A stretch of 58,392 nucleotides of DNA from Actinomycetes bacterium (GTDB lineage Bacteria; Actinomycetota; Acidimicrobiia; Acidimicrobiales; Palsa-688): the NCBI GenBank assembly GCA_021838445.1, contig JAKCDU010000024.1, positions 1-58,392 on the forward strand, read 5' to 3'. Positions 1 through 58,392 of the stretch are shown piece after piece (within the stretch, counting starts at the first letter, position 1; each line of letters opens with the position of its first letter). The notes under the pieces are model-generated. The model was not told the DNA's origin. It saw only the letters and a program-made list of their open reading frames with translations, and did no database searches. The translations under genes and the position numbers were made by a program.

Positions 1-1
1 C

Positions 2-1174
2 CTGTCCCGCCGGATTTGCGAGCGGATCTCCCGGGCCCACGACGGGGCCGGAGTGGCGGTCTTCTCCTGGCTGGACCGCAGCGGCGAGCCGGTAATGCTG
101 GCCTCGTCGGGCGGCGGCCCCGACCCGTTCGGCGACTTCGCCACCCTGATGGCCCTGCGCTCCGAGGTCGGGCCGTGGCTCGAGGTGCCGACCCGTCGCC
201 CCGCCCACCGCGAAGGCACAGGCCACCCCGAAGGCACAGGCCACGCCGGAGACAGCGCCGGTGCCGAAAGCTCCAACGCGGCTCCGAGCAACGGGAGGTG
301 GGTGGCCTGCTGCCCGCTGCACCTACGCCAGACGACCGTCGGCGTCCTCGTCTTGCAGAGCGACAGGACCGGCGAGGAGGAGCTTCTGGCCGCGGCCATG
401 GACTACTCCCCCACCGTGGCCCTGCTGCTCGGCCACGCGTTGAGCGAGAGCCACAAGGTCCACGAGCGACGGGAGCTGGTCATGAAGACGCTCTCCGCCC
501 GGGCTTACGAGGCGGTGTTCCAGCCGATCGTCGACCTGACCGACGGCCGGGTCCTCGGCTACGAGGCCCTGACCCGCCTGGTGAGCGGGGAGCCCATCAT
601 CAACCTCCTGACCGAGGCCAGCGAAGCCGGTATCCGCCCGCAGTGCGAGATCGACCTGCTGGCCTCGGCCCTGACCGAGGCCGGCTCGCTGTCCGACGCC
701 TGGGTCAGCGTCAATCTCTCCCCCTCGGTCGTGGTGGACCACACCGAACAGTTGCACGCCCTGATAGAGCGATCAGGCTGCCAGGTGGTGATCGAGCTCA
801 CCGAGAACGAACGCATAGAGGACTACGTCAGCGTCCGTCGGGCCTTGCGCAGCCTGGGAGAGCACGTGCGCCTCTCGGTCGACGACACCGGTTCGGGTTA
901 CGCCTCTTTGCGTCACGTGATCGACCTGCACCCCCATTTCTTGAAGCTGGACCGCAGCTGGATCACCGGACTCGACCGGGACGAGACCCGCCAGGCCCTC
1001 GTCGCCGGGATGGTGGCCTTCTGCCGCCACACCGACATGGAGATGATCGCCGAGGGCGTCGAGACCGAGCACGAACTGGGCACGCTGCGCCGGCTCGGGG
1101 TGCGAATGGCCCAGGGGTACATCCTGGGGCGGCCCGAGCCCCTCCGCCGGGCCGGGACGGCGACAACCGCCTGA
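2..1174 (+). CDS. GAF-EAL cyclic-di-GMP phosphodiesterase, 5' truncated by window edge
   Basis: The reading frame is open from base 2, so the N-terminus lies outside the window. About 390 residues are visible. The first 150 or so look like the end of a GAF-type sensor domain (RAHDGAGVAVFSW, then WVACCPLHLRQTTVGVLVLQ). An EAL domain starts near visible residue 161. Its catalytic set appears complete: YEALTRL, SVNLSP, IELTE, VDDTGSGY, LKLD, AEGVE and AQGY. The loop normally reads DDFG and here reads DDTG. EAL domains hydrolyse cyclic di-GMP to pGpG. No GGDEF domain is visible, but one could lie upstream. It ends 30 bases before the next gene, which has its own -10 box. Confidence 0.85.
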   Translation: MSRRICERISRAHDGAGVAVFSWLDRSGEPVMLASSGGGPDPFGDFATLMALRSEVGPWLEVPTRRPAHREGTGHPEGTGHAGDSAGAESSNAAPSNGRWVACCPLHLRQTTVGVLVLQSDRTGEEELLAAAMDYSPTVALLLGHALSESHKVHERRELVMKTLSARAYEAVFQPIVDLTDGRVLGYEALTRLVSGEPIINLLTEASEAGIRPQCEIDLLASALTEAGSLSDAWVSVNLSPSVVVDHTEQLHALIERSGCQVVIELTENERIEDYVSVRRALRSLGEHVRLSVDDTGSGYASLRHVIDLHPHFLKLDRSWITGLDRDETRQALVAGMVAFCRHTDMEMIAEGVETEHELGTLRRLGVRMAQGYILGRPEPLRRAGTATTA

Positions 1175-1204
1175 CCCAAAGGCGGCGGGGCTAGCCTCGC
1201 CCCG

Positions 1205-3397
1205 ATGGCCACCCACTACCGCACCTGCCCGCTGTGCGAAGCCATGTGCGGCCTCGAAATCGAAACCGACGGGGACCGCGTGACCCGGGTCCGGGGAGAC
1301 CGGGCCGATGTGTGGAGCAAGGGCTTCATCTGCCCCAAGGGGGCGTCGCTCGGCCACCTGCACCACGATCCGGACCGGCTGCGCGCCCCCATGGTCCGCG
1401 ACGGCCGGGAGTGGCGCGAGGTCAGCTGGCCCGAGGCGTTCGAACGCTGCGGGACGCTGCTGCGGTCGGTAGTCAACTCCCACGGGATCGAGGCCGTGAC
1501 CATCTACATCGGCAACCCGACCGTGCACAACTACTCGCTCAGCCGCTACAGCGGCGCCCTGGCGGCCTTCTCGCGAATCCCCACGGTGTGGTCGCCGGGC
1601 ACCGTCGACCAGTGGCCGAAGAACCTGGTGTGCGCCCAGCTCTACGGAAACCCGTGGAGCATTCCCATCCCCGACGTGTCCAACACCGACCTACTGGTGG
1701 TCATGGGAGCCAACCCCCACGCCTCCAACGGGTCGCTACTGTCCCACCCCGACCTCATCGGGGAGCTGGACCGGATCAGGGCCCGGGGCGGCCGGACCAT
1801 CGTGATCGATCCCCGCCGCACCGGTACCGCCGAACGGGCCGACGAGTGGATCGCGGTGAACCCGGGCACCGACGCCGCGCTGCTGCTGGCCGTGGTCGCC
1901 GTCCTGGGCCAAGAGGGCCTCGTGGATCTCGGGCCGCTGGTCGGCCGGGTACGGGGGGTGGAGGCCCTCGTCGACGCCGCGAAGGACTTCACGCCCGAAA
2001 GGGTGGGCGACTGGTGCGGGGTGGCACCCGAGCGGATCCGGTGCCTGGCCCGCGAGCTGGCCGGGGCCCGCCGGGCCGCGGTCTACGGACGGATCGGGCT
2101 GTGCAACCAGGAGTTCGGCACCCTGGCGACCTGGCTGGTGGATGCGCTCAACGTGCTCACCGGTCGCCTCGGCGTCCCGGGGGGCGTCCTGTTCGCCCGG
2201 CCCGCCATCGCCACCATCTCCTCGACGTCGCGCCGGCGAGGCCCGGTGCGCACCGGGCGCTGGTCGACCCGGGTCCGGGGCGCCCCGGAGGTGCTCGGCC
2301 AGGCCCCCGTGTCCTGCCTGGCCGAGGAGATCGCCACGCCTGGGCCGGGTCGTATCCGAGGCCTGATCACGGTGGCCGGCAATCCCGTGCTGTCGTCCCC
2401 CGACGCGGGAGCCCTCGACGCCGCGCTACCGACCCTCGAGGCCATGATCAGCCTGGACAACTATCTGAACGAGACGTCCCGCCACGCTCATGTGATCCTC
2501 CCCGGCCTGTCCCAACTGGAGCAGCCCCACTGCGCCGAGGCCCTCTGGGGGTTCGCCCTGAGAGCCGTGACCCGCTGGTCGCCGCCGGTGTTCGACCCCA
2601 GCGACCGTCCCGCCGAGTGGGAGATCCTGCTTCGCCTAGGGGCCATCCTGGGCGGGACCCCGAATTCCGAGGTGGACGTCCGAGGACTCGACGATGCCTG
2701 GTTCGCCATGCGGGCGGCCCGCCACGGGGTGGGCGGCGACGACCCGGCCTGGTCGCGACACCGAGGACCCGACCGGATAGTCGACCTGACGTTGCGTTGC
2801 GCCCCCGTGGGGTCCATGACGCTGGATGAGGCCATGAAGCATCCCCACGGTGTGGATCACGGCCCCTCCCACGCCGGGTTGGACACGGTCCTGCGCACCG
2901 CGTCGGGCGACGTGGAACTGGCCCACGACATGTTCTTCGCCGACCTCGACCGTCTGCGCCACCGCATGGCCCAGCCCCGCCCGCCGCTGGTGCTCATCGG
3001 CCGGCGCGATGTGCGGTCCAACAACTCGTGGATGCACAACGTGTCCGTGCTCGTCCGCGGCCGGGACCGGGCCACGCTCATGATGCACCCTCTCGACGCC
3101 GCCCGCCTCGGGCTGGGAGACGGCGACCGGGCTCTGGTCACCAGCGCCGTGGGCCAGGTGAGCGCACCGGTGGAGGTGACCGACGGGATCAGGCCGGGCG
3201 TGGTCAGCCTGCCCCACGGCTGGGGCCACGACCGGGACGGCACCCGCACCGCGGTGGCCTCGGCCCGACCAGGCGCCAACGTCAACCTCCTCGTCCCGGG
3301 CACCTTCCTCGACGAGCCTTCGGGCAACGCGGCAGTGAACGGGGTGGAAGTACGGATCAGCCCCCTGCCCGACGGGCTCGTTCCAGAACCAGCCTGA
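1205..3397 (+). CDS. Molybdopterin-dependent oxidoreductase (DMSO reductase superfamily)
   Basis: This 730-residue protein has an N-terminal [4Fe-4S] motif (C8, C11, C15, C43 in CPLCEAMC...FICPKG), the long molybdopterin domains, and a C-terminal dinucleotide-binding domain (about residues 600-715, HPLDAARLGLGDGDRALV). At the place where formate dehydrogenases carry Cys or Sec as molybdenum ligand the sequence reads SPGTVDQWPKNLV, with no Cys, Ser or Sec, so the ligand may be Asp or absent. There is no Tat signal, so it is probably cytoplasmic. No electron-transfer subunit is adjacent. The substrate cannot be told from sequence. A -10-like TAGCCT (1192-1197) lies 7 bases before ATG, suggesting a leaderless transcript. 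Confidence 0.85.
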   Translation: MATHYRTCPLCEAMCGLEIETDGDRVTRVRGDRADVWSKGFICPKGASLGHLHHDPDRLRAPMVRDGREWREVSWPEAFERCGTLLRSVVNSHGIEAVTIYIGNPTVHNYSLSRYSGALAAFSRIPTVWSPGTVDQWPKNLVCAQLYGNPWSIPIPDVSNTDLLVVMGANPHASNGSLLSHPDLIGELDRIRARGGRTIVIDPRRTGTAERADEWIAVNPGTDAALLLAVVAVLGQEGLVDLGPLVGRVRGVEALVDAAKDFTPERVGDWCGVAPERIRCLARELAGARRAAVYGRIGLCNQEFGTLATWLVDALNVLTGRLGVPGGVLFARPAIATISSTSRRRGPVRTGRWSTRVRGAPEVLGQAPVSCLAEEIATPGPGRIRGLITVAGNPVLSSPDAGALDAALPTLEAMISLDNYLNETSRHAHVILPGLSQLEQPHCAEALWGFALRAVTRWSPPVFDPSDRPAEWEILLRLGAILGGTPNSEVDVRGLDDAWFAMRAARHGVGGDDPAWSRHRGPDRIVDLTLRCAPVGSMTLDEAMKHPHGVDHGPSHAGLDTVLRTASGDVELAHDMFFADLDRLRHRMAQPRPPLVLIGRRDVRSNNSWMHNVSVLVRGRDRATLMMHPLDAARLGLGDGDRALVTSAVGQVSAPVEVTDGIRPGVVSLPHGWGHDRDGTRTAVASARPGANVNLLVPGTFLDEPSGNAAVNGVEVRISPLPDGLVPEPA

Positions 3398-3493
3398 TCC
3401 GTCAGCAACTTGACTTGTGCGACACGCCCCAACCCACCGTTTGGCCGAATGCGACGAGACTGGCGATCACTCGAATTCGTCAGGGGGAGTAAG

Positions 3494-3505
3494 TATGCTG
3501 GCATA
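3494..3505. promoter_or_regulatory. Palindrome over the vapB -10 box (likely autoregulatory operator)
   Basis: TATGCTGGCATA has perfect 5-bp arms around a 2-base centre. TATGCT also fits a TANNNT -10 box 8 bases before the GTG start of the RHH antitoxin. VapB-type antitoxins usually repress their own promoter through such short palindromes. This is inferred from position and symmetry only. Confidence 0.5.
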
Positions 3506-3507
3506 TC

Positions 3508-3738
3508 GTGAAGCGGACGACGGTCAAACTGCCTGATGACCTCGACGCTCGACTCCGCCTGGAGGCCGAGCGGAGGCGAGTCACCGTCTCCGAACTCACT
3601 CGCGAGGCCATCGAGTCCCATCTGGGATCCCGCCCGACGGGCCGGCGTCGCATGATCGCGGCGGCCGCCGGACGCAGCGGATCGCACGACGTTTCGGAGC
3701 GGATCGAAGAGATCCTGCACAACGAGGTAACCCGGTAG
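3508..3738 (+). CDS. vapB: Ribbon-helix-helix antitoxin, VapB type
   Basis: A 76-residue protein starting at GTG 3508. The N-terminal strand KRTTVKLPDDLDARLRLEAERR followed by TVSELTREAIESHL is a classic RHH/CopG DNA-binding fold. The C-terminal half (to EEILHNEVTR) would wrap the toxin. It is immediately upstream of a PIN-domain protein, so the two form a VapBC-type toxin-antitoxin pair. Its TAG stop (3736-3738) overlaps the apparent beginning of the toxin frame. Type II modules of this kind are frequently mobile. Confidence 0.8.
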   Translation: MKRTTVKLPDDLDARLRLEAERRRVTVSELTREAIESHLGSRPTGRRRMIAAAAGRSGSHDVSERIEEILHNEVTR

Positions 3739-4148
3739 CAGTCCTCGTCGACGCTGGACCTCTCTATGCCTATGTCGACGTGGACGACGACCACCACGAG
3801 GAATCTCTGGAGTTCCTCGAATCTCAGCCCGGCCCTCTGCTTGTCCCGGTACTGGTCGTGACCGAGGTCAGCTACCTGTTGGCCAGCCGGCTCGGTGCTG
3901 AAGCCGAAGTTCGTTTCCTCGGGGACTTCGCGACAGGCAATTTGATCAGCGAGCCCGTAGCCGGCGAGGACTGGCTTCGGATCGCTCAGCTCGTCGGGCG
4001 CTACCAGAATCTGCCACTCGGAACGGTTGACGCCTCGGTGGTGGCGGCGGCAGAAAGACTCCAACTCGCCCGGATCGCCACCTTCGACCGCCGGCACTTC
4101 ACCGTTGTGCGCCCCGCCCACCTCCCTGCCTTCGAGTTGCTCCCGTGA
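3735..4148 (+). CDS. vapC: PIN-domain ribonuclease toxin VapC with a problematic start
   Basis: The frame encodes a PIN domain with its expected acidic residues: Asp in VLVDAGPLY (about 3750-3752), Glu in VVTEVSYLL, Asp in GTVDASVVAAAERL and Asp in IATFDRRHF. VapC toxins are Mg-dependent RNases. The only canonical start in frame is GTG at 3780, which would remove the first catalytic Asp. Upstream, the frame stays open into vapB with no ATG, GTG or TTG. The best-placed codon is GTA at 3735, overlapping the vapB stop. So either a non-standard start is used, or the toxin has lost its start and is inactive. The coordinates given are the minimal complete PIN domain. Confidence 0.7.
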   Translation, partial: VAVLVDAGPLYAYVDVDDDHHEESLEFLESQPGPLLVPVLVVTEVSYLLASRLGAEAEVRFLGDFATGNLISEPVAGEDWLRIAQLVGRYQNLPLGTVDASVVAAAERLQLARIATFDRRHFTVVRPAHLPAFELLP

Positions 4149-4225
4149 CCCGAAACATCCCCGATAGGCGACGAAGCGGGTGCCGACGCGACAGGCGTCG
4201 GCCGGGCGCGTGGTTCAATGGCGGT

Positions 4226-4795
4226 GTGCCGGGCTTCGATGGGACCGCCTACCAGGCCCGCTTGGACGCCCTGGCCGCCGCGGGGCAGGCCATGCACGGC
4301 GAAGCCGACCTGGTGTCGGCCTACCGGCCGAGCACCGTCCTCGATGCCGGCTGCGGCACCGGACGGGTCGCCCTCGAGTTGGCCCGCAGAGGCCTCGAGG
4401 TGGTGGGGGTGGACTACGACCAGTCCATGATGAGCGAGGGCCGCCGGCAGTCGGTCGGCGTGGCAGGGGTCACCTGGGTCGAAGCGGACCTGTCCGGGCT
4501 GCGGCTCGGTCGGCTCTTCGACGTGGTGGTCCTGGCCGGCAACGTGCCGCTGTTCTGCCCGCCCGGGAACCGGCCGGCGCTGGTGGAGTCGTGCGCCGCC
4601 CATGTGGCGCCTGCAGGGGTCCTGATCGCCGGTTTCGCCCTCGACGGCCGCTACGAGCTGTCAGCCTGGGACGACGGCTGCACCGCGGCCGGTCTGATCC
4701 TCGAGGAAAGATGGTCGACCTGGGACCGCCAGCCCTTCAGCGGCGCCCGTGGCGACTACGCGGTGTCGGTGCACCGCCGGCCCGGGCCAGCCTGA
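4226..4795 (+). CDS. SAM-dependent class I methyltransferase
   Basis: A 189-residue protein from GTG 4226 (VPGFDGTAYQARLDAL). SAM-binding motif I is clear (VLDAGCGTGRVALEL), followed by the acidic ribose-binding position (VVGVDYD), then a domain of Rossmann type (FDVVVLAGNVPLFCPP). Small-molecule methyltransferases of this type act in the cytoplasm; the substrate is not predictable. An upstream GTG at 4145 would add an Arg-rich tail unlike the family, so I prefer 4226. It converges with the FrnE-like gene, leaving 29 bases between the two stop codons. Confidence 0.8.
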   Translation: MPGFDGTAYQARLDALAAAGQAMHGEADLVSAYRPSTVLDAGCGTGRVALELARRGLEVVGVDYDQSMMSEGRRQSVGVAGVTWVEADLSGLRLGRLFDVVVLAGNVPLFCPPGNRPALVESCAAHVAPAGVLIAGFALDGRYELSAWDDGCTAAGLILEERWSTWDRQPFSGARGDYAVSVHRRPGPA

Positions 4796-4824
4796 GGGCC
4801 GGGGATCGCCGGGTCGTTCCCCCT

Positions 4825-5589
4825 TCACCGTTCGGCTGCGCTCGGAACCTCGCAGCTGTCGGCGGCGCAGGCCGGAGCGTCTCCCGCCACCAGCTCCGGC
4901 ACGGCCGGGCGGGCCCGCTCCCAGGCCCGCTGCAGGGTCGCCAGAATGGTCTCGGGGTCCTGGGCTCCGGGGATGGCGAAGGCCCGGTCGATCACGAAGA
5001 AGGGCACCCCGGTGCTGCCGAGGGCGGAGGCCTCGGCCTCGTCCCGGCGCACCTCGGCCGTGAATCGGTCGGAGGCGAGCAGTGCCTCGACCTCGTCGGC
5101 GTCGAGTCCCACGGCCGTAGCGACGGCGGTGAGCACATCGGGCTCGCTCACCGGTTCCCGGCGTACGAAGTAGGACTCGAACAGGGCCTCTTCGAGATCG
5201 GCGGCCAGGGCCGGGCTCTTGGTGTAGGCGAGGTGTACCAGCCGGTGGGCGTCGAGCGTATTGCCGCTCTGGGTCGCGGCCAGGTCGTAATCGAGACCCT
5301 CGGCGGCCGCCAACCGGTTGAGCGACTCCAACTGCTGTTCGGCCTGGGCCACGCTCATGCCGTACTTGGCCGCCAGGTGACCGGCCATGGTCCCCGACCG
5401 ACGGAACGGCGCCTGGGGATCGAGCTCGAAGGCCCGCCAGAGGACCTCGACCTCATCGGCGTGCTCGAAGCGGCTCAGAGCCGCCTCGAAGCGCCGCTTC
5501 CCTATGTAGCACCACGGGCAGACCACATCGGACCAGATCTCGACCAGCACGTCGGCTATCAACAGCGCGCCCCGCGGAGGTGTTCCCAT
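4825..5589 (-). CDS. DsbA/FrnE-like thioredoxin-fold oxidoreductase
   Basis: A 254-residue protein starting at ATG 5589. It opens with the FrnE-type core VEIWSDVVCPWCYIGKRRFE, so the redox motif is CPWC (C24, C27), followed by the helical insertion and the cis-Pro region STGVPFFVI near residue 185. The family contains 2-hydroxychromene-2-carboxylate isomerase relatives and cytoplasmic disulfide oxidoreductases. No signal peptide is seen. Two extra Cys occur near the C-terminus (PACAADSCE). It lies 31 bases downstream of nudC on the same strand and is probably co-transcribed. A longer start to 5745 would add a low-complexity tail. Confidence 0.85.
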   Translation of the reverse strand: MGTPPRGALLIADVLVEIWSDVVCPWCYIGKRRFEAALSRFEHADEVEVLWRAFELDPQAPFRRSGTMAGHLAAKYGMSVAQAEQQLESLNRLAAAEGLDYDLAATQSGNTLDAHRLVHLAYTKSPALAADLEEALFESYFVRREPVSEPDVLTAVATAVGLDADEVEALLASDRFTAEVRRDEAEASALGSTGVPFFVIDRAFAIPGAQDPETILATLQRAWERARPAVPELVAGDAPACAADSCEVPSAAER

Positions 5590-5620
5590 CCGTCTTCGGG
5601 CACTCCTCGGAGCCCGTGGA

Positions 5621-6391
5621 TCAGCGGGCCCGCCAGTCGTCGATGAGCTGGCGGGCGATGCTGATCGGACCGGGGACCTCCGGTAGCTCGTCCCGGCCGA
5701 ACCAGCGGGCATCCGATATCTCCACCCCGTCCACGGCCACCTCACCGCTCAGGTAGGCGGCGTGGAAGCCGAGCATCAACGAGTGCGGGAACGGCCACGG
5801 CTGACTGCCGAAGTAGCGCAGCGCGCCGATCTCGATGCCCACCTCCTCGAGGACCTCGCGTCGCGTCGCCGACTCCACCGATTCGCCTGGCTCGACGAAG
5901 CCGGCCAGGCAGGAGTACATGGCCGTCGGCCACGCCGCGTTGCGGGCCAGGAGGGCCCGCCCGTCGTCACGTTCGATCAGGGTGATGACGGCCGGGGCCA
6001 GCCGGGGGAAGGCGGCCAGGCCACAGGCCCGGCAGCGGCGGGAACGTTCCCTCTCGGACGGATCGGTCGGGGTGGAGCAGCGGCCACAGAACCGGTGGTT
6101 GCGGTCCCATTCGACGAGCTGCACGGCCCGACCGGCGGCCAGCCAGGTGGCTTCATCGACCCTCCCGAACAGTTGCATCAGGTTCACCGAGCGATCGGCG
6201 TCGAAGGTGGCGGCACCGGGGGTGTCGCCGTCGATGGCCCAGCAGTGCCGACCGTCGAGGGTTCCCACGAACAGGCCGGGCCCCCCGTCGGACGGGTCCC
6301 CCTCGGCCAGGACCACGTCCGAGCCGCGTACCGAGAAGACGATGGGCGGACCTTCCGAGTCGGCCACCGGGGCGAAGAGAGGGACGAGCAT
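5621..6391 (-). CDS. nudC: NADH pyrophosphatase / NAD-capped RNA hydrolase NudC
   Basis: A 256-residue protein from ATG 6391. It has the NudC N-terminal domain, a four-Cys zinc ribbon (CGRC...CRAC), a full Nudix box (GFVEPGESVESATRREVLEEVG) and the NudC signature SQPWPFPHSLMLGF. NudC cleaves NADH to NMNH and AMP and decaps NAD-RNA, in the cytoplasm with Mg or Mn. It heads a probable two-gene operon with the FrnE-like oxidoreductase. In-frame upstream starts up to 6460 exist but encode a Gly/Pro/Arg-rich stretch, so I chose ATG 6391 (MLVPLFAPVAD). Confidence 0.92.
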   Translation of the reverse strand: MLVPLFAPVADSEGPPIVFSVRGSDVVLAEGDPSDGGPGLFVGTLDGRHCWAIDGDTPGAATFDADRSVNLMQLFGRVDEATWLAAGRAVQLVEWDRNHRFCGRCSTPTDPSERERSRRCRACGLAAFPRLAPAVITLIERDDGRALLARNAAWPTAMYSCLAGFVEPGESVESATRREVLEEVGIEIGALRYFGSQPWPFPHSLMLGFHAAYLSGEVAVDGVEISDARWFGRDELPEVPGPISIARQLIDDWRAR

Positions 6392-6432
6392 GGCCACAGT
6401 CTCCCCCACCGGGGCGGGGAGAGTTGCACCCG

Positions 6433-6451
6433 CGCCCCCGCCGCGGGGGCG
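6433..6451. terminator. GC hairpin downstream of the VOC gene
   Basis: Perfect 8-bp arms (CGCCCCCG / CGGGGGCG) around a 3-base loop lie between the stop of the VOC gene (6472) and the start of nudC (6391), both on the minus strand. It has no clear U-tract, so the terminator call rests on stem strength and position. Confidence 0.4.
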
Positions 6452-6471
6452 GGTCGCCACCCGCCCCCCGA

Positions 6472-6921
6472 TCAGAGGTGGAGCGGTTTGATCGGCGAGA
6501 GCACCAGAGCCGGGTCCTCCCAGTCGACGTCGGGCACGTCTATGTACAACTCGATCTCGTTGCCGTCGGGATCGTGAATGTAGAGGCTGTGGGTGACGGT
6601 GTGGTCGCTGGCTCCCACGACCGTCACCCCGGCTTCCTGCACCGCCCGCAAGGCGTCGCGCAGCTCGTCATCCGAGTCGCCGACCTTGAGACCGAAGTGG
6701 TACATCCCGAGCCGGCGCCCCCCGGGGATGGGCTGGGCGTCCGCACCGACCTCGATGAGCAGCAGCTCGTGGTGGGTCCGGCCGCTCGAGAAGGCCGCCG
6801 CCGGGGCCCCCAGGCGGACGTCACCGAGCGCCTCCCAGCCGAGAACGTCCCGATAGAAGGCCACCGACCGCTGCAGGTCGGCCACATAGAGGACCACGTG
6901 GCCGAGCTCTTTCACCTTCAC
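6472..6921 (-). CDS. VOC-family (glyoxalase/dioxygenase fold) protein
   Basis: A 149-residue single-domain vicinal oxygen chelate protein: KVKELGHVVLYVADLQRSVAFYRDVLGWE at the N-terminus, YHFGLKVGDSDDELRDAL in the middle, and the closing DPDGNEIELYIDVPD. Metal ligands are expected in GHVVLY (His), HFGL (His) and EIELY (Glu). Members are lyases, dioxygenases or resistance proteins; the substrate is not evident. A good Shine-Dalgarno (AGGAGG) precedes the ATG. It is transcribed away from the acyltransferase-esterase gene, with a CRP-type palindrome in between. Confidence 0.85.
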   Translation of the reverse strand: MKVKELGHVVLYVADLQRSVAFYRDVLGWEALGDVRLGAPAAAFSSGRTHHELLLIEVGADAQPIPGGRRLGMYHFGLKVGDSDDELRDALRAVQEAGVTVVGASDHTVTHSLYIHDPDGNEIELYIDVPDVDWEDPALVLSPIKPLHL

Positions 6922-7021
6922 ATCCGCACCTCCTGGGCTTCACCCGGTTGAACACCACGGCGATGGGAAATCATGCCCGTCCCAGCCAAACCGGAAGCCC
7001 GATCCGGAAACCCCGTGCAAA

Positions 7022-7037
7022 TGTGACTATTGTCACA
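7022..7037. promoter_or_regulatory. CRP/FNR-family operator (TGTGA-N6-TCACA)
   Basis: TGTGACTATTGTCACA has perfect 6-bp arms around TATT and fits the CRP/GlxR consensus TGTGA-N6-TCACA exactly; the flanks (AAA before, CTT after) also resemble it. It sits between the divergent VOC gene (start 6921) and the acyltransferase-esterase gene. It overlaps a TTG at 7030, which makes that codon an unlikely translation start. Confidence 0.65.
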
Positions 7038-7047
7038 CTTGCTGGGC

Positions 7048-9315
7048 GTGGGCCCTCAGTTTTCTCTCAGCCAGGCCAGCCATAACTGTCGCATCGTCGA
7101 CGTCAAGCCCTCCCTGCCCGCCGACTCGAAGGCGCCCCGACCGGCCCTGCCGGCCCTGCCGGCCCGGCCGGCCCGGCCGGCGCGCCCGGGCGGGGCCCAC
7201 GTGGCGGCGATCGACGTGGTCCGGTTACTGACCATCGGGGGGGTCATACTCGTCCACTCCAGCTCTCTCGCCGATCCGGGTTCCCTGGCCGCCGATGGCG
7301 TCCTCGTAGTGGCCCACGTGACGCGGTCGGTGTTCTTGATGGTGTCGGCGTTCGTGCTGACCCTCAGCTGGCGCCAGCGCCCCGCCGAGGCCCTGAGTTT
7401 CTGGAAGCGCCGGGTCCCGCTGATCGCCGCCCCCTACCTGGCGTGGACGGCGATCTACTTCGTGGCCGCCCGCCCGACCGGCTCGGCGGCCTCGGTGGCC
7501 GGACAGTTCGTCGCCGACGTGGCCGACGGCGGTGCCCACTTCCACCTCTACTTCCTGCTGCTCACCTTCCAGCTCTACCTGGTGTTCCCGGCGTTGATGG
7601 CCGCCCTGCGCAGGCACCCGGGGGTGCTGCTCCCGGCACTCGCGGTGACCGCGGCGCTGGACCTGGGTTTGTGCGCCTCGATCCACTACGGCTGGCGGCC
7701 GCCCCTGCTGTCCGTCTGGTTCACCCACCCGTCGTCGTGGCTGGTGAGCTACCCGTTCTTCGTGGTGGGCGGCATCGCCGCGGCGGTGCATCTCCCGGCC
7801 CTGCACACCTGGATCGGCCACCACTACCGCCTGGTGGCCGCCGCCTTCGTCGTGTCGACACTGCTGACGGTGCTCGACTTCGTCGCCGAAATCGGGCTCC
7901 TCGGCTACAGCGGCCTGCACGCCAGCGAAGTGTTCCAACCGACGGTGGCCGTCGAGGCGGTCACCGCCGCAGCCGCCCAGTTCGCCCTCGGGATGTGGTG
8001 GTCCGAGCGGGCCCCGCAGCGCCAGCGGGCCTGGCTGGAACGCTCCTCGGATGCCTCCTTCGGGGTCTATCTGGCCCACCCGCTGCTCCTCGGAGCGGTG
8101 CTGTGGCTGGCCGAGATGAGCGGCCTGGCCGCCCGCCTGTCGGCGTGGCCGACGGGTCTGATCGAGGTGCTGGTCGCCGTGGGCCTGGTTCCCTTCCTTT
8201 ATGCGACGACCGCGGCGGCGATCGACGTCGTCCGGCGCAGCCCCGTCAGTCTCTGGCTGACAGGTCGGCCGGCGGCGGGCGCCCCCCTCCGGCCACGGGC
8301 CGCCGTGGCCACGGTGATGGCCGGCATAGCCGTGGGGGCGGTCGTGCCGGGCTGGGCCGGTTGGGCCGCCCCGGCCGCCGGACAGGGCGCCCCCGTGCCC
8401 GGTACCTCGACCGCTTCGCCGCCCCCTCCCCGCCCCGCACCCGCCCGGGCGGCGGCGGCCGCGGCGGCGGCGACCACCACCACCAACGCGTCGGGGGAAA
8501 CCCTCCCAGCGGGCGCCGCCCACCCCGCCGCCGCCGAGCTGGCCTGGAGCGAGCAGACCTACTCGTTCGACTTCGAGGGCGCGACCCGTTCCTACATCGT
8601 GTTCCGGCCGGTCGGCTCCTACACCTCCCTGCCGGTCGTCGTGACCCTCGCCGGGTGCTGCACGTCGGCCCAGTTCGAGGCCGGGCGCATGGACTTCCGG
8701 ACGGTCTCGGGACCGGCGCTGCTGGTCTACCCCGAGTACCTGGACGGGCACTGGGACGCCGGCGCCTGCTGCGGCTCGTCGGCCGCCGATCACGTCGACG
8801 ACACCGGATTCGTCGCCGCCGTGCTGGCTCGGGTGCAGGCCTCGCAGAGCGGGGCCGCGACCGGCCGGGCCTATCTGGCCGGGTACTCCAACGGCGGCAA
8901 GCTGGCCCTGCGCCTGGTCTGCACCGAATCGGGGCTCTTCCAGGCGGTGGCGGTCTACGGGGCCAGCGACACCTACCCTTGCCCGCAGCCCGCCCGGGTG
9001 TCGCTACTCGACATCGCCGGCTCCGCCGACCCGGAGGTGTCGATCAACGGCTCCGGGGTGGTGCAGAACGGCTACCGCGAGCCGACCGTGACCGCCGTGG
9101 TGAGCGACTTCGAGCAGGCCGACGGCTGCCGCGGCCAGGCCGCGGTCTCCACCCGCGGGACGCTCACCGAGCAGAGATGGACGACCTGCTCAGGCAGCGC
9201 GTCGGTGGCCCTGGCCGTGTACGCCGGGGCGACCCACACTTGGCCGCAGGCGTCGGGTGCCACACCTTCGGCCGAGGCGGTGATGTGGGGGTTCTTCGCC
9301 TCGTCGGGGGCCTGA
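7048..9315 (+). CDS. Membrane acyltransferase-3 domain fused to a secreted-type PHB-depolymerase-like esterase
   Basis: About 755 residues. The N-terminal part is an acyltransferase-3 domain with about ten membrane segments: it opens with AIDVVRLLTIGGVILVHSS and includes LSFWKRRVPLIAAPYLAWT and SFGVYLAHPLLLG. A Pro/Ala/Thr-rich linker (about 8395-8520) follows. The C-terminal 270 residues are an LpqC/feruloyl-esterase-like hydrolase: VVVTLAGCCTSA, nucleophile Ser in GYSNGGKLALRL, a likely Asp in GSADPEV and His in ATHTWPQ. Predicted topology puts the esterase outside the membrane. Acyltransferase-3 proteins move acyl groups onto surface glycans, so the fusion suggests adding and removing esters in one envelope protein. 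The start is uncertain: GTG 7048 or GTG 7201. A CCGGCC-rich repeat (7137-7185) encodes a Pro/Ala/Arg tail between them. Confidence 0.8.
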   Translation: MGPQFSLSQASHNCRIVDVKPSLPADSKAPRPALPALPARPARPARPGGAHVAAIDVVRLLTIGGVILVHSSSLADPGSLAADGVLVVAHVTRSVFLMVSAFVLTLSWRQRPAEALSFWKRRVPLIAAPYLAWTAIYFVAARPTGSAASVAGQFVADVADGGAHFHLYFLLLTFQLYLVFPALMAALRRHPGVLLPALAVTAALDLGLCASIHYGWRPPLLSVWFTHPSSWLVSYPFFVVGGIAAAVHLPALHTWIGHHYRLVAAAFVVSTLLTVLDFVAEIGLLGYSGLHASEVFQPTVAVEAVTAAAAQFALGMWWSERAPQRQRAWLERSSDASFGVYLAHPLLLGAVLWLAEMSGLAARLSAWPTGLIEVLVAVGLVPFLYATTAAAIDVVRRSPVSLWLTGRPAAGAPLRPRAAVATVMAGIAVGAVVPGWAGWAAPAAGQGAPVPGTSTASPPPPRPAPARAAAAAAAATTTTNASGETLPAGAAHPAAAELAWSEQTYSFDFEGATRSYIVFRPVGSYTSLPVVVTLAGCCTSAQFEAGRMDFRTVSGPALLVYPEYLDGHWDAGACCGSSAADHVDDTGFVAAVLARVQASQSGAATGRAYLAGYSNGGKLALRLVCTESGLFQAVAVYGASDTYPCPQPARVSLLDIAGSADPEVSINGSGVVQNGYREPTVTAVVSDFEQADGCRGQAAVSTRGTLTEQRWTTCSGSASVALAVYAGATHTWPQASGATPSAEAVMWGFFASSGA

Positions 9316-9347
9316 CCGGCCGGCCCGGACCCCCGTTTCGGATGGTT

Positions 9348-10814
9348 TCAGCTGCTCCGTGCCGCCGCCCGACCGGCCCGGCGGCCGAAGAAGGTGCTGT
9401 CGCCCAGGGATGTCCCGCTGGCGTAGCCCCAGGCCGGGATGCCGTTGCTGGCCCGACCGGCGGCGTACAGGCCGGGGATGGGGTCGCCGTCGACGTGGCG
9501 CACCTCGGAGTCCACGGTGGTGGCCAGGCCACCCAGGGTGAAGCCGTTGCTCATGCCTCGCAGGTCGATGGCACCGAGGGCGCCGGTCAGCGGCCGGACC
9601 CACTTCGATGCCTTGTGGAACACCGGATCCTGGCCCGCCTCGGCGTGACGGTTGAACACCGAGATGGTCGCTTGGAGGGTCCCGCCGGGCAGACCCATGT
9701 CGGCTTCGAGCTCCGCCGGGGCGGCCGCCGCCCACTTCGGCCGCAACTTGAGCATCCGTAGCCGCAGCGGCTCGGGGGAGGCCTCGTAGCTCTCCTCGTC
9801 GATCACGAGGAAGGCGTCGTTCTCCTGGGTGCGCAGCACGGCGTGGGCGATCCGCCCCGGATAGGTGTCCTCGTTGATGAACCGCTGACCCTGACGGTTG
9901 ACCAGAATGCCCCGGACCAGCAGTTGGGGGTCCACGCCCAGAGCGCACTCGTAGGCGTCCATGTGGCGCACATCCCCACCTACGGCCTGGGCCATGAGGA
10001 TGGAGCGACCGTCGTGGGCCTCGACCGCCGATCCTGGGCGACCTATGAGCCACGGGGTGTGATTGGCCAGCAGCCGGTCGCTGTAGGTGAAGCTGCCCGT
10101 GGCCAGGACGACGCCCTTACGCGCCCTCAGGGCCACCCGTTCCCCGTAGGACCGGGCGATCACCCCGACCACCGACCCGTCGCCGTCGACGACCAGCCGC
10201 TCGACGGAAGTGTCGTAGCGAACCTCGGCACCGGCGGCCAGCGCGGTGGAGGTCAGGGCCTTCATGAGCATCCAGCCCCCGCCGCGGGTCCCGGTCTTCT
10301 TGTCGTTCATCTGCGGGACGTGGGCTCTCGGTGCCGGAGGGACCAGCTCGTTGAACGGCCAGGCATTCTCGCCGCCCGAGTACATGAGCCCGTCGTCGAG
10401 GGGAGGCTCCCAGGCGGGCGCCTCCCAGAAGCTGGGTTTGAACGGTACCCCGCAGCGGACCAACCAATCGAAGTGGTCCACGCTCTCCTCGCAGTAGACC
10501 CGGCAGCGGTCCTCGTCGACCCCCGGGCCCATGGCCGCCATCAGGAACGTGAACATGTGCTCTGGGGTGTCGTCGAAGCCGCAGGCCTTCTGGATGGCCG
10601 TCCCGCCGCCCATGTAGATCAGACCCCCGGCGAGGGCCCCCGCCGCGCTCTCCCACCCGCTGGTGCGCTCGAGGACCAGCACCTCGGCGCCCTTGGCCGC
10701 GGCTTCGGCGGCGGCCGCGCTGCCCGCCGTGCCGAAACCGGCCACCACCACGTCGGCCTCCCGGTCCCAGGCGCCGACCGACGAAGCCGGCTGCGGTCTG
10801 ACGGTCTCTGTCAC
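9348..10814 (-). CDS. FAD-dependent dehydrogenase, fumarate reductase/ketosteroid dehydrogenase type
   Basis: A 488-residue flavoprotein. The N-terminal dinucleotide fold is clear (DVVVAGFGTAGSAAAAEAAAKG, then EVLVLERT), and the C-terminal FAD segment is IPGLYAAGRASNGIPAWGYASGTSLGDSTFFGRRAG. This matches the FAD-binding-2 family, which includes fumarate reductases and 3-ketosteroid dehydrogenases; the substrate is not predictable. It is the last gene of a four-gene operon in which every junction is a 4-base overlap. Its GTG 10814 overlaps the TGA of the upstream SDR (10811-10813). GTG 10820 is an alternative start. Confidence 0.85.
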   Translation of the reverse strand: MTETVRPQPASSVGAWDREADVVVAGFGTAGSAAAAEAAAKGAEVLVLERTSGWESAAGALAGGLIYMGGGTAIQKACGFDDTPEHMFTFLMAAMGPGVDEDRCRVYCEESVDHFDWLVRCGVPFKPSFWEAPAWEPPLDDGLMYSGGENAWPFNELVPPAPRAHVPQMNDKKTGTRGGGWMLMKALTSTALAAGAEVRYDTSVERLVVDGDGSVVGVIARSYGERVALRARKGVVLATGSFTYSDRLLANHTPWLIGRPGSAVEAHDGRSILMAQAVGGDVRHMDAYECALGVDPQLLVRGILVNRQGQRFINEDTYPGRIAHAVLRTQENDAFLVIDEESYEASPEPLRLRMLKLRPKWAAAAPAELEADMGLPGGTLQATISVFNRHAEAGQDPVFHKASKWVRPLTGALGAIDLRGMSNGFTLGGLATTVDSEVRHVDGDPIPGLYAAGRASNGIPAWGYASGTSLGDSTFFGRRAGRAAARSS

Positions 10815-11581
10815 AGCCACCCCTGCTCCTTGGCCACTTCCTGGGCGTGCAGGTAGCCGCCGAGATGGGCGTCGGCGGCCTCATCGGTCGCCAGCCACCG
10901 GATCACCCGGGCCGGTACCGCAGGAGCCACACCGCCAGGCAGCAGGTCGCCCATCCGTTCGATCAGTCGCTCGGTCCGCACGACGCCCGGGTTGACGGTG
11001 AAGGCCCGGACCCGGTCGCCGTACTCGAGCTGGAGGAATCCGCCCAGGCGGTGCAGCGCGGCTTTGGTCGCGGCGTAGGTGTAAGCCCAGCCACCCCGTC
11101 CGACGGGCACCGGGGGCACGTGGTCGGCGGCGGCCGAGCCGACGTTGACCACTGACAAAGGGCCCGAGCGCGGCTGCGACAGCACCTGCCGGGTCAGGTA
11201 GGCCGTGTTGACCACCTCGCCGACCATCATGGTCTCGAAGGCCCCGAAATCGACGTCCTCGATGGGCGCCTGCGCCGCCGGCTGATCGCACAGGGCGTTG
11301 TTGACCAGGATGTTGACGCTCCCCCACCGCGCTTCGATGGCGGCCAGCGCGGCGTCGATGCTGGAACGGTCGGCCAGATCCAGCTTGACTCCCATGCCTT
11401 CCCCCCCGACGGCCTCGACGGCGGCCACCGCCGACGTCAGGGTCTCGGTCCCATGGTCGGTGGGGTCCTCCGGCCCGGACCGGCTGGTTATGGCGACCCG
11501 CATCCCGAGCTCGCCCAGGGCCAGGGCGGTGGCCAGCCCGATCCCGACGCGCGCCCCGGTGACGATGGCAACCGGCTTCAC
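10811..11581 (-). CDS. Short-chain dehydrogenase/reductase
   Basis: A 256-residue SDR from GTG 11581. It has TGARVGIGLATA for NAD(P) binding, NNALCDQ in the NNAG position, NVGSAAAD with the catalytic Ser, YAATKAAL (YxxxK) and NPGVVRTERL after it. The start codon overlaps the TGA of the NTF2-like gene (11578-11580). SDRs oxidise alcohols or reduce ketones. Here, in one tight operon with a second SDR and a flavin dehydrogenase, it probably works in stepwise oxidation of a cyclic or steroid-like substrate; that pathway is inference. Confidence 0.85.
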   Translation of the reverse strand: MKPVAIVTGARVGIGLATALALGELGMRVAITSRSGPEDPTDHGTETLTSAVAAVEAVGGEGMGVKLDLADRSSIDAALAAIEARWGSVNILVNNALCDQPAAQAPIEDVDFGAFETMMVGEVVNTAYLTRQVLSQPRSGPLSVVNVGSAAADHVPPVPVGRGGWAYTYAATKAALHRLGGFLQLEYGDRVRAFTVNPGVVRTERLIERMGDLLPGGVAPAVPARVIRWLATDEAADAHLGGYLHAQEVAKEQGWL

Positions 11582-12105
11582 GGCACTCCCCCTTCGTCGT
11601 CCACGGACGGGTCGTCGCGACGCAGAAGCGTCCGGGCTCGCTCCTGGCCGTCGAGCAGGTAGGCCCGCCGACGGTCGACCCGCCACGCGCCGTCCACCCA
11701 GCTCAGCTCCCAACGGTTGGCCGACACCCGCCAGATCTCGTATTTGCCGTCACGGTGCAGAACCACCTGGGAGTGGTGCACCACCACGGCCCGCTCGCCG
11801 TCGATCCTCACCGACGGAGGCCCGAGCAGGTGGGCGGCGCCGTGGCGGATGAGGCCCTGGTGGTTGGGACCGGCGACCATGGCCTCCACGGCCCGGCGCC
11901 CGTCGAGGCGGGCGTCGCCGAAGTCGTAGATACCCTCATCGGCCCAGAGGCTCCCGGTCCACTCCGCCGAGCCGCTGTCCACCGAGGGGCCGTAGCTGGC
12001 GATCAGGTCCATCAGCGCCAGTCTGCGCTCGATGCGCTCCAGGCGCTCCTCCACGCTTTCGGGGCGGGGGGTGTCCCCGCCCGGGTGGCCGGGTGCGCCG
12101 CTCAT
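11578..12105 (-). CDS. SnoaL/NTF2-like protein
   Basis: A 175-residue protein from ATG 12105. After a short charged helix (ESVEERLERIERRLALMDLIASYG) it follows the SnoaL-like cone fold: SLWADEGIYDFGD, GRRAVEAMV, HLLGPPSVRIDGERAVVVHHSQVVL and ANRWELSWVDGAWRVDRRRAYLLDG. Such proteins are small isomerases, dehydratases or ring hydroxylase partners; this one resembles those encoded beside SDRs in aromatic and steroid catabolism. Its ATG overlaps the TGA of the upstream SDR, and its TGA overlaps the next start. A much longer reading frame to 14211 exists, but most of that is antisense to the CocE gene. Confidence 0.8.
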   Translation of the reverse strand: MSGAPGHPGGDTPRPESVEERLERIERRLALMDLIASYGPSVDSGSAEWTGSLWADEGIYDFGDARLDGRRAVEAMVAGPNHQGLIRHGAAHLLGPPSVRIDGERAVVVHHSQVVLHRDGKYEIWRVSANRWELSWVDGAWRVDRRRAYLLDGQERARTLLRRDDPSVDDEGGVP

Positions 12106-12905
12106 TCGGGCAGCACCGGGGCCCACGGCGCGCCGTTGATGTGCGAGCCGCCGTCGACGAAGAGGGTGTTGCCGGTCAGATACCGGCAGTCGTCGCTGGC
12201 GAGGAACACCGCCACCGGGGCGATGTCCTGTTCGGGATCGCCCAGCCGTCCCATCGGGTTGGACGCGTCGGCGGCCGCTTCGAGCTCGGGGTTCTCGGCG
12301 AACACCCGCCGGCTGGCCGCCGTCTTGGCTCCGGGACAGATGACGTTGACACATATGCCGTACCCGGCCCACTCCCTCGCCGCGGTGCGGGAGGCGGCGC
12401 GCAGCGCCTCCTTGGCGCTGTTGTACTCGGTGGTGCCCATGTGGGCGTTGACCCCGTTGAGCGAGCACAGGTTGATCACCCGTCCGTACCCCGCCGCTCT
12501 CATCGCCGGCAGGGCCGTCTGCATGGCCCAGACCGGCCCGTAGTAGCCGACGCGGAAGGCGGCGTCGAGGCCCTCGTCGGTCTTGTGCTCGAAGCGCGAC
12601 AGGCTGCCGCCACCCCATGCGTTGTTGACAAGGATGTCCAGCCTCCCCCATTCGGCGAGGGCGCCACCGACCATGGCGACGACGTCGCCTTTCACCCCCA
12701 CGTCGACGGTACGGGCCCGGGCGTCGATGCCGTGCTCGTCGCCCAGGCGGGTGGCGACGGCTTGTACCGCCTCCCCCTGTATGTCGGCCAGGAGGAGCGT
12801 GGCTCCCTCGGCGGCGAATCGACTGGCGATGCCGAACCCGATCCCATCGGCGGCCCCGGTGATGATCGCGATGCGACCGTCGAGTCGGCCCAACTCCCCT
12901 CCCAC
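12102..12905 (-). CDS. Short-chain dehydrogenase/reductase, first gene of operon
   Basis: A 267-residue classical SDR: ITGAADGIGFGIASRF, NNAWGGG, NLCSLNG with the catalytic Ser, YNSAK, and a typical end GNTLFVDGGSHINGA. The GTG start at 12905 is the first of the operon 12905 to 9348. A -10-like TAGAGT on the minus strand (plus-strand 12952-12957) lies about 46 bases upstream. Its TGA overlaps the ATG of the NTF2-like gene. The substrate is unknown. Confidence 0.87.
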   Translation of the reverse strand: MGGELGRLDGRIAIITGAADGIGFGIASRFAAEGATLLLADIQGEAVQAVATRLGDEHGIDARARTVDVGVKGDVVAMVGGALAEWGRLDILVNNAWGGGSLSRFEHKTDEGLDAAFRVGYYGPVWAMQTALPAMRAAGYGRVINLCSLNGVNAHMGTTEYNSAKEALRAASRTAAREWAGYGICVNVICPGAKTAASRRVFAENPELEAAADASNPMGRLGDPEQDIAPVAVFLASDDCRYLTGNTLFVDGGSHINGAPWAPVLPE

Positions 12906-13003
12906 AGGTCGGGGGGCCAGCCGCTTCGACGGCCCCCGCTGGAAGGACCGACTCTAACCACGGTTCCCCGACCCCGATACGACCCGGGTTCCACTGACCG
13001 AGA

Positions 13004-13061
13004 CACCGCGCCGACGCCCGGCGGCAGGCGCAGCGGGGCACCGCGCCGACGCCCGGCGGCA
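13004..13061. repeat. 23-bp direct repeat in an intergenic region
   Basis: A 23-base unit beginning CACCGCGCCGACGCCC occurs at 13004-13026 and again identically at 13039-13061, a period of 35 bases. It lies between the divergent SDR operon and the CocE gene, just upstream of the CocE start. Function unknown. Confidence 0.6.
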
Positions 13062-13092
13062 CCAGCCGCCCCCGACCGGGCATTATCGCGGC

Positions 13093-14865
13093 GTGTCCGC
13101 TCCCGCTGTCCGCCCGCCGGCCGGGCGGCGCCGGGGCCATCCGCTGGACTCGATGGCCGGACGCCTGTGCGGTCTGCCCCCGCCGCGCACCGACTTCGAG
13201 GTGCGGCGCAACATCAGGATTCCCACCCGCGACGGGCTGTTCCTGGCCGCCGACCACTACCGGCCGGCCTCGAACCCCCGGGGAACCGTGTTGATACGGG
13301 GACCGTACGGGCGCCGGTTCCCGCTGGCCCTGGGCCTGGCCCGGCTGTTCGCGGCGAGGGGCTACCACGCCGTGTTCGTCAGCTCCAGGGGCACCCACGG
13401 CTCCCAGGGTGGCTTCCGGCCCATGGAGACCGAGGTGGCCGACGGGCTCGACGTCACCGCCTGGCTGATAGCCGAACCGTGGTTCGAGGGCAGGTTCGCC
13501 ACTATCGGCCCTTCCTACCTCGGGTTCACCCAGTGGGCGGTGCTGACCGACCCGCCGGGCGAGTTGGCCGCGGCGGTGGTCACCGCCGGACCGCACGACT
13601 TCGCCGACCACGCCTGGGGTAGCGGGGCGTTCAAACTCGACTTCCTCGGCTGGAGCCACGGGATCGTGAACCAGGACCGCTCCGGGGCCCTGACCCGGTT
13701 GCGACGGGTCGCGACCGGGCGGCGGGCCCTGAACCGGGCTCTGGGTCAGCTCCCGCTGGTGGACGCCGCCCACGGCCTCCTCGGGGGCCGGGCACCGTGG
13801 TACCGGGAGTGGGTGACCCGTCCGGACCTCGACGACCCGTTCTGGGAGCCCATGCGTCTCGGGCGCGCCCTCGATGAGGTCGGCGTGCCGGTGCTGCTCA
13901 TCGGTGGATGGCAGGACCTGTTCTTGGATCAGACGCTGGCGCAGTACGCCCACCTGCGCCGGCGGGGGATCGAGACGGCCCTCACAGTCGGCCCCTGGAA
14001 CCACTACCAGACGAGCCTGAGCGCGCCGGTCATCGGTGAGACCTTCGCCTGGCTGGAGGTCCACCTGGCCGGCCGGGAAGGCCGTTCCCGGGAGGCGGCG
14101 GTGCGGGTCCACATGGGCGGGGCGGGTGAATGGACGGCCATGCCGGCGTGGCCACCCGAGACCGTCGACTGGTGCTGGCACCTGCGGTCGGGGCGCGGTG
14201 GCCGCTCCCATCGCCTGGTGGCGGGCACCGCCTCGGAGACACCCGGGAGCGGGGCCGTCGCCCCCGCCGCCGACCCGACCGGCCCGGGTGGGACGGGCGG
14301 GACGGGCGGGTCCGGCGGGTCATGGGCCCGCTTCACCTACGACCCGGCCCGGCCTACCCCGACCCTCGGCGGCCCAAGACTGTCGCGCCGATGCCAGGTC
14401 GACGACAGCGCCCTGGCCAACCGCTGGGACGTGGTCACCTTCGACTCCGACCCCCTCGGCGCCCACCTGGACGTGGCCGGCGCCCCCCGGGTAACGCTCA
14501 CCCACAGAAGCGACCACCCCCATTTCGATCTGTTCGTGCGGCTGAGCGAGGTCGACGCCCGGGGCCGCTCCCGCAACCTCACCGAGGGCTACCGCCGAGC
14601 CCCGGCGGTAGGGGCCGACGGGTCGACGGAGTTGGCGATGGTCCCCGTGTTCCACCGCGTACGGGCCGGTCACCGGATCCGTCTCCTGATCGCCGGAGGC
14701 TCGTTTCCCCGCTTCGACCGCAACCTCGGCACCGGGGAACCACCCGGCCTGGGTCGGGGCATGCGGCCGGTGGGCCACGCCGTCGGGCTGGGACCCGAGC
14801 ACACTTCCCGTCTGCTCCTCCCCGTCGCAACCAGGGCGACTGCGACCGGGCCGACCCTCAGTTGA
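13093..14865 (+). CDS. CocE/NonD-family alpha/beta hydrolase (peptidase S15 type)
   Basis: A 590-residue protein from GTG 13093. The N-terminal catalytic domain has the S15 triad: Ser in IGPSYLGFTQW, Asp in GGWQDLFLDQTL and His in GPWNHYQTS. The C-terminal half is the jelly-roll X-Pro dipeptidyl-peptidase domain (FDSDPLGAHLDVAGAP, VSEVDARGRS, GHRIRLLIAGGSFPRFDRNLGT). Known members cleave esters or acyl-proline bonds; cocaine esterase is the model. A Gly/Thr/Ser linker (about residues 395-410) is encoded by G-rich DNA. Its 3' end overlaps the convergent SirB1 gene by 8 bases. Confidence 0.88.
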   Translation: MSAPAVRPPAGRRRGHPLDSMAGRLCGLPPPRTDFEVRRNIRIPTRDGLFLAADHYRPASNPRGTVLIRGPYGRRFPLALGLARLFAARGYHAVFVSSRGTHGSQGGFRPMETEVADGLDVTAWLIAEPWFEGRFATIGPSYLGFTQWAVLTDPPGELAAAVVTAGPHDFADHAWGSGAFKLDFLGWSHGIVNQDRSGALTRLRRVATGRRALNRALGQLPLVDAAHGLLGGRAPWYREWVTRPDLDDPFWEPMRLGRALDEVGVPVLLIGGWQDLFLDQTLAQYAHLRRRGIETALTVGPWNHYQTSLSAPVIGETFAWLEVHLAGREGRSREAAVRVHMGGAGEWTAMPAWPPETVDWCWHLRSGRGGRSHRLVAGTASETPGSGAVAPAADPTGPGGTGGTGGSGGSWARFTYDPARPTPTLGGPRLSRRCQVDDSALANRWDVVTFDSDPLGAHLDVAGAPRVTLTHRSDHPHFDLFVRLSEVDARGRSRNLTEGYRRAPAVGADGSTELAMVPVFHRVRAGHRIRLLIAGGSFPRFDRNLGTGEPPGLGRGMRPVGHAVGLGPEHTSRLLLPVATRATATGPTLS

Positions 14866-15646
14866 GCCGGGCTCGGAAGGCCTCCGCCTGCTCCAGGAGG
14901 CGGGTCCGGACCCGCTCCGAGCCGACCTCGCCGGCGACCTGCTCGAGCAGCGAGGCGGCCGTATCGAGTCGTCCGAGACCGGCCAGGCGGGCCGCCAGCT
15001 GGGTCCGGTCGCCCATGGCCGTGGCGGGCAGAGCGAGCCGCAGCGTGCAGACCCATGACAGGGCCCGGCGGTCCTGCTTCATCTCGAACACCCGGTCCAG
15101 GTTGGCCAGCATCCGGGCCAGGACGGCGTGGGTCCCGGTGGTGGAGAGCATCTCGGGGGTGAGCCGGGCGGGTGAACCGGTGGTGTCGCGCAGCAGCCGT
15201 TGGCAGTCGGCGGCGGCCATTGATCGCCCGGATCGGAAGGGGTCCATGAGCGTCATCGGCCGGGCCGGGTCACGAACCAGGAAATGGCCCGGCATTCCGA
15301 CCCCCTCCAGCACCACTCCCGAGCGCCGGCCGACCTCGATCTGGAGGACGGCCAGGGTGATCGGTATCCCCAGCCCCCGGTCGAGGACCCGGTCGAGGTA
15401 GGAATTGAACGGGTCGTAGTAGCCGTCCCGGTCGCCGCGCAGACCGACCTCGTCGAACAGCACCCGGTTCAGCGAGGCGAGGTCGCCGGTGGTGACCCGG
15501 TGGGCGATCCCGTCCAACCGCTCGAGCTGGCCGGCCACATCGAGATCGGGTTGCGCGGCGGCACTGATCAGTAGCGCCGCCTCGTCCAGGGGTACCTCGG
15601 CCTCGGGCCTTTGGACCACGGCGGTCCAGCGAGCGGCCACATCCAC
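14858..15646 (-). CDS. SirB1/transglutaminase-like family protein with C-terminal tetratricopeptide-like region
   Basis: A 262-residue protein. The core matches the SirB1 family: YYDPFNSYLDRVLDRGLGIPITLAVLQIEVGRRSG, then EGVGMPGHFLVRDP and MDPFRSGR. In this family the usual transglutaminase Cys is absent (here ITLAV), so enzymatic activity is doubtful. The C-terminal helices (VLARMLANLDRVFEMKQDRRALSW...) resemble TPR repeats. A minus-strand TATCCT (15654-15659) lies 7 bases before the GTG start, so the transcript is probably leaderless. Its role is poorly known. Confidence 0.8.
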   Translation of the reverse strand: MDVAARWTAVVQRPEAEVPLDEAALLISAAAQPDLDVAGQLERLDGIAHRVTTGDLASLNRVLFDEVGLRGDRDGYYDPFNSYLDRVLDRGLGIPITLAVLQIEVGRRSGVVLEGVGMPGHFLVRDPARPMTLMDPFRSGRSMAAADCQRLLRDTTGSPARLTPEMLSTTGTHAVLARMLANLDRVFEMKQDRRALSWVCTLRLALPATAMGDRTQLAARLAGLGRLDTAASLLEQVAGEVGSERVRTRLLEQAEAFRARLN

Positions 15647-15671
15647 AGGCCGCAGGATAGTGCGCCGCGGT

Positions 15672-16919
15672 TCAGCGGAACCGGTAGCGAACCGGCAGGG
15701 TCTTGGGTCCGCTCACCAGGTTGGACTGCACGAAGGTGGGCGGGGCGGCCAGCTCGATGGTCTCCAGGCGCCCGATCATCTCCCGGAAGAAGGCCCGGAT
15801 CTCCAGCCGGGCCAGGTGGGCCCCGAGGCAGAAGTGCCGCCCGAAACCGAAAGCCAGGTGGGACGACGCGTTGGCCCGGCGTACATCGAGCCGGAACGGG
15901 TCCTCGAAGACCTCCTCGTCGCGGTTGCCCGAGGCGAATGACAGCAGAGCCACGTCACCCGGCTCGAAGGTCACGCCCCGCACCGTGTAGGGGGACTGGC
16001 AGTGCCTGAGGAAGTGCTTGACCGGGGACACGTAGCGGATCAGCTCGTCGGCCGCCCGGTCGATCAGGTCGGGGTCGGATCGCAGCAGGTCCAGTTGGTC
16101 GGGATTCTCGAGCAGAGCCAGGAGACCGCCGGCGATGGAGTTGGAGGTGGTGTCGTGGCCGGCGGTGGCGACGATCAGGTAGAAGCCCATCACGTCCATG
16201 TCGGCGATGGGGTCACCGTTGATCACGGCGTTGGCGATGACGCTGGCCAGGTCGTCGGTGGGATGGTTGCGCCGGTCGGCGGCCAGCCCGGTGAAGTACT
16301 CCACGAAGTCGAGCAGGACCTGCAGGACACCGGCATCCTCCCCGGCCCTGCCGATGTCGGGGTCCTCGGCGCCGAAGAGCTCCTGGGTCAGCTGGAGCAT
16401 CTTCAGGTGGTCCTCCTCGGGCAGGCCGAGGATGGAGAGGATCACCTGCAGCGGGTAGTGCATGGCGATGTCGTTGGCGAAGTCGCATTCGCCGCCCATG
16501 TCCGCCATCCGATCGACGTACTGGGTGGCCAGCGCCGCCACCCGTTCGTTCATGCGTTTGATACTGGCCGGTTTGAACCACTCGTTGACGATGTTGCGGT
16601 GGTCCTTGTGCTCCTGGCCGTCCATCTGTATGAGGGTGTTCACCGGCGACCCGCCCTCGGCCTCACTCGGTCGCGAGTCGATGGGGCCGATGGTGGGGTA
16701 AGGGGCGTTGGTGAAGATCTCCGGGTTGCGCTCGATCTCCATGATGTCGGCGTGGCGGGTCACCGCCCAGAAGTCGTCGTAGCCGGGCAACGACACCCGG
16801 GTGATCGGAGACTCCCGGCGGAGGTAGGCCGCCGTCTCGTGCCAAGCGACGGGGTCGCCGTAAGCGGAGGGGTCGGCGAAGATGCGACCTGGTTCGGATG
16901 GGACGAGGGTCTCGCTCAC
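15672..16919 (-). CDS. Cytochrome P450
   Basis: A 415-residue soluble bacterial P450. Key parts are the I-helix oxygen-binding motif VATAGHDTTSNSIAGG, the K-helix ExxR in ADELIRYVSP, and the haem ligand loop AFGFGRHFCLGAHLARLE with the axial Cys. It resembles the CYP families of actinobacterial steroid, terpene and fatty-acid hydroxylation (DEYGDPVAWH-type N-terminus, KHFLRHC). No ferredoxin gene is adjacent. A minus-strand TAAGGT (16927-16932) lies 7 bases upstream of the GTG start. Confidence 0.93.
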   Translation of the reverse strand: MSETLVPSEPGRIFADPSAYGDPVAWHETAAYLRRESPITRVSLPGYDDFWAVTRHADIMEIERNPEIFTNAPYPTIGPIDSRPSEAEGGSPVNTLIQMDGQEHKDHRNIVNEWFKPASIKRMNERVAALATQYVDRMADMGGECDFANDIAMHYPLQVILSILGLPEEDHLKMLQLTQELFGAEDPDIGRAGEDAGVLQVLLDFVEYFTGLAADRRNHPTDDLASVIANAVINGDPIADMDVMGFYLIVATAGHDTTSNSIAGGLLALLENPDQLDLLRSDPDLIDRAADELIRYVSPVKHFLRHCQSPYTVRGVTFEPGDVALLSFASGNRDEEVFEDPFRLDVRRANASSHLAFGFGRHFCLGAHLARLEIRAFFREMIGRLETIELAAPPTFVQSNLVSGPKTLPVRYRFR

Positions 16920-16982
16920 AGACGCGACCTTACAGACGGGGGCGATCCCGCGTCGGGGCGACCGCCGATCCGGTTCGGACGC

Positions 16983-17747
16983 TCAGCCCATGTGGGTCCG
17001 CGGCCGCTCCGAGCGGCGGCCGTCCAAGAAGATGTCCACCCTCTCGTTGTAGAAGGCCACCAAGCCGGCGATCGGCAGCAACTGACGGGTCGGGAAGTCG
17101 TAGCTCCACGCCACGTCGGGGTGGTGCGAGCCCCCGACCTGCGCCGACCAGTAGCCCGAGGTGGTGCCCTTGTACGGGCAGGCCGTCACCGTGGGGCTGG
17201 CGACCAGGTGGGTGAAATCGATGTCGGTGCGGTCGAGGTAGTAGCGGGTGGGGAGCCCGGTCTCGAAGACCAGAACCGGCGCCGAGCTCTCGGCCAGGAC
17301 GATCCCGGCCAGCTCGATCCGCACGGGGGTGGTGGAGCGCAGGGCGTCGACCCTCGTGTAGGGGTTGCGGGGGTGCACGAAGATCTGCTCGTCCTCCTCG
17401 AACCAGACGTCGATGGCGTCCCATGCGAAGCGCACCGTGCCGTTGAGCTCGGCCCGCTCGGCGACGGTGACCACAGCCGCCCCGGCGGGCCGCCCGGCGA
17501 CCGAGTGGAGTTCCACCTCACCGAACGGCCCGGGCTGGCGGCGCCCCTCGGGCGCGAGCAGCCCTGGTTCGACCGCGGCGAACGGCACGTAGAACGCCGG
17601 GTAGCGGTCGTGCTCCCATCCGTAGAGGGCGGCGCGGGTGTCGATCACCGACCTCCCTCCGAGAAAACCCCGTATCCGCCGGGGCACCGGAGCGACCCGG
17701 GACAGCGGCGCCACGGGAGGCGGGTACCACTGTGCCGCTTCGGTCAC
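16983..17747 (-). CDS. DUF427 domain protein (two copies of the domain)
   Basis: A 254-residue protein with two DUF427-like halves: FLGGRSVIDTRAALYGWEHDRYPAFYVPFAAV then IDVWFEEDEQIFVHPRNPYTRVD; and VRIELAGIVLAESSAPVLVFETGLPTRYYLDRTDI then VTACPYKGTTSGYWS and YDFPTRQLLPIAGLVAFYNERVDIFLDG. The family is widespread in actinobacteria and its biochemical role is not established. The start GTG 17747 follows the stop of the PPOX gene by 3 bases, so the two are translationally linked. Confidence 0.85.
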   Translation of the reverse strand: MTEAAQWYPPPVAPLSRVAPVPRRIRGFLGGRSVIDTRAALYGWEHDRYPAFYVPFAAVEPGLLAPEGRRQPGPFGEVELHSVAGRPAGAAVVTVAERAELNGTVRFAWDAIDVWFEEDEQIFVHPRNPYTRVDALRSTTPVRIELAGIVLAESSAPVLVFETGLPTRYYLDRTDIDFTHLVASPTVTACPYKGTTSGYWSAQVGGSHHPDVAWSYDFPTRQLLPIAGLVAFYNERVDIFLDGRRSERPRTHMG

Positions 17748-17750
17748 CGA

Positions 17751-18152
17751 TCAGCCCCCTGACATGTCAACGGCGTTGACACGTACCGGCCGGATCGTGA
17801 CCACCACCCGCGACGAGCCGGGGGCGTCCCACTGGCGGAGGTCGGCCCCGCCGTACTTGGCACCGATCTTGGCTGCGAACTGGTAGTCGGAATCGTCGGT
17901 CAGTTCGGCGTCACCGCGAACCTCTAGGTAGCGCTGATTGTTGGCCTGGTCGAGTATGAAGAGGTTTACCGCCGGGTTGGACCGCAGGTTCTTCAGCTTC
18001 TGGCGGGTCGTGTTTAGAGACACTTTGAGCACCCCGTCCTCAGCGAGGAACCACACCGCCGATAGCTGGGGCCGCCCATCGGAGCCGACCGTGGCCAGCA
18101 CGGCCGTAGAGGTGGACAGGAGGTCGTGGTGGGATGACGGGATCTCGTTCAC
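17751..18152 (-). CDS. PPOX-class (F420/FMN split-barrel) family protein
   Basis: A 133-residue protein from GTG 18152 (VNEIPSSHHDLLSTSTAVLATVG). It shows the pyridoxamine-phosphate-oxidase-like split barrel: RPQLSAVWFLAEDGVLKVSLNTTRQKLKNLRSNPAVNLFILD and YLEVRGDAELT. Actinobacterial members of this length commonly bind F420 and reduce small molecules; FMN binding is the alternative. The longer frame to 18386 is antisense to the dienelactone hydrolase promoter. A minus-strand TAATTT (18187-18192) about 35 bases upstream may be its -10 box. Confidence 0.82.
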   Translation of the reverse strand: MNEIPSSHHDLLSTSTAVLATVGSDGRPQLSAVWFLAEDGVLKVSLNTTRQKLKNLRSNPAVNLFILDQANNQRYLEVRGDAELTDDSDYQFAAKIGAKYGGADLRQWDAPGSSRVVVTIRPVRVNAVDMSGG

Positions 18153-18328
18153 TGGGTGGACCCTTTCGATCGGTGGCGGCCGGGCGAAATTACCCCCACC
18201 GGGTCCCGTTGCGGCACGGGGATTCTCCCCGGGGGAGGGCGACCCGCCGTCCCCCCGGCCGGGACTGCGGATGGGGGTGGACGCCGGCCGAGCCGGCCGG
18301 GACGGGGAGGGGCTATACGCTCGCCGCC

Positions 18329-19042
18329 ATGTCGATAACCGCCCGCTACCAGTCCGTCCCTGTCGACGGAGACCACTTCGACGCATATGTCGCTCTGCCC
18401 GAGGCCGGACGGGGACCGGGGATACTGCTCTTCCAGGAGATCTTCGGGATCAACGACAACATTCGGGGGCTGGCCGAGCGCTTGGCCGACCTCGGTTACA
18501 TCGCCGTCGCCCCCGACATGTTCTGGCGCATCGAGCGTCGCTTCGAACGCCACGACGAATCGGGGATGGCGGATGCCTTCTCCATGGTCCAGCGCTTCGA
18601 CTTCGCCGCCGCGGTCACCGACATCCAGGCCGCCCACTCCCACCTGCTGGGCCTGGCTGAGTGCACCGGGAAGGTGGGCGCCATGGGCTTCTGCCTGGGG
18701 GGCGGGCTGGCGTTCGCGGCCGCCACCTCGAGCCGGGTGGACGGGAAGGGCATCGACGCCGCCGTCTGCTACTACGGCTCGGCGATCAACTCCATGCTGG
18801 GTCAGGTCGAGCACCTCGCGTGCCCGGTGATGTTCCACTACGGCACCCGGGACCAGTACATCCCGGCGGAGGCCATCGAAGAGGTGGAGCGGGCGGTGGC
18901 CACCAAAGCGGGGGTCGAGTTCCACCGCTACGACGCCGGCCACGCCTTCAGCAACTGGGACGCCCCGACCTTCTACGACCAGCCGGCCGCGGACCTGGCG
19001 TGGCCCCGCAGCGTGAGCTTCCTCGACCGGTACCTGAAGTAG
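18329..19042 (+). CDS. Dienelactone hydrolase family protein
   Basis: A 237-residue alpha/beta hydrolase from ATG 18329. Catalytic triad: Cys in GFCLGGGLAFAA, Asp in GTRDQYIP and His in AGHAFSNWDAP. The Cys nucleophile is typical of carboxymethylenebutenolidase, which opens dienelactone in chlorocatechol breakdown; generic carboxylesterase activity is also possible. No catechol dioxygenase is nearby. A TACGCT (18316-18321) 7 bases before ATG suggests a leaderless mRNA. Confidence 0.9.
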   Translation: MSITARYQSVPVDGDHFDAYVALPEAGRGPGILLFQEIFGINDNIRGLAERLADLGYIAVAPDMFWRIERRFERHDESGMADAFSMVQRFDFAAAVTDIQAAHSHLLGLAECTGKVGAMGFCLGGGLAFAAATSSRVDGKGIDAAVCYYGSAINSMLGQVEHLACPVMFHYGTRDQYIPAEAIEEVERAVATKAGVEFHRYDAGHAFSNWDAPTFYDQPAADLAWPRSVSFLDRYLK

Positions 19043-19059
19043 CTCCCGGCCCGGGGGCG

Positions 19060-20547
19060 TCACATCGCCGGGGCCACCTCCAACTCCGTCGAGAGGTCCC
19101 GGCCCGACGCCCGCAGCAGCAGTAGGCAGGCCACGGCCGCGGTGGCCAGCAGCGCCGCGCTCACCGAGAAGGCGGTGGTGTATCCGTGCACCGCGGCCGT
19201 CGCCGCCACCGAGGCACCGCCGTGGTGGTCGCGTAGGTAGCCGGTGGTGACCGACGCGGCGACGGTGTTGAGCAGAGCCACGCCCAGGGATCCTCCCGTC
19301 TGCTGCATGGTGTTCACCAAAGCGCTGGCCACGCCGGCGTCAGCCGCGTCCACCCCCGTCAGGGCGGTGCTGCTGAGAGGCACGAAGGACGAGCCCATCC
19401 CCAGGCTCACCATCAGCTCGGCGGGGAAGATGTGGCCGAAGTACGGGCTGTGCGGGGTGATGAAGGTGAACACCACGAGCCCTCCGGCGGCCAGGGCGAA
19501 GCCGGCGGTCATGATGGGCCGGGGACCGGTCCTCGGCAGGATGCGGCTGGAGAGGGTGGCCCCGGTGATGATGCCCGCCGAGAAGGGCAGGAAGGCGAAC
19601 CCGGCCCGCACCGCCGAGTAGCCCAGCGTCTGCTGGAAGTAGTAGGTGAGGAACAGGAACGTGGCGAACATGGCCGTGCCGGCGAGGAGCATGGCCAGGA
19701 ACGAGCCGCCCCGGTTGCGGTCGAGCAGCACCCGCAGCGGCAGGAGGGGATGGGGGTTGGTCCGCTCCACCAGAGCGAACGTGGCGAGCAGGGCCAGGCC
19801 GGCGCCGACGAACGACAGGGTGGGGGCCGACGACCAGCCGTCGGCCTCGGCCCGGGTGAAGCCGTAGACGAGCATGACCAGTCCGGCGGTGGCGGTGAGC
19901 GCCCCCCGAATGTCGTAGCTGCCCCGCCGCTCGGTGCGGCTCTCGCGCACGAGGCGGCTGCCGGCGATGGCCGCGAACACGGCTACGGGGACGTTGATGA
20001 GCAGGGTCCAGCGCCAGGACACGTACTGGGTCAGCAGGCCGCCCAGGATGAGCCCGACGGCCGCCCCCCCGCCGGAGATGCCGCCGTAGACCCCGAAGGC
20101 GCGGGCCCGCTCCTTCGGCTCGGTGAAGGTCACGGTGATCAGCGACAGGGCGGCGGGGGCCATGAGGGCGGCCATGAGGCCCTGCAGGGCCCGGGCCGCG
20201 AACAGCATCGCCGCGTCCTGGGCCAGGCCGCCGAGGGCCGATGCGGCGGCGAAGCCCAGCAGGCTGACCACGAACACCCGCTTGCGGCCCACGTAGTCGG
20301 CGACCCGGCCGCCGAGGAGGAGGAGGCCGCCGAAGGCCAGGGTGTAGGCCGTGAGGACCCACTGGCGGTTGGCGACGGAGATGTGGAGGGCCTTCTGGGC
20401 CGAGGGTAGGGCGATGGTGACGACGGTTGCGTCGAGGACGATCATCAACTGCGCTACTGCGATCACGGCCAGAGCACGGAACCGCCTGGGGTCCGCCTGG
20501 TCGGTACCGGAGCGCGCCGGGTTCGGGGCTTCCACGGTCGACGCCAC
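19060..20547 (-). CDS. MFS drug exporter, DHA2 (EmrB/QacA) family, TetR-regulated
   Basis: A 495-residue membrane protein with about 14 membrane segments. The first is AVIAVAQLMIVLDATVVTIALPSA (motif D1 of DHA2 pumps), and motif A is GGRVADYVGRKRVF. The proton-motif C region is ARALQGLMAALMAPAALSLI. Such pumps export drugs or toxic metabolites using the proton gradient. I chose GTG 20547 because AGGAAGAGAGG lies just upstream; GTG 20553 is possible. The gene is divergent from a TetR regulator, with two palindromes between them. Confidence 0.9.
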   Translation of the reverse strand: MASTVEAPNPARSGTDQADPRRFRALAVIAVAQLMIVLDATVVTIALPSAQKALHISVANRQWVLTAYTLAFGGLLLLGGRVADYVGRKRVFVVSLLGFAAASALGGLAQDAAMLFAARALQGLMAALMAPAALSLITVTFTEPKERARAFGVYGGISGGGAAVGLILGGLLTQYVSWRWTLLINVPVAVFAAIAGSRLVRESRTERRGSYDIRGALTATAGLVMLVYGFTRAEADGWSSAPTLSFVGAGLALLATFALVERTNPHPLLPLRVLLDRNRGGSFLAMLLAGTAMFATFLFLTYYFQQTLGYSAVRAGFAFLPFSAGIITGATLSSRILPRTGPRPIMTAGFALAAGGLVVFTFITPHSPYFGHIFPAELMVSLGMGSSFVPLSSTALTGVDAADAGVASALVNTMQQTGGSLGVALLNTVAASVTTGYLRDHHGGASVAATAAVHGYTTAFSVSAALLATAAVACLLLLRASGRDLSTELEVAPAM

Positions 20548-20602
20548 AAGCACCTCTCTTCCTGCTGTCTGCTTCTTGGAACACGGTTGGGGGGAGTACA
20601 AT

Positions 20603-20618
20603 CGGAACAGCTGTTCCG
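20603..20618. promoter_or_regulatory. TetR-type operator 1
   Basis: CGGAACAGCTGTTCCG is a perfect 16-bp palindrome in the space between the divergent exporter and TetR genes. It shares the half-site CGGAAC with operator 2, and its centre is 34 bases from that of operator 2. Confidence 0.7.
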
Positions 20619-20635
20619 GTTGTGTGGAACAGAAT

Positions 20636-20653
20636 ACGGAACTAGCGTTCCGT
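20636..20653. promoter_or_regulatory. TetR-type operator 2, overlapping a -10 box
   Basis: ACGGAACTAGCGTTCCGT has perfect 7-bp arms around TAGC. The TAGCGT inside it (20643-20648) fits a TANNNT -10 box for the TetR gene (ATG 20672), so binding here would block that promoter. Extra GGAAC half-sites occur near 20578 and 20626. Confidence 0.7.
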
Positions 20654-20671
20654 TTGTCAAAAGGATTTTTC

Positions 20672-21283
20672 ATGTCCGCTACCGTCCAACCGATGCGCGC
20701 CGACGCCCGCCGCAACCGTCAGTTGATCCTGGCGGCGGCGGCCCAGGCCTTCGCCGAGGACGGCATCGGGGTCCCGGTGGACGAGATAGCCCGCCGGGCC
20801 GGAGTGGGAACGGGGACCTTCTACCGTCATTTCCCGACCAAGGAAGCCCTGTTCGAGGCGGTGGTGCTCGAGCACATGTCGGAGGTGGTGGCCGAGGCCG
20901 CCCGGAGGGCCGCCGCAGTGGCGCCGGGGGAAGCCCTCCTCGACTTCCTCACCTACCTGGCCGACCAGGGGGCGACCAAGCGCAACCTGGTCGACGCCCT
21001 GGCCGGCGCCGGTATAGACGTGGAGTCCCGGGCGGCCCATTTCAAGAAGGCCCTGGAAGCACAGCTGAGCGAGCTGCTCACCCGGGCCCAGGCCCGCGGC
21101 GAGATCCGAGACGACGTGACCCTCGGCGACCTGATCGGCCTGGTGATGGGCACCTGCCAGTACTCCAACCACGGAGCTTCGCAGCGGCGGATGCTGTCAG
21201 TGGTCTACGACGGCCTCCGGCCCTCCGGCCGGCCGGACCCCTCCTCGGACTCCTCGTCGGAGGACCGCCCCGCCTTCCAGTAG
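20672..21283 (+). CDS. TetR-family transcriptional repressor of the adjacent MFS exporter
   Basis: A 203-residue protein from ATG 20672. The N-terminal helix-turn-helix is standard: RRNRQLILAAAAQAFAEDGIGVPVDEIARRAGVGTGTFYRHFPTKEALFEAVV. The rest is the helical ligand-binding and dimer domain. It is divergent from the DHA2 exporter, and two CGGAAC palindromes in the gap make autoregulation and repression of the pump likely. The inducer would be a pump substrate. Its last 79 bases overlap the convergent SIP gene on the other strand. Confidence 0.9.
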   Translation: MSATVQPMRADARRNRQLILAAAAQAFAEDGIGVPVDEIARRAGVGTGTFYRHFPTKEALFEAVVLEHMSEVVAEAARRAAAVAPGEALLDFLTYLADQGATKRNLVDALAGAGIDVESRAAHFKKALEAQLSELLTRAQARGEIRDDVTLGDLIGLVMGTCQYSNHGASQRRMLSVVYDGLRPSGRPDPSSDSSSEDRPAFQ

Positions 21284-22011
21284 CCGCGCACCACAGCCTG
21301 GCGGCGGTCGAGGCCCCGCTCGAGGTGGAGCAGCTTGCGCAGCTGCTGCATGGCCGCCGCCTCGCCGGCCACCCACAGATGGGAGGCCGCCGACAGGTCG
21401 AGATCCCCGATGCGGGCCACGAGGGCCACCCCCGGCAACCCCGGCCGGGCCGGCACCGTCTCGGGGAGCAGCCCCGGGTGGGCCGGCAGCGGCAGCGCCT
21501 CCCCCGCGGGGGTTTCGATCACGGTCCGCACCCGAGCTGCCGGGTCGGCCGCCTCGACGAGCGAGCACACCGCGCCGTAGGCCGTTTCGTCACCGGCGAA
21601 GACCAGGTCGGAGGCGCCCGGTTCGATGTCGTGACCTCTGGCCGGCCCCGACACCGCCGCCGGGCTCCCCACCTCGGCCGTCGCCGCCCAACGCGACGCC
21701 AGCCCGTCACCGTGGACGACCACGTCGAGGATCAACTCCTCGGGGCCCGCCCCCCGACACGGCGTCATGGTCCGAAGCGGCGGTCGCGACCCGTCGGGCC
21801 CCACGAACCGGTTCCCGTCCCAATCCGGGGCCGACAGCTGCGCCGGCTCGGCCGGGTCGGGGACGAGGAGGCGTACGCTCGACGCCGGTTGATGGACCTG
21901 CAGCCGGGCCAGGGCCGGGCCGCCCAGATGCACCCGGATCAGACGCCCCGGGAGCGGCTCGCGGCCGATGACCACGGCCGGGAGGAAAGGCGCGGGAGGG
22001 CGGCGGAGCAC
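21205..22011 (-). CDS. Siderophore-interacting protein, FAD/NAD(P)H ferric-siderophore reductase
   Basis: A 268-residue SIP-family protein. It has the FAD-binding barrel (GRLIRVHLGGPALARL, RTMTPCRG, LDVVVHGDGLASRWAATAEVGSPAAVSGP) and a C-terminal NAD(P)-binding part (LVFAGDETAYGAVCSLVE, HLWVAGEAAAMQQLRKLL) ending in the family signature RRQAVVRGYWKAGRSSDEE. It reduces ferric siderophores in the cytoplasm to free the iron. No siderophore transporter is adjacent. The acidic tail after GYWKAGRS lies in the overlap with the TetR gene. Next to it upstream is a decayed dehydrogenase gene. Confidence 0.87.
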   Translation of the reverse strand: MLRRPPAPFLPAVVIGREPLPGRLIRVHLGGPALARLQVHQPASSVRLLVPDPAEPAQLSAPDWDGNRFVGPDGSRPPLRTMTPCRGAGPEELILDVVVHGDGLASRWAATAEVGSPAAVSGPARGHDIEPGASDLVFAGDETAYGAVCSLVEAADPAARVRTVIETPAGEALPLPAHPGLLPETVPARPGLPGVALVARIGDLDLSAASHLWVAGEAAAMQQLRKLLHLERGLDRRQAVVRGYWKAGRSSDEESEEGSGRPEGRRPS

Positions 22012-22017
22012 CGGCGG

Positions 22018-22293
22018 TCAGGCCGGCTCGACGAGGACTCTGCCGACGAAGCCGTGCTCCACCGGGCCCCGGCCCGCTCGGCCAGCTCGATGGCGAAATG
22101 GCCGACGGACCCGGCCCCGCCGGCGACGAGTGGGCCGGGGGGTGACACCGGCGCGGGTCTTCCAGTCAGGGGGGTTCACCCCCGACAGCTCCACAAGCCC
22201 CCGAACCTGACCCGGGCCCGGCTCGGGGCGTTCCCCCTCCGTGACCCGGAGCACCTGCGACGGTCCGGTCGTGTCATGGACGGCAGCTCTCAT
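22018..22293 (-). pseudogene. Remnant of a zinc-independent quinone oxidoreductase (MDR family)
   Basis: Three pieces of a quinone-oxidoreductase-like protein occur in order but in different frames. The N-terminus is MRAAVHDTTGPSQVLRV...VELSGVNPPDWKTRAG. The Rossmann motif, in another frame, is VAGGAGSVGHFAIELAERAG. The C-terminus, back in the first frame, is VEHGFVGRVLVEPA followed by a stop. An intact member is about 310 residues; here only about 276 bases remain, so two internal deletions with frame changes have occurred. It lies on the minus strand, 7 bases upstream of the SIP gene. Confidence 0.75.
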
Positions 22294-22380
22294 CCGGCCA
22301 TTCTCCACCCAGACGGCGCCCCGCCCGACGCAACGGCGGATCGCTAGAGTTCGACCCGACCCGCCGAGGGAGGACCTACC

Positions 22381-23745
22381 GTGTCAGCCACCGCCGTAGA
22401 ACCAACCCCGATAGCACTGCCCGACGGGCTGGTGGCGGTGGTCAAGCGGGACTGCCCGACCTGCGTGGAGGTGGTCCCGGTCCTCGAGGAACTGCAGCAC
22501 GGGCCGGGTCTGACCGTCGTTTGCCAGGACGACCCGTCCTTCCCGGGGCCGGCGACGGTGGACGACCGGGACCTCGAGATTTCGTGGCACCTGCGGATCG
22601 AGACCGTCCCCACCTTGCTGCGCATCGACGGGGGGAAGGAGGCGGGCCGGACAGTCGGCTGGCACCGCCAGCGGTGGGAGGCCCTCGCCGGCACGAGCGA
22701 CCTCGGGGCGGGCCTGCCCGACCAGCGACCGGGCTGCGGGTCGCGCACCCTCGACCCGGACGTGGCCGCCCTCCTCGACGTACGCCACCGCGGTCATCTG
22801 ATGCGCTCCCGACGGGTCTCCTTCTCCGCCCTCGAGGACGACTTCGAGGCCATGTGGGAGCGGGGCTGGACCGACGGCCTCCCCGTGGTCCCCCCGACCG
22901 AAGCCCGGGTGCTGGCCATGCTCGACGCCACGACCCGACCCGCCGACGACGTCGTGGCCGTCGTCGCGCCCAACCTGGTGCCCGCCACCGTGGAGAAGGT
23001 GGCGGTCAACGCCGTGATGGCGGGCTGCCGGCCCGAGTACCTGCCGGTCGTGCTGGCCGCAGTCGAGGCCGCCTGCACCGACGCGTTCAACATCCACGGT
23101 GTGCTCGCCACCACCTACTCGGTGGGCCCGGTCCTCGTGGTGAACGGTCCAGTCGCCCGGGCCATCGGCTTGAACAGCGGGGTGAACGTGCTCGGCCAGG
23201 GCCACCGGGCCAACGCGACCATCGGACGGGCCCTGCAGCTAGTGGTCCGCAACGTCGGGGGTGGACGGCCCGGGGAGATCGACCGGGCGACCCTCGGCAA
23301 TCCCGGCAAGGTCGGGTTGTGCCTCGCCGAGGACGAGACCGACTCGCCGTGGGAGCCTTTGGCCGTGGCCCGCGGGGTGGCCCCCGGCCGCTCCGCGGTC
23401 ACCGTCCTGGCCGGCGGCGGGGTCCGCACCGCAGCCGACCAGAAGTCCCGTACCCCTGAGGACCTGACGAGGAGCCTGGCTCGGTCAATGCGGGGCCAGG
23501 AGGCGCTGCTCGTCGTATCACCCGATCACGGCCGGATCTACCGCCAGTCCGGATGGACCAGGCAGAGGTTGGCCGACGAGCTGGCGGAGCTACTCCCAGC
23601 GAGAACCGGGCTCGGCGGCGCCGAGCCGCCGGAACTGCTGATCGCCTACGCCGGTGGCCGAGCCGGATTATTCTCGGGGGTAATGGAGGGATGGGTCGGC
23701 GGGTCGGCCGGCAGCGTCCCGGTGACAGTGGAGGTCGGATCATGA
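22381..23745 (+). CDS. Thioredoxin-like domain (CPTC) fused to an unrecognised domain; partner of the UGSC selenoprotein
   Basis: A 454-residue protein from GTG 22381. Residues 1-120 form a thioredoxin-like fold: LVAVVKRDCPTCVEVVPVLEEL with a CPTC redox motif, and ETVPTLLRIDGG with the cis-Pro. The rest is a domain I cannot name: WTDGLPVVPPTEARVLAML, VEKVAVNAVMAGCRPEYLPVVLAAVEA, GLNSGVNVLGQGHRANATIGRA, ending LLIAYAGGRAGLFSGVMEGW. Its TGA overlaps the ATG of the UGSC selenoprotein gene by 4 bases, so the two are translated together. I infer that it reduces, or works on the same substrate as, the selenoprotein. TAGAGT (22345-22350) may be the operon's -10 box. Confidence 0.8.
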   Translation: MSATAVEPTPIALPDGLVAVVKRDCPTCVEVVPVLEELQHGPGLTVVCQDDPSFPGPATVDDRDLEISWHLRIETVPTLLRIDGGKEAGRTVGWHRQRWEALAGTSDLGAGLPDQRPGCGSRTLDPDVAALLDVRHRGHLMRSRRVSFSALEDDFEAMWERGWTDGLPVVPPTEARVLAMLDATTRPADDVVAVVAPNLVPATVEKVAVNAVMAGCRPEYLPVVLAAVEAACTDAFNIHGVLATTYSVGPVLVVNGPVARAIGLNSGVNVLGQGHRANATIGRALQLVVRNVGGGRPGEIDRATLGNPGKVGLCLAEDETDSPWEPLAVARGVAPGRSAVTVLAGGGVRTAADQKSRTPEDLTRSLARSMRGQEALLVVSPDHGRIYRQSGWTRQRLADELAELLPARTGLGGAEPPELLIAYAGGRAGLFSGVMEGWVGGSAGSVPVTVEVGS

Positions 23746-24320
23746 CTGGGAAGCCTCGCCCCGACGGCGCCACCACGGTGCTCGATCCGACGGCCGAGAC
23801 GGCGCCCGCATGGCGCCCCCTGCGGCCCCGACCGGCGTCTCTCGACGGCCTGACCATCGGCCTGCTCGACATCTCCAAGCCGAGAGGCGACGTGTTCCTC
23901 GACCGCATCGAGGCCCGTTTGCAGGAGCAGGGGCTAAGGGTGCGGCGCTACACGAAACCGACATTCACCAAGCCCGCTCCGGTGGACCTGCGCCAGGAGA
24001 TCGCCATGCACTGCGACGTGGTGATAGAGGCGCTCGCGGATTGAGGTAGCTGTACGTCGTGCAGTGTGCACGACCTCGCCGACCTCGAGTCCCGGGGCGT
24101 CCCCGGAGTGTTCGCCGCCTCCCGCGAATTCACCACCGCGGCCCAGGCCCAATCGGAGGCCCTCGGCTTCCCCGCCGCTGCGGTGTTCGTGGATCATCCC
24201 GTCCAGGACCGCACCGACGAGGAGATGCGGGCCCTCGCCGACGCCGCCCTCCCAGCCCTGCTCGCCGCCCTGTCGGCGACGCCGGGCCAGCCGACCGGGA
24301 CGGGCCCCGGGCACGGCTGA
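23742..24320 (+). CDS. UGSC-motif selenoprotein; UGA at 24042-24044 read as selenocysteine
   Basis: The frame starting at ATG 23742 meets TGA at 24042-24044 and continues, in the same frame, to TGA 24318-24320, giving 192 residues with Sec101. The first part ends CDVVIEALAD; the continuation reads GSCTSCSVHDLADLESRGVPGVFAASREF. The junction is therefore U-G-S-C, the defining motif of the UGSC (seleno)protein family, followed by a further Cys pair. A perfect hairpin lies 12-30 bases after the UGA, with its loop at bases 19-23, as in bacterial SECIS elements. Its exact reaction is unknown; a redox role is inferred from the Sec and Cys residues and from the upstream CPTC thioredoxin-like gene, with which it overlaps by 4 bases. 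Conventional gene calling gives a truncated protein ending at 24044 and loses the second half. Confidence 0.9.
24056..24074 (+). promoter_or_regulatory. SECIS hairpin of the UGSC selenoprotein
   Basis: Perfect 7-bp arms (GTCGTGC / GCACGAC) close a 5-base loop, AGTGT. The loop occupies bases 19-23 after the UGA, the same place as the GGUCU loop of E. coli fdhF, and keeps its G-U at positions 20-21. A short outer GAG/CTC pairing next to the UGA is possible. I see no counterpart of the bulged U of the E. coli element. Confidence 0.7.
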
Positions 24321-24441
24321 CGCCCTGGCCCGCCGGTCCCGAACCATTTCCGACGTCAGCGTCGATTTATCGGCGGGTATCGGCTAGGGTTGCCCGCCGG
24401 GTGGCCCCGAGGGGGCGCCGTCCGAAACCGGGGGTGGAGCC

Positions 24442-25614
24442 ATGACCTCGATACTGTCCGACCTGTTCGTGGTCGATGCCGACTCGCACTGGTCCGAGCC
24501 GGCCGACCTGTTCACCAAGCGGGCGCCGGCCCACCTGAAAGACCGCGTGCCCCACCATGAGACCGTCGACGGGGAACGGCTCTGGATCATGGACGGAGTG
24601 CCCATCGGCCACGCCATCGCCGGAGCCGTGATCGGGGCCGACGGTCGCAAGGCACCGGCAGCCGAGTCGCTGTCGGTGTGGATGGTCGAGGAGGCTCATC
24701 CCGGCGCGTCCGACCCGAGAGCCCGCATCGCCGTCCTCGACGAGTTCGGCATCGACGCCCAGGTCATCTTCCCGAGCACGATCGGCCTCGGCGGCCAGTC
24801 CCTGGCCTCGGTTCCCGACCAGGACCTCTGCCGGATCTCGGTGGAGATATACAACGACGGCATGGCCGAGGTGCAGGAGCAGTCCGGCCAGCGACTGCTG
24901 CCCATGCCCCTGATGCCGGCCTGGGATGTCGATCTGTGCGTGGCCGAGGCCAAACGGGTGGCGGCCATGGGTGCCCGGGGCGTCAACATGACCTCCGACC
25001 CCCAGGACCTCGGCGCCCCCGACCTGGCCGACCGGGCGTGGGACCCGTTCTTCGCCGCCTGCGCCGAGCTGCGCCTTCCGCTGCACTTCCACATCGGCGC
25101 GTCGGTGACGGGGATGACGTTCTACGGCAAGTACTTCTGGCCTTCCCAGGCAGAGGGCACCAAACTGGCCATCGGCGGATCACTCCTGTTCATCGGCAAC
25201 GCCCGCGTCGTCACCAATCTCATCCTGGCCGGGACCTTCGACCGCCACCCCGACCTGCAGTGCGTGTCGGTCGAAAGCGGGGTGGGCTGGATACCTTTCA
25301 TCCTCGAGACCCTCGACTACGAGATGTTCGAGAACGCCCCCGACGAGTTGGCCAAGCTCTCCAAGCCCCCGTCGGAGTACTTCCGGTCGAACATGTTCGC
25401 CACCTTCTGGTTCGAGAACAACCGGAACCGCCTACCCGAGCTGGTCGAAGCGGTCGGTGAGGACTGCATCCTCTTCGAGACCGACTTCCCCCACCCGACC
25501 TGCCTCTACCCCGATCCGCTCGACTACGTGGACGAGAAGATGGCCACGCTGACGCCGGGGTCGCGGGCCAAGATCATGGGCGAGAACGCCCGGCGCCTGT
25601 ACCGGCTCCAGTAG
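24442..25614 (+). CDS. Amidohydrolase family 2 (ACMSD-like) metal-dependent hydrolase/decarboxylase
   Basis: A 390-residue TIM-barrel protein. Metal and active-site positions appear in VVDADSHWSEPADLF, HFHIGASVTG, VESGVGWIPF and FETDFPHPTCLYPDP, matching amidohydrolase-2 proteins such as ACMSD and related decarboxylases. The family acts on aromatic or acidic ring-cleavage products. TAGGGT (24385-24390) may be its -10 box, and GGGGGTGGAGCC precedes the ATG. A second member of the same family lies at 36697-37866, so the strain probably uses several such steps in catabolism. Confidence 0.85.
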   Translation: MTSILSDLFVVDADSHWSEPADLFTKRAPAHLKDRVPHHETVDGERLWIMDGVPIGHAIAGAVIGADGRKAPAAESLSVWMVEEAHPGASDPRARIAVLDEFGIDAQVIFPSTIGLGGQSLASVPDQDLCRISVEIYNDGMAEVQEQSGQRLLPMPLMPAWDVDLCVAEAKRVAAMGARGVNMTSDPQDLGAPDLADRAWDPFFAACAELRLPLHFHIGASVTGMTFYGKYFWPSQAEGTKLAIGGSLLFIGNARVVTNLILAGTFDRHPDLQCVSVESGVGWIPFILETLDYEMFENAPDELAKLSKPPSEYFRSNMFATFWFENNRNRLPELVEAVGEDCILFETDFPHPTCLYPDPLDYVDEKMATLTPGSRAKIMGENARRLYRLQ

Positions 25615-25858
25615 CTGACGAACCTCCCCCACGCCAGCCGCCGCCCTGATCCAGCCGTCGTCGCTGCTCAGATCGGCCGTGACCATCGCCACCCCGTCTA
25701 ATCCGCCCCGCCATGACACCGCGCCTCGTGCACGAGACCCCTTCCGATCTCGACGGGCTGCCAGCTACCCGGGGGTGGCGGGAGGAGCGCCGGCCCGAGA
25801 CGCGGTGGGCGGAGCGGGCTCCACTACCATTGTGGCCTGGAGGAGCCAAGGAGGACCC

Positions 25859-26203
25859 ATGGCCTACCAGGACGGGGCGATCGGCGTGACCGACGACGCC
25901 CTCACCATCAAGGGCTACTACTTCCCCGGCGCCGTCAAGCGGGTGCCGCTGGCCGCCATCCGCTCGGTACGCCGGAGCGACATGACCGCGTTTCGGGGCC
26001 GGGGCCGCATCTGGGGAACCGCCAACCCCGGCTACTGGGCCAACTTCGACCCGGGGCGCCCACGCAAGACGGTGGCCTTCCTCGTGGACGCCGGGAAGGC
26101 GGTCAAGCCCTTCGTCACCCCCGACGATCCCGCAGCGTTCGAGTCGGCCCTGCGCGAGCGCGGCGTCGAGGTCACCGACAGCGGAACCGCGCCGGTGGTC
26201 TGA
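25859..26203 (+). CDS. Small PH-like domain protein, function unknown
   Basis: A 114-residue protein from ATG 25859 with a strong Shine-Dalgarno (AGGAGCCAAGGAGG). The sequence DDALTIKGYYFPGAVKRVPLAAIRSVRR followed by FRGRGRIWGTANPGYWANFDPGRPRKTVAFLVD resembles the bacterial PH-like fold found in small actinobacterial proteins. No catalytic residues stand out. TACCAT (25825-25830) is a likely -10 box. Confidence 0.7.
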   Translation: MAYQDGAIGVTDDALTIKGYYFPGAVKRVPLAAIRSVRRSDMTAFRGRGRIWGTANPGYWANFDPGRPRKTVAFLVDAGKAVKPFVTPDDPAAFESALRERGVEVTDSGTAPVV

Positions 26204-26216
26204 CCGAAGACCTTGA

Positions 26217-27734
<1,518 letters not shown>

Positions 27735-27736
27735 CG

Positions 27737-28705
27737 GTGCGCTACGTGGAGGTGGGCGGGGTTCGCCTCTCCGCCATCGGCGTCGGCACCTGGCAGTTCG
27801 GCTCGCGAGAGTGGGGTTACGGCGAGGGATACGCCAGCGGTGAGGCCGGTCGCATCGTCGGGCGGGCCCTCGATCTCGGCGTCAACCTGCTCGACACCGC
27901 CGAGATATACGGCTTCGGACGCTCCGAGCGGATCGTGGGTCGGGCCATCGAGGGTCGCCGGGAGGAGGCCTTCGTGGCCACCAAGATCCTGCCCGTCCTA
28001 CCGGTCGGGCCGGTCGCCGAGCGACGGGCGCGCGGAAGTGCCCGGCGTCTCGGGATCGAGGTCATCGACCTGTACCAGATCCACCAGCCCAACCCCCTGG
28101 TCCCCATGTCCACCCAGATGGCCGCCATGCGCCGGCTGCTGACCGCCGGGCTGGTCCGCCACGTCGGGGTGAGCAACTACTCCCTCAGCCGGTGGCAGGC
28201 CGCCGAACGGGCGCTGGGCACCCCGGTGCTTTCCAACCAGGTGCGCCTGAGCCTGGTCGACCGCCGCCCCCTCCGCGCCCTGGTGCCGTGGGCGGCCGAA
28301 CACGACCGCCTTGTGATCGCCTACAGCCCCCTTGCCCAGGGTCTCCTGTCGGGACGCTACGGGGTGGGCAACGCCCCGACCCGCGGGGTGAGGGCCATGA
28401 ACCCCCTGTTCCTGCCGGAGAACCTGGAGCGGGCCGCCCCTCTCCTCCGCTCCCTGGCGGCCATCGCCGCCCGTCACGGGGCCACCGCCGCCCAGGTCGC
28501 CCTGGCCTGGGTCATCCGCCGGCCCAACGTGGTCGCCATCCCCGGCGCGAGCAGCGTCTCCCAGCTGGAGCACAACGTCGAAGCCGCCGACCTCGATCTG
28601 AGCGACGAGGAGGACCGGGAGCTCAGCACCACCGCGGCGGCCTTCGCGCCGGTGGGCGGGATCAACGCGACGTCGAAGCTGCTCAGGCGGCGCCTCCCCT
28701 TCTGA
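27737..28705 (+). CDS. Aldo/keto reductase
   Basis: A 322-residue TIM-barrel reductase. Conserved AKR elements are GVGTWQFGSREWGYG, Asp and Tyr in NLLDTAEIYGFGRSERIVGRAI, Lys in VATKILPVLP, IDLYQIHQPNPLVPM and GVSNYSLSRWQAAER, and a C-terminal NADPH site around VVAIPGASSVSQLEHNVEA. It begins 2 bases after argG and is likely in the same transcript, although a metabolic link to arginine is not apparent. Confidence 0.9.
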   Translation: MRYVEVGGVRLSAIGVGTWQFGSREWGYGEGYASGEAGRIVGRALDLGVNLLDTAEIYGFGRSERIVGRAIEGRREEAFVATKILPVLPVGPVAERRARGSARRLGIEVIDLYQIHQPNPLVPMSTQMAAMRRLLTAGLVRHVGVSNYSLSRWQAAERALGTPVLSNQVRLSLVDRRPLRALVPWAAEHDRLVIAYSPLAQGLLSGRYGVGNAPTRGVRAMNPLFLPENLERAAPLLRSLAAIAARHGATAAQVALAWVIRRPNVVAIPGASSVSQLEHNVEAADLDLSDEEDRELSTTAAAFAPVGGINATSKLLRRRLPF

Positions 28706-28743
28706 CGAAGCTGGACCGCCCCTCAGGCCACTAGCGTTGGGCC

Positions 28744-29694
28744 ATGGACACTTTCGGGGGGAAGCGGGCAGTGGTGACCGGGGGCGGCTCCGGCATGGGC
28801 CGGGAGCTGGTGGTCCAGTTGGCCGAAGCGGGGTGCTCGGTAGCCACCTGCGACGTGAACGCCACCGGCCTGGCCGAGACGGCGTCGCGGGCGGCACACG
28901 CCGCCGGGCGGGTGACCACCCACATCTGCGACGTGTCGGACCGCCAGCAGGTGGCCCGGCTGCACGCGGAGGTGATCGCCGCCCACGGTGGGGTGCTGGA
29001 GCTGCTGTTCAACAATGCCGGCATAGGTGGCGCCGGGAGCTTCGTCGTCGACGACCCCGAGGACTGGGAGCGGATATTCGCCGTCGACTTCTTCGGTGTG
29101 TACAACTGCAGCCGGGCGTTCCTGCCCGAGCTGATGGCGGCCGACGAGGCGGTGCTGATCAACACCAGCAGCGTCAACGGTTTCTGGGCCTCGCTCGGCC
29201 CGGGGATCCCCCACACCGCTTACAGCACGGCCAAGTTCGCCGTGAAGGGTTTTACCGAGGCGCTCATCGAGGATTTTCGCCTCAACGCCCCACACGTGAA
29301 GGTGGCCGTGGTCATGCCCGGGCACATCGGCACCGACATCGTGGCCAACTCCCGGCGGTACTTCGGCCAGCCCGAGCCCGACGCCATGGGCGAGGAGGAT
29401 CTGGTCCCGATGCGCGAGTCGCTGGCCCGCCAGGGCGTCGACGCCGAGTCGCTGTCGCTCGACGACCTGCGAGGCGTGCGCAAGCTGATGGAGGAAGGCT
29501 TTCGGACCACCGCCCCGCTCGACGCCGCCGGTGCGGCGACGGTCATCCTCGAGGGCGTCCGGGCCGGCAAGTGGCGCATCCTGGTCGGCGACGACGCCGC
29601 CCGCCTCGACGAGCAGGTCCGGGCCGACCCCGAGGCCGCCTACGACCACCAGGGCATCGGCCTCGACACCATCAACCTGACCGCCGGTAGCTAG
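28744..29694 (+). CDS. Short-chain dehydrogenase/reductase
   Basis: A 316-residue SDR, longer than the usual 250 because of a C-terminal extension of about 60 residues. It has VTGGGSGMGRELVVQL, CDVSD, NNAGIGGAG, INTSSVNGFW with the catalytic Ser, and YSTAKFAVKGF. TAGCGT (28732-28737) is 6 bases before ATG, a leaderless arrangement. It is convergent with the Sec-redoxin gene; the two stop codons are adjacent. Confidence 0.88.
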   Translation: MDTFGGKRAVVTGGGSGMGRELVVQLAEAGCSVATCDVNATGLAETASRAAHAAGRVTTHICDVSDRQQVARLHAEVIAAHGGVLELLFNNAGIGGAGSFVVDDPEDWERIFAVDFFGVYNCSRAFLPELMAADEAVLINTSSVNGFWASLGPGIPHTAYSTAKFAVKGFTEALIEDFRLNAPHVKVAVVMPGHIGTDIVANSRRYFGQPEPDAMGEEDLVPMRESLARQGVDAESLSLDDLRGVRKLMEEGFRTTAPLDAAGAATVILEGVRAGKWRILVGDDAARLDEQVRADPEAAYDHQGIGLDTINLTAGS

Positions 29695-29695
29695 G

Positions 29696-30739
29696 TCAGC
29701 TGCGACCCATGATGGTGTCGATGTCCTGGTTGAAGTCGGATATGAACGGCCAGTCCTCGCCCTCGGCGGGGGCCTGACGGAAGCGGGTCCACTCGTCGTC
29801 TCCGTCGTCGCCGGAGCGCTCGACAGCCAGGGCCGACCACGCCTGCCGCTTGTAGGTGACGTTCTCCGGGTGCAGCCGGTGGGCGTGGTTGAAGTGGGTG
29901 ATGACCCGCTCGGTCAAGCCCTCCTGGCGCCAGAAGTGCTGGGCCAGCTCGAAGTGGGCGGCCGCCTCGGACACCGATGGCGGGGTCGGGCGGGAGCGTT
30001 CGACGACCTGGTCGGGGGTCAGGGCGTAGGGGCTGTCCCCGCCGTTGGCCACCCAGTCGCGCAGCTCCTGCACGTACTGTTCCCGCTCCTCCATGCCACC
30101 GATCATCTCCACCAGGCGAAGAGCACCTTCCCCGACGGGCATGGGCCACCCCCGGTGCGGGGGTCTGACGATCGTGCCCTGCTCGTCGATCCAGACCACC
30201 TGGGGAACGTTGGTCACACCGAACAGGGCGTCTAGGGCGTGCCCTTGGTCCACGAGCGAGGGGTGGCTCGAGCCGGCCGCCTCCACGAAGGGCCGGGCCA
30301 CTTCCGGACCGGCCATCTCCAGACAGACATCCACTACTTCCAGACCGAGAGGATTCAGCTCCTCCCACAGTGCCTGCCACCCGGGCAGGTCCCATCGACA
30401 GCCTCAGTAGGGGGCCCAGGCGACGAGGGCCACCTTGCGACCCTCCATCTGGCGCAGGCGGAATTCCCTGCCGTCGAGGTCCGGGAGCGCCAAGTCGGGG
30501 GCGGCGGCGCTCATCAGGGCCCGCCCACCGAGGGCTTCGGGCCCGAGAGCCCAGGCCCCGAGGTCGGGATCGTGGACCACGGCCATGCCGAGGCTGGCGC
30601 ACGTGGCGGCCAGATCGAACGGTCCGGCCCCCAGGGGCACGCACACATCGCCCTTGCAGGCGCCCTCGGGTTTGATGGCCCAGCCGGTGGCCGCCTCGAA
30701 CTCGTCAGGGGTGCACTCGAAATCGGAGAGAAGCAGCAC
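29696..30739 (-). CDS. Thioredoxin-fold selenoprotein (redoxin); UGA at 30404-30406 read as selenocysteine
   Basis: From GTG 30739 the frame runs 111 codons to TGA (30404-30406) and continues in the same frame to 29696, giving 347 residues with Sec112. The junction is VALVAWAPY-U-GCRWDLPGWQALW. This is the place of the WCxxC motif in AhpC/TSA and TlpA/ResA-type redoxins, so the active site is Sec-Gly-Cys. The N-terminal 75 residues form a separate region with CKGDVCVPL. After the redoxin domain (FGVTNVPQVVWIDEQGTIV, with cis-Pro) there is a helical TPR-like tail (AAHFELAQHFWRQEGL...HRLHPENVTYKRQAW). No signal peptide is seen. A minus-strand TAGATT (30747-30752) is 7 bases upstream. Without recoding, two unrelated-looking fragments result. 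Confidence 0.85.
30373..30389 (-). promoter_or_regulatory. SECIS hairpin of the redoxin selenoprotein
   Basis: On the minus strand the bases 15-31 after the UGA form perfect 6-bp arms (CCTGCC / GGCAGG) around the loop CGGGT. The loop is at positions 21-25, two bases further than in the other two selenoprotein genes here. It keeps a G-rich loop ending in U. Confidence 0.6.
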
Positions 30740-30813
30740 GGCCGTGAATCTAACCTACTTCGGTCGATCCCGGATTTCCGGAGCACTCCTCCGCTTGTGC
30801 TAGGCACAGAGGC

Positions 30814-32376
30814 ATGGTTGAGGTGCCCCCCGCCTCCGAAGCCGCCGCCTCCCCGGTCCCTGTCCGCCGCAGCAGCGGGTGGGGGACGCTGGCCACCGTC
30901 GCGCTCGGAGTGATCATGGTCGGGCTGGACGGCACGGTCGTGTCGGTCGCCAACCCGTCGATAGGCAAAGACCTCCACGCCTCCCTCGCCGACCTCCAGT
31001 GGATCACCAACGCCTACCTGCTGGCCCTGGCCGTCGGTCTGATACCGGGCGGCAAGCTCGGGGACCGCTACGGCCGCCGTCTGATCTTCATGATCGGGGT
31101 GGTGGGCTTCGCTCTGTCGTCTCTCGGGGTGGCGGTCATCGGCAGCGTGGCCGGGGTGATCGCCATGCGGACCGTCCAGGGGCTGTTCGGCGCCCTCCTC
31201 CTGCCCAACACGGTGGCTCTGCTCCGCGCCGCCTTCCCGGCCGACCAGCTCAACCGGGCGGTCGGTATATGGAGCTCGTCGTCGGCGGCGGCCATCGCCG
31301 GTGGCCCGGTGATCGGCGGGCTGCTGGTCGAGAAGGTGAATTGGCAGAGCGTCTTCCTGCTCAACCTGCCGGTCGGTCTGGCCACAGTGGTCTGCGGGGT
31401 GCTGGTGATGCCCGAGAGCCGGGAATCCACCCGCCAGAGGTTCGACCTGCCCGGACTGGTCCTCCTGGCCAGCGCAGTCTTCTGTCTGGTCTACGGACTG
31501 ATCCGCTCGGAGAGCTCGGGCTGGTCATCGTCGACCAATCTGGGCCTGCTCGCCGGGTCGGCGGCCCTCGGCGGCGTGTTCGTGGCCGTCGAACGCCGTC
31601 GAGAGGCACCCCTCCTGCCCCTGCACCTGTTCGCCTCCCGGTCGGTGTCGCTCGGAGTGGTGACCCTGATGCTCAACTTCTTCGCTCTCTTCGGCGTCCT
31701 CTTCTTCATCAGCCTCTACTTCCAGAACGTGCAGCACCTCGACGCCGTCCAGGGCGGGGTGAGGCTGCTGCCCCTCATCGGGGTGTTCTCCCTCACCTCC
31801 CCCTACGCCGGAAGGGTCACGACCCGCTTCGGCGCCGGTCCTCCCATCACCGTCGGCCTGGCCCTCGGCACGGCATCGCTCCTCAGTCTGCTCACCATCT
31901 CGGAGCACTCGCCGTTCTGGTCGCTCTGCCCGGGGCTGGTGGGCATCGGGCTCGGGGTGTCGCTGGTGGTCGTCGCCTCCACCGAGGCCATCATCGCCAA
32001 CGCCCCCGTCGACGAGGCCGGCGTGGCAGGCGGCCTCCAGGGCATCGCCGTACAGCTCGGTGGCGTGCTCGGGTCATCGATCCTCGGTTCGATACTGGCC
32101 GCCGGTGTCGAAAGCCGCCTGCCGCGGCGGTTCCCGGTGGCCTCCCAGGTGGTCGAGCAGGGCATCGCCCCGGCCGGGTCGTCGGCGTCGGTGACGGCGA
32201 CGGCGCACGCCGCTTTCCTCTTCGGCCTGCGCCTTTCCCTCGTCGTCGCCGCCGTGGCCACCCTGGCAGGAGCCGCCTGCGGGCCGTGGATCCGCTCCGG
32301 CGGGGCCGGGACCGGGGCCGGGACCGGCGACGAGGAGAGCGGCGGGCGCGAGCGACCAATCGTCGTGCACATCTAG
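30814..32376 (+). CDS. MFS transporter, DHA2 (EmrB/QacA) family
   Basis: A 520-residue membrane protein with about 14 membrane segments. It has the DHA2 start VALGVIMVGLDGTVVSVANPSIG, motif A GGKLGDRYGRRLIF, and motif C-like MRTVQGLFGALLLPNTVALLRAAF. It exports drugs or metabolites by proton antiport. The C-terminus carries a Gly/Thr-rich cytoplasmic tail. It is divergent from the Sec-redoxin gene, with 74 bases between starts; no regulator is adjacent. Confidence 0.88.
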   Translation: MVEVPPASEAAASPVPVRRSSGWGTLATVALGVIMVGLDGTVVSVANPSIGKDLHASLADLQWITNAYLLALAVGLIPGGKLGDRYGRRLIFMIGVVGFALSSLGVAVIGSVAGVIAMRTVQGLFGALLLPNTVALLRAAFPADQLNRAVGIWSSSSAAAIAGGPVIGGLLVEKVNWQSVFLLNLPVGLATVVCGVLVMPESRESTRQRFDLPGLVLLASAVFCLVYGLIRSESSGWSSSTNLGLLAGSAALGGVFVAVERRREAPLLPLHLFASRSVSLGVVTLMLNFFALFGVLFFISLYFQNVQHLDAVQGGVRLLPLIGVFSLTSPYAGRVTTRFGAGPPITVGLALGTASLLSLLTISEHSPFWSLCPGLVGIGLGVSLVVVASTEAIIANAPVDEAGVAGGLQGIAVQLGGVLGSSILGSILAAGVESRLPRRFPVASQVVEQGIAPAGSSASVTATAHAAFLFGLRLSLVVAAVATLAGAACGPWIRSGGAGTGAGTGDEESGGRERPIVVHI

Positions 32377-32497
32377 GGCGGCCGCTCCCGGCCTCCGGGG
32401 TGTTCTTCAGCCCGGCGGCACCGGGCCGTGCGACCATCGGGTTGTATCCTTGATGGGATGCGGTCGGAAGGCCGTCACCTGGGCAGAGGAGGACGCC

Positions 32498-33250
32498 ATG
32501 CACTTCGAACCGACCCCGGCCAAGCTCATACCCGACATGTCACCCCGGGAGGAGTTGGTGGTGCTGGCCCGCTGTCTCTGGCGGGAGGGCTACAGCGACC
32601 ACCTGGCCGGCCACATCACCTTCAATCTGGGTGACGGCACCCTCCTCTGCAATCCGTGGCTGATCACCTGGGACGAGCTGCGACCCCACCAGGTGATCCG
32701 GATCGACCTCGAAGGTAACCTGGTGGAGGGCGACTGGCCGGTGCCGCTCGGGATCCCGCTGCACCTGGCCCTGCACCGGGCCCGCCCCGACGTGCAGTGG
32801 GCCATGCACAACCATCCGCTCTACGGGACCGTCCTCGCCGACATGAAGGTGGTACCGCCGGCCATGGACCAGAGCTCGTCGCTCGGAGGCGGCCACCTGG
32901 TGCTCGTCGACGAGTACGAGGGCGGCGTGAACAACATGGCCGCCGCCGACCACGCCGTGCAGGCCATGGGCGACGCCGATCTGGCCCTGCTGTGCGGCCA
33001 CGGGGTGTTCGTCGTCGGCAGCTCGGCCCGGGCCGTCCACCAGCGCGCCGTGGCCCTGGAGCAGCGCTGCCAGCATGCGTGGCACATCATGGCCGCCGGC
33101 GGCGCCCTGGACAGCCCCCTCCCGCAGTCCTGGACGGACAAGATGCTGGCCAGCGACGGCAACGGCTTCCACGGCTTCTGGGAGGCCATGGTCCGCAAGG
33201 AGCTGCGGGAGGACCCTTCCCTGCTCGGGGATCCCCGCCTACCGGACTAG
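32498..33250 (+). CDS. Class II aldolase/adducin family protein
   Basis: A 250-residue protein from ATG 32498, preceded by GGAGGAC. It shows the zinc-aldolase fold: GYSDHLAGHITFNL near the start, metal His residues in AMHNHPLYGTVLA, the catalytic region DEYEGGVNNMAAAD, and CGHGVFVVGSSARAVHQRAV with the third His. Relatives include fuculose-phosphate aldolase and decarboxylases; the substrate is unknown. It is convergent with fdhA, and a strong hairpin lies between their stops. Confidence 0.85.
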   Translation: MHFEPTPAKLIPDMSPREELVVLARCLWREGYSDHLAGHITFNLGDGTLLCNPWLITWDELRPHQVIRIDLEGNLVEGDWPVPLGIPLHLALHRARPDVQWAMHNHPLYGTVLADMKVVPPAMDQSSSLGGGHLVLVDEYEGGVNNMAAADHAVQAMGDADLALLCGHGVFVVGSSARAVHQRAVALEQRCQHAWHIMAAGGALDSPLPQSWTDKMLASDGNGFHGFWEAMVRKELREDPSLLGDPRLPD

Positions 33251-33264
33251 GAGCCGGGCGGCCG

Positions 33265-33290
33265 GCCCGGGCGCCCCCGGTCGCCCGGGC
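33265..33290. terminator. Bidirectional hairpin between aldolase and fdhA
   Basis: Perfect 9-bp arms (GCCCGGGCG / CGCCCGGGC) surround an 8-base loop in the 40-base gap between two convergent stop codons. The position fits a shared terminator, although neither side has a T-tract. Confidence 0.55.
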
Positions 33291-36200
33291 TCAGGTGGAG
33301 GGGCGGGGGTCGATCACGGCGGTGCCGGTGGCGGGCGTGATGCCGGCGCGCTTCACGTACTCGTCCACCAGGGCCTGGCGGGCCGGTCCGCGGGGGCGGC
33401 GGCCGGGGCGGATGTCGGCGGTGAAGGCCTTGTCCTCCTGGATGTGGGAGTTGGGGTCGAGTGAGACACCGATCAGCTCGTTGGCCGCGTCGCCCACCGA
33501 GAGACCGTTGGGCCCCCAGTGCCACGGCAGCCCGATCTGGTGCACCGTGCGATCCCCGATGCGCAGCGGGACCATGCGCTCGGTGATCAGCACGCGCGCC
33601 TCGATGGCGGCGCGCGCCGTGACGAGGGTCGCCCAGCCGGCGTGCTCCAACCCCCGCTCGGCGGCGAGTTCGGGCGAGACCTCGCAGAACATCTCGGGCT
33701 GCAACTCCGACAGGTAAGGCAGCCACCGGGACATCCCGCCGGCGGTGTGGTGCTCGGTCAGGCGGTAGGTGACCACCACGTAGGGGAACACCTCGGCACC
33801 GGGCTCCCCGCCACTTGGATGGTAGGGGTTGTACGGCTCGGAGTACACCTGTCGGAGCGGGTTGCGCTGCTGGTTGTACAGCGCGTTGGGCACCGGGGAG
33901 TCCTGGGGCTCGTAGTGCGCGGGCAGGGGTCCGTCGCTCAGGCCGGCCGGCACGTACAACCAACCCTTGCCGTCGGCCTGCATGATGAAGGGGTCGTCCC
34001 CGTTGAGGGCGTCCGCCCCCCGGGCCCCGGCGGGGGCCCGGTAGTCGGGAGCCTTGTCGGCCACGAAATCGGCCACGTCGTGGCCCACCCATTGGTGCTG
34101 GTCCTCGTCCCACCAGACGTAGGCCTTGCGCTCGCTCCACGGCTTGCCGTCGGGATCGGCCGACGCCCGGTTGTAGAGGATGCGCCGGTTGGCCGGCCAG
34201 GCCCATCCCCACTCGGGGGCGACCCAGGACTGCTCGGATCCGGGTTTGCGACGGTCGGGCTGATTGACGCCGTCGGCGTAGCACCCGCAGTAGATCCAGC
34301 ACCCGCAGGACGTGCTCCCGTCGGCTTGGAGCTGGGTGTAGCTGCTCAGGGGTCGGCCGGCGCCGTCGGTGCCGTTGATCTCGGCCAGCACGGCCTCGGC
34401 CGCCGGCTCGTCGAGAGTCCCCTCGGTCGGGTAGTCCCAGGTGAGATCGAGGATGGGCCGATCCATATCGTCGCTCGACCCGGCCAGCCGCTCGCGGATC
34501 ATGCGGCCCAGGTGGTAGTAGAACCACAGATCGCTGCGGGCCGCGCCGGCCGGCTCCACAGCGGCGCGATGCCACTGCAGCATCCGTTGGGTGTTGGTGA
34601 AGCTGCCGTTCTTCTCGGTGTGGGCCGCGGCCGGGAAGAAGAACACCTCGGTGGCGATGTCCGCGGTGCGCATCTCCCCGCTTTCGATCTCGGGGCCGTC
34701 CTTCCACCAGGTGGCGCTCTCGATCAAGGAGAAGTCCCGCACGACGAGCCATTCCAGCTTCGACAGGCCCAGGCGCTGCATCCGGGCGTTGCTCGACCCG
34801 ACGGCCGGGTTCTCCCCGACGACGAAGTACCCCTTGCAGTCGCCCCGGATCTGGTTCATCACCGTCGGGTAGGAGCTGTGATCGCCAGTCAGGCGGGGCA
34901 GGTAGTCGAAGCAGAAGTCGTTCTCCTCGGTGGCGGCGTCGCCCCACCAGGCTTTCAGCAGGCTGACCAGGTACGAGCGGGTCTCGGCCCAGAAGCCCTT
35001 CTCGGACTCCATGCCGGCGACGAAGCGGTCGAGGTCCTCGTCGCGGTGGGCGTGAGGCATGGGGATGTACCCGGGCAGCAGGTTGTAGAGGGTGGGTATA
35101 TCGGTCGAACCCTGGATGCTGGCGTGGCCGCGCAGGGCCAGGATGCCCCCACCCGGACGGCCCATGTTGCCGAGGAGCATCTGCAGGATGGACGCGCTGC
35201 GGACGTACTGCACCCCCACGTTGTGCTGGGTCCAGCCGACGGCGTAAGCGAAGGCCGTGGTGCGGTCGCGACCGGAGTTGCGGCACACCGCGTCGCAGAC
35301 CCGCAGGAACAGCTCGGGGGGCACGCCGCACACCTGCTCGACCATCTCGGGCGTGTAGCGGGCGAAGTGGCGCTTCAGTATCTGAAACACGCAGTTGGGG
35401 TCCTGCATGCTGTCGTCGCGCCGCACCCGGGGGTTGATGTTCGGCCCCCCCGAGCCGAACGACTGGGCTCTCCCGCTGCGCCCGACCTGGCGGCGCTCAC
35501 CACCGTCGCCGCCGTCGCCCTCCCGTTGCTCGTAGGTCGTGTCCTTGTCACCCGCGGCGGGGGCCACCTCGCTTCCGGCGTAGGACCACGTGGAGGGGTC
35601 GTAGGTCCGCTCCTCGGCTTCGAGGCCGGAGAAGAGCCCGTCGAGGTCCTCGGTGTCACGAAAGTCGGCGTTGACGATGGTCGGGCCGTTGGTGTAGGCC
35701 ACCACGTAGTCCCGGAAGTACAGCTCGTTGGCCAGCACGTGGTTGATGATCCCGCCGAGGAAGGCGATGTCGGTACCGGCCCGGATGGGGACGTGGAAGT
35801 CGGCCAGGGCGCTCGTGCGGCTGAAGCGGGGGTCCACGTGGATGACCGTGGCGCCCCGCTCCTTGGCCTCCATCACCCACTGGAAGCCGACGGGGTGGGC
35901 CTCGGCCATGTTGGAGCCCTGGATGATGATGCAGTCGGAGTTCTGCAGGTCCTGCAGGAAGGTGGTGGCTCCGCCCCTACCGAATGATGTCCCCAGACCG
36001 GGGACGGTCGAGGAGTGTCATATTCGGGCCTGGTTCTCGATCTGCACCGCCCCCAGAGCGGTGTAGAGCTTCTTCATGAGGTAGTTCTCCTCATTGTCCA
36101 GGGTCGCCCCGCCAAGGCTGGCGACACCCATGGTCCGGCGGACCCGGCGCCCGTCCTCCTCCCAGCTCCACGTGCGCCGACGGGTCTCGATGACCCGGTC

Positions 36201-36572
36201 GGCGACCATCTCCATGGCCTGGTCCAGATCGAGGGTCTGCCATTCGGTGCCGTGTGGGGGGCGGTACAGCACGTCGTAGCGGCGGGCCGACCCGGTGGTC
36301 AACTGCAGGCTGGCCGAACCTTTCGGGCACAGACGACCCCGGCTGACCGGAGAGTCGGGGTCGCCCTCGATCTGGATGACCTCGTCGTCGCGGACATAGA
36401 CGTTCTGGCCGCAGCCGACCGCGCAGTACGGACAGATGGACTTGACCACCCGGTCGGCGTCGACCACCCGGGCCCGCAACGAGGCCGACCCCGGCGACTG
36501 CACCGCCGCCCCCAGACCGGCCCGGTCGTCGCCGGTGACCTGGCGCAGCAGGGGCCAATCACCGATCTTCAT
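33291..36572 (-). CDS. fdhA: Formate dehydrogenase alpha subunit, selenocysteine type; UGA at 36018-36020
   Basis: From ATG 36572 (Shine-Dalgarno GGAGG) the frame reaches TGA at 36018-36020 and continues in the same frame to 33291: 1093 residues with Sec185. The N-terminal [4Fe-4S] site is C47, C50, C54, C82 (CPYCAVGC...RLCPKG). The junction reads GAVQIENQARI-U-HSSTVPGLGTSFGRGG, matching the Sec site of FdnG/FdoG-type enzymes (QARV-U-H). Later parts are typical: QGSNMAEAHPVGFQW, VGENPAV, and the C-terminal molybdopterin-binding domain. It oxidises formate to CO2, or the reverse, with Mo or W bis-MGD, Sec and His. No Tat signal is seen, so it is probably cytoplasmic. No beta or gamma subunit is adjacent, so electron partners must be encoded elsewhere. 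A hairpin with loop GGUCU follows the UGA. Confidence 0.95.
35989..36005 (-). promoter_or_regulatory. SECIS hairpin of fdhA
   Basis: On the minus strand, bases 13-29 after the UGA read GTCCCC-GGTCT-GGGGAC: perfect 6-bp arms and a GGUCU loop at positions 19-23. Loop sequence and spacing equal those of E. coli fdhF, whose loop G and U contact SelB. An outer ACC/GGT pairing (positions 10-12 and 37-39) could form a lower stem. Confidence 0.85.
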
Positions 36573-36696
36573 CTGGCATCCTCCAAGCAGCGGCACGAAT
36601 CTCTGTGCGCCTCGTTTGTACCCCGACGGCCCCGGCTGAATCAACCCCGGCCAAGCGGTAGCGTCTCCAGGGCCGCAACGGGGAGGGAGTGACGCC

Positions 36697-37866
36697 ATGT
36701 CGCGCAGGTATCAGGTCATCTCGGGAGACGGGCACGTCGAGACACCGCCCGACCCCTGGGTCAGGCACGTACCCGAGAAGTACCGGGACCGCGCCCCCCG
36801 GCTGATCAGGCTCCCCGACGGCCACGGCGACGCCTGGATGGTGGAGGGGCAACCCCTGCTGCCGACCGGCCAGAACATCACCGGCCCGGGGCCCATCAAG
36901 TTCGCCGACGCCAGCTACACCTTCGACGACGGATCGCCCCGCGAGGGCACCGGCGACGCCCGCCAGAGGCTCGCGGAGCAGGACCGCGACGGTATAGACG
37001 CCGAGGTCCTCTTCCCCCCGGTGTTCGCCACCCGGTTCATCGAGGGCATAAGCGACCGGGACGTCTACCGGTCGATAGTGAGGGCCTACAACACCTTCCT
37101 GGCCGAGGACTACTGCTCGGTGGCCCCCGACCGCCTGATCGGCAGTGCCTTCGTGCCGGTGAGCGGCATCGACGACGCCATCGCCGAGCTGGAGTACGCC
37201 AGGGCGGCCGGTCTCAAGTCGGTCACGCTGCAGCAGTTCCCCAACGGGTCGGGCAAACCGTCCCCCGCAGACGACCGCTTCTGGGACCGCGCCCTGGAGC
37301 TGGGCATGGCCCTGTCGCCGCACATCTCCTTCGGCGACCGCACCGCCGCCCAGCTCGCCGTGGGGGCCAGCCGGGCCGCCGACTCGGTCGCCTCGGCCAT
37401 CACCCAGCACACCGGCACCTGCCCGCCGGCCTACTGCCTGGCCCAGATGATCATGGCCGGGGTGTTCGACCGCTTCCCCGAGATCCGCTTCTACTTCGCC
37501 GAGATCAACGGGGCTCACCTCCCGGCCATCCTGTACTACATGGACCGGGATTTCACCTGTTACAACGAGTGGTTCCAGGCGGAGTTGCCCCGGATGCCGT
37601 CCGAGTACATCAAGACCCACTGCCTGTTCGGCATCATCCGCGACCCCCTCGCCCTGCGCATGGGTGACTTCATGCCGCTCGACTGGTTCATGTGGGGCAG
37701 CGACTTCCCCCACTCGGTGGGGACCTATCCCCGCTCCCGCCAGTTCATCGACGAGCTGTTCGCCGACGTCGACGAGAAGGTCCGCCGGCGCATCCTCCTC
37801 GAGAACCCCGCCGAGTTCTTCGGTCTCGATCTCGACGCCGACATCACCCCGACACCGACCCGCTGA
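36697..37866 (+). CDS. Amidohydrolase family 2 protein
   Basis: A 389-residue TIM-barrel hydrolase, same family as the 24442 gene but clearly different in sequence. Active-site regions are VISGDGHVETPPDPW, SPHISFGDRTA, FAEINGAHLPAIL and GSDFPHSVGTYPRSR. The family includes ACMSD-like decarboxylases and ring-cleavage product hydrolases. TAGCGT (36659-36664) and a GGGAGGGAG Shine-Dalgarno precede it. It is divergent from fdhA; only 124 bases separate the starts, so regulation may be shared. Confidence 0.85.
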   Translation: MSRRYQVISGDGHVETPPDPWVRHVPEKYRDRAPRLIRLPDGHGDAWMVEGQPLLPTGQNITGPGPIKFADASYTFDDGSPREGTGDARQRLAEQDRDGIDAEVLFPPVFATRFIEGISDRDVYRSIVRAYNTFLAEDYCSVAPDRLIGSAFVPVSGIDDAIAELEYARAAGLKSVTLQQFPNGSGKPSPADDRFWDRALELGMALSPHISFGDRTAAQLAVGASRAADSVASAITQHTGTCPPAYCLAQMIMAGVFDRFPEIRFYFAEINGAHLPAILYYMDRDFTCYNEWFQAELPRMPSEYIKTHCLFGIIRDPLALRMGDFMPLDWFMWGSDFPHSVGTYPRSRQFIDELFADVDEKVRRRILLENPAEFFGLDLDADITPTPTR

Positions 37867-37897
37867 AGCGGGCCGGTCAGTTGGGCGGGCCGGTCAT

Positions 37898-37948
37898 CGG
37901 GCCAGGTCGGTCAGCGGGCCAGGTCGGTCAGCGGGCCAGGTCGGTGAC
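37898..37948. repeat. 17-bp tandem repeat, three copies
   Basis: The unit CGGGCCAGGTCGGTCAG occurs at 37898-37914 and 37915-37931, and with a changed end at 37932-37948. It straddles the stop codon of the alcohol dehydrogenase gene (37928). Because 17 is not a multiple of 3, the copies are read in different frames, so it is not a protein repeat. Slippage is the simplest origin. Confidence 0.65.
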
Positions 37949-38953
37949 CACCGCCCGACCCAGGTAGCGGCTGTGGTGCAGGTCGTCGAAGATGGCCTCC
38001 AACTCCGACAGGCGGCCGGTGCGATGGACGTGGGAGCGCACCTTGCCGGCCGCGGCCAGGTCCACCAGCTCGCGCATGTCCTCGACGGTGCCGACCGCCG
38101 AGTAGACCAGGGTGGGGTCCTTGAAGAAGAAGGTGAACGGGTTGATCCGGATCGGCCCGTCGCTGCTCGGCGGTAGGCCGACAGCCACGAACAGGCCGGC
38201 CTTGCCCAGCATCTCCAGACCGAGATCGAACCCGGCCAGGTTGGCGGTGAACACCAAAGCGGCGTCGACGCCGCCGGTGGTCTTCACGGCGTCCCCGGCC
38301 TGACCGGCGTCGAGAGCCAGCCGGGCACCGAGGGTCCGGGTGAACTCCAGCCGCTCCTCGCCTCTGTCCACGGCCACGACGTCGTATCCGAAACCGGCGC
38401 ACATCTGCACGGCGTAGTGGCCTAGTCCCCCCGCCGCGCCGATCACCGCGACGGGTCGCCCGGGCCGCACGCCGTGATCGAGCAGCTTGCGGACCGCGCC
38501 GAAGGCGGTGAGACCTCCGCAGGCGAGAGGCGCCTCCAGGTCACTCAACCCGTCGGGGATGACGACCAGGGACTTGGCCCATACCGAGAAGTACTCGGCG
38601 AAGGTGCCCATGATCCCACGGCTCTGAGCGCAGTGGCGGGGCTTGCCGGTCAGGCAGTAGTGGCAGGCCCCGCACCAGTATCCGCCGCCCGTACCGCCCA
38701 GGCCGAGTATCACCCGGTCTCCGACGCTCACCCACTGCCCGGCGTCGGCCCCGAGCGCCTCCACCACCCCGATGGCCTCGTGGCCGAGCAGGCCCGACTG
38801 GCCGACGCCGGCCCAGTCACCTCTCGCCAGATGCAGGTCGGAGTGGCAGACCCCGGCGGCGGTGATACGGATCAGAGCCTCCTCGGGGCCTGGCTCGGGG
38901 AGCTCGACGTCCACGATGCGAAGGGTGCGGTCCACGACGCGGGCTGCTTTCAT
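37928..38953 (-). CDS. Zinc-dependent alcohol dehydrogenase (MDR family)
   Basis: A 341-residue protein. The catalytic zinc site is in AAGVCHSDLHLARGD and GHEAIGVVEALG; the structural zinc site is CGACHYCLTGKPRHC; the NAD site is VIGAAGGLGHYAVQMCAGFGYDVVAVDRG. It oxidises alcohols or reduces aldehydes in the cytoplasm. A GAGGAGGAG Shine-Dalgarno precedes the ATG. It lies 81 bases downstream of a VOC gene on the same strand and may share its transcript. Confidence 0.9.
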   Translation of the reverse strand: MKAARVVDRTLRIVDVELPEPGPEEALIRITAAGVCHSDLHLARGDWAGVGQSGLLGHEAIGVVEALGADAGQWVSVGDRVILGLGGTGGGYWCGACHYCLTGKPRHCAQSRGIMGTFAEYFSVWAKSLVVIPDGLSDLEAPLACGGLTAFGAVRKLLDHGVRPGRPVAVIGAAGGLGHYAVQMCAGFGYDVVAVDRGEERLEFTRTLGARLALDAGQAGDAVKTTGGVDAALVFTANLAGFDLGLEMLGKAGLFVAVGLPPSSDGPIRINPFTFFFKDPTLVYSAVGTVEDMRELVDLAAAGKVRSHVHRTGRLSELEAIFDDLHHSRYLGRAVVTDLAR

Positions 38954-39034
38954 TCTCTTTCTCCTCCTCGGCTCTCAGCGGGTGGGTGTTCCACCGGCTC
39001 GGGTGGCCTCCCCGCGGCGGGAAGGCCCGGTCGG

Positions 39035-39853
39035 TCAGCGCGGCGCGAACTCGAAAGCCAGACCCCGGTTGTGCGGCGACGGCACGGCCAGGGTGTCCTC
39101 GGCGTCGCCGGCGGTCACGTCAACTCCCCGGGCGACGAGGTACTCCCGTGTGCGGTCGAGGTCTTCCACCTCGAACACCACGGCCCGGATGCCCTCACCG
39201 CGAGCGACGTGGCGTTCGATCGGCCCAGGGCCGGTCGGGGCCAGCACCTCGATCACGGTGTCACCGAGTCGCAGCCCGACGGCCCGGCCGGCGACGGCAG
39301 GCCTGGCCGTTTGGTACACGACGGTGCCGTCGACGTATTGCGTCAGGAACTCCACCGCGGCGTCCATGTCACCGACGACGGTGCTGTAGCGCGCCAGGCC
39401 GGTGATCCCGCAGGGATGGTCGCGCCCATCACCGGCGGGACGGAGAGGCTCCAGGTAGGTCATGGGGGGCGGGTCGTCGTGGAAGCTGCGGTCGAAGAAC
39501 TCGAAGGAAATCCCGAGGGCGTCGAGGGGATGGACGTGGAAAGCCGGCCCGAGCTCCCTCACGATACGGACTCCCCTGTCGGCCGAGACCTCCCGGGCCA
39601 GCGAAACATCGGTCGTCTGGTACTCCACCCCGACGTAGTGCGGACCGAAGCGGGCGTGGAGCAGATCGTCGTGGGGGGCGAAGAACTCGAAGATGACCCC
39701 GGAGATGGCCAGGAGACAGGCGTGCCACTCGGCTCTGGGCATGTCGGCTATCAGCTGGGCCCCGTACAGATCGGCCATATGGGCCACCGTCTGGTCGTAG
39801 TCGTCGATGGCGGCGTTGATGTGGTTCATGTGCAAGCAGCGGATGGGTCCCAC
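39035..39853 (-). CDS. Two-domain VOC-family protein
   Basis: A 272-residue protein with two vicinal-oxygen-chelate modules: LHMNHINAAIDDYDQTVAHMADLYGAQL through GISFEFFDRSF, and ITGLARYSTVVGDMDAAVEFLTQYV through HNRGLAFEFAPR. Two-domain VOC proteins include extradiol dioxygenases and glyoxalase relatives; the metal ligands look incomplete in the second module (RYSTVV), so the activity is uncertain. It starts with GTG 39853. A downstream Zn-alcohol dehydrogenase is probably in the same operon. Confidence 0.75.
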   Translation of the reverse strand: MGPIRCLHMNHINAAIDDYDQTVAHMADLYGAQLIADMPRAEWHACLLAISGVIFEFFAPHDDLLHARFGPHYVGVEYQTTDVSLAREVSADRGVRIVRELGPAFHVHPLDALGISFEFFDRSFHDDPPPMTYLEPLRPAGDGRDHPCGITGLARYSTVVGDMDAAVEFLTQYVDGTVVYQTARPAVAGRAVGLRLGDTVIEVLAPTGPGPIERHVARGEGIRAVVFEVEDLDRTREYLVARGVDVTAGDAEDTLAVPSPHNRGLAFEFAPR

Positions 39854-39961
39854 GGAGATCCCCCTCGTCGGATGGGCCGGCCGAGCGGATGTTACGGCAG
39901 GGGCGGGGTGGCGTCGCAGCGGCTACCGTCTCGGCGACGACGAGGGAGGGGAGGCAGGGTA

Positions 39962-40753
39962 GTGCCGTTCGCGCAGGTTGGTGACGTGAGGTTGTTCTAC
40001 ACCGACGAGGGGTCGACTGACCCGCCCGTGCTGTTCGTGCACGGGTATTCCTGTGATTCCCACGACTGGAGCTGGCAGATCCCGTTCTTCGCCGAGAACC
40101 ACCGGGTGATCGCCGTGGACAACCGTGGGCACGGACGATCCAGCGTGCCCGACGGAGGCTACGACCACGGCGACTTCGCCGCCGACGTGGCCGCCCTCAT
40201 CGAGCACCTCGGCTGCGCTCCGGTGGTCGCCGTGGGACATTCCCTGGGCGGGGTGATCGTCAGCACCCTGGCCGTGGAGCGACCCGACCTGGTGCAGGCA
40301 GTGGTCTGCGTGGACCCCGGTTACCTCATCCCCGACGAGATGGCCGCCGGCCTGGCTCCGCTCATCGACGCCCTGATGGGTGACGACCCGATACCGGCCG
40401 CCCAGGCCATGTTGGGCGGGACCTACTCGCCGGCCTCCCCGCCGGCCCTCAAGACCTGGCACATGCGCCGCATCGCCGGGATGCCCGCTCACGTCCTGAG
40501 CCAGACGCTGGTCAACCTCCTGCAAGGGATGGCCCTGGCGTCCAACAGCGCCCCCCACCTGGCCCGGCGCCAGTGCCCGGTGCTGACCCTCTACACCGAT
40601 CCGGGCCGGGCCGCCGTGGAAGCCGGGCTGATGGCCGACAGCCGTTCCAGGGCGGTCAGCTTCGAAGGCTCGGGCCACTGGCTGCATCAGGAACGACCGG
40701 CTGAGTTCAATCACCTGGTCGAGGGCTGGCTCCAGGGTCTCACCGCCGGCTGA
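39962..40753 (+). CDS. Alpha/beta hydrolase
   Basis: A 263-residue protein from GTG 39962 with GGGAGGGGAGGCAG just upstream. The fold is plain: VLFVHGYSCDSHDW (oxyanion hole), AVDNRGHGRS, nucleophile Ser in VAVGHSLGGVIVS, Asp in LTLYTDPGRA and His in EGSGHWLHQERP. It could be an esterase, epoxide hydrolase-like enzyme or C-C hydrolase. TACCGT (39924-39929) is a likely -10 box. The longer frame back to 38474 is antisense to the alcohol dehydrogenase and VOC genes. Confidence 0.88.
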   Translation: MPFAQVGDVRLFYTDEGSTDPPVLFVHGYSCDSHDWSWQIPFFAENHRVIAVDNRGHGRSSVPDGGYDHGDFAADVAALIEHLGCAPVVAVGHSLGGVIVSTLAVERPDLVQAVVCVDPGYLIPDEMAAGLAPLIDALMGDDPIPAAQAMLGGTYSPASPPALKTWHMRRIAGMPAHVLSQTLVNLLQGMALASNSAPHLARRQCPVLTLYTDPGRAAVEAGLMADSRSRAVSFEGSGHWLHQERPAEFNHLVEGWLQGLTAG

Positions 40754-40758
40754 CGCCG

Positions 40759-40773
40759 GCCGGGCCCCCCGGC
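40759..40773. terminator. Hairpin between convergent genes
   Basis: Arms GCCGGG / CCCGGC with a 3-base loop sit in the 32-base gap between the hydrolase stop (40753) and the phosphoesterase stop (40786). It is short and lacks a T-tract. Confidence 0.35.
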
Positions 40774-40785
40774 TCCAGCCCGGTA

Positions 40786-42318
40786 CTAGCCGTCCGAGCC
40801 GTCGTGACCGCGGGGGTGGCGGTAGCCGTCGACATCGGCGTTGAAGACGTCCCGGCCGAAGGGGGCGAGCCCGGTGGCGCCGGCCATACCGAGGTGACCC
40901 AGCCCGTCCGAACCGCCCCTCGTGACACCGAGGATGTCCTCGTAGCTGCGCAGCGCCGAGTAGTGGTTGTAAGGCGTCTGGTTCACGCTACCGGGGGTGA
41001 TCCAGCGTCGGTTGAGCAGCAAGGCGCCGGTCCGGCCGCCACCGGGGAGGGTCCCCGCGGCCGGGGCCTGACCGGGGGTGAGACCCTTGACCCCGAGGAG
41101 CTGGTAGTAGGTGGCCCCCTTGAAGGCGGCGATGGGCTGGTTCAGGAGGGGGCTGTAGCCGGGGTTGGCGTTGCCCGGGCCGGGCTTCTCCCCCGCCACC
41201 GCCGAGGCGTCGCCGATGGCGCCCTCGTCGGAGGTGATGACGACCAGCATCGAACCGTCCCGGTAGGCCGGCGAGGACATGATGAGGGGCATCCACTTGG
41301 ACAGCCAGGCGTCGAAGCCGACCAACCCTCCGGTCGCGGTCCCGTCGCTGTTGGTGCCGGCGCAGGTCGCGTCGTGCCCGTCGTCGCAGACGTTGGGGGT
41401 GATGAAGGCGAACTCCGGGGTGGTGCGGGTGCTCGCCAGATCGAGGGCCAGATGCCCCTGGTAGACGTTCTTCCCGCCCGCCCCGGTGGTCACCGTCCCG
41501 AGCGGGACCACGTGGGAGTCGCAGTAGGCCGCGTTGTCGATCACCGAGTGGAAGTAGATGAACGGGTTGTGCCGGTCGACGTACTGGTCGGAGATCGCCG
41601 ACTTCTGCGCACCCTTGGCATTGGGGCCTTCGGCGCTGTTGGTGCCGTCGTAGGCCTGGCCGGCGGTCTGGACGGGGTGGGCGCAGTCGGTGCCCCCGAG
41701 GGGATCGGGGCTGCCGCCGTCGCGAGCCGGGTCGTTGCCCATGTCCTCGGCGTACTCCCGCCAGGTGATCGAACTGGTCCGCGGCGCGCCCCGGTCGAGC
41801 TGGTTGCCGATGGTCTGAACAGCGGAGGGGTAAACGCAGCCCTGGCCGTCGACCTGGCCGGGGTAGGCGGAGCGGTTCGGGTCGAGGGTCCCCGGCACGA
41901 CATCGTTGAAGGACCCCGCCAGGGTGGACAGGTTGGTGATGCAGTCGCTGCTCGACACCAGGTTGGGGGCCTGCCCGGACACCTGGGCCATGTAGTTGTC
42001 CGCCGAGACGTGCCCGGTGGCGTAGTAGTTGGCCAGCAGCTCGCCCTGGGGGACGAGCGTCTGGTTGAGGTAGGTGGCCGGCGAGGTGGCGCCGAAGATG
42101 GACGACTCGGCCTCGTTCTCCAAGTCGATGACCACGATGTGGCGGATGGCGCCGGGCGGGACGGCGGCGCGCACGACGTCCCCGCCGCGACCGTCGCCGG
42201 GTCCGCGGCCCTGGCCGTCGGCGTAGGCCGCGGGATTGGCCACGAGGACCAGCGGGGTGACCGCGGTGGCCGCCGCGGCGATGGTGACCAGACGCTTCGG
42301 GTACCGGTTTCGGCGCAT
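40786..42318 (-). CDS. Secreted phosphoesterase family protein (acid phosphatase/phospholipase C type)
   Basis: A 510-residue protein from ATG 42318 with a signal peptide (MRRNRYPKRLVTIAAAATAVTPLVLVANPAAYA). The mature part begins IRHIVVIDLENEAESSIFG and continues with LLANYYATGHVSADNYMAQVSGQ, TPEFAFITPNVCDDGHDATC and MLVVITSDEGA, as in phosphoesterases related to AcpA and phospholipase C. It likely releases phosphate outside the cell. A minus-strand TAAGGT (42327-42332) lies 8 bases upstream. Confidence 0.85.
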   Translation of the reverse strand: MRRNRYPKRLVTIAAAATAVTPLVLVANPAAYADGQGRGPGDGRGGDVVRAAVPPGAIRHIVVIDLENEAESSIFGATSPATYLNQTLVPQGELLANYYATGHVSADNYMAQVSGQAPNLVSSSDCITNLSTLAGSFNDVVPGTLDPNRSAYPGQVDGQGCVYPSAVQTIGNQLDRGAPRTSSITWREYAEDMGNDPARDGGSPDPLGGTDCAHPVQTAGQAYDGTNSAEGPNAKGAQKSAISDQYVDRHNPFIYFHSVIDNAAYCDSHVVPLGTVTTGAGGKNVYQGHLALDLASTRTTPEFAFITPNVCDDGHDATCAGTNSDGTATGGLVGFDAWLSKWMPLIMSSPAYRDGSMLVVITSDEGAIGDASAVAGEKPGPGNANPGYSPLLNQPIAAFKGATYYQLLGVKGLTPGQAPAAGTLPGGGRTGALLLNRRWITPGSVNQTPYNHYSALRSYEDILGVTRGGSDGLGHLGMAGATGLAPFGRDVFNADVDGYRHPRGHDGSDG

Positions 42319-42444
42319 GGATCCGGACCTTAACCACCTCCCGGCGCCCGGCACACAACCATCAGATGAACAGTTCCGATCGGCGGGTGAACACCGGATG
42401 AACGGACCGGGCCCGGGCCTGGAGCCGGACGCTACACTCCGGCC

Positions 42445-42729
42445 ATGATCCGCATGTCTGTCTTCTATCCCGCCGGCGAGGGTGCCACCTTCGACCACGA
42501 CTACTACCGCGAGAAGCACATCCCGCTGTGCCAGAGCACCTGGGGCGTCGACAACGCCGAGATCGACAGGGGCGTCGACGGTCCCTACGTGGCAGCCGTC
42601 CACTTCCGCTTCGAGTCCCCCGAGGCCGTCCAGGAGGCCATGGGCAACCCCGGCACCGGGGCCATCCTCGCCGACGTGGCCAACTACACCAATATCCAGC
42701 CGGTGATCCAGACCAGCGAGATCGTCTGA
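42445..42729 (+). CDS. EthD-family protein
   Basis: A 94-residue dimeric alpha/beta-barrel protein: IRMSVFYPAGEGATFDHDYYREKHIPLCQ at the N-terminus, with the EthD DxxYYxxxH pattern, and ending VANYTNIQPVIQTSEIV. EthD proteins assist P450-linked ether degradation in some actinobacteria, but many have other or unknown roles. TACACT (42433-42438) is 6 bases before ATG, suggesting a leaderless mRNA. Confidence 0.82.
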   Translation: MIRMSVFYPAGEGATFDHDYYREKHIPLCQSTWGVDNAEIDRGVDGPYVAAVHFRFESPEAVQEAMGNPGTGAILADVANYTNIQPVIQTSEIV

Positions 42730-42773
42730 TCGTCGTCGCCTGGCCGCCCGCCGTCTGACCGGTCGGGCGCCCG

Positions 42774-43832
42774 GTGCCATGGAGAGCTCTCCTCGCGGTC
42801 GCCGTCGTGGTCTCCGGATCGATGCTGGTCGGCTCCTGCCGGTCGGCCACCCCCCCGGCGGCGGCCGACCCGTGGGGTCCCTACGCGGTCGGCGTCATGT
42901 CGGTGGCGGTAGCCGGGTCGGTCGCCGAGATCTGGTACCCGGCAGCCCCGGCGGCGGAGCGCGCCGCCCGCCAGGCCGGGGCCACCCCCGACCGCTACGA
43001 CATACGGGACTGGCTGCCGGCCCGCCTGGCCCGCCGAGTGACCCCCGGGGAGTTCTCGCTCACCACCCGAGCCTTTCGCGACCTGCCGGTCGCCCCCGGG
43101 AGCCATCCCCTCGTGCTGTTCGCCCACGGTCTCTACTCGTTTCCCGAGCAATCGACCGGACTGACCACCTGGTTGGCGTCGTGGGGTTACGCGGTCGCCG
43201 CCCCGGACCTTCCGGTCCATGACCTGCGGGCCTACTTCGATTACACCGCTCGGGGGTTCCCGCTTCCGAGTGGACCCACCGACGAGCAGGTCCTGACCGC
43301 GGTCGTGACCACCCTGCGACAGCAGAGTCAGGCCGCCACCGGACCCTTGGCCGGCCGGGTCGCCACGGCGGACATGGCGGTGATCGGCCACTCCCAGGGC
43401 GGGATCGACGCCATGGCCTTCGCCTCCAGCCCCGCGGTGCGGACCTACATCCCTCTGGCCGCCGGGTTCGCCGGCTCCCACCCGGCCCTGCCCGCCGTAC
43501 CTTCGCTGTGGATGGCAGCCGGCGACGACCACGACGTGTCGCCCGACCTGGTGAGACGGGTCTACGCCACCGCCGCCCCCCCGAAGCGGCTGGTCGTCTT
43601 GGCCCGGTCGGGGCATCTGGCCTTCACCGACCTGTGCCTCATCAACCCCGACCACGGTGGCCTCGGGGCCATCGCCCCACTGGTGGGGTCCGGTACGCCC
43701 CCCGGAGCCCCGTTCACCTCCTCGGCCCTCGACGGCTGCGGGGCCGGCTTCGCCCCGCCAGCCACATCATTGGCCCAGATACGGTCGGCGATTCTGTCAG
43801 ATCTTTCCCGCTGGCTGCCCGCCTCCGGCTGA
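42774..43832 (+). CDS. Lipoprotein alpha/beta hydrolase
   Basis: A 352-residue protein with an N-terminal membrane/lipoprotein signal (LLAVAVVVSGSMLVGSC, Cys at about residue 22). The hydrolase core has LVLFAHGLYSFPEQ, nucleophile Ser in AVIGHSQGGIDAMAFA, a probable Asp in GDDHDVSP and His in ARSGHLAFTD. It resembles chlorophyllase/platelet-activating-factor hydrolase-like enzymes. It is probably exported and anchored outside the membrane. It starts with GTG 42774, 44 bases after the EthD stop. Confidence 0.8.
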   Translation: MPWRALLAVAVVVSGSMLVGSCRSATPPAAADPWGPYAVGVMSVAVAGSVAEIWYPAAPAAERAARQAGATPDRYDIRDWLPARLARRVTPGEFSLTTRAFRDLPVAPGSHPLVLFAHGLYSFPEQSTGLTTWLASWGYAVAAPDLPVHDLRAYFDYTARGFPLPSGPTDEQVLTAVVTTLRQQSQAATGPLAGRVATADMAVIGHSQGGIDAMAFASSPAVRTYIPLAAGFAGSHPALPAVPSLWMAAGDDHDVSPDLVRRVYATAAPPKRLVVLARSGHLAFTDLCLINPDHGGLGAIAPLVGSGTPPGAPFTSSALDGCGAGFAPPATSLAQIRSAILSDLSRWLPASG

Positions 43833-43846
43833 TCGAGCGGGGCCGG

Positions 43847-45613
43847 CTAGCGGGCGAAGACGGCCACGAAGTCCCGCTGAGACCCGCTCAGGTACTGCGT
43901 GGGAGGAAAGGCCATCCACGGCGCCGCGTTATAGGCGTTGGCCGCCGAGGCGGGCTGTCCGTAGGCGGCGGCGAACCCGGTGAGTATGGGCCACTGGCAG
44001 TTGACGTCGAGTTGCATGGCCTCCACGGCGCCGGCCCGGATGAGGGCGTCGGCGAGGTCGATGGGATAGAGGGTGGGGCCGGCCGCGTACAGGAGGCTGC
44101 CGAACCGATCGGTCCCGATACCGGATCGGCAGGTGTTGCCCACGCCTCCGATCACCGCGCCCCAGTCGGCGCCCACACCGATGTTCGACGCCGGGGAACC
44201 GTGGTCCACCAGCAGTGTCAGGTTCTGCCGCACCGACGAGATCCCCTGCAGCGAAGTGAAGTCCCGGCCCCATTCGCCGATCTGGGGCGTGCCGTTGGCG
44301 TCGATCACCAAAGAGGCGGCCCCGCTCACCAGGGCGACGGGCATCTGCCCCTCGGAGTACCAGCCCCCGTGGGACTCGACCATGCGGAACCCGCCGTTGA
44401 ACGCCGCGACCAGCCCGCTGCGGTCCCCGGCGGCCACCGCCGTCGAGTAGTAGAACACTCCGGGAGGCTCTCCCCCGGCGCCGGCGTACTGCCGGGCACG
44501 GGTGCGTGCGGTGTCCATCCACACCACCGTGGCCGGCGGGATACCCAGCGCGGGACGGATGGTCGTGACGTAGGCCGCCGTCGTCGAACCGACGTCGCGG
44601 CTGAACGGGGTCCACTGCCCCTCGCCGGCGGGACCGCCGGGGCCGGGCGTCTGGAGAGGGGCGGGGGTGGTGGAGCCCTGGCATCCTCCCGGCTGGCCCG
44701 GCCGGTCGATGGCCACGACCGGTGTGGTGGTGACCCCGGCGGCCGATCCCATGTAGGTCGCGTCTCCGAAGGAGAAGACCCCGCCGTCGCGGCCCGCCAT
44801 CCAGTACCCCTGGCCGCTCGCCGTCGAGCTCATGCCCACGATCGGCTGGGTGAGATAGATCCCGCCGAGCGACCCGTGGAAGCCGGCGTCGCCGAAGGAG
44901 AACACCCCGCCGTCGGTGGCGACCATCCAGTAACCGTGCCCCGACGGCGTCGGCGCCATACCGACAATCGGCTGATCCAGACGGATCCCCCCGAGCGAAC
45001 CGTAAAACGACGCATCACCGAACGAGAACACCCCGCCATCGGAAGCCACCATCCAATAACCGTGCCCCGACGGCGTCGGCGCCATACCGACAATCGGCTG
45101 ATCCAGACGGATCCCCCCGAGCGAACCGTAAAACGACGCATCACCGAACGAGAACACCCCGCCATCGGAAGCCACCATCCAATAACCGTGCCCCGACGGC
45201 GTCGGCGCCATACCGACAATCGGCTGATCCAGACGGATCCCCCCGAGCGAACCGTAAAACGACGCATCACCGAACGAGAACACCCCGCCATCGGAGCCCA
45301 CCTCCCAGAAGCCCTGGCCGTCGGCCGTCGAGCTCATGCACACCGTGGGGCGGTCGAGCGGGTTGAGGACCGGGGCGGTGTCGCGGGCCACGCTGCCGTA
45401 GCCGAGCGCCTGACCGTAGGTGGTGAGAAGCCAGTAGCCGGGGCCGGTGACCGGCACCGAAAGGCCCGTCGCCGCCGCCGCCCCCGTCGAAGGGGTGACC
45501 GCGGCGACGGCGGGTAGGTCGGCGGCGGGCAGCAGCACGGCCAGCAGGGCCGCCACCCCGGCGGCCGCCGTACCGCTCAGGGCGCGGACGGCCCTCAGCA
45601 CGGAGGGGCGCAC
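43847..45613 (-). CDS. Secreted phosphodiester glycosidase-family protein with N-terminal beta-propeller-like repeats
   Basis: A 588-residue protein from GTG 45613 with a signal peptide (LLAVLLPAADLPAVAA). Residues about 55-300 are five to six 42-residue repeats of the form GYWMVASDGGVFSFGDASFYGS, a repeat found in secreted actinobacterial proteins, probably forming a propeller or binding surface. The C-terminal 260 residues are a NAGPA/DUF2233-like domain: VVWMDTARTRARQ, LVAAFNGGFRM, GEWGRDF, RQNLTLLVDHG, AVEAMQLDVNCQWP. It presumably acts on surface or extracellular glycans. Three of the repeats are encoded by identical DNA. A second family member lies upstream (46036-47301). Confidence 0.85.
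   Translation of the reverse strand: MRPSVLRAVRALSGTAAAGVAALLAVLLPAADLPAVAAVTPSTGAAAATGLSVPVTGPGYWLLTTYGQALGYGSVARDTAPVLNPLDRPTVCMSSTADGQGFWEVGSDGGVFSFGDASFYGSLGGIRLDQPIVGMAPTPSGHGYWMVASDGGVFSFGDASFYGSLGGIRLDQPIVGMAPTPSGHGYWMVASDGGVFSFGDASFYGSLGGIRLDQPIVGMAPTPSGHGYWMVATDGGVFSFGDAGFHGSLGGIYLTQPIVGMSSTASGQGYWMAGRDGGVFSFGDATYMGSAAGVTTTPVVAIDRPGQPGGCQGSTTPAPLQTPGPGGPAGEGQWTPFSRDVGSTTAAYVTTIRPALGIPPATVVWMDTARTRARQYAGAGGEPPGVFYYSTAVAAGDRSGLVAAFNGGFRMVESHGGWYSEGQMPVALVSGAASLVIDANGTPQIGEWGRDFTSLQGISSVRQNLTLLVDHGSPASNIGVGADWGAVIGGVGNTCRSGIGTDRFGSLLYAAGPTLYPIDLADALIRAGAVEAMQLDVNCQWPILTGFAAAYGQPASAANAYNAAPWMAFPPTQYLSGSQRDFVAVFAR
44934..45311. repeat. 126-bp tandem repeats, nearly three perfect copies, in frame
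   Basis: Units start at 44934, 45060 and 45186. The first two are identical; the third is identical for about 110 bases and then diverges. Each unit encodes 42 residues of the DGGVFSFGDASFYGS repeat. The neighbouring units on both sides code similar protein but with different DNA. In these three copies codons end in T or A more often (for example TTT TAC GGT TCG), unlike the surrounding gene. Confidence 0.92.
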
Positions 45614-45912
45614 GTCGGGTAGCCCGAGCTGGTGACGGGGACGTAGCTGGACGCCCGGGTGGCCGGCGGCGCGTAGGTCGCAGGCGGGGGGGCGGCGGTG
45701 GTCGGAGCCACGGTGGTGGGAGGCACCGTCGTGGGGGGGACGGTGGTGGTCGTCGTGGTGGCCACGGTCGAGACCGCGGCTGTCGTCGCCGGCTCTGGGA
45801 CCGTCGTGGCGGGGGTCGTGGTGGTCGCCGTCGGCGTGCTGACGCTGCTGGCGCAGGCCGGAACAAGCAGCATCAACGGTGAGATCAAACCGACCAGCGT
45901 TCGCCGCCTCAT
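45595..45912 (-). CDS. Small Thr/Pro-rich lipoprotein
   Basis: A 105-residue protein from ATG 45912. It has a lipoprotein signal (MRRRTLVGLISPLMLLVPAC, Cys20), then a low-complexity Thr/Pro/Val region (TTVPPTTVPPTTVAPTT) typical of a wall-spanning stalk, and an end with two Cys (GYPTCAPPC). A minus-strand TAACGT (45920-45925) is 7 bases upstream, which supports a real start. It overlaps the start of the downstream glycosidase gene by 19 bases. No function can be named. Confidence 0.6.
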   Translation of the reverse strand: MRRRTLVGLISPLMLLVPACASSVSTPTATTTTPATTVPEPATTAAVSTVATTTTTTVPPTTVPPTTVAPTTAAPPPATYAPPATRASSYVPVTSSGYPTCAPPC

Positions 45913-46035
45913 CCCCGTGACGTTACCAGTGGGTGCCCCAGGGACCCGTGAGCGCGGGGCGTCGAATCGTCGGGCCGCCCACGGGGTCGCCGAATCGGGC
46001 CGCCCGGCCCACCCGGCCGCGGTGACGCCCCGCCA

Positions 46036-47301
46036 TCAGCCGCCCGGCGACACCGCCCCGGCGGGTGACAGTGCCGCCCGCCGGGCCGTCGCCCCGGTGG
46101 GATCGGCGAACATGGCCACGAAGTCCTTGGAGGACGGTTCGAAGTACTTGCTGGTCGACGACACCATGGCGGGCACCAGCTTCACGGCGTTCTGCGGCCC
46201 CGCCGGCCGCCCCGCTGCGGGTAGGAAGTAGAAGTAGTCGACCCAGTCGGTGTTTATGTCGAGCTCCATGGCCCGCTCGGCGCCTGCTCGCGCCAGCGCC
46301 ACCGCCAGCGTCTGGATGGACAGCTGGTCGCCGGCGGCGTAGACCAGGGCGCCGTCGGCGGTGACGCCGATACCGGAGCGCCACACGTAGACCTGGTTGC
46401 CGAGGGTGGCCCCCCACCGCTGGAAGTGGTCCTGGGCCAGGCCGGGCACCGGCCGACCGCCGTCGACGATCAAAGGCAGGTTCTGGCGGATGCTGACGAT
46501 GTCGGGAGTGAAAGTCAGGTCACGCCCCCATTGGCCGACGGTAACCCGCCCGTCGCGGTAGAAGACGAGGGACCCGTACCCGGTGACGATGGGCGCCGCG
46601 GTGCGACCCCGGCTGTAGTAGCCGCTCTCCACCGCGTCCTGCAGCCGGAAACCGGAGTTGAAGGCGGCGACGAGCGGCCCGTCGGAGCTCGTCAGCGGGG
46701 CGGCGGGCGCCCATCCCGATCCGCCGGGCACCTGATAACCGGCGAAGAGCTCCCCCCTGAGCAGGGTCGTGTCCATCCACGCCAGGCTGGCGACGACTCC
46801 CGTGTGGGCCGGGTCGGGACGGATGAAGGTGACGTACTGGGCGGCGGCGCCGCTGACGGGGACCCCGACCGGCTTCCACTCACCCTCCCCCGCCACCCTC
46901 GGGACGTCGATCAGCGAAGCCAGGGGGGCTGGTGGGGGCAGGCCCGCACCCGACCCGAACGGCCCGGACGCCGTCACGTCGGGAAGGTGGGTCCGGGCCG
47001 GAAGTCCTCCCGGGGGTGGGGCCCGGTGGCTGTAGAACTCCCGCTCGGCGAAGGCGACCAGCCCGCTACCTCCGTGACTGCGCACCCATTCCACAGATTT
47101 AGCACCGAGACTGTCAGTACCGGGGGCAGCGAGGGCCCGCCCGTAGGAGACGCCGGCTACGACCAGCAGGGCCCCCAGAGCGACCGAAACGGCCCGCCGC
47201 CAGCGCCGCCGCAGCCACCGGGAGCGGCGGGCGGCCACGTCCGGCCCGGTCGGGGCCGGCCGGGCGGCAACCGGTTCAGTCCGCCGACGCAAGCCCCCCA
47301 T
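46036..47301 (-). CDS. Phosphodiester glycosidase-family (NAGPA-like) exported protein
   Basis: A 421-residue protein from ATG 47301. It starts with an Arg-rich segment and one membrane helix (AVSVALGALLVVAGVSYG), then the catalytic-type domain: SLAWMDTTLLRGELFAG, LVAAFNSGFRLQDAVESGYYSRG, VGQWGRDLTF, RQNLPLIVDGG and ERAMELDINTDWVDYFYF. It has no DGGVFSFGD repeats, unlike its paralogue at 43847. It is probably membrane-anchored with the domain outside. A minus-strand TAGAGT (47311-47316) is 9 bases upstream. The substrate is unknown. Confidence 0.82.
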   Translation of the reverse strand: MGGLRRRTEPVAARPAPTGPDVAARRSRWLRRRWRRAVSVALGALLVVAGVSYGRALAAPGTDSLGAKSVEWVRSHGGSGLVAFAEREFYSHRAPPPGGLPARTHLPDVTASGPFGSGAGLPPPAPLASLIDVPRVAGEGEWKPVGVPVSGAAAQYVTFIRPDPAHTGVVASLAWMDTTLLRGELFAGYQVPGGSGWAPAAPLTSSDGPLVAAFNSGFRLQDAVESGYYSRGRTAAPIVTGYGSLVFYRDGRVTVGQWGRDLTFTPDIVSIRQNLPLIVDGGRPVPGLAQDHFQRWGATLGNQVYVWRSGIGVTADGALVYAAGDQLSIQTLAVALARAGAERAMELDINTDWVDYFYFLPAAGRPAGPQNAVKLVPAMVSSTSKYFEPSSKDFVAMFADPTGATARRAALSPAGAVSPGG

Positions 47302-47405
47302 GGCGGGGCGACTCTAGAAGAACCGGCGGCTCCTCGTAGGCCACCGGTGGTCGGCGCCGGGACGGGCGGGGGTCGCCGGCCCCTCCGACGGTTAGCATCA
47401 CCGTT

Positions 47406-47852
47406 GTGCCGATCGAAGGTGAATACGAGCCGAGCAGTCTGGACTGGGTCCGCGACCAGGTGGAGGCCTACGAGAGGACCGGTGGCAAGGAGGCCAACAC
47501 CCTGCACGACACCGGTCTTCCGGTCATCATCGTCACGACTCGGGGAGCCCGCAGCGGCAAGGTCCGCAAGTTGGCCCTGATGAGGGTCGAGCACGAGGGC
47601 GAGTACGCCCTGGTCGCCTCCAAGGGGGGCGCTCCCGAGCACCCGGACTGGTACCGCAACATGAAGGCCGACCCCCACGTCATGATCCAGGACGGCCCGG
47701 CCCCCTTCGACGCGGTGGCCGAGGAGGTCAGCGGCGAGGAAAAGGCCGCATGGTGGGAACGGGCGGTGGCCGCCTATCCCCCCTACGCCGACTACCAGAA
47801 AGCCACCGAGCGGCCCATCCCGGTGCTGGTGGCCCGCCGGGCCCAGGGGTGA
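47406..47852 (+). CDS. Deazaflavin (F420)-dependent nitroreductase family protein, Ddn-like
   Basis: A 148-residue protein from GTG 47406. It shows the Ddn family pattern: LPVIIVTTRGARSGKVRKLALMRV, YALVASKGGAPEHPDWYRNMKADPHVMIQDG, and WWERAVAAYPPYADYQKATERPIPVLVARR. Members use reduced F420 to reduce quinones or nitro compounds. TAGCAT (47393-47398) is 7 bases upstream. It precedes an LLM-family enzyme on the same strand, also commonly F420-dependent. Confidence 0.9.
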   Translation: MPIEGEYEPSSLDWVRDQVEAYERTGGKEANTLHDTGLPVIIVTTRGARSGKVRKLALMRVEHEGEYALVASKGGAPEHPDWYRNMKADPHVMIQDGPAPFDAVAEEVSGEEKAAWWERAVAAYPPYADYQKATERPIPVLVARRAQG

Positions 47853-47900
47853 GCGACCTGCTGTAGCTTGGCCGACCTAGAACAAGGGGAGGAGAAGTCG

Positions 47901-49010
47901 ATGCGATTCGGCCTGTTCGTGATGCCCGAGCCGTTCCCGTGGTCCAACTGGACCCTTTCGTACGATCTGAAACTCGACGAGATCGCTCTGGCCGACCGCC
48001 TGGGCTACGACGAGGTCTGGGTCGGCGAGCACCACACCGGCGCCTACGAGAACATCCCGGCCCCCGACATCTTCCTGGCCAAGGCCTCGGCCGTGTCGCA
48101 TCGCATCGCCCTCGGGACGGGGACCATCAACCTTCCCTACCACGATCCCTTCCTCGTGGCCGAGCGGCTGGCCTTCCTGGACCATTTGACCCACGGCCGG
48201 CTCATCTACGGCTTCGGCGGGGGCGGACTGGTGAGCGACAAGCGGTTCTTCCAGTTGGACCCGGCCGAAGGCGGCCCCCGGCTCATCGAGGCCCTCGACA
48301 TCATCGAGGCCCTCTATTCGTCCACCGAGTACGTCAACTTCGACGGGAAGTTCTGGACCGTCGACCACAAGCGGATCCAGGTCCGGCCCTACCACCCGAG
48401 ACCACAGTTCGCCGTGGCGGGGATGTCCGGTGTGCACAACTTCGCCCTGTGCGGTAGCCGGGGTTACGCCGCCCTCAGCATCTACTTCACCCCCGTCAGC
48501 GTCGAGGCCAACCCGGGCGTGCCCGACCTGGGGGCCCAGGGAGCGGCCCTGGCCAGAGCCGCCGAAGAGGCTGGTCGGGACCCGGCCCAGGCCCGAGCCG
48601 GTTGGCGGATCTGCCGGGAGGTGTACGTGTCGGATTCCAAGAACGCGGCCATGAACGAGATTCGCGAAAGCCTCCGCCAGTCCTACGACTACCTCTTCAA
48701 GGTCGGCCTGGCCCCCCTCATGAAGCGCGACGCCACCATGCCCGACGCCGAGGTCACCTTCGACTGGATGGTCGAGAACATCCCGTGGATCATCGGCTCA
48801 CCGTCGGAGTGCGTGGCTCAGATCCAGGACCTGCACGAGGCTGTCGGGGGCTTCGGGACGCTCCTGTTCAACTCCCGGGAATGGGTGACCACCGATCGCT
48901 GGAACCGCTCACTCGAGCTGTTCGCCCGCTACGTGACCCCTCACCTGCGGGCCCGCGACGACCAGCGCTTCCGGACCGAGCTGGCCGACGACGCCCTGGG
49001 TGGGGGCTGA
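47901..49010 (+). CDS. LLM-class flavin/F420-dependent oxidoreductase
   Basis: A 369-residue TIM-barrel luciferase-like monooxygenase from ATG 47901 (Shine-Dalgarno GGGGAGGAG). Typical parts are MRFGLFVMPEP, YDEVWVGEHHTGAYENIPAPDIFLA, IALGTGTINLPYHDPFLVAERLAFLDHLTHGRLIYGFGGG, and IIGSPSECVAQIQDLHEAVGGF. The close HH pair in GEHHTG is common in flavin monooxygenases of this class. Substrate unknown. It is probably expressed with the Ddn-like gene, though TAGCTT (47864-47869) could give it its own promoter. Confidence 0.9.
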   Translation: MRFGLFVMPEPFPWSNWTLSYDLKLDEIALADRLGYDEVWVGEHHTGAYENIPAPDIFLAKASAVSHRIALGTGTINLPYHDPFLVAERLAFLDHLTHGRLIYGFGGGGLVSDKRFFQLDPAEGGPRLIEALDIIEALYSSTEYVNFDGKFWTVDHKRIQVRPYHPRPQFAVAGMSGVHNFALCGSRGYAALSIYFTPVSVEANPGVPDLGAQGAALARAAEEAGRDPAQARAGWRICREVYVSDSKNAAMNEIRESLRQSYDYLFKVGLAPLMKRDATMPDAEVTFDWMVENIPWIIGSPSECVAQIQDLHEAVGGFGTLLFNSREWVTTDRWNRSLELFARYVTPHLRARDDQRFRTELADDALGGG

Positions 49011-49082
49011 GGCCCACCCGGGCCCGGACCCGGAGCCGGCCCGGTGCCGCCTCCCGGTCCGCCTCATCGTAGGCTGACTGCG

Positions 49083-50630
49083 GTGGCGTCAGCCCTCCCT
49101 CCGACTGGCGGCCGAGCCCGCCCGGCCAAGCCGGTGTACCGCGCCGCCCGGCGGGTGGCGTCCTACGGCAAACGCCGCCTGACCGTGCGCCTCGGGGGTC
49201 CCGAGCGCACCACGGTGGTGGTCGTGCTGGCGGCCGTGCTGGCCATGGCCAGCGCCGACACCGCCACCGTCGGGGCGTCGGCCAGCAACCTGCGCGCCGA
49301 TCTCCACATCAGCAACGCCGACGTCGGCCTGCTCGTCGCCGTCACCTCGCTGGTCGGGGCCCTCGGTGCGGTCCCCTACGGGCTGCTGGCCGACCGGGTG
49401 AAGCGGACCTGGACCCTGACGCTGTCGGTGACGTTCTGGGGGGTGGCCATGATCGGCAGCGCCACCGCCGCGTCCTTCGGCGACCTGCTGCTCTGGCGCA
49501 TGGCCCTGGGCCTGGTGACCGCCGCGGCCGGCCCACCGGTGGCGTCCCTGGTGGGCGACTACTTCCCGAGCACCGAACGGGGGGTCATATACAGCTACAT
49601 CCTCTCGGGGGAGCTGCTCGGAGCGGGGATCGGCTTCACCGTCACCGGGGACATATCGGCGCTGTCGTGGCGGGCCGCCTTCGTCATCCTGGGCCTGGCG
49701 GCCTTCCCGCTGGCCCTGGTCCTGGCCCGCCTGCACGAGCCCGAACGTGGGGGGGCCAACCCCATCGTGGCCGTCACCTCGTACGGCGCCGCGTCTTTCG
49801 GTGACGACGGAGCCGCCTACACCGCTCCACCGCCCCCTCCCCCGGGGTCCGAGCCGGCCGAGAACCCGGGGACAGATGCCCAGCGACTGGCCGCCGAAGC
49901 CGGTATACGCCCCGACGACGCCGTGGTTCGGGAGGCCGCCCGGTACCGACGCATGGGGCTGGTGGCCTCCATCCGGTTCGTGCTGTCGGTCCGGACCAAT
50001 GTGGCCCTGATCCTCTCGAGCGCCTTCGGCTATTACTTCCTCGCCGGTGTGCAGACCTTCGGGGTGGAGTTCGTCCGTGACCGCTACCACGTGGGGGTGG
50101 CGCTGGCCAACCTGCTCATGATCGCCATCGGCGCGGGCGCGGTAGTAGGAGTGGTGGCCGCCGGGCCGGTGAGCGACGCTCTGCTCCACCGGGGCCGCAT
50201 CAAGGCCCGGGTGCAGGTCCCGGCGGTGGCTGCCACGCTGACCGTGGTGCTGTTCGTGCCGGCTCTGCTCACGACCAGCGTGCTCACCGCTCTGCCCTAC
50301 GTCATCCTGGCCGCCGCCGCCCTGTCGGCCCAGAACCCCCCGATCGACGCCGCCCGCCTCGACATCATGCCGTTCCAGCTGTGGGGACGCGCCGAGGGGG
50401 TCCGGACCCTGCTGCGCACCCTCGCCCAGTCCCTGGCCCCCCTTCTGTTCGGCTCCCTGTCCGATGTCATCGGTCTGCGCAACACGTTCATGGTGATGCT
50501 GCTGCCCCTCGCCGCGGCCGCCTGGTTCCTCTTCCGCGCCTCACACTCGTACCCTTCCGACGTGGCCACCGCGGTCGCCGCCGCCGAGGTCATCCCCCCG
50601 CCCGAGGCGCGCCCGTCGAAGCGCCGCTGA
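49083..50630 (+). CDS. MFS transporter
   Basis: A 515-residue protein with about 12 membrane segments: VVVVLAAVLAMASADTATVGAS, then LLVAVTSLVGALGAVPYGLLADRVKRTW containing motif A (GLLADRVKR), and LRTLAQSLAPLLFGSLSDVIGLRNTF containing a second copy. A long hydrophilic loop with Pro-rich sequence (about 49780-49960) divides the halves. The substrate is unknown. TAGGCT (49070-49075) is 7 bases before GTG 49083, my preferred start. The last 90 bases overlap the convergent GT39-like gene. Confidence 0.85.
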   Translation: MASALPPTGGRARPAKPVYRAARRVASYGKRRLTVRLGGPERTTVVVVLAAVLAMASADTATVGASASNLRADLHISNADVGLLVAVTSLVGALGAVPYGLLADRVKRTWTLTLSVTFWGVAMIGSATAASFGDLLLWRMALGLVTAAAGPPVASLVGDYFPSTERGVIYSYILSGELLGAGIGFTVTGDISALSWRAAFVILGLAAFPLALVLARLHEPERGGANPIVAVTSYGAASFGDDGAAYTAPPPPPPGSEPAENPGTDAQRLAAEAGIRPDDAVVREAARYRRMGLVASIRFVLSVRTNVALILSSAFGYYFLAGVQTFGVEFVRDRYHVGVALANLLMIAIGAGAVVGVVAAGPVSDALLHRGRIKARVQVPAVAATLTVVLFVPALLTTSVLTALPYVILAAAALSAQNPPIDAARLDIMPFQLWGRAEGVRTLLRTLAQSLAPLLFGSLSDVIGLRNTFMVMLLPLAAAAWFLFRASHSYPSDVATAVAAAEVIPPPEARPSKRR

Positions 50631-51905
50631 GTCGGCCCGGCGCCCGAGCAGGTAGTCGAGGCCGGCCGCGGCTAACACCACCAGGCAGCCCTCGGCGGGG
50701 GTGCGGTAGCGGATGTTGCCGAACGACAGGATCATGGCGATGACCACGGTCAACGCGACGCCGGCGAGCGGGAGCAGCAATGCCCGGTCCCGGCGGAGCG
50801 CGACCAGGCCCACCACGCCCAGCCCGACGAGGGCGTAGTACATCCACAGCCCTACCAACGCCCAGTGCAGGGGTCGGCCCTCCGATGCGTCGAGGCGGAC
50901 CTCCTGGAACGGGTGGAAGACCGAGAAGCCCCGGCCCAGTCGGGCCAGCACGACGATCGGTATCCGGCTCTCGTGGGCGTGCACGTAGCGCATGGCGTAG
51001 GCCTTGGCCGCGGCCGACACCTGGGACTCGTCGTACCCCGGTGGGCTCGCTGGGGGCTGGGTCTCGCACCTCCAGGACCAGTAGCCGGTGAGCGGGCCGT
51101 ACCAGGTCTGGGCGCAGTCGGTGGACGCCAGGGTCGGGCCCAGACCGGTGCTGACGAACACGGGATCCCGGAAGCGGCTCAGGTTGTAGCCGACCCACGG
51201 GCCGACCACGACCACGGCGACCACGGCGACCACGGCCAGGTTGGCCAGGCGCCACCGCCAGGGCCGGCCGGCGGCCAGGAGCACCACCGGGGTCACCACC
51301 AGCAACCCCAGCATCGACAGCTCGTCGCGGGTGAGGACGGCGAAGCCGAGAGCCAGGCCCATCCACAGCGCTCTTCGGACCGAGGGGCGCTCGCGGTAGC
51401 GGTACACCATGAGCAGGACGGCGGCGACGACACTCGGTATCACCGTCTCCGACAGCCCCGTCTCGTTGCTCATCCAGATGTTCGGGTAGAGGGCCATGAG
51501 CAGCGCGACGATCAGCCCGACCCGCTCGCCGGCGACCTTGCGGCCGACCACCCCCCAGAGGGGCACGGCTACCGCTCCGAGCAGGGCGCACCAGATGCGG
51601 TGGGCGAAGAAGCTCTTGAACCCGACCAGCGAAGCCGCGGCCAGGACGAATATGAACCCGGGGGGGAACTGGGCGCTGGCCACCGAGCGGTGCTCCCAGT
51701 AGTAGAGGAACGGGTTGATGAAGCCCTTACCCTCGACCAGCAGGTTGGCCGCGTAGGTGTAGAAGTAGGCGTCGGCGGCGGGGACCCTGTGGGGCCGCCC
51801 GAGCACCGAGAGGATCCGCACCACAAGCCCCACTGCCGTCCAGACCGCCAGCCCCCCGGCGAAGCGCCGAGGCCGCCGCCGCGTCGCCACCGGGCCCGTC
51901 CCCAT
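50541..51905 (-). CDS. GT39-like membrane glycosyltransferase (PMT/ArnT-type fold)
   Basis: A 454-residue integral membrane protein with about ten helices. Near the N-terminus PAADAYFYTYAANLLVEGKGF contains an acidic residue in the first outer loop, as in GT-C enzymes; further on are FPPGFIFVLAAASLVGF, MALYPNIWMSNETGLSETVIPSVVAA and LGFAVLTRDELSMLGLL. Such enzymes use polyprenyl-phosphate sugars to glycosylate proteins or lipids outside the membrane. A minus-strand TAGAGT (51912-51917) is 6 bases upstream and overlaps the stop of the preceding gene. Its C-terminal tail lies in the overlap with the MFS gene. Confidence 0.82.
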   Translation of the reverse strand: MGTGPVATRRRPRRFAGGLAVWTAVGLVVRILSVLGRPHRVPAADAYFYTYAANLLVEGKGFINPFLYYWEHRSVASAQFPPGFIFVLAAASLVGFKSFFAHRIWCALLGAVAVPLWGVVGRKVAGERVGLIVALLMALYPNIWMSNETGLSETVIPSVVAAVLLMVYRYRERPSVRRALWMGLALGFAVLTRDELSMLGLLVVTPVVLLAAGRPWRWRLANLAVVAVVAVVVVGPWVGYNLSRFRDPVFVSTGLGPTLASTDCAQTWYGPLTGYWSWRCETQPPASPPGYDESQVSAAAKAYAMRYVHAHESRIPIVVLARLGRGFSVFHPFQEVRLDASEGRPLHWALVGLWMYYALVGLGVVGLVALRRDRALLLPLAGVALTVVIAMILSFGNIRYRTPAEGCLVVLAAAGLDYLLGRRADSAALRRARLGRGDDLGGGDRGGHVGRVRV

Positions 51906-51914
51906 CGGTCGACT

Positions 51915-53015
51915 CTAGGCCTCGGTCAGGTGCACGACCCGGCCCTGGCCGGCGGAGACCTGCGCGGCCTCGACGATCTCGGCGACGAGGAGCGCGTCGG
52001 CGGGGCCAACCGGGGGTACGGCACCGTCGAGCAGGGCCGCGGCCAGGCCCCGATAGAACAGGCCGTAGTCACCCGGGAGGCTCGGGACCGCCTCCGAGGA
52101 GTCCCCGGCGTGCCACGCTCCCCAGGCGGCGGGCGGCTCCTCGCCCCATCCCGGGCCGCCCGGTCGGGCCCCCCCGATGAGGGCGGACTCCTGGGGATCC
52201 ATCCCGAACTTGACGTAGGCGGCCTCCCCGCCGAGCGCCCGGAAGCGCGGACCGCGCTGGGCGGCCACGGCGCTGGTCCACAGATGGGCCCGCACCCCTC
52301 CCGCGAAGGTGAGCCCGACGAACACGTCATCGTCGACCTCGGCGCCCTCCCGGACCGAGCCGACCTCGGCGTACACCGACTGGGGACGGCCCAACAGCAG
52401 GCACGCCTGATCGATCAGATGGGTGCCCAGGTCGTAGAGGATGCCGCCGCCGTGGGCCGGGGTCGGGTCGCGCTTCCAGGCCCGCCCGGCGGTGACGTCG
52501 ACGGTCGGCTGCCAACGCTCGTAGCGGGATTCCAGTCGGTGGAGCCGGCCGAGACGGCCCTGCTCGACGAGGGCCTGCAGGGTGCGGAAGTCGGCGTCCC
52601 ACCGCCGGTTGTGGAAAGGAACCAGCAACCGCCCCGAACGCTGGGCTTCTCCGGCCAGGCGGCGGATGTCGGTCGCCGATGGCGCCACCGGCTTGTCCAC
52701 CACTAGATGGCGGCCGGCGGCGAGGAGCTCCTCGGCCAGCGGCACGTGGGTCCGGTTGGGGGTGGAGATCACCACGAGGTCGACACCGTCGACGCGCCGG
52801 AGCAGTTCCCCGGGGGTGGCCACCACCTCGGCGCCGGGGTAGCGCGACCGAGCGGCGGCCTGGCGGCCCGGATCGGCGGTCACGATGGCGACCAGATCCA
52901 GGCGGGGTTCGGCCTCGATGAAAGGGGCGTGGAACACCGAGCCGCCGAAGCCGAACCCGACCAGGGCGGCGCGGACCGGGGCCTGCTCCCCGGGGGCTGG
53001 TTCTGATCCGACCAC
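51915..53015 (-). CDS. Gfo/Idh/MocA-family NAD(P)-dependent oxidoreductase
   Basis: A 366-residue protein from GTG 53015. The N-terminal Rossmann motif is ALVGFGFGGSVFHAPFI, followed by VDLVVISTPNRTHVPLAEELLAAGRHLVVDKPVAPS, with the conserved Lys in DKPVA (usually EKP), and the catalytic-side GGGILYDLGTHLIDQACLLLG with Asp and His. Family members oxidise sugars or inositols; the substrate is not clear. It lies 8 bases downstream of the Fur-type gene on the same strand and may be co-transcribed with it. Confidence 0.88.
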   Translation of the reverse strand: MVGSEPAPGEQAPVRAALVGFGFGGSVFHAPFIEAEPRLDLVAIVTADPGRQAAARSRYPGAEVVATPGELLRRVDGVDLVVISTPNRTHVPLAEELLAAGRHLVVDKPVAPSATDIRRLAGEAQRSGRLLVPFHNRRWDADFRTLQALVEQGRLGRLHRLESRYERWQPTVDVTAGRAWKRDPTPAHGGGILYDLGTHLIDQACLLLGRPQSVYAEVGSVREGAEVDDDVFVGLTFAGGVRAHLWTSAVAAQRGPRFRALGGEAAYVKFGMDPQESALIGGARPGGPGWGEEPPAAWGAWHAGDSSEAVPSLPGDYGLFYRGLAAALLDGAVPPVGPADALLVAEIVEAAQVSAGQGRVVHLTEA

Positions 53016-53023
53016 GGCGGCCC

Positions 53024-53494
53024 TCAGATGCCCTCGGGGAGGGCGACCACGGCGGCCCTCCCGGTCGTTGGGCCCTCCGGGGCAGAGCAGGGCGCGCAGA
53101 CCCCGAGGATCTCGATGGTGTGGGTGATGTCGGTGAAGCCGTTGGAGGCCGCCACCCGCTCCGCCCACCGCTCCACCTCGGGGCCCTCCACCTCCACGGT
53201 ACGGCCGCAGACCCGGCAGACCAGGTGGTGATGGTGCTGGTCGGTGGTGCAGCGCCGGTAGAGGGTCTCGCCGCTGTCGGTACGCAGAGCGTCCACCGCG
53301 CCGGCGTCGGCGAGGACCCGCAGCTGGTTGTAGACGGTGGTCAACCCCACGTGCTCCCCCCGCGAGCGCAGCTCGGCGTGCAGATCCTGGGCCGAGCGGA
53401 ACTGGTCGGACTGGTCGAGCACCGCAGCCAGAGCCCGCTTCTGGCGGGTCGAGCGCTCCTGACCGGAACGGAGCATCGACTGGTCGTCGGACAT
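53024..53494 (-). CDS. zur: Fur-family metalloregulator, probably zinc-responsive (Zur)
   Basis: A 156-residue protein from ATG 53494. DNA-binding winged helix: RSTRQKRALAAVLDQSDQFRSAQDLHAELRSRGEHVGLTTVYNQLRVLADAG. Metal sites: HHHHLVCRVCGRTVEVEGPEVE with CRVC, and the closing GVCAPC. It faces a zinc/manganese ABC uptake operon, and the gap holds two copies of ACGGTTACCGTTTC. That context favours Zur over Fur. The metal identity is inference. An earlier in-frame start at 53569 would run over the first operator copy. Confidence 0.85.
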   Translation of the reverse strand: MSDDQSMLRSGQERSTRQKRALAAVLDQSDQFRSAQDLHAELRSRGEHVGLTTVYNQLRVLADAGAVDALRTDSGETLYRRCTTDQHHHHLVCRVCGRTVEVEGPEVERWAERVAASNGFTDITHTIEILGVCAPCSAPEGPTTGRAAVVALPEGI

Positions 53495-53552
53495 CACGGC
53501 CACCTGTCTAGTTCCCTGCCGGGCCGCCGTCACCCCCTCCACTTTACCAGTC

Positions 53553-53594
53553 ACGGTTACCGTTTCCACGGTTATTTGAAACGGTTACCGTTTC
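53553..53594. promoter_or_regulatory. Double Zur/Fur-type operator
   Basis: GAAACGGTTACCGTTTC (53578-53594) is a perfect palindrome with 8-bp arms and one central base. The 14-base piece ACGGTTACCGTTTC occurs again at 53553-53566, 28 bases upstream. The second copy abuts the -10 box TAGTGT (53599-53604) of the metal-binding protein gene, so occupied sites would block transcription. Confidence 0.7.
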
Positions 53595-53611
53595 TAGCTA
53601 GTGTACCAGCG

Positions 53612-54574
53612 GTGGCTGTCGTGGGAACGGAATCCAGGCTGCGCAGCCGGTGGCGAGGACCACGGCAAGTGGCCGCGGCGGTGACGGCGCTGACGGTGGC
53701 GGCCCTGGTCGGAGCGGGCTGTGACATGCCCGTCACCACCCCCTCGGCGCCCGGGCACCGCCTCGTCGAAGTGGTCGCGGCGGAGAACTTCTGGGGTTCC
53801 ATCGCCGCCCAGGTGGGGGGCGCCTACACCCAGGTGGCCAGCGTCATCACCAATCCGGCCACCGATCCGCACAGCTACGAGCCCACCGCGGCCGACGCCC
53901 GGGCCGTGGCCTCGGCGACGCTGGTGATCGAGAACGGCGTCGGTTACGACCCGTGGATGCCGAGGCTCCTCGCCGCCGCTTCGGCGTCGGCCGAGGTGCT
54001 CGACGTGGGCCGGGTCGTGGGGGCCGCCCCCGGCGCCAACCCCCACCGGTGGTACGACCCCAACGACGTCACCGAAATGGTCAGCGCCTACGTGGCCCAT
54101 CTGGCCCGTCTCGACCCCGGCGACGCCGCCTACTTCGAGGCCCGGGCGGCCCACTTCGAAGCCGTCGACCTGGCCGGCTACCACGCCCTGATCGGCCGCA
54201 TCCGGGCCGCCTACGCCGGGACCCCGGTGGGCGCGTCCGAGTCCATCTTCTCCATGCTGGCCCCCGCCCTCGGCCTGAATGTGATCACGCCCTACTCGTT
54301 CCTGCGGGCCGTCAGCGAAGGCGCCGAGGTGTCGGCCGCCGATAAGGCCACCATCGACGGGCAGATCCGCCAGCACCGGATCCGGATCTACGTGTACAAC
54401 AGCCAGAACACCACACCCGACATACGAGCTCAGCTGTCCGAGTGCCAGGCCGCAGGTATCCCGACGGCCACCATCACCGAGACCATGGTCCCCGCCTCGG
54501 GCACCTACCAGCAGTGGCAGACCGCCCAACTGCAGTCCATCCTGTCGGCCCTCGAACAGGCGGCCGGGCGGTGA
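53612..54574 (+). CDS. Zinc/manganese ABC transporter substrate-binding lipoprotein (ZnuA-like)
   Basis: A 320-residue protein from GTG 53612. The lipoprotein signal ends TVAALVGAGC. Metal-binding sites of cluster A-I proteins are visible: His in PATDPHSYEPT and His in GANPHRWYDPND; a Glu in VGASESIFSM takes the usual third position. I see no His-rich loop, which is common in high-affinity zinc binders, so manganese remains possible. TAGTGT 7 bases upstream suggests a leaderless mRNA directly next to the Zur operator. Its TGA overlaps the GTG of the ATPase gene. Confidence 0.88.
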   Translation: MAVVGTESRLRSRWRGPRQVAAAVTALTVAALVGAGCDMPVTTPSAPGHRLVEVVAAENFWGSIAAQVGGAYTQVASVITNPATDPHSYEPTAADARAVASATLVIENGVGYDPWMPRLLAAASASAEVLDVGRVVGAAPGANPHRWYDPNDVTEMVSAYVAHLARLDPGDAAYFEARAAHFEAVDLAGYHALIGRIRAAYAGTPVGASESIFSMLAPALGLNVITPYSFLRAVSEGAEVSAADKATIDGQIRQHRIRIYVYNSQNTTPDIRAQLSECQAAGIPTATITETMVPASGTYQQWQTAQLQSILSALEQAAGR

Positions 54575-55410
54575 GCACCATCCCCGCCGTCGAGGTACGA
54601 GAAGCATCGGTCGTGGTGGGCGCCGAGCCGATCTGGAGCGACCTCAGCTTCGACATCGGGCCCGGCGAGTTCGCCGCCGTGCTCGGGCCCAACGGGGCGG
54701 GCAAGTCCACCCTCCTCAAGGCCATCCTCGGCCTTCTCCCGCTGGCCGCCGGCACCCTGAGGGTCCTCGGGAGCAGCCCGGCCGAGGCCCGCCCGCGCAT
54801 CGGGTACCTGCCCCAGCGCCGCCATTTCCAGGCCGACCTTCGGGTCCGGGGCATCGACATCGTGGGACTCGGGCTCGACGGGGATCGCTGGGGCCTGCCC
54901 CTGCCCCGCCTGATCCGGCCGTCGGCGCAGCGCCAACGGACGGCGGTGATCGACGAGATGATCGATCTGGTGGGCGCCACCGCCTTCGCCCGCCGGCCCA
55001 TCGGCGAGCTGTCGGGGGGCGAGCAGCAGAGGCTCCTCATCGCCCAGGCTCTGGTCCGACGACCTCAGATGCTGATGCTCGACGAGCCTCTCGACAGCTT
55101 GGACCTGCCCAACCAGGCGGCGGTGGCGGCGTTGATCGCCGACGTCAGCCACCAGACCGCCATCACCGTGGTGATGGTCGCCCACGACGTCAACCCCATA
55201 CTCACCTACCTGGACCGGGTCATCTACCTGGCCGGGGGCGCCGGGCTGGCCGGTCCCCCCTCCGAGGTGATCACCGCCGAGACCCTGACCCGGCTGTACG
55301 GAACCCCCATAGAGGTGCTGCACAGTGCCCGGGGGCCGGTGGTGGTGGTCGGCCAGCCCGACCTCACCGGGGTCCACGGCGACCAGCACGGCGGGCACCA
55401 CCACCCGTGA
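54571..55410 (+). CDS. Metal ABC transporter ATP-binding protein (ZnuC-like)
   Basis: A 279-residue ATPase. Walker A is GPNGAGKSTLLKA, the Q-loop is YLPQRRHF, the signature is LSGGEQQRLLIAQAL, Walker B is MLMLDEPLDSLD and the switch His is in VAHDVNP. The C-terminus is His-rich (GVHGDQHGGHHHP) and may bind the transported metal. GTG 54571 overlaps the preceding stop by 4 bases. It drives uptake together with the two permeases downstream. Confidence 0.93.
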   Translation: MSTIPAVEVREASVVVGAEPIWSDLSFDIGPGEFAAVLGPNGAGKSTLLKAILGLLPLAAGTLRVLGSSPAEARPRIGYLPQRRHFQADLRVRGIDIVGLGLDGDRWGLPLPRLIRPSAQRQRTAVIDEMIDLVGATAFARRPIGELSGGEQQRLLIAQALVRRPQMLMLDEPLDSLDLPNQAAVAALIADVSHQTAITVVMVAHDVNPILTYLDRVIYLAGGAGLAGPPSEVITAETLTRLYGTPIEVLHSARGPVVVVGQPDLTGVHGDQHGGHHHP

Positions 55411-55418
55411 GGCACCGG

Positions 55419-55567
55419 CACACTGGCCACCGTCACACTGGCCACCGGCGCACTGGGCACCGGCACCGGTGATCACCGGCCTCCACCTCCTGGCCGCTGG
55501 TGGCGTCCACGACCTCCTGGCGGCCGGTGGCGTCCGCGACCTCCTGACATCAGGCAGCGTGCACGCC
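55419..55567. repeat. Two short tandem repeats at the start of the first permease gene
   Basis: A 15-base unit (CACACTGGCCACCGG) occurs three times at 55419-55463. A 27-base unit beginning CTCCTGGC occurs at 55487-55513 and 55514-55540, with a diverged third copy to 55567. Both periods are multiples of 3; in the permease frame the second encodes LLAAGGVHD-type repeats. Confidence 0.75.
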
Positions 55568-56464
55568 GGATGGAACCCCTGGTCCGACATGCGCCAGATG
55601 CTGGCCTACCACTTCATGGTCAACGCCCTGCGGGCCGGGAGCATCACCGCGGTGGCCGCCGGGCTCATCGGCTGGTTCATGATCCTGCGGGGGCAGAGCT
55701 TTGCCGGACACACCCTGGCTGTCGTCGGCTTTCCGGGCGCGGCGGCGGCCATCTGGGCCGGTCTGGCCGCCACCTGGGGCTACTTCGGGGCGTGCACTGC
55801 GGCGGCCATCCTCATCGGCTCGACCGGCTACCGCCGCCCCGGGGGGGAGGCCGCCGGCGAGTCAGCCCTCATAGGCACCGTGCAGGCCTTCGCCCTGGCC
55901 TGCGGGCTGCTGTTCGTGGCTCTCTACAAGGGCTTCCTGAACAGCCTCACCGGCCTCCTCTTCGGCTCCTTCCTCGGGGTCACCGACAGCCAGGTGCTGG
56001 CTCTTCTGGCCATGGCCGGGATCATCGTGGTCGTCCTCGGGGTGATCGGGCGGCCCCTCCTGTTCGCGTCGGTGGACCCCGACGTGGCCCGGGCCAGAGG
56101 GGTGCCGGCCCAGTTCGTGTCGGCCGCCTTCCTCGTCCTTCTCGGGGTGGCCACCGCCGAGGTCAGCCAGATCACCGGGAGCCTCCTGGTCTTCGCCCTG
56201 CTGGTCATGCCGGCGGCCACAGCCCACCGGATCACCCCCCGACCAGTCCTGGGGCTGGCCCTGAGCGTGGCCGTGGCGCTGCTGGTGGTCTGGATCGGCC
56301 TGGGCCTGGCCTTCTACTCGGTCTATCCGGTCGGCTTCTACATCACCACCACCGGCCTGGTCTGCTACCTGGGTAGCGCCGCGGCCCGCCGGGCCGCGAC
56401 CCGCCGCCGGGCCGCGACCCGCCGCCGGGCCTCCCGCCCGGACCCCTCGGGGCTGTCGTCGTGA
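55469..56464 (+). CDS. Metal ABC transporter permease 1 (ZnuB/MntB-like)
   Basis: A 331-residue protein with about eight membrane segments in the ABC-3 family: YHFMVNALRAGSITAVAAGLIGWFMILRGQSFAGHTLAVVGFPGAAAAIW, GLLFGSFLGVTDSQVLALLAMAGIIVVV, LLFASVDPDVARARGVPAQ and EVSQITGSLLVFALLVMPAATAHRI. Its start is uncertain: GTG 55469 is given, but the N-terminal region is made of short tandem repeats and translation may start nearer ATG at YHFM. The C-terminal tail is an Arg/Ala repeat (RRAATRRRAATRRR). Its TGA overlaps the next GTG. Confidence 0.87.
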   Translation: MITGLHLLAAGGVHDLLAAGGVRDLLTSGSVHAGWNPWSDMRQMLAYHFMVNALRAGSITAVAAGLIGWFMILRGQSFAGHTLAVVGFPGAAAAIWAGLAATWGYFGACTAAAILIGSTGYRRPGGEAAGESALIGTVQAFALACGLLFVALYKGFLNSLTGLLFGSFLGVTDSQVLALLAMAGIIVVVLGVIGRPLLFASVDPDVARARGVPAQFVSAAFLVLLGVATAEVSQITGSLLVFALLVMPAATAHRITPRPVLGLALSVAVALLVVWIGLGLAFYSVYPVGFYITTTGLVCYLGSAAARRAATRRRAATRRRASRPDPSGLSS

Positions 56465-57381
56465 CCGGTCGTGCCCCCCTGCTGGCCGCGCCGATCACCC
56501 AGATGTTCTCCCAGGCCTTCGAGGTCCGGGCCCTGGTCGCCGGTTCAGCCATCGCCGTGGCGGCGGGGCTGGTCGGGTATTTCCTGGTGCTGCGCAACCA
56601 GGTCTTCACCGGTGACGCTCTGTCCCATGTGGCCTTCACCGGAGCGCTGGCCGCGCTGGCCGCCGGGGTGGACCTGCGCATCGGCCTGTTCGCGGGCTGC
56701 GTGATCTTCGGCGTCGCCATGGGCGCCCTCGGCCGCGACGGCCGAGCCGACGACGTGGTGATCGGCAACGTGTTCGCTTGGGTGCTCGGGCTCGGGGTGT
56801 TCTTCCTGACCCTCTACACCACCGGAGCGGGGGGTGGGGATGGCACCGCCGGGGTCAACGTGCTGTTCGGCTCGATCTACGGGCTCAGCGCCGCCCAGAC
56901 GGCGGTGGCGGTGGCCGTCGCCGCCGGGGTGGTGCTCGCCGTCGTAGCCGCGGCCCGGCCTCTGCTGTTCGCATCTGTCGATCCCGCCGTGGCCCGGGCC
57001 CGGGGGCTGCCCGTCGGAGCGCTCGGGATCGCCTTCCTGGCCCTCGTCGGCGTCACCGCGGGCGAAGCCACCCAGGCCGTCGGCGCCCTGCTCATCCTCG
57101 GGCTGCTGGCCACCCCGGCGGCCGCCGCGAGCCGGCTGACCCCCAACCCGTTCCGGGCCCTGGCCCTGTCGGCGATCATTGCGCTGGTGGCCGTCTGGGG
57201 AGGCCTGATCGCCTCATACGAGGCCTCCAGCCTTCCCCCCTCCTTCGCCATCCTCTCGATCACCACCGCCGCCTACGTGCTTGCCGCGGCCCGGTCCCGC
57301 CGCCGGCCGGGGCCCGACGCTGGCTCAACCAGCCGCCTCAGGCACCGAGGCGGCGCGACCCGGCCACGTCGAAGACGGTGA
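56461..57381 (+). CDS. Metal ABC transporter permease 2 (ZnuB/MntB-like)
   Basis: A 306-residue ABC-3 family permease, paralogous to the preceding one: RALVAGSAIAVAAGLVGYFLVLRNQVFTGDALSHVAFTGALAALAAG, NVLFGSIYGLSAAQ, LLFASVDPAVARARGLPVG and EATQAVGALLILGLLATPAAAASRL. Together they probably form a heterodimeric membrane channel. GTG 56461 overlaps the previous stop by 4 bases. Its last 44 bases overlap the convergent monooxygenase gene. Confidence 0.9.
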   Translation: MTGRAPLLAAPITQMFSQAFEVRALVAGSAIAVAAGLVGYFLVLRNQVFTGDALSHVAFTGALAALAAGVDLRIGLFAGCVIFGVAMGALGRDGRADDVVIGNVFAWVLGLGVFFLTLYTTGAGGGDGTAGVNVLFGSIYGLSAAQTAVAVAVAAGVVLAVVAAARPLLFASVDPAVARARGLPVGALGIAFLALVGVTAGEATQAVGALLILGLLATPAAAASRLTPNPFRALALSAIIALVAVWGGLIASYEASSLPPSFAILSITTAAYVLAAARSRRRPGPDAGSTSRLRHRGGATRPRRRR

Positions 57382-57655
57382 TCTCGTGGCTGAGCGGGGT
57401 GGGCCGGGCCGCGCCGGGCGCGGCCTCGGAGCGGCGGGCGGTGAGACGCTCCATGTGGCGCTGCAGGTGCTCGGCCGACTCCCATCTCTCGGACAGCACC
57501 ACTCGGCCCGGGTCGAGAGGATCGGCGGCCATCACGTACTCCAGGCATCCTTCCTCCTGGCGTGAGTCCCGCATGCCCTCTTCGCTGGCCGTTATGAAAC
57601 GGTCGCGGTCCTCGGGCTCCAGTACGAACGATCCCTGCAGAATCACCATGCTCAT
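57338..57655 (-). CDS. Antibiotic biosynthesis monooxygenase (ABM) domain protein
   Basis: A 105-residue protein from ATG 57655. The single ABM fold is seen in VILQGSFVLEPEDRDRFITASEEGMRDSRQEEGCLEYVMAADPLDPGRVVLSERWESAEHLQRHM. Members are small dimeric quinol or haem monooxygenases or related enzymes of unclear role. The ATG overlaps the TGA of the DnaJ-domain gene (57652-57654) by 4 bases, so the two are coupled. Confidence 0.85.
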   Translation of the reverse strand: MSMVILQGSFVLEPEDRDRFITASEEGMRDSRQEEGCLEYVMAADPLDPGRVVLSERWESAEHLQRHMERLTARRSEAAPGAARPTPLSHEITVFDVAGSRRLGA

Positions 57656-58125
57656 GTCTGCTTTATAGCCTCCCTCAGCCGGGCCGCGGCTCCCGGCCTC
57701 ATCTCGGCGGCCAGGAATTCGGCGAAGGTCGGCCGCCGCGAGCGGGGCGGCGGGACCAGGTCGGCGAGGAGCGGATCGTCGTCGCGCCACTGCCGGGATG
57801 GCCGCGACCATGACGACCACCTGTCGTAGGGCGTGCGCCGGTCCCCCGTCTGGGGCTCCGGCCCTGCGCCCGCCGCCCGCGCCGAACGCGCCTTGGCCGG
57901 CGCCCGGTCCCGCCTGGAGCGGTCAAGGGGCGGATCGGGCCTGGTGACCCGGCGGCTCAGTTCCTCGAACGCCGCCTGCACCTGCCGGAACGCTTCGGCG
58001 TCGCCGCCGGGAGCGTCGGGGTGGGCAGTACGGGCGCGCCGGAAGTAGGCCCGCTTGATATCGCTCAACGAGGCGTCCTCGGCAATGCCGAGCACGTCCC
58101 ACGGGGTCCGTCCCGTGCTGCTCAT
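57652..58125 (-). CDS. DnaJ-domain protein
   Basis: A 157-residue protein. The N-terminal J-domain has TPWDVLGIAEDASLSDIKRAYFRRARTAHPDAPGGDAEAFRQVQAAFEEL, including the HPD tripeptide needed to stimulate DnaK. The rest is a basic, Arg/Ser-rich linker and a short C-terminal helix (RPTFAEFLAAEMRPGAAARLREAIKQ). It lacks the Gly/Phe and zinc-finger regions of full DnaJ, so it is a type III J-protein. Confidence 0.85.
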   Translation of the reverse strand: MSSTGRTPWDVLGIAEDASLSDIKRAYFRRARTAHPDAPGGDAEAFRQVQAAFEELSRRVTRPDPPLDRSRRDRAPAKARSARAAGAGPEPQTGDRRTPYDRWSSWSRPSRQWRDDDPLLADLVPPPRSRRPTFAEFLAAEMRPGAAARLREAIKQT

Positions 58126-58292
58126 TGCACATCCTTGTGTGGTCGTTGGCGTCCATGCCGTAGAAGCGGATCCATCCGCTCCCCGTACTTCTCGGATCGT
58201 CGGCCGGCCACTTGAGCACCCCGCCTAACGCGAAATCCCGAGCCCCACCGGCGACCCCGAACGGTGGGACGGTCGCTAGAGTCCGCGTTGCG

Positions 58293-58392
58293 ATGTTCGA
58301 CCAGACCGCCGCGCCGGAGCAGATCATCCGCACCGAGAGCCTGACCAAGGTCTACCCGCGGTCGGACTTCAAGGCCGTGGACGGACTGGACC
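58293..58392 (+). CDS. ABC transporter ATP-binding protein, N-terminal fragment
   Basis: Only 33 codons are inside the window, from ATG 58293. IRTESLTKVYPRSDFKAVDGLD is the usual opening of an ABC ATPase before Walker A, of the type fused to antibiotic or lipid exporters. TAGAGT (58277-58282) lies 10 bases upstream. The gene is divergent from the DnaJ-domain gene. Confidence 0.7.
   Translation, partial: MFDQTAAPEQIIRTESLTKVYPRSDFKAVDGLD

Follow-up and report, generated by a model that had tools for sequence, protein, structure and literature searches.

A UGSC-family selenoprotein gene with an in-frame UGA, its linked partner gene, and expansion of the family in betaproteobacteria

On a contig from an Acidimicrobiales genome (GenBank assembly GCA_021838445.1), a reading frame meets a TGA codon and stays open beyond it. 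Is this TGA a stop or a codon for selenocysteine (Sec), and what might the complete protein do? We use "the window" for the whole stretch of DNA analyzed, 58,392 nucleotides in length, and all positions refer to it unless a locus or contig is named. The initial annotation proposed that the frame encodes a UGSC selenoprotein, and the coordinates that it gave, from ATG 23742 through the in-frame TGA at codon 101 to 24320, are correct; 24320 is the final base of the true stop codon (Table 1). Codon 101 is indeed followed by GSC, so that reading through the TGA yields the U-G-S-C motif. It was also expected that standard annotation would end the protein at residue 100. Such an annotation might, however, place the start at ATG 23553 instead of 23742, which would give 163 residues.

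Table 1. Positions of the UGSC gene, its partner gene and associated elements in the window
Feature	Position	Strand	Description	Basis
UGSC-family selenoprotein gene	23742..24320	+	192 aa, Sec at residue 101; stop TGA 24318-24320	Family models and reading frame
TGA codon, predicted Sec101	24042..24044	+	Motif U-G-S-C-T-S-C	Homologues carry Sec, Cys or TAG; codon-change pattern
GGAGG, likely ribosome-binding site	23730..23734	+	7 nt 5' of ATG 23742	Sequence
Bacterial SECIS-type hairpin	24056..24074	+	Arms 24056-24062 (GTCGTGC) and 24068-24074 (GCACGAC); loop AGTGT 24063-24067	
Partner gene	22381..23745	+	454 aa; stop overlaps UGSC start (ATGA)	
Partner N-terminal thioredoxin-like domain	about residues 8-105		CPTC	Profile and structure matches
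Partner conserved C-terminal domain	about residues 136-452		No Pfam or NCBIfam match	Conserved in relatives

Two curated models of the UGSC family match the read-through protein, each spanning the UGA over nearly the full length of its profile. NF041046 (NCBIfam) scores 159.2 bits against a curated cut-off of 125 (residues 35 to 177, profile positions 1 to 146 of 147), and PF24696 (Pfam) scores 157.4 bits against a cut-off of 25 (residues 12 to 178, profile positions 1 to 171 of 172). At E values up to 5, Pfam returned UGSC only, and an Rfam search of positions 23900 to 24300 gave a single chance match. No solved structure was related to the protein by sequence at E values up to 1; a profile built from relatives (the 71 UGSC loci described below minus L061, L109, L075, L080, L077, L088, L091, L101, and L116) found one match, at E 0.39.

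Published mention of the family goes back at least to 2008, when a Global Ocean Sampling survey described a "UGSC-containing protein" and counted 255 Sec forms and 21 Cys forms (PMC2398784). In the part of that survey that was available, the protein resembles ours in its Sec motif, in the exchange of Sec for Cys, and in its SECIS-type hairpin. The gene at 23742 to 24320 is confirmed as a further member of this already known selenoprotein family. Nothing that we found in the protein sets it apart from the rest of the family; for the window it means one truncated annotation corrected in an otherwise ordinary gene, and its own novelty is small.

Among 28 relatives read at the position of residue 101, 24 carry Sec and 4 carry Cys (the window itself forms the 29th row, the fragment L042 was left out, and 16 of the 46 UGSC matches described below have no extracted locus), and none of the homologues read ends there. 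The genome (3.99 Mb in 117 contigs) encodes the whole insertion machinery that a selenoprotein would call for: selC, selA, selB, and selD form a cluster on contig C10, all with scores above their curated cut-offs, and the anticodon of selC is TCA. The Sec or Cys alignment, the sel genes, and the lack of homologues truncated at this point all bear out what was first proposed for the site.

A search of named genomes based on the partner gene yielded 80 loci, 71 of them with a UGSC gene. The motif codon was readable in 70 (in L075 the contig ends 5' of the motif) and is TGA in 68 and TAG in 2, at position 6671 of L061 and position 6662 of L109. The records of the two TAG genomes bear the titles Candidatus Blastococcus massiliensis AP3 and Geodermatophilus obscurus. 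Each genome has an Rfam match to tRNA-Sec (64 and 65 bits) with the anticodon CTA, which ARAGORN labels tRNA-Pyl. Pseudonocardia bannensis has TGA at the Sec codon and a tRNA-Sec with the anticodon TCA. The earlier paper on UAG-coded UGSC proteins is reportedly that of Mukai and others in 2016. Such proteins in Geodermatophilaceae had already been reported, with an earlier paper cited (PMC5330540); as far as that source describes them, they share family and Sec position with the window protein, whereas the window uses UGA with a TCA anticodon and they use UAG, with CTA as the tRNA-Sec anticodon in L061 and L109.

Codon changes were counted on both sides of the UGA in five pairs, in ungapped alignments without correction and over at most 60 codons before the UGA and 44 after it. 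Synonymous and nonsynonymous changes were 7/1 before and 4/0 after the UGA for L025, and 17/8 before and 19/6 after for L026, both loci from the same genus. The corresponding counts were 15/14 and 15/14 for L024, 17/13 and 18/12 for L029, and 15/14 and 12/11 for L034. In all five pairs, the changes downstream of the UGA look like those upstream of it.

The perfect 7-bp hairpin that the initial annotation described, with its AGTGT loop at bases 19 to 23 after the UGA, is exactly as stated. Its folding energy is ordinary: the 42-nt stretch has a z score of -0.38, and 58 of 200 shuffled sequences fold equally well or better. The hairpin was therefore tested by comparing relatives, and its support comes from covariation, not from energy. 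At least 6 of the 7 pairs are kept in 99 of 118 distinct sequences. Both this set and a set of 94 hairpin sequences include 23 rows from whole-genome loci picked as Sec rows, and the hairpin counts cover Sec forms, not Cys forms. In an alignment of 82 of the 94 (80 distinct), 94.6% of cells pair, and both sides have changed at 5 of the 7 pairs. The covariation score of 0.145 compares with a shuffled mean of 0.096 and was reached by 0 of 500 shuffles, which ignore relatedness. When the register was slid, at most 52% of cells paired; a slide of +2 gave a covariation score of 0.132 (52% pairing), near the observed value, and a slide of +3 gave 9 pair types against 8 in the true register.

The last stem pair joins codons 107 and 109 at their third positions and, counted from the table of sequences, forms in 114 of 118. 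In rows with Val109, the valine codon is GTG whenever residue 107 is Cys (55 of 55) and GTC whenever it is Trp, encoded by TGG (10 of 10). This codon switch is silent in the protein and preserves the pairing (as a wobble in one TGT-GTG row). The four rows that do not pair at codons 107 and 109 are TGG-GCG, GCC-GTC, GCG-TCG, and GCT-GGC. A Fisher test on these codons was confined to rows with Val, Ile, Leu, or Thr at 109, leaving the Met rows and one nonpairing Trp107-Ala109 row outside, and we give it no weight.

Five lines thus agree: the sel genes, Sec or Cys at the site, TAG together with a CTA tRNA-Sec, the codon changes, and the covariation of the hairpin. Taken together, they make it almost certain that Sec would be inserted at UGA 24042-24044. 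The reading of the TGA as an ordinary stop, which would leave a 100-residue protein or a pseudogene with a downstream frame open by chance, is consistent with the unremarkable folding energy and with the long open frames common in the GC-rich DNA of the window, but it is rejected in view of family matches that cross the UGA, homologues with Cys or TAG at the site (TAG with the matching CTA anticodon), and the like codon changes on either side, and with the hairpin covariation also against it we give it next to no credence.

The window holds a second likely selenoprotein gene, at 29696 to 30754 on the minus strand, with an in-frame TGA at 30404-30406 and a match to NF041054 of 389 bits (cut-off, 300); without read-through, the frame would be 212 aa. 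Its product would be a ResA-like WAxxUGC protein, which Pfam assigns to redoxin families (AhpC-TSA, Redoxin) and not to UGSC. Also on the minus strand, a 96-aa frame at 22018 to 22308 begins, by eye, like a zinc-type alcohol dehydrogenase or quinone reductase before the frame is lost; it had no Pfam match at E values up to 0.001 and is possibly a broken gene.

Directly upstream of the UGSC gene lies a partner gene of two parts. Its N terminus matches thioredoxin 2o85 in a profile comparison (E 3.5e-4) and a thioredoxin fold in VIA (Z 9.7, rmsd 2.7, 86 residues aligned). The only Pfam match of the partner at E values up to 5 was TraF, on the thioredoxin part (E 0.02, below its cut-off). In an alignment of the window and 49 of the 80 named loci (A3, 50 rows), C28 is invariant and C25 is conserved in at least 90% of rows. 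The cysteine of a MAGC pattern, C216, is likewise invariant in A3 and conserved in at least 90% of the alignment A1. The 50 VIA rows listed for the partner all fall on the thioredoxin part, so that the fold of the C-terminal domain lies outside their reach; weak Foldseek rows (E about 0.01) pointing to a fumarate hydratase or cyclic amide hydrolase fold were not trusted.

The C-terminal domain of the partner is closely linked to the UGSC gene across genomes. In the window's own genome and 60 relatives, we found 46 UGSC matches in 23 genomes, and 42 of them have the partner domain no more than 500 nt away; rows matching only the thioredoxin part were excluded from this count. Of the remaining four, one has the domain at 1.2 kb and another has it on the opposite strand at 2.3 kb; the third lies where its contig ends, and the fourth is a 37-residue fragment. 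The domain is present in 22 of the 23 UGSC-bearing genomes and in 0 of the 38 others.

Among the 80 named loci, UGSC lies directly downstream of the partner, on the same strand and within 350 nt, in 67; it is divergent in 3, at 3.9 kb in 1, and out of reach in 9. One of these nine shows the start of a UGSC gene at the contig end, and two are cut near the partner. The other six have no clear UGSC gene in the flank, and their genomes carry at least one elsewhere; a looser search of the nine loci gave two weak matches, in L110 (E 0.002) and L128 (E 0.004). Judging from this linkage and from the fusions described below, UGSC and the partner very probably act together.

Among the partners, only those of the window's subfamily showed the thioredoxin domain; tblastn matches of the others start after it. 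Weak matches to this domain with one or two TGA codons in frame occur at G059:C62:63173-63592, G060:C252:5364-5765, G040:C82:54038-54442, G048:C150:2323-2718, and G055:C95:282-629; these are perhaps separate thioredoxin-like selenoproteins. An amidohydrolase gene at 24442 to 25614 was considered as a third member of the module and rejected: among loci L020 to L129, it adjoins UGSC only in L025 and L026 (in the latter as a piece cut at the locus end), both of the same genus, with a distant 25% match in L033. Neighbor clusters in the 80 named loci were based on a crude list of open reading frames (ORFs), and we draw no conclusion from them. In the survey of 2008, UGSC occurs fused to a domain named Unknown_1 (PMC2398784), which, from what that source gives, may or may not be identical to the partner domain described here.

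In the structure predicted for the UGSC protein (pLDDT 86, pTM 0.79), five beta-alpha units make up the fold, and Sec101 immediately precedes the helix after strand 3. The best Foldseek matches of the model are TIR domains and flavodoxins, at TM scores of about 0.4. In VIA, the best match was 8s7v_H (Z 11.7, rmsd 4.4, 136 residues aligned), tied with the next row, and many different proteins had Z scores of about 9 to 11. Foldseek and VIA thus yielded general matches only, from which no function could be read. We take the predicted fold to be a general flavodoxin-like domain more probably than a thioredoxin fold, in contrast to the Trx-like fold that the survey, in its available part, expected for UGSC (PMC2398784).

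An expanded family of UGSC genes was found in betaproteobacteria. The genome G067 (Betaproteobacteria bacterium isolate RE-9nov16-207, a metagenome-assembled genome [MAG] that includes L114 and loci L156 to L183) has 30 UGSC matches. All 29 readable ones carry TGA; the 30th, on contig C127, scored 22 bits, below the cut-off, and was missed by tblastn. Of the 29 genes, 27 have a partner domain in the same orientation no more than 450 nt away, and 13 of the 29 are fused to it in frame. The MAGC pattern was found in 20 of the 27 G067 partners, and at least some of the pattern's remaining hits seem to mark different sites. A single selA is present in G067, which makes a mix of several species that use selenium less likely. 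One fusion of UGSC and partner, L176 on contig C201, adjoins selA in the opposite orientation.

The expansion covers G067 and its relatives G073 to G107, G109, G112, and G119, and UGSC is present in 39 of the 60 genomes made up of G067 and 59 relatives. The highest count is at least 48 matches in one 5.7-Mb relative, a figure that may include fragments and is a lower bound, since 48 of 71 candidates were scored; the best matches listed for this genome have one TGA each. The largest bacterial selenoproteomes that a review gives for all families together, in its available part, comprise 57 or more and 63 genes, the latter from a MAG with a warning of mixed strains attached (PMC13188914). Among the titles, opening lines of abstracts, and passages of freely available papers that were covered, we found neither a description of the UGSC expansion nor any literature on the partner domain.

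The surroundings of the G067 genes point to possible substrates. TctC solute receptors (PF03401) account for 45 of 121 ORFs around 28 UGSC loci of this one betaproteobacterial MAG and for 9 of 148 control ORFs (Fisher p 1.6e-10). ORFs were called by a codon-usage script in both sets; neighbors were at least 140 aa long and within 2.6 kb (121 of 171 scanned), and the control consisted of 20 other G067 regions, set by fixed coordinates and drawn from contigs that lack UGSC matches (148 of 150 scanned, two of the largest being omitted). Given that G067 as a whole has at least 150 TctC-type receptor genes, it is the enrichment that is informative, not their presence. Other neighbors include MmgE/PrpD (6), acyl-CoA dehydrogenase (3), and CoA-transferase (2), and the neighborhoods together suggest uptake and breakdown of organic acids. 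No TctC receptor was found among the 13 window proteins scanned; because the window has one module with no receptor among these neighbors, a link to organic acids is carried over to it from the relatives.

We propose the following mechanism. UGA 24042-24044 would be read as Sec by the cell's own SelA, SelB, SelC, and SelD, guided by the hairpin at 24056 to 24074. UGSC would be translated together with the upstream partner gene, and the two proteins would form one functional unit, presumably as a complex. Within a flavodoxin-like alpha/beta domain, Sec101 would sit where a helix begins, and its selenolate would attack or reduce an organic substrate that the C-terminal domain of the partner helps to handle. 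The thioredoxin domain that the partner itself carries would then reset the oxidized selenium, which in the window protein may take the form of a selenenyl-sulfide to Cys104 or Cys107. The cysteines after Sec differ between G067 paralogues (L168 has UGSS and no nearby Cys, and L169 has UGTSC, with the Cys shifted by one), so a Sec101-Cys104 pair cannot be general. As a whole, we consider this explanation, a UGSC selenoprotein and its partner working as a unit by redox chemistry of this kind, to be probable. That the module is a substrate-specific catabolic redox enzyme, dependent on a selenol and recharged by thioredoxin, is in our estimate slightly less likely than not.

One alternative casts UGSC as a thioredoxin-type enzyme (Trx-like or peroxiredoxin-like) for general antioxidant defense or repair, and the partner as its dedicated reductase. 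The available part of the 2008 survey already suspected such a role (PMC2398784), and both the UxxC motif and the thioredoxin domain of the partner would fit it. The five beta-alpha units and flavodoxin-like best matches speak against it, as far as a prediction can, and the number of copies in the 5.7-Mb genome, together with the frequent fusions in G067, suits substrate diversification better. We regard this alternative as unlikely.

Glycine reductase combines a substrate subunit with recharging by thioredoxin, and GrdB and PrdB, of the glycine and D-proline reductases, share UxxCxxC spacing. The module might accordingly be a distant GrdB/PrdB relative that forms the same covalent substrate adduct: the window protein has that spacing (U-GS-C-TS-C), and the division of labor among a selenol subunit, a substrate subunit, and thioredoxin is possibly comparable. 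A sequence relation is not detectable, however. No PF07355 match appeared at E values up to 5, and hhalign gave a probability of 0.4% over 23 columns (a weak test with a shallow profile, in which 5 of 22 GRDB matches were used), so that membership in PF07355 finds no sequence support in either search; the varying cysteines of the G067 paralogues also argue against it. We therefore consider kinship with GrdB/PrdB distinctly improbable.

Returning to the substrate-specific reading, the partner linkage, the fusions, the expansion of paralogues, and their receptor-rich surroundings turn UGSC from an "unknown redox protein" into the subject of a testable proposal, that of an enzyme system specific for its substrate. 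In interest, the window gene itself is outweighed by the partner module and the betaproteobacterial expansion, and the partner may help to reveal what UGSC does. Slightly more tentatively, we suggest that UGSC and its partner make up an unrecognized class of selenium-dependent redox enzymes, two-subunit or fused, in which duplicated copies would each serve another organic substrate and lie beside the solute receptors that import it. If so, catabolism would occupy dozens of selenoprotein genes of a single family in some betaproteobacteria (at least 48 in one genome), and the window would carry a single-copy, thioredoxin-fused form of the same module.
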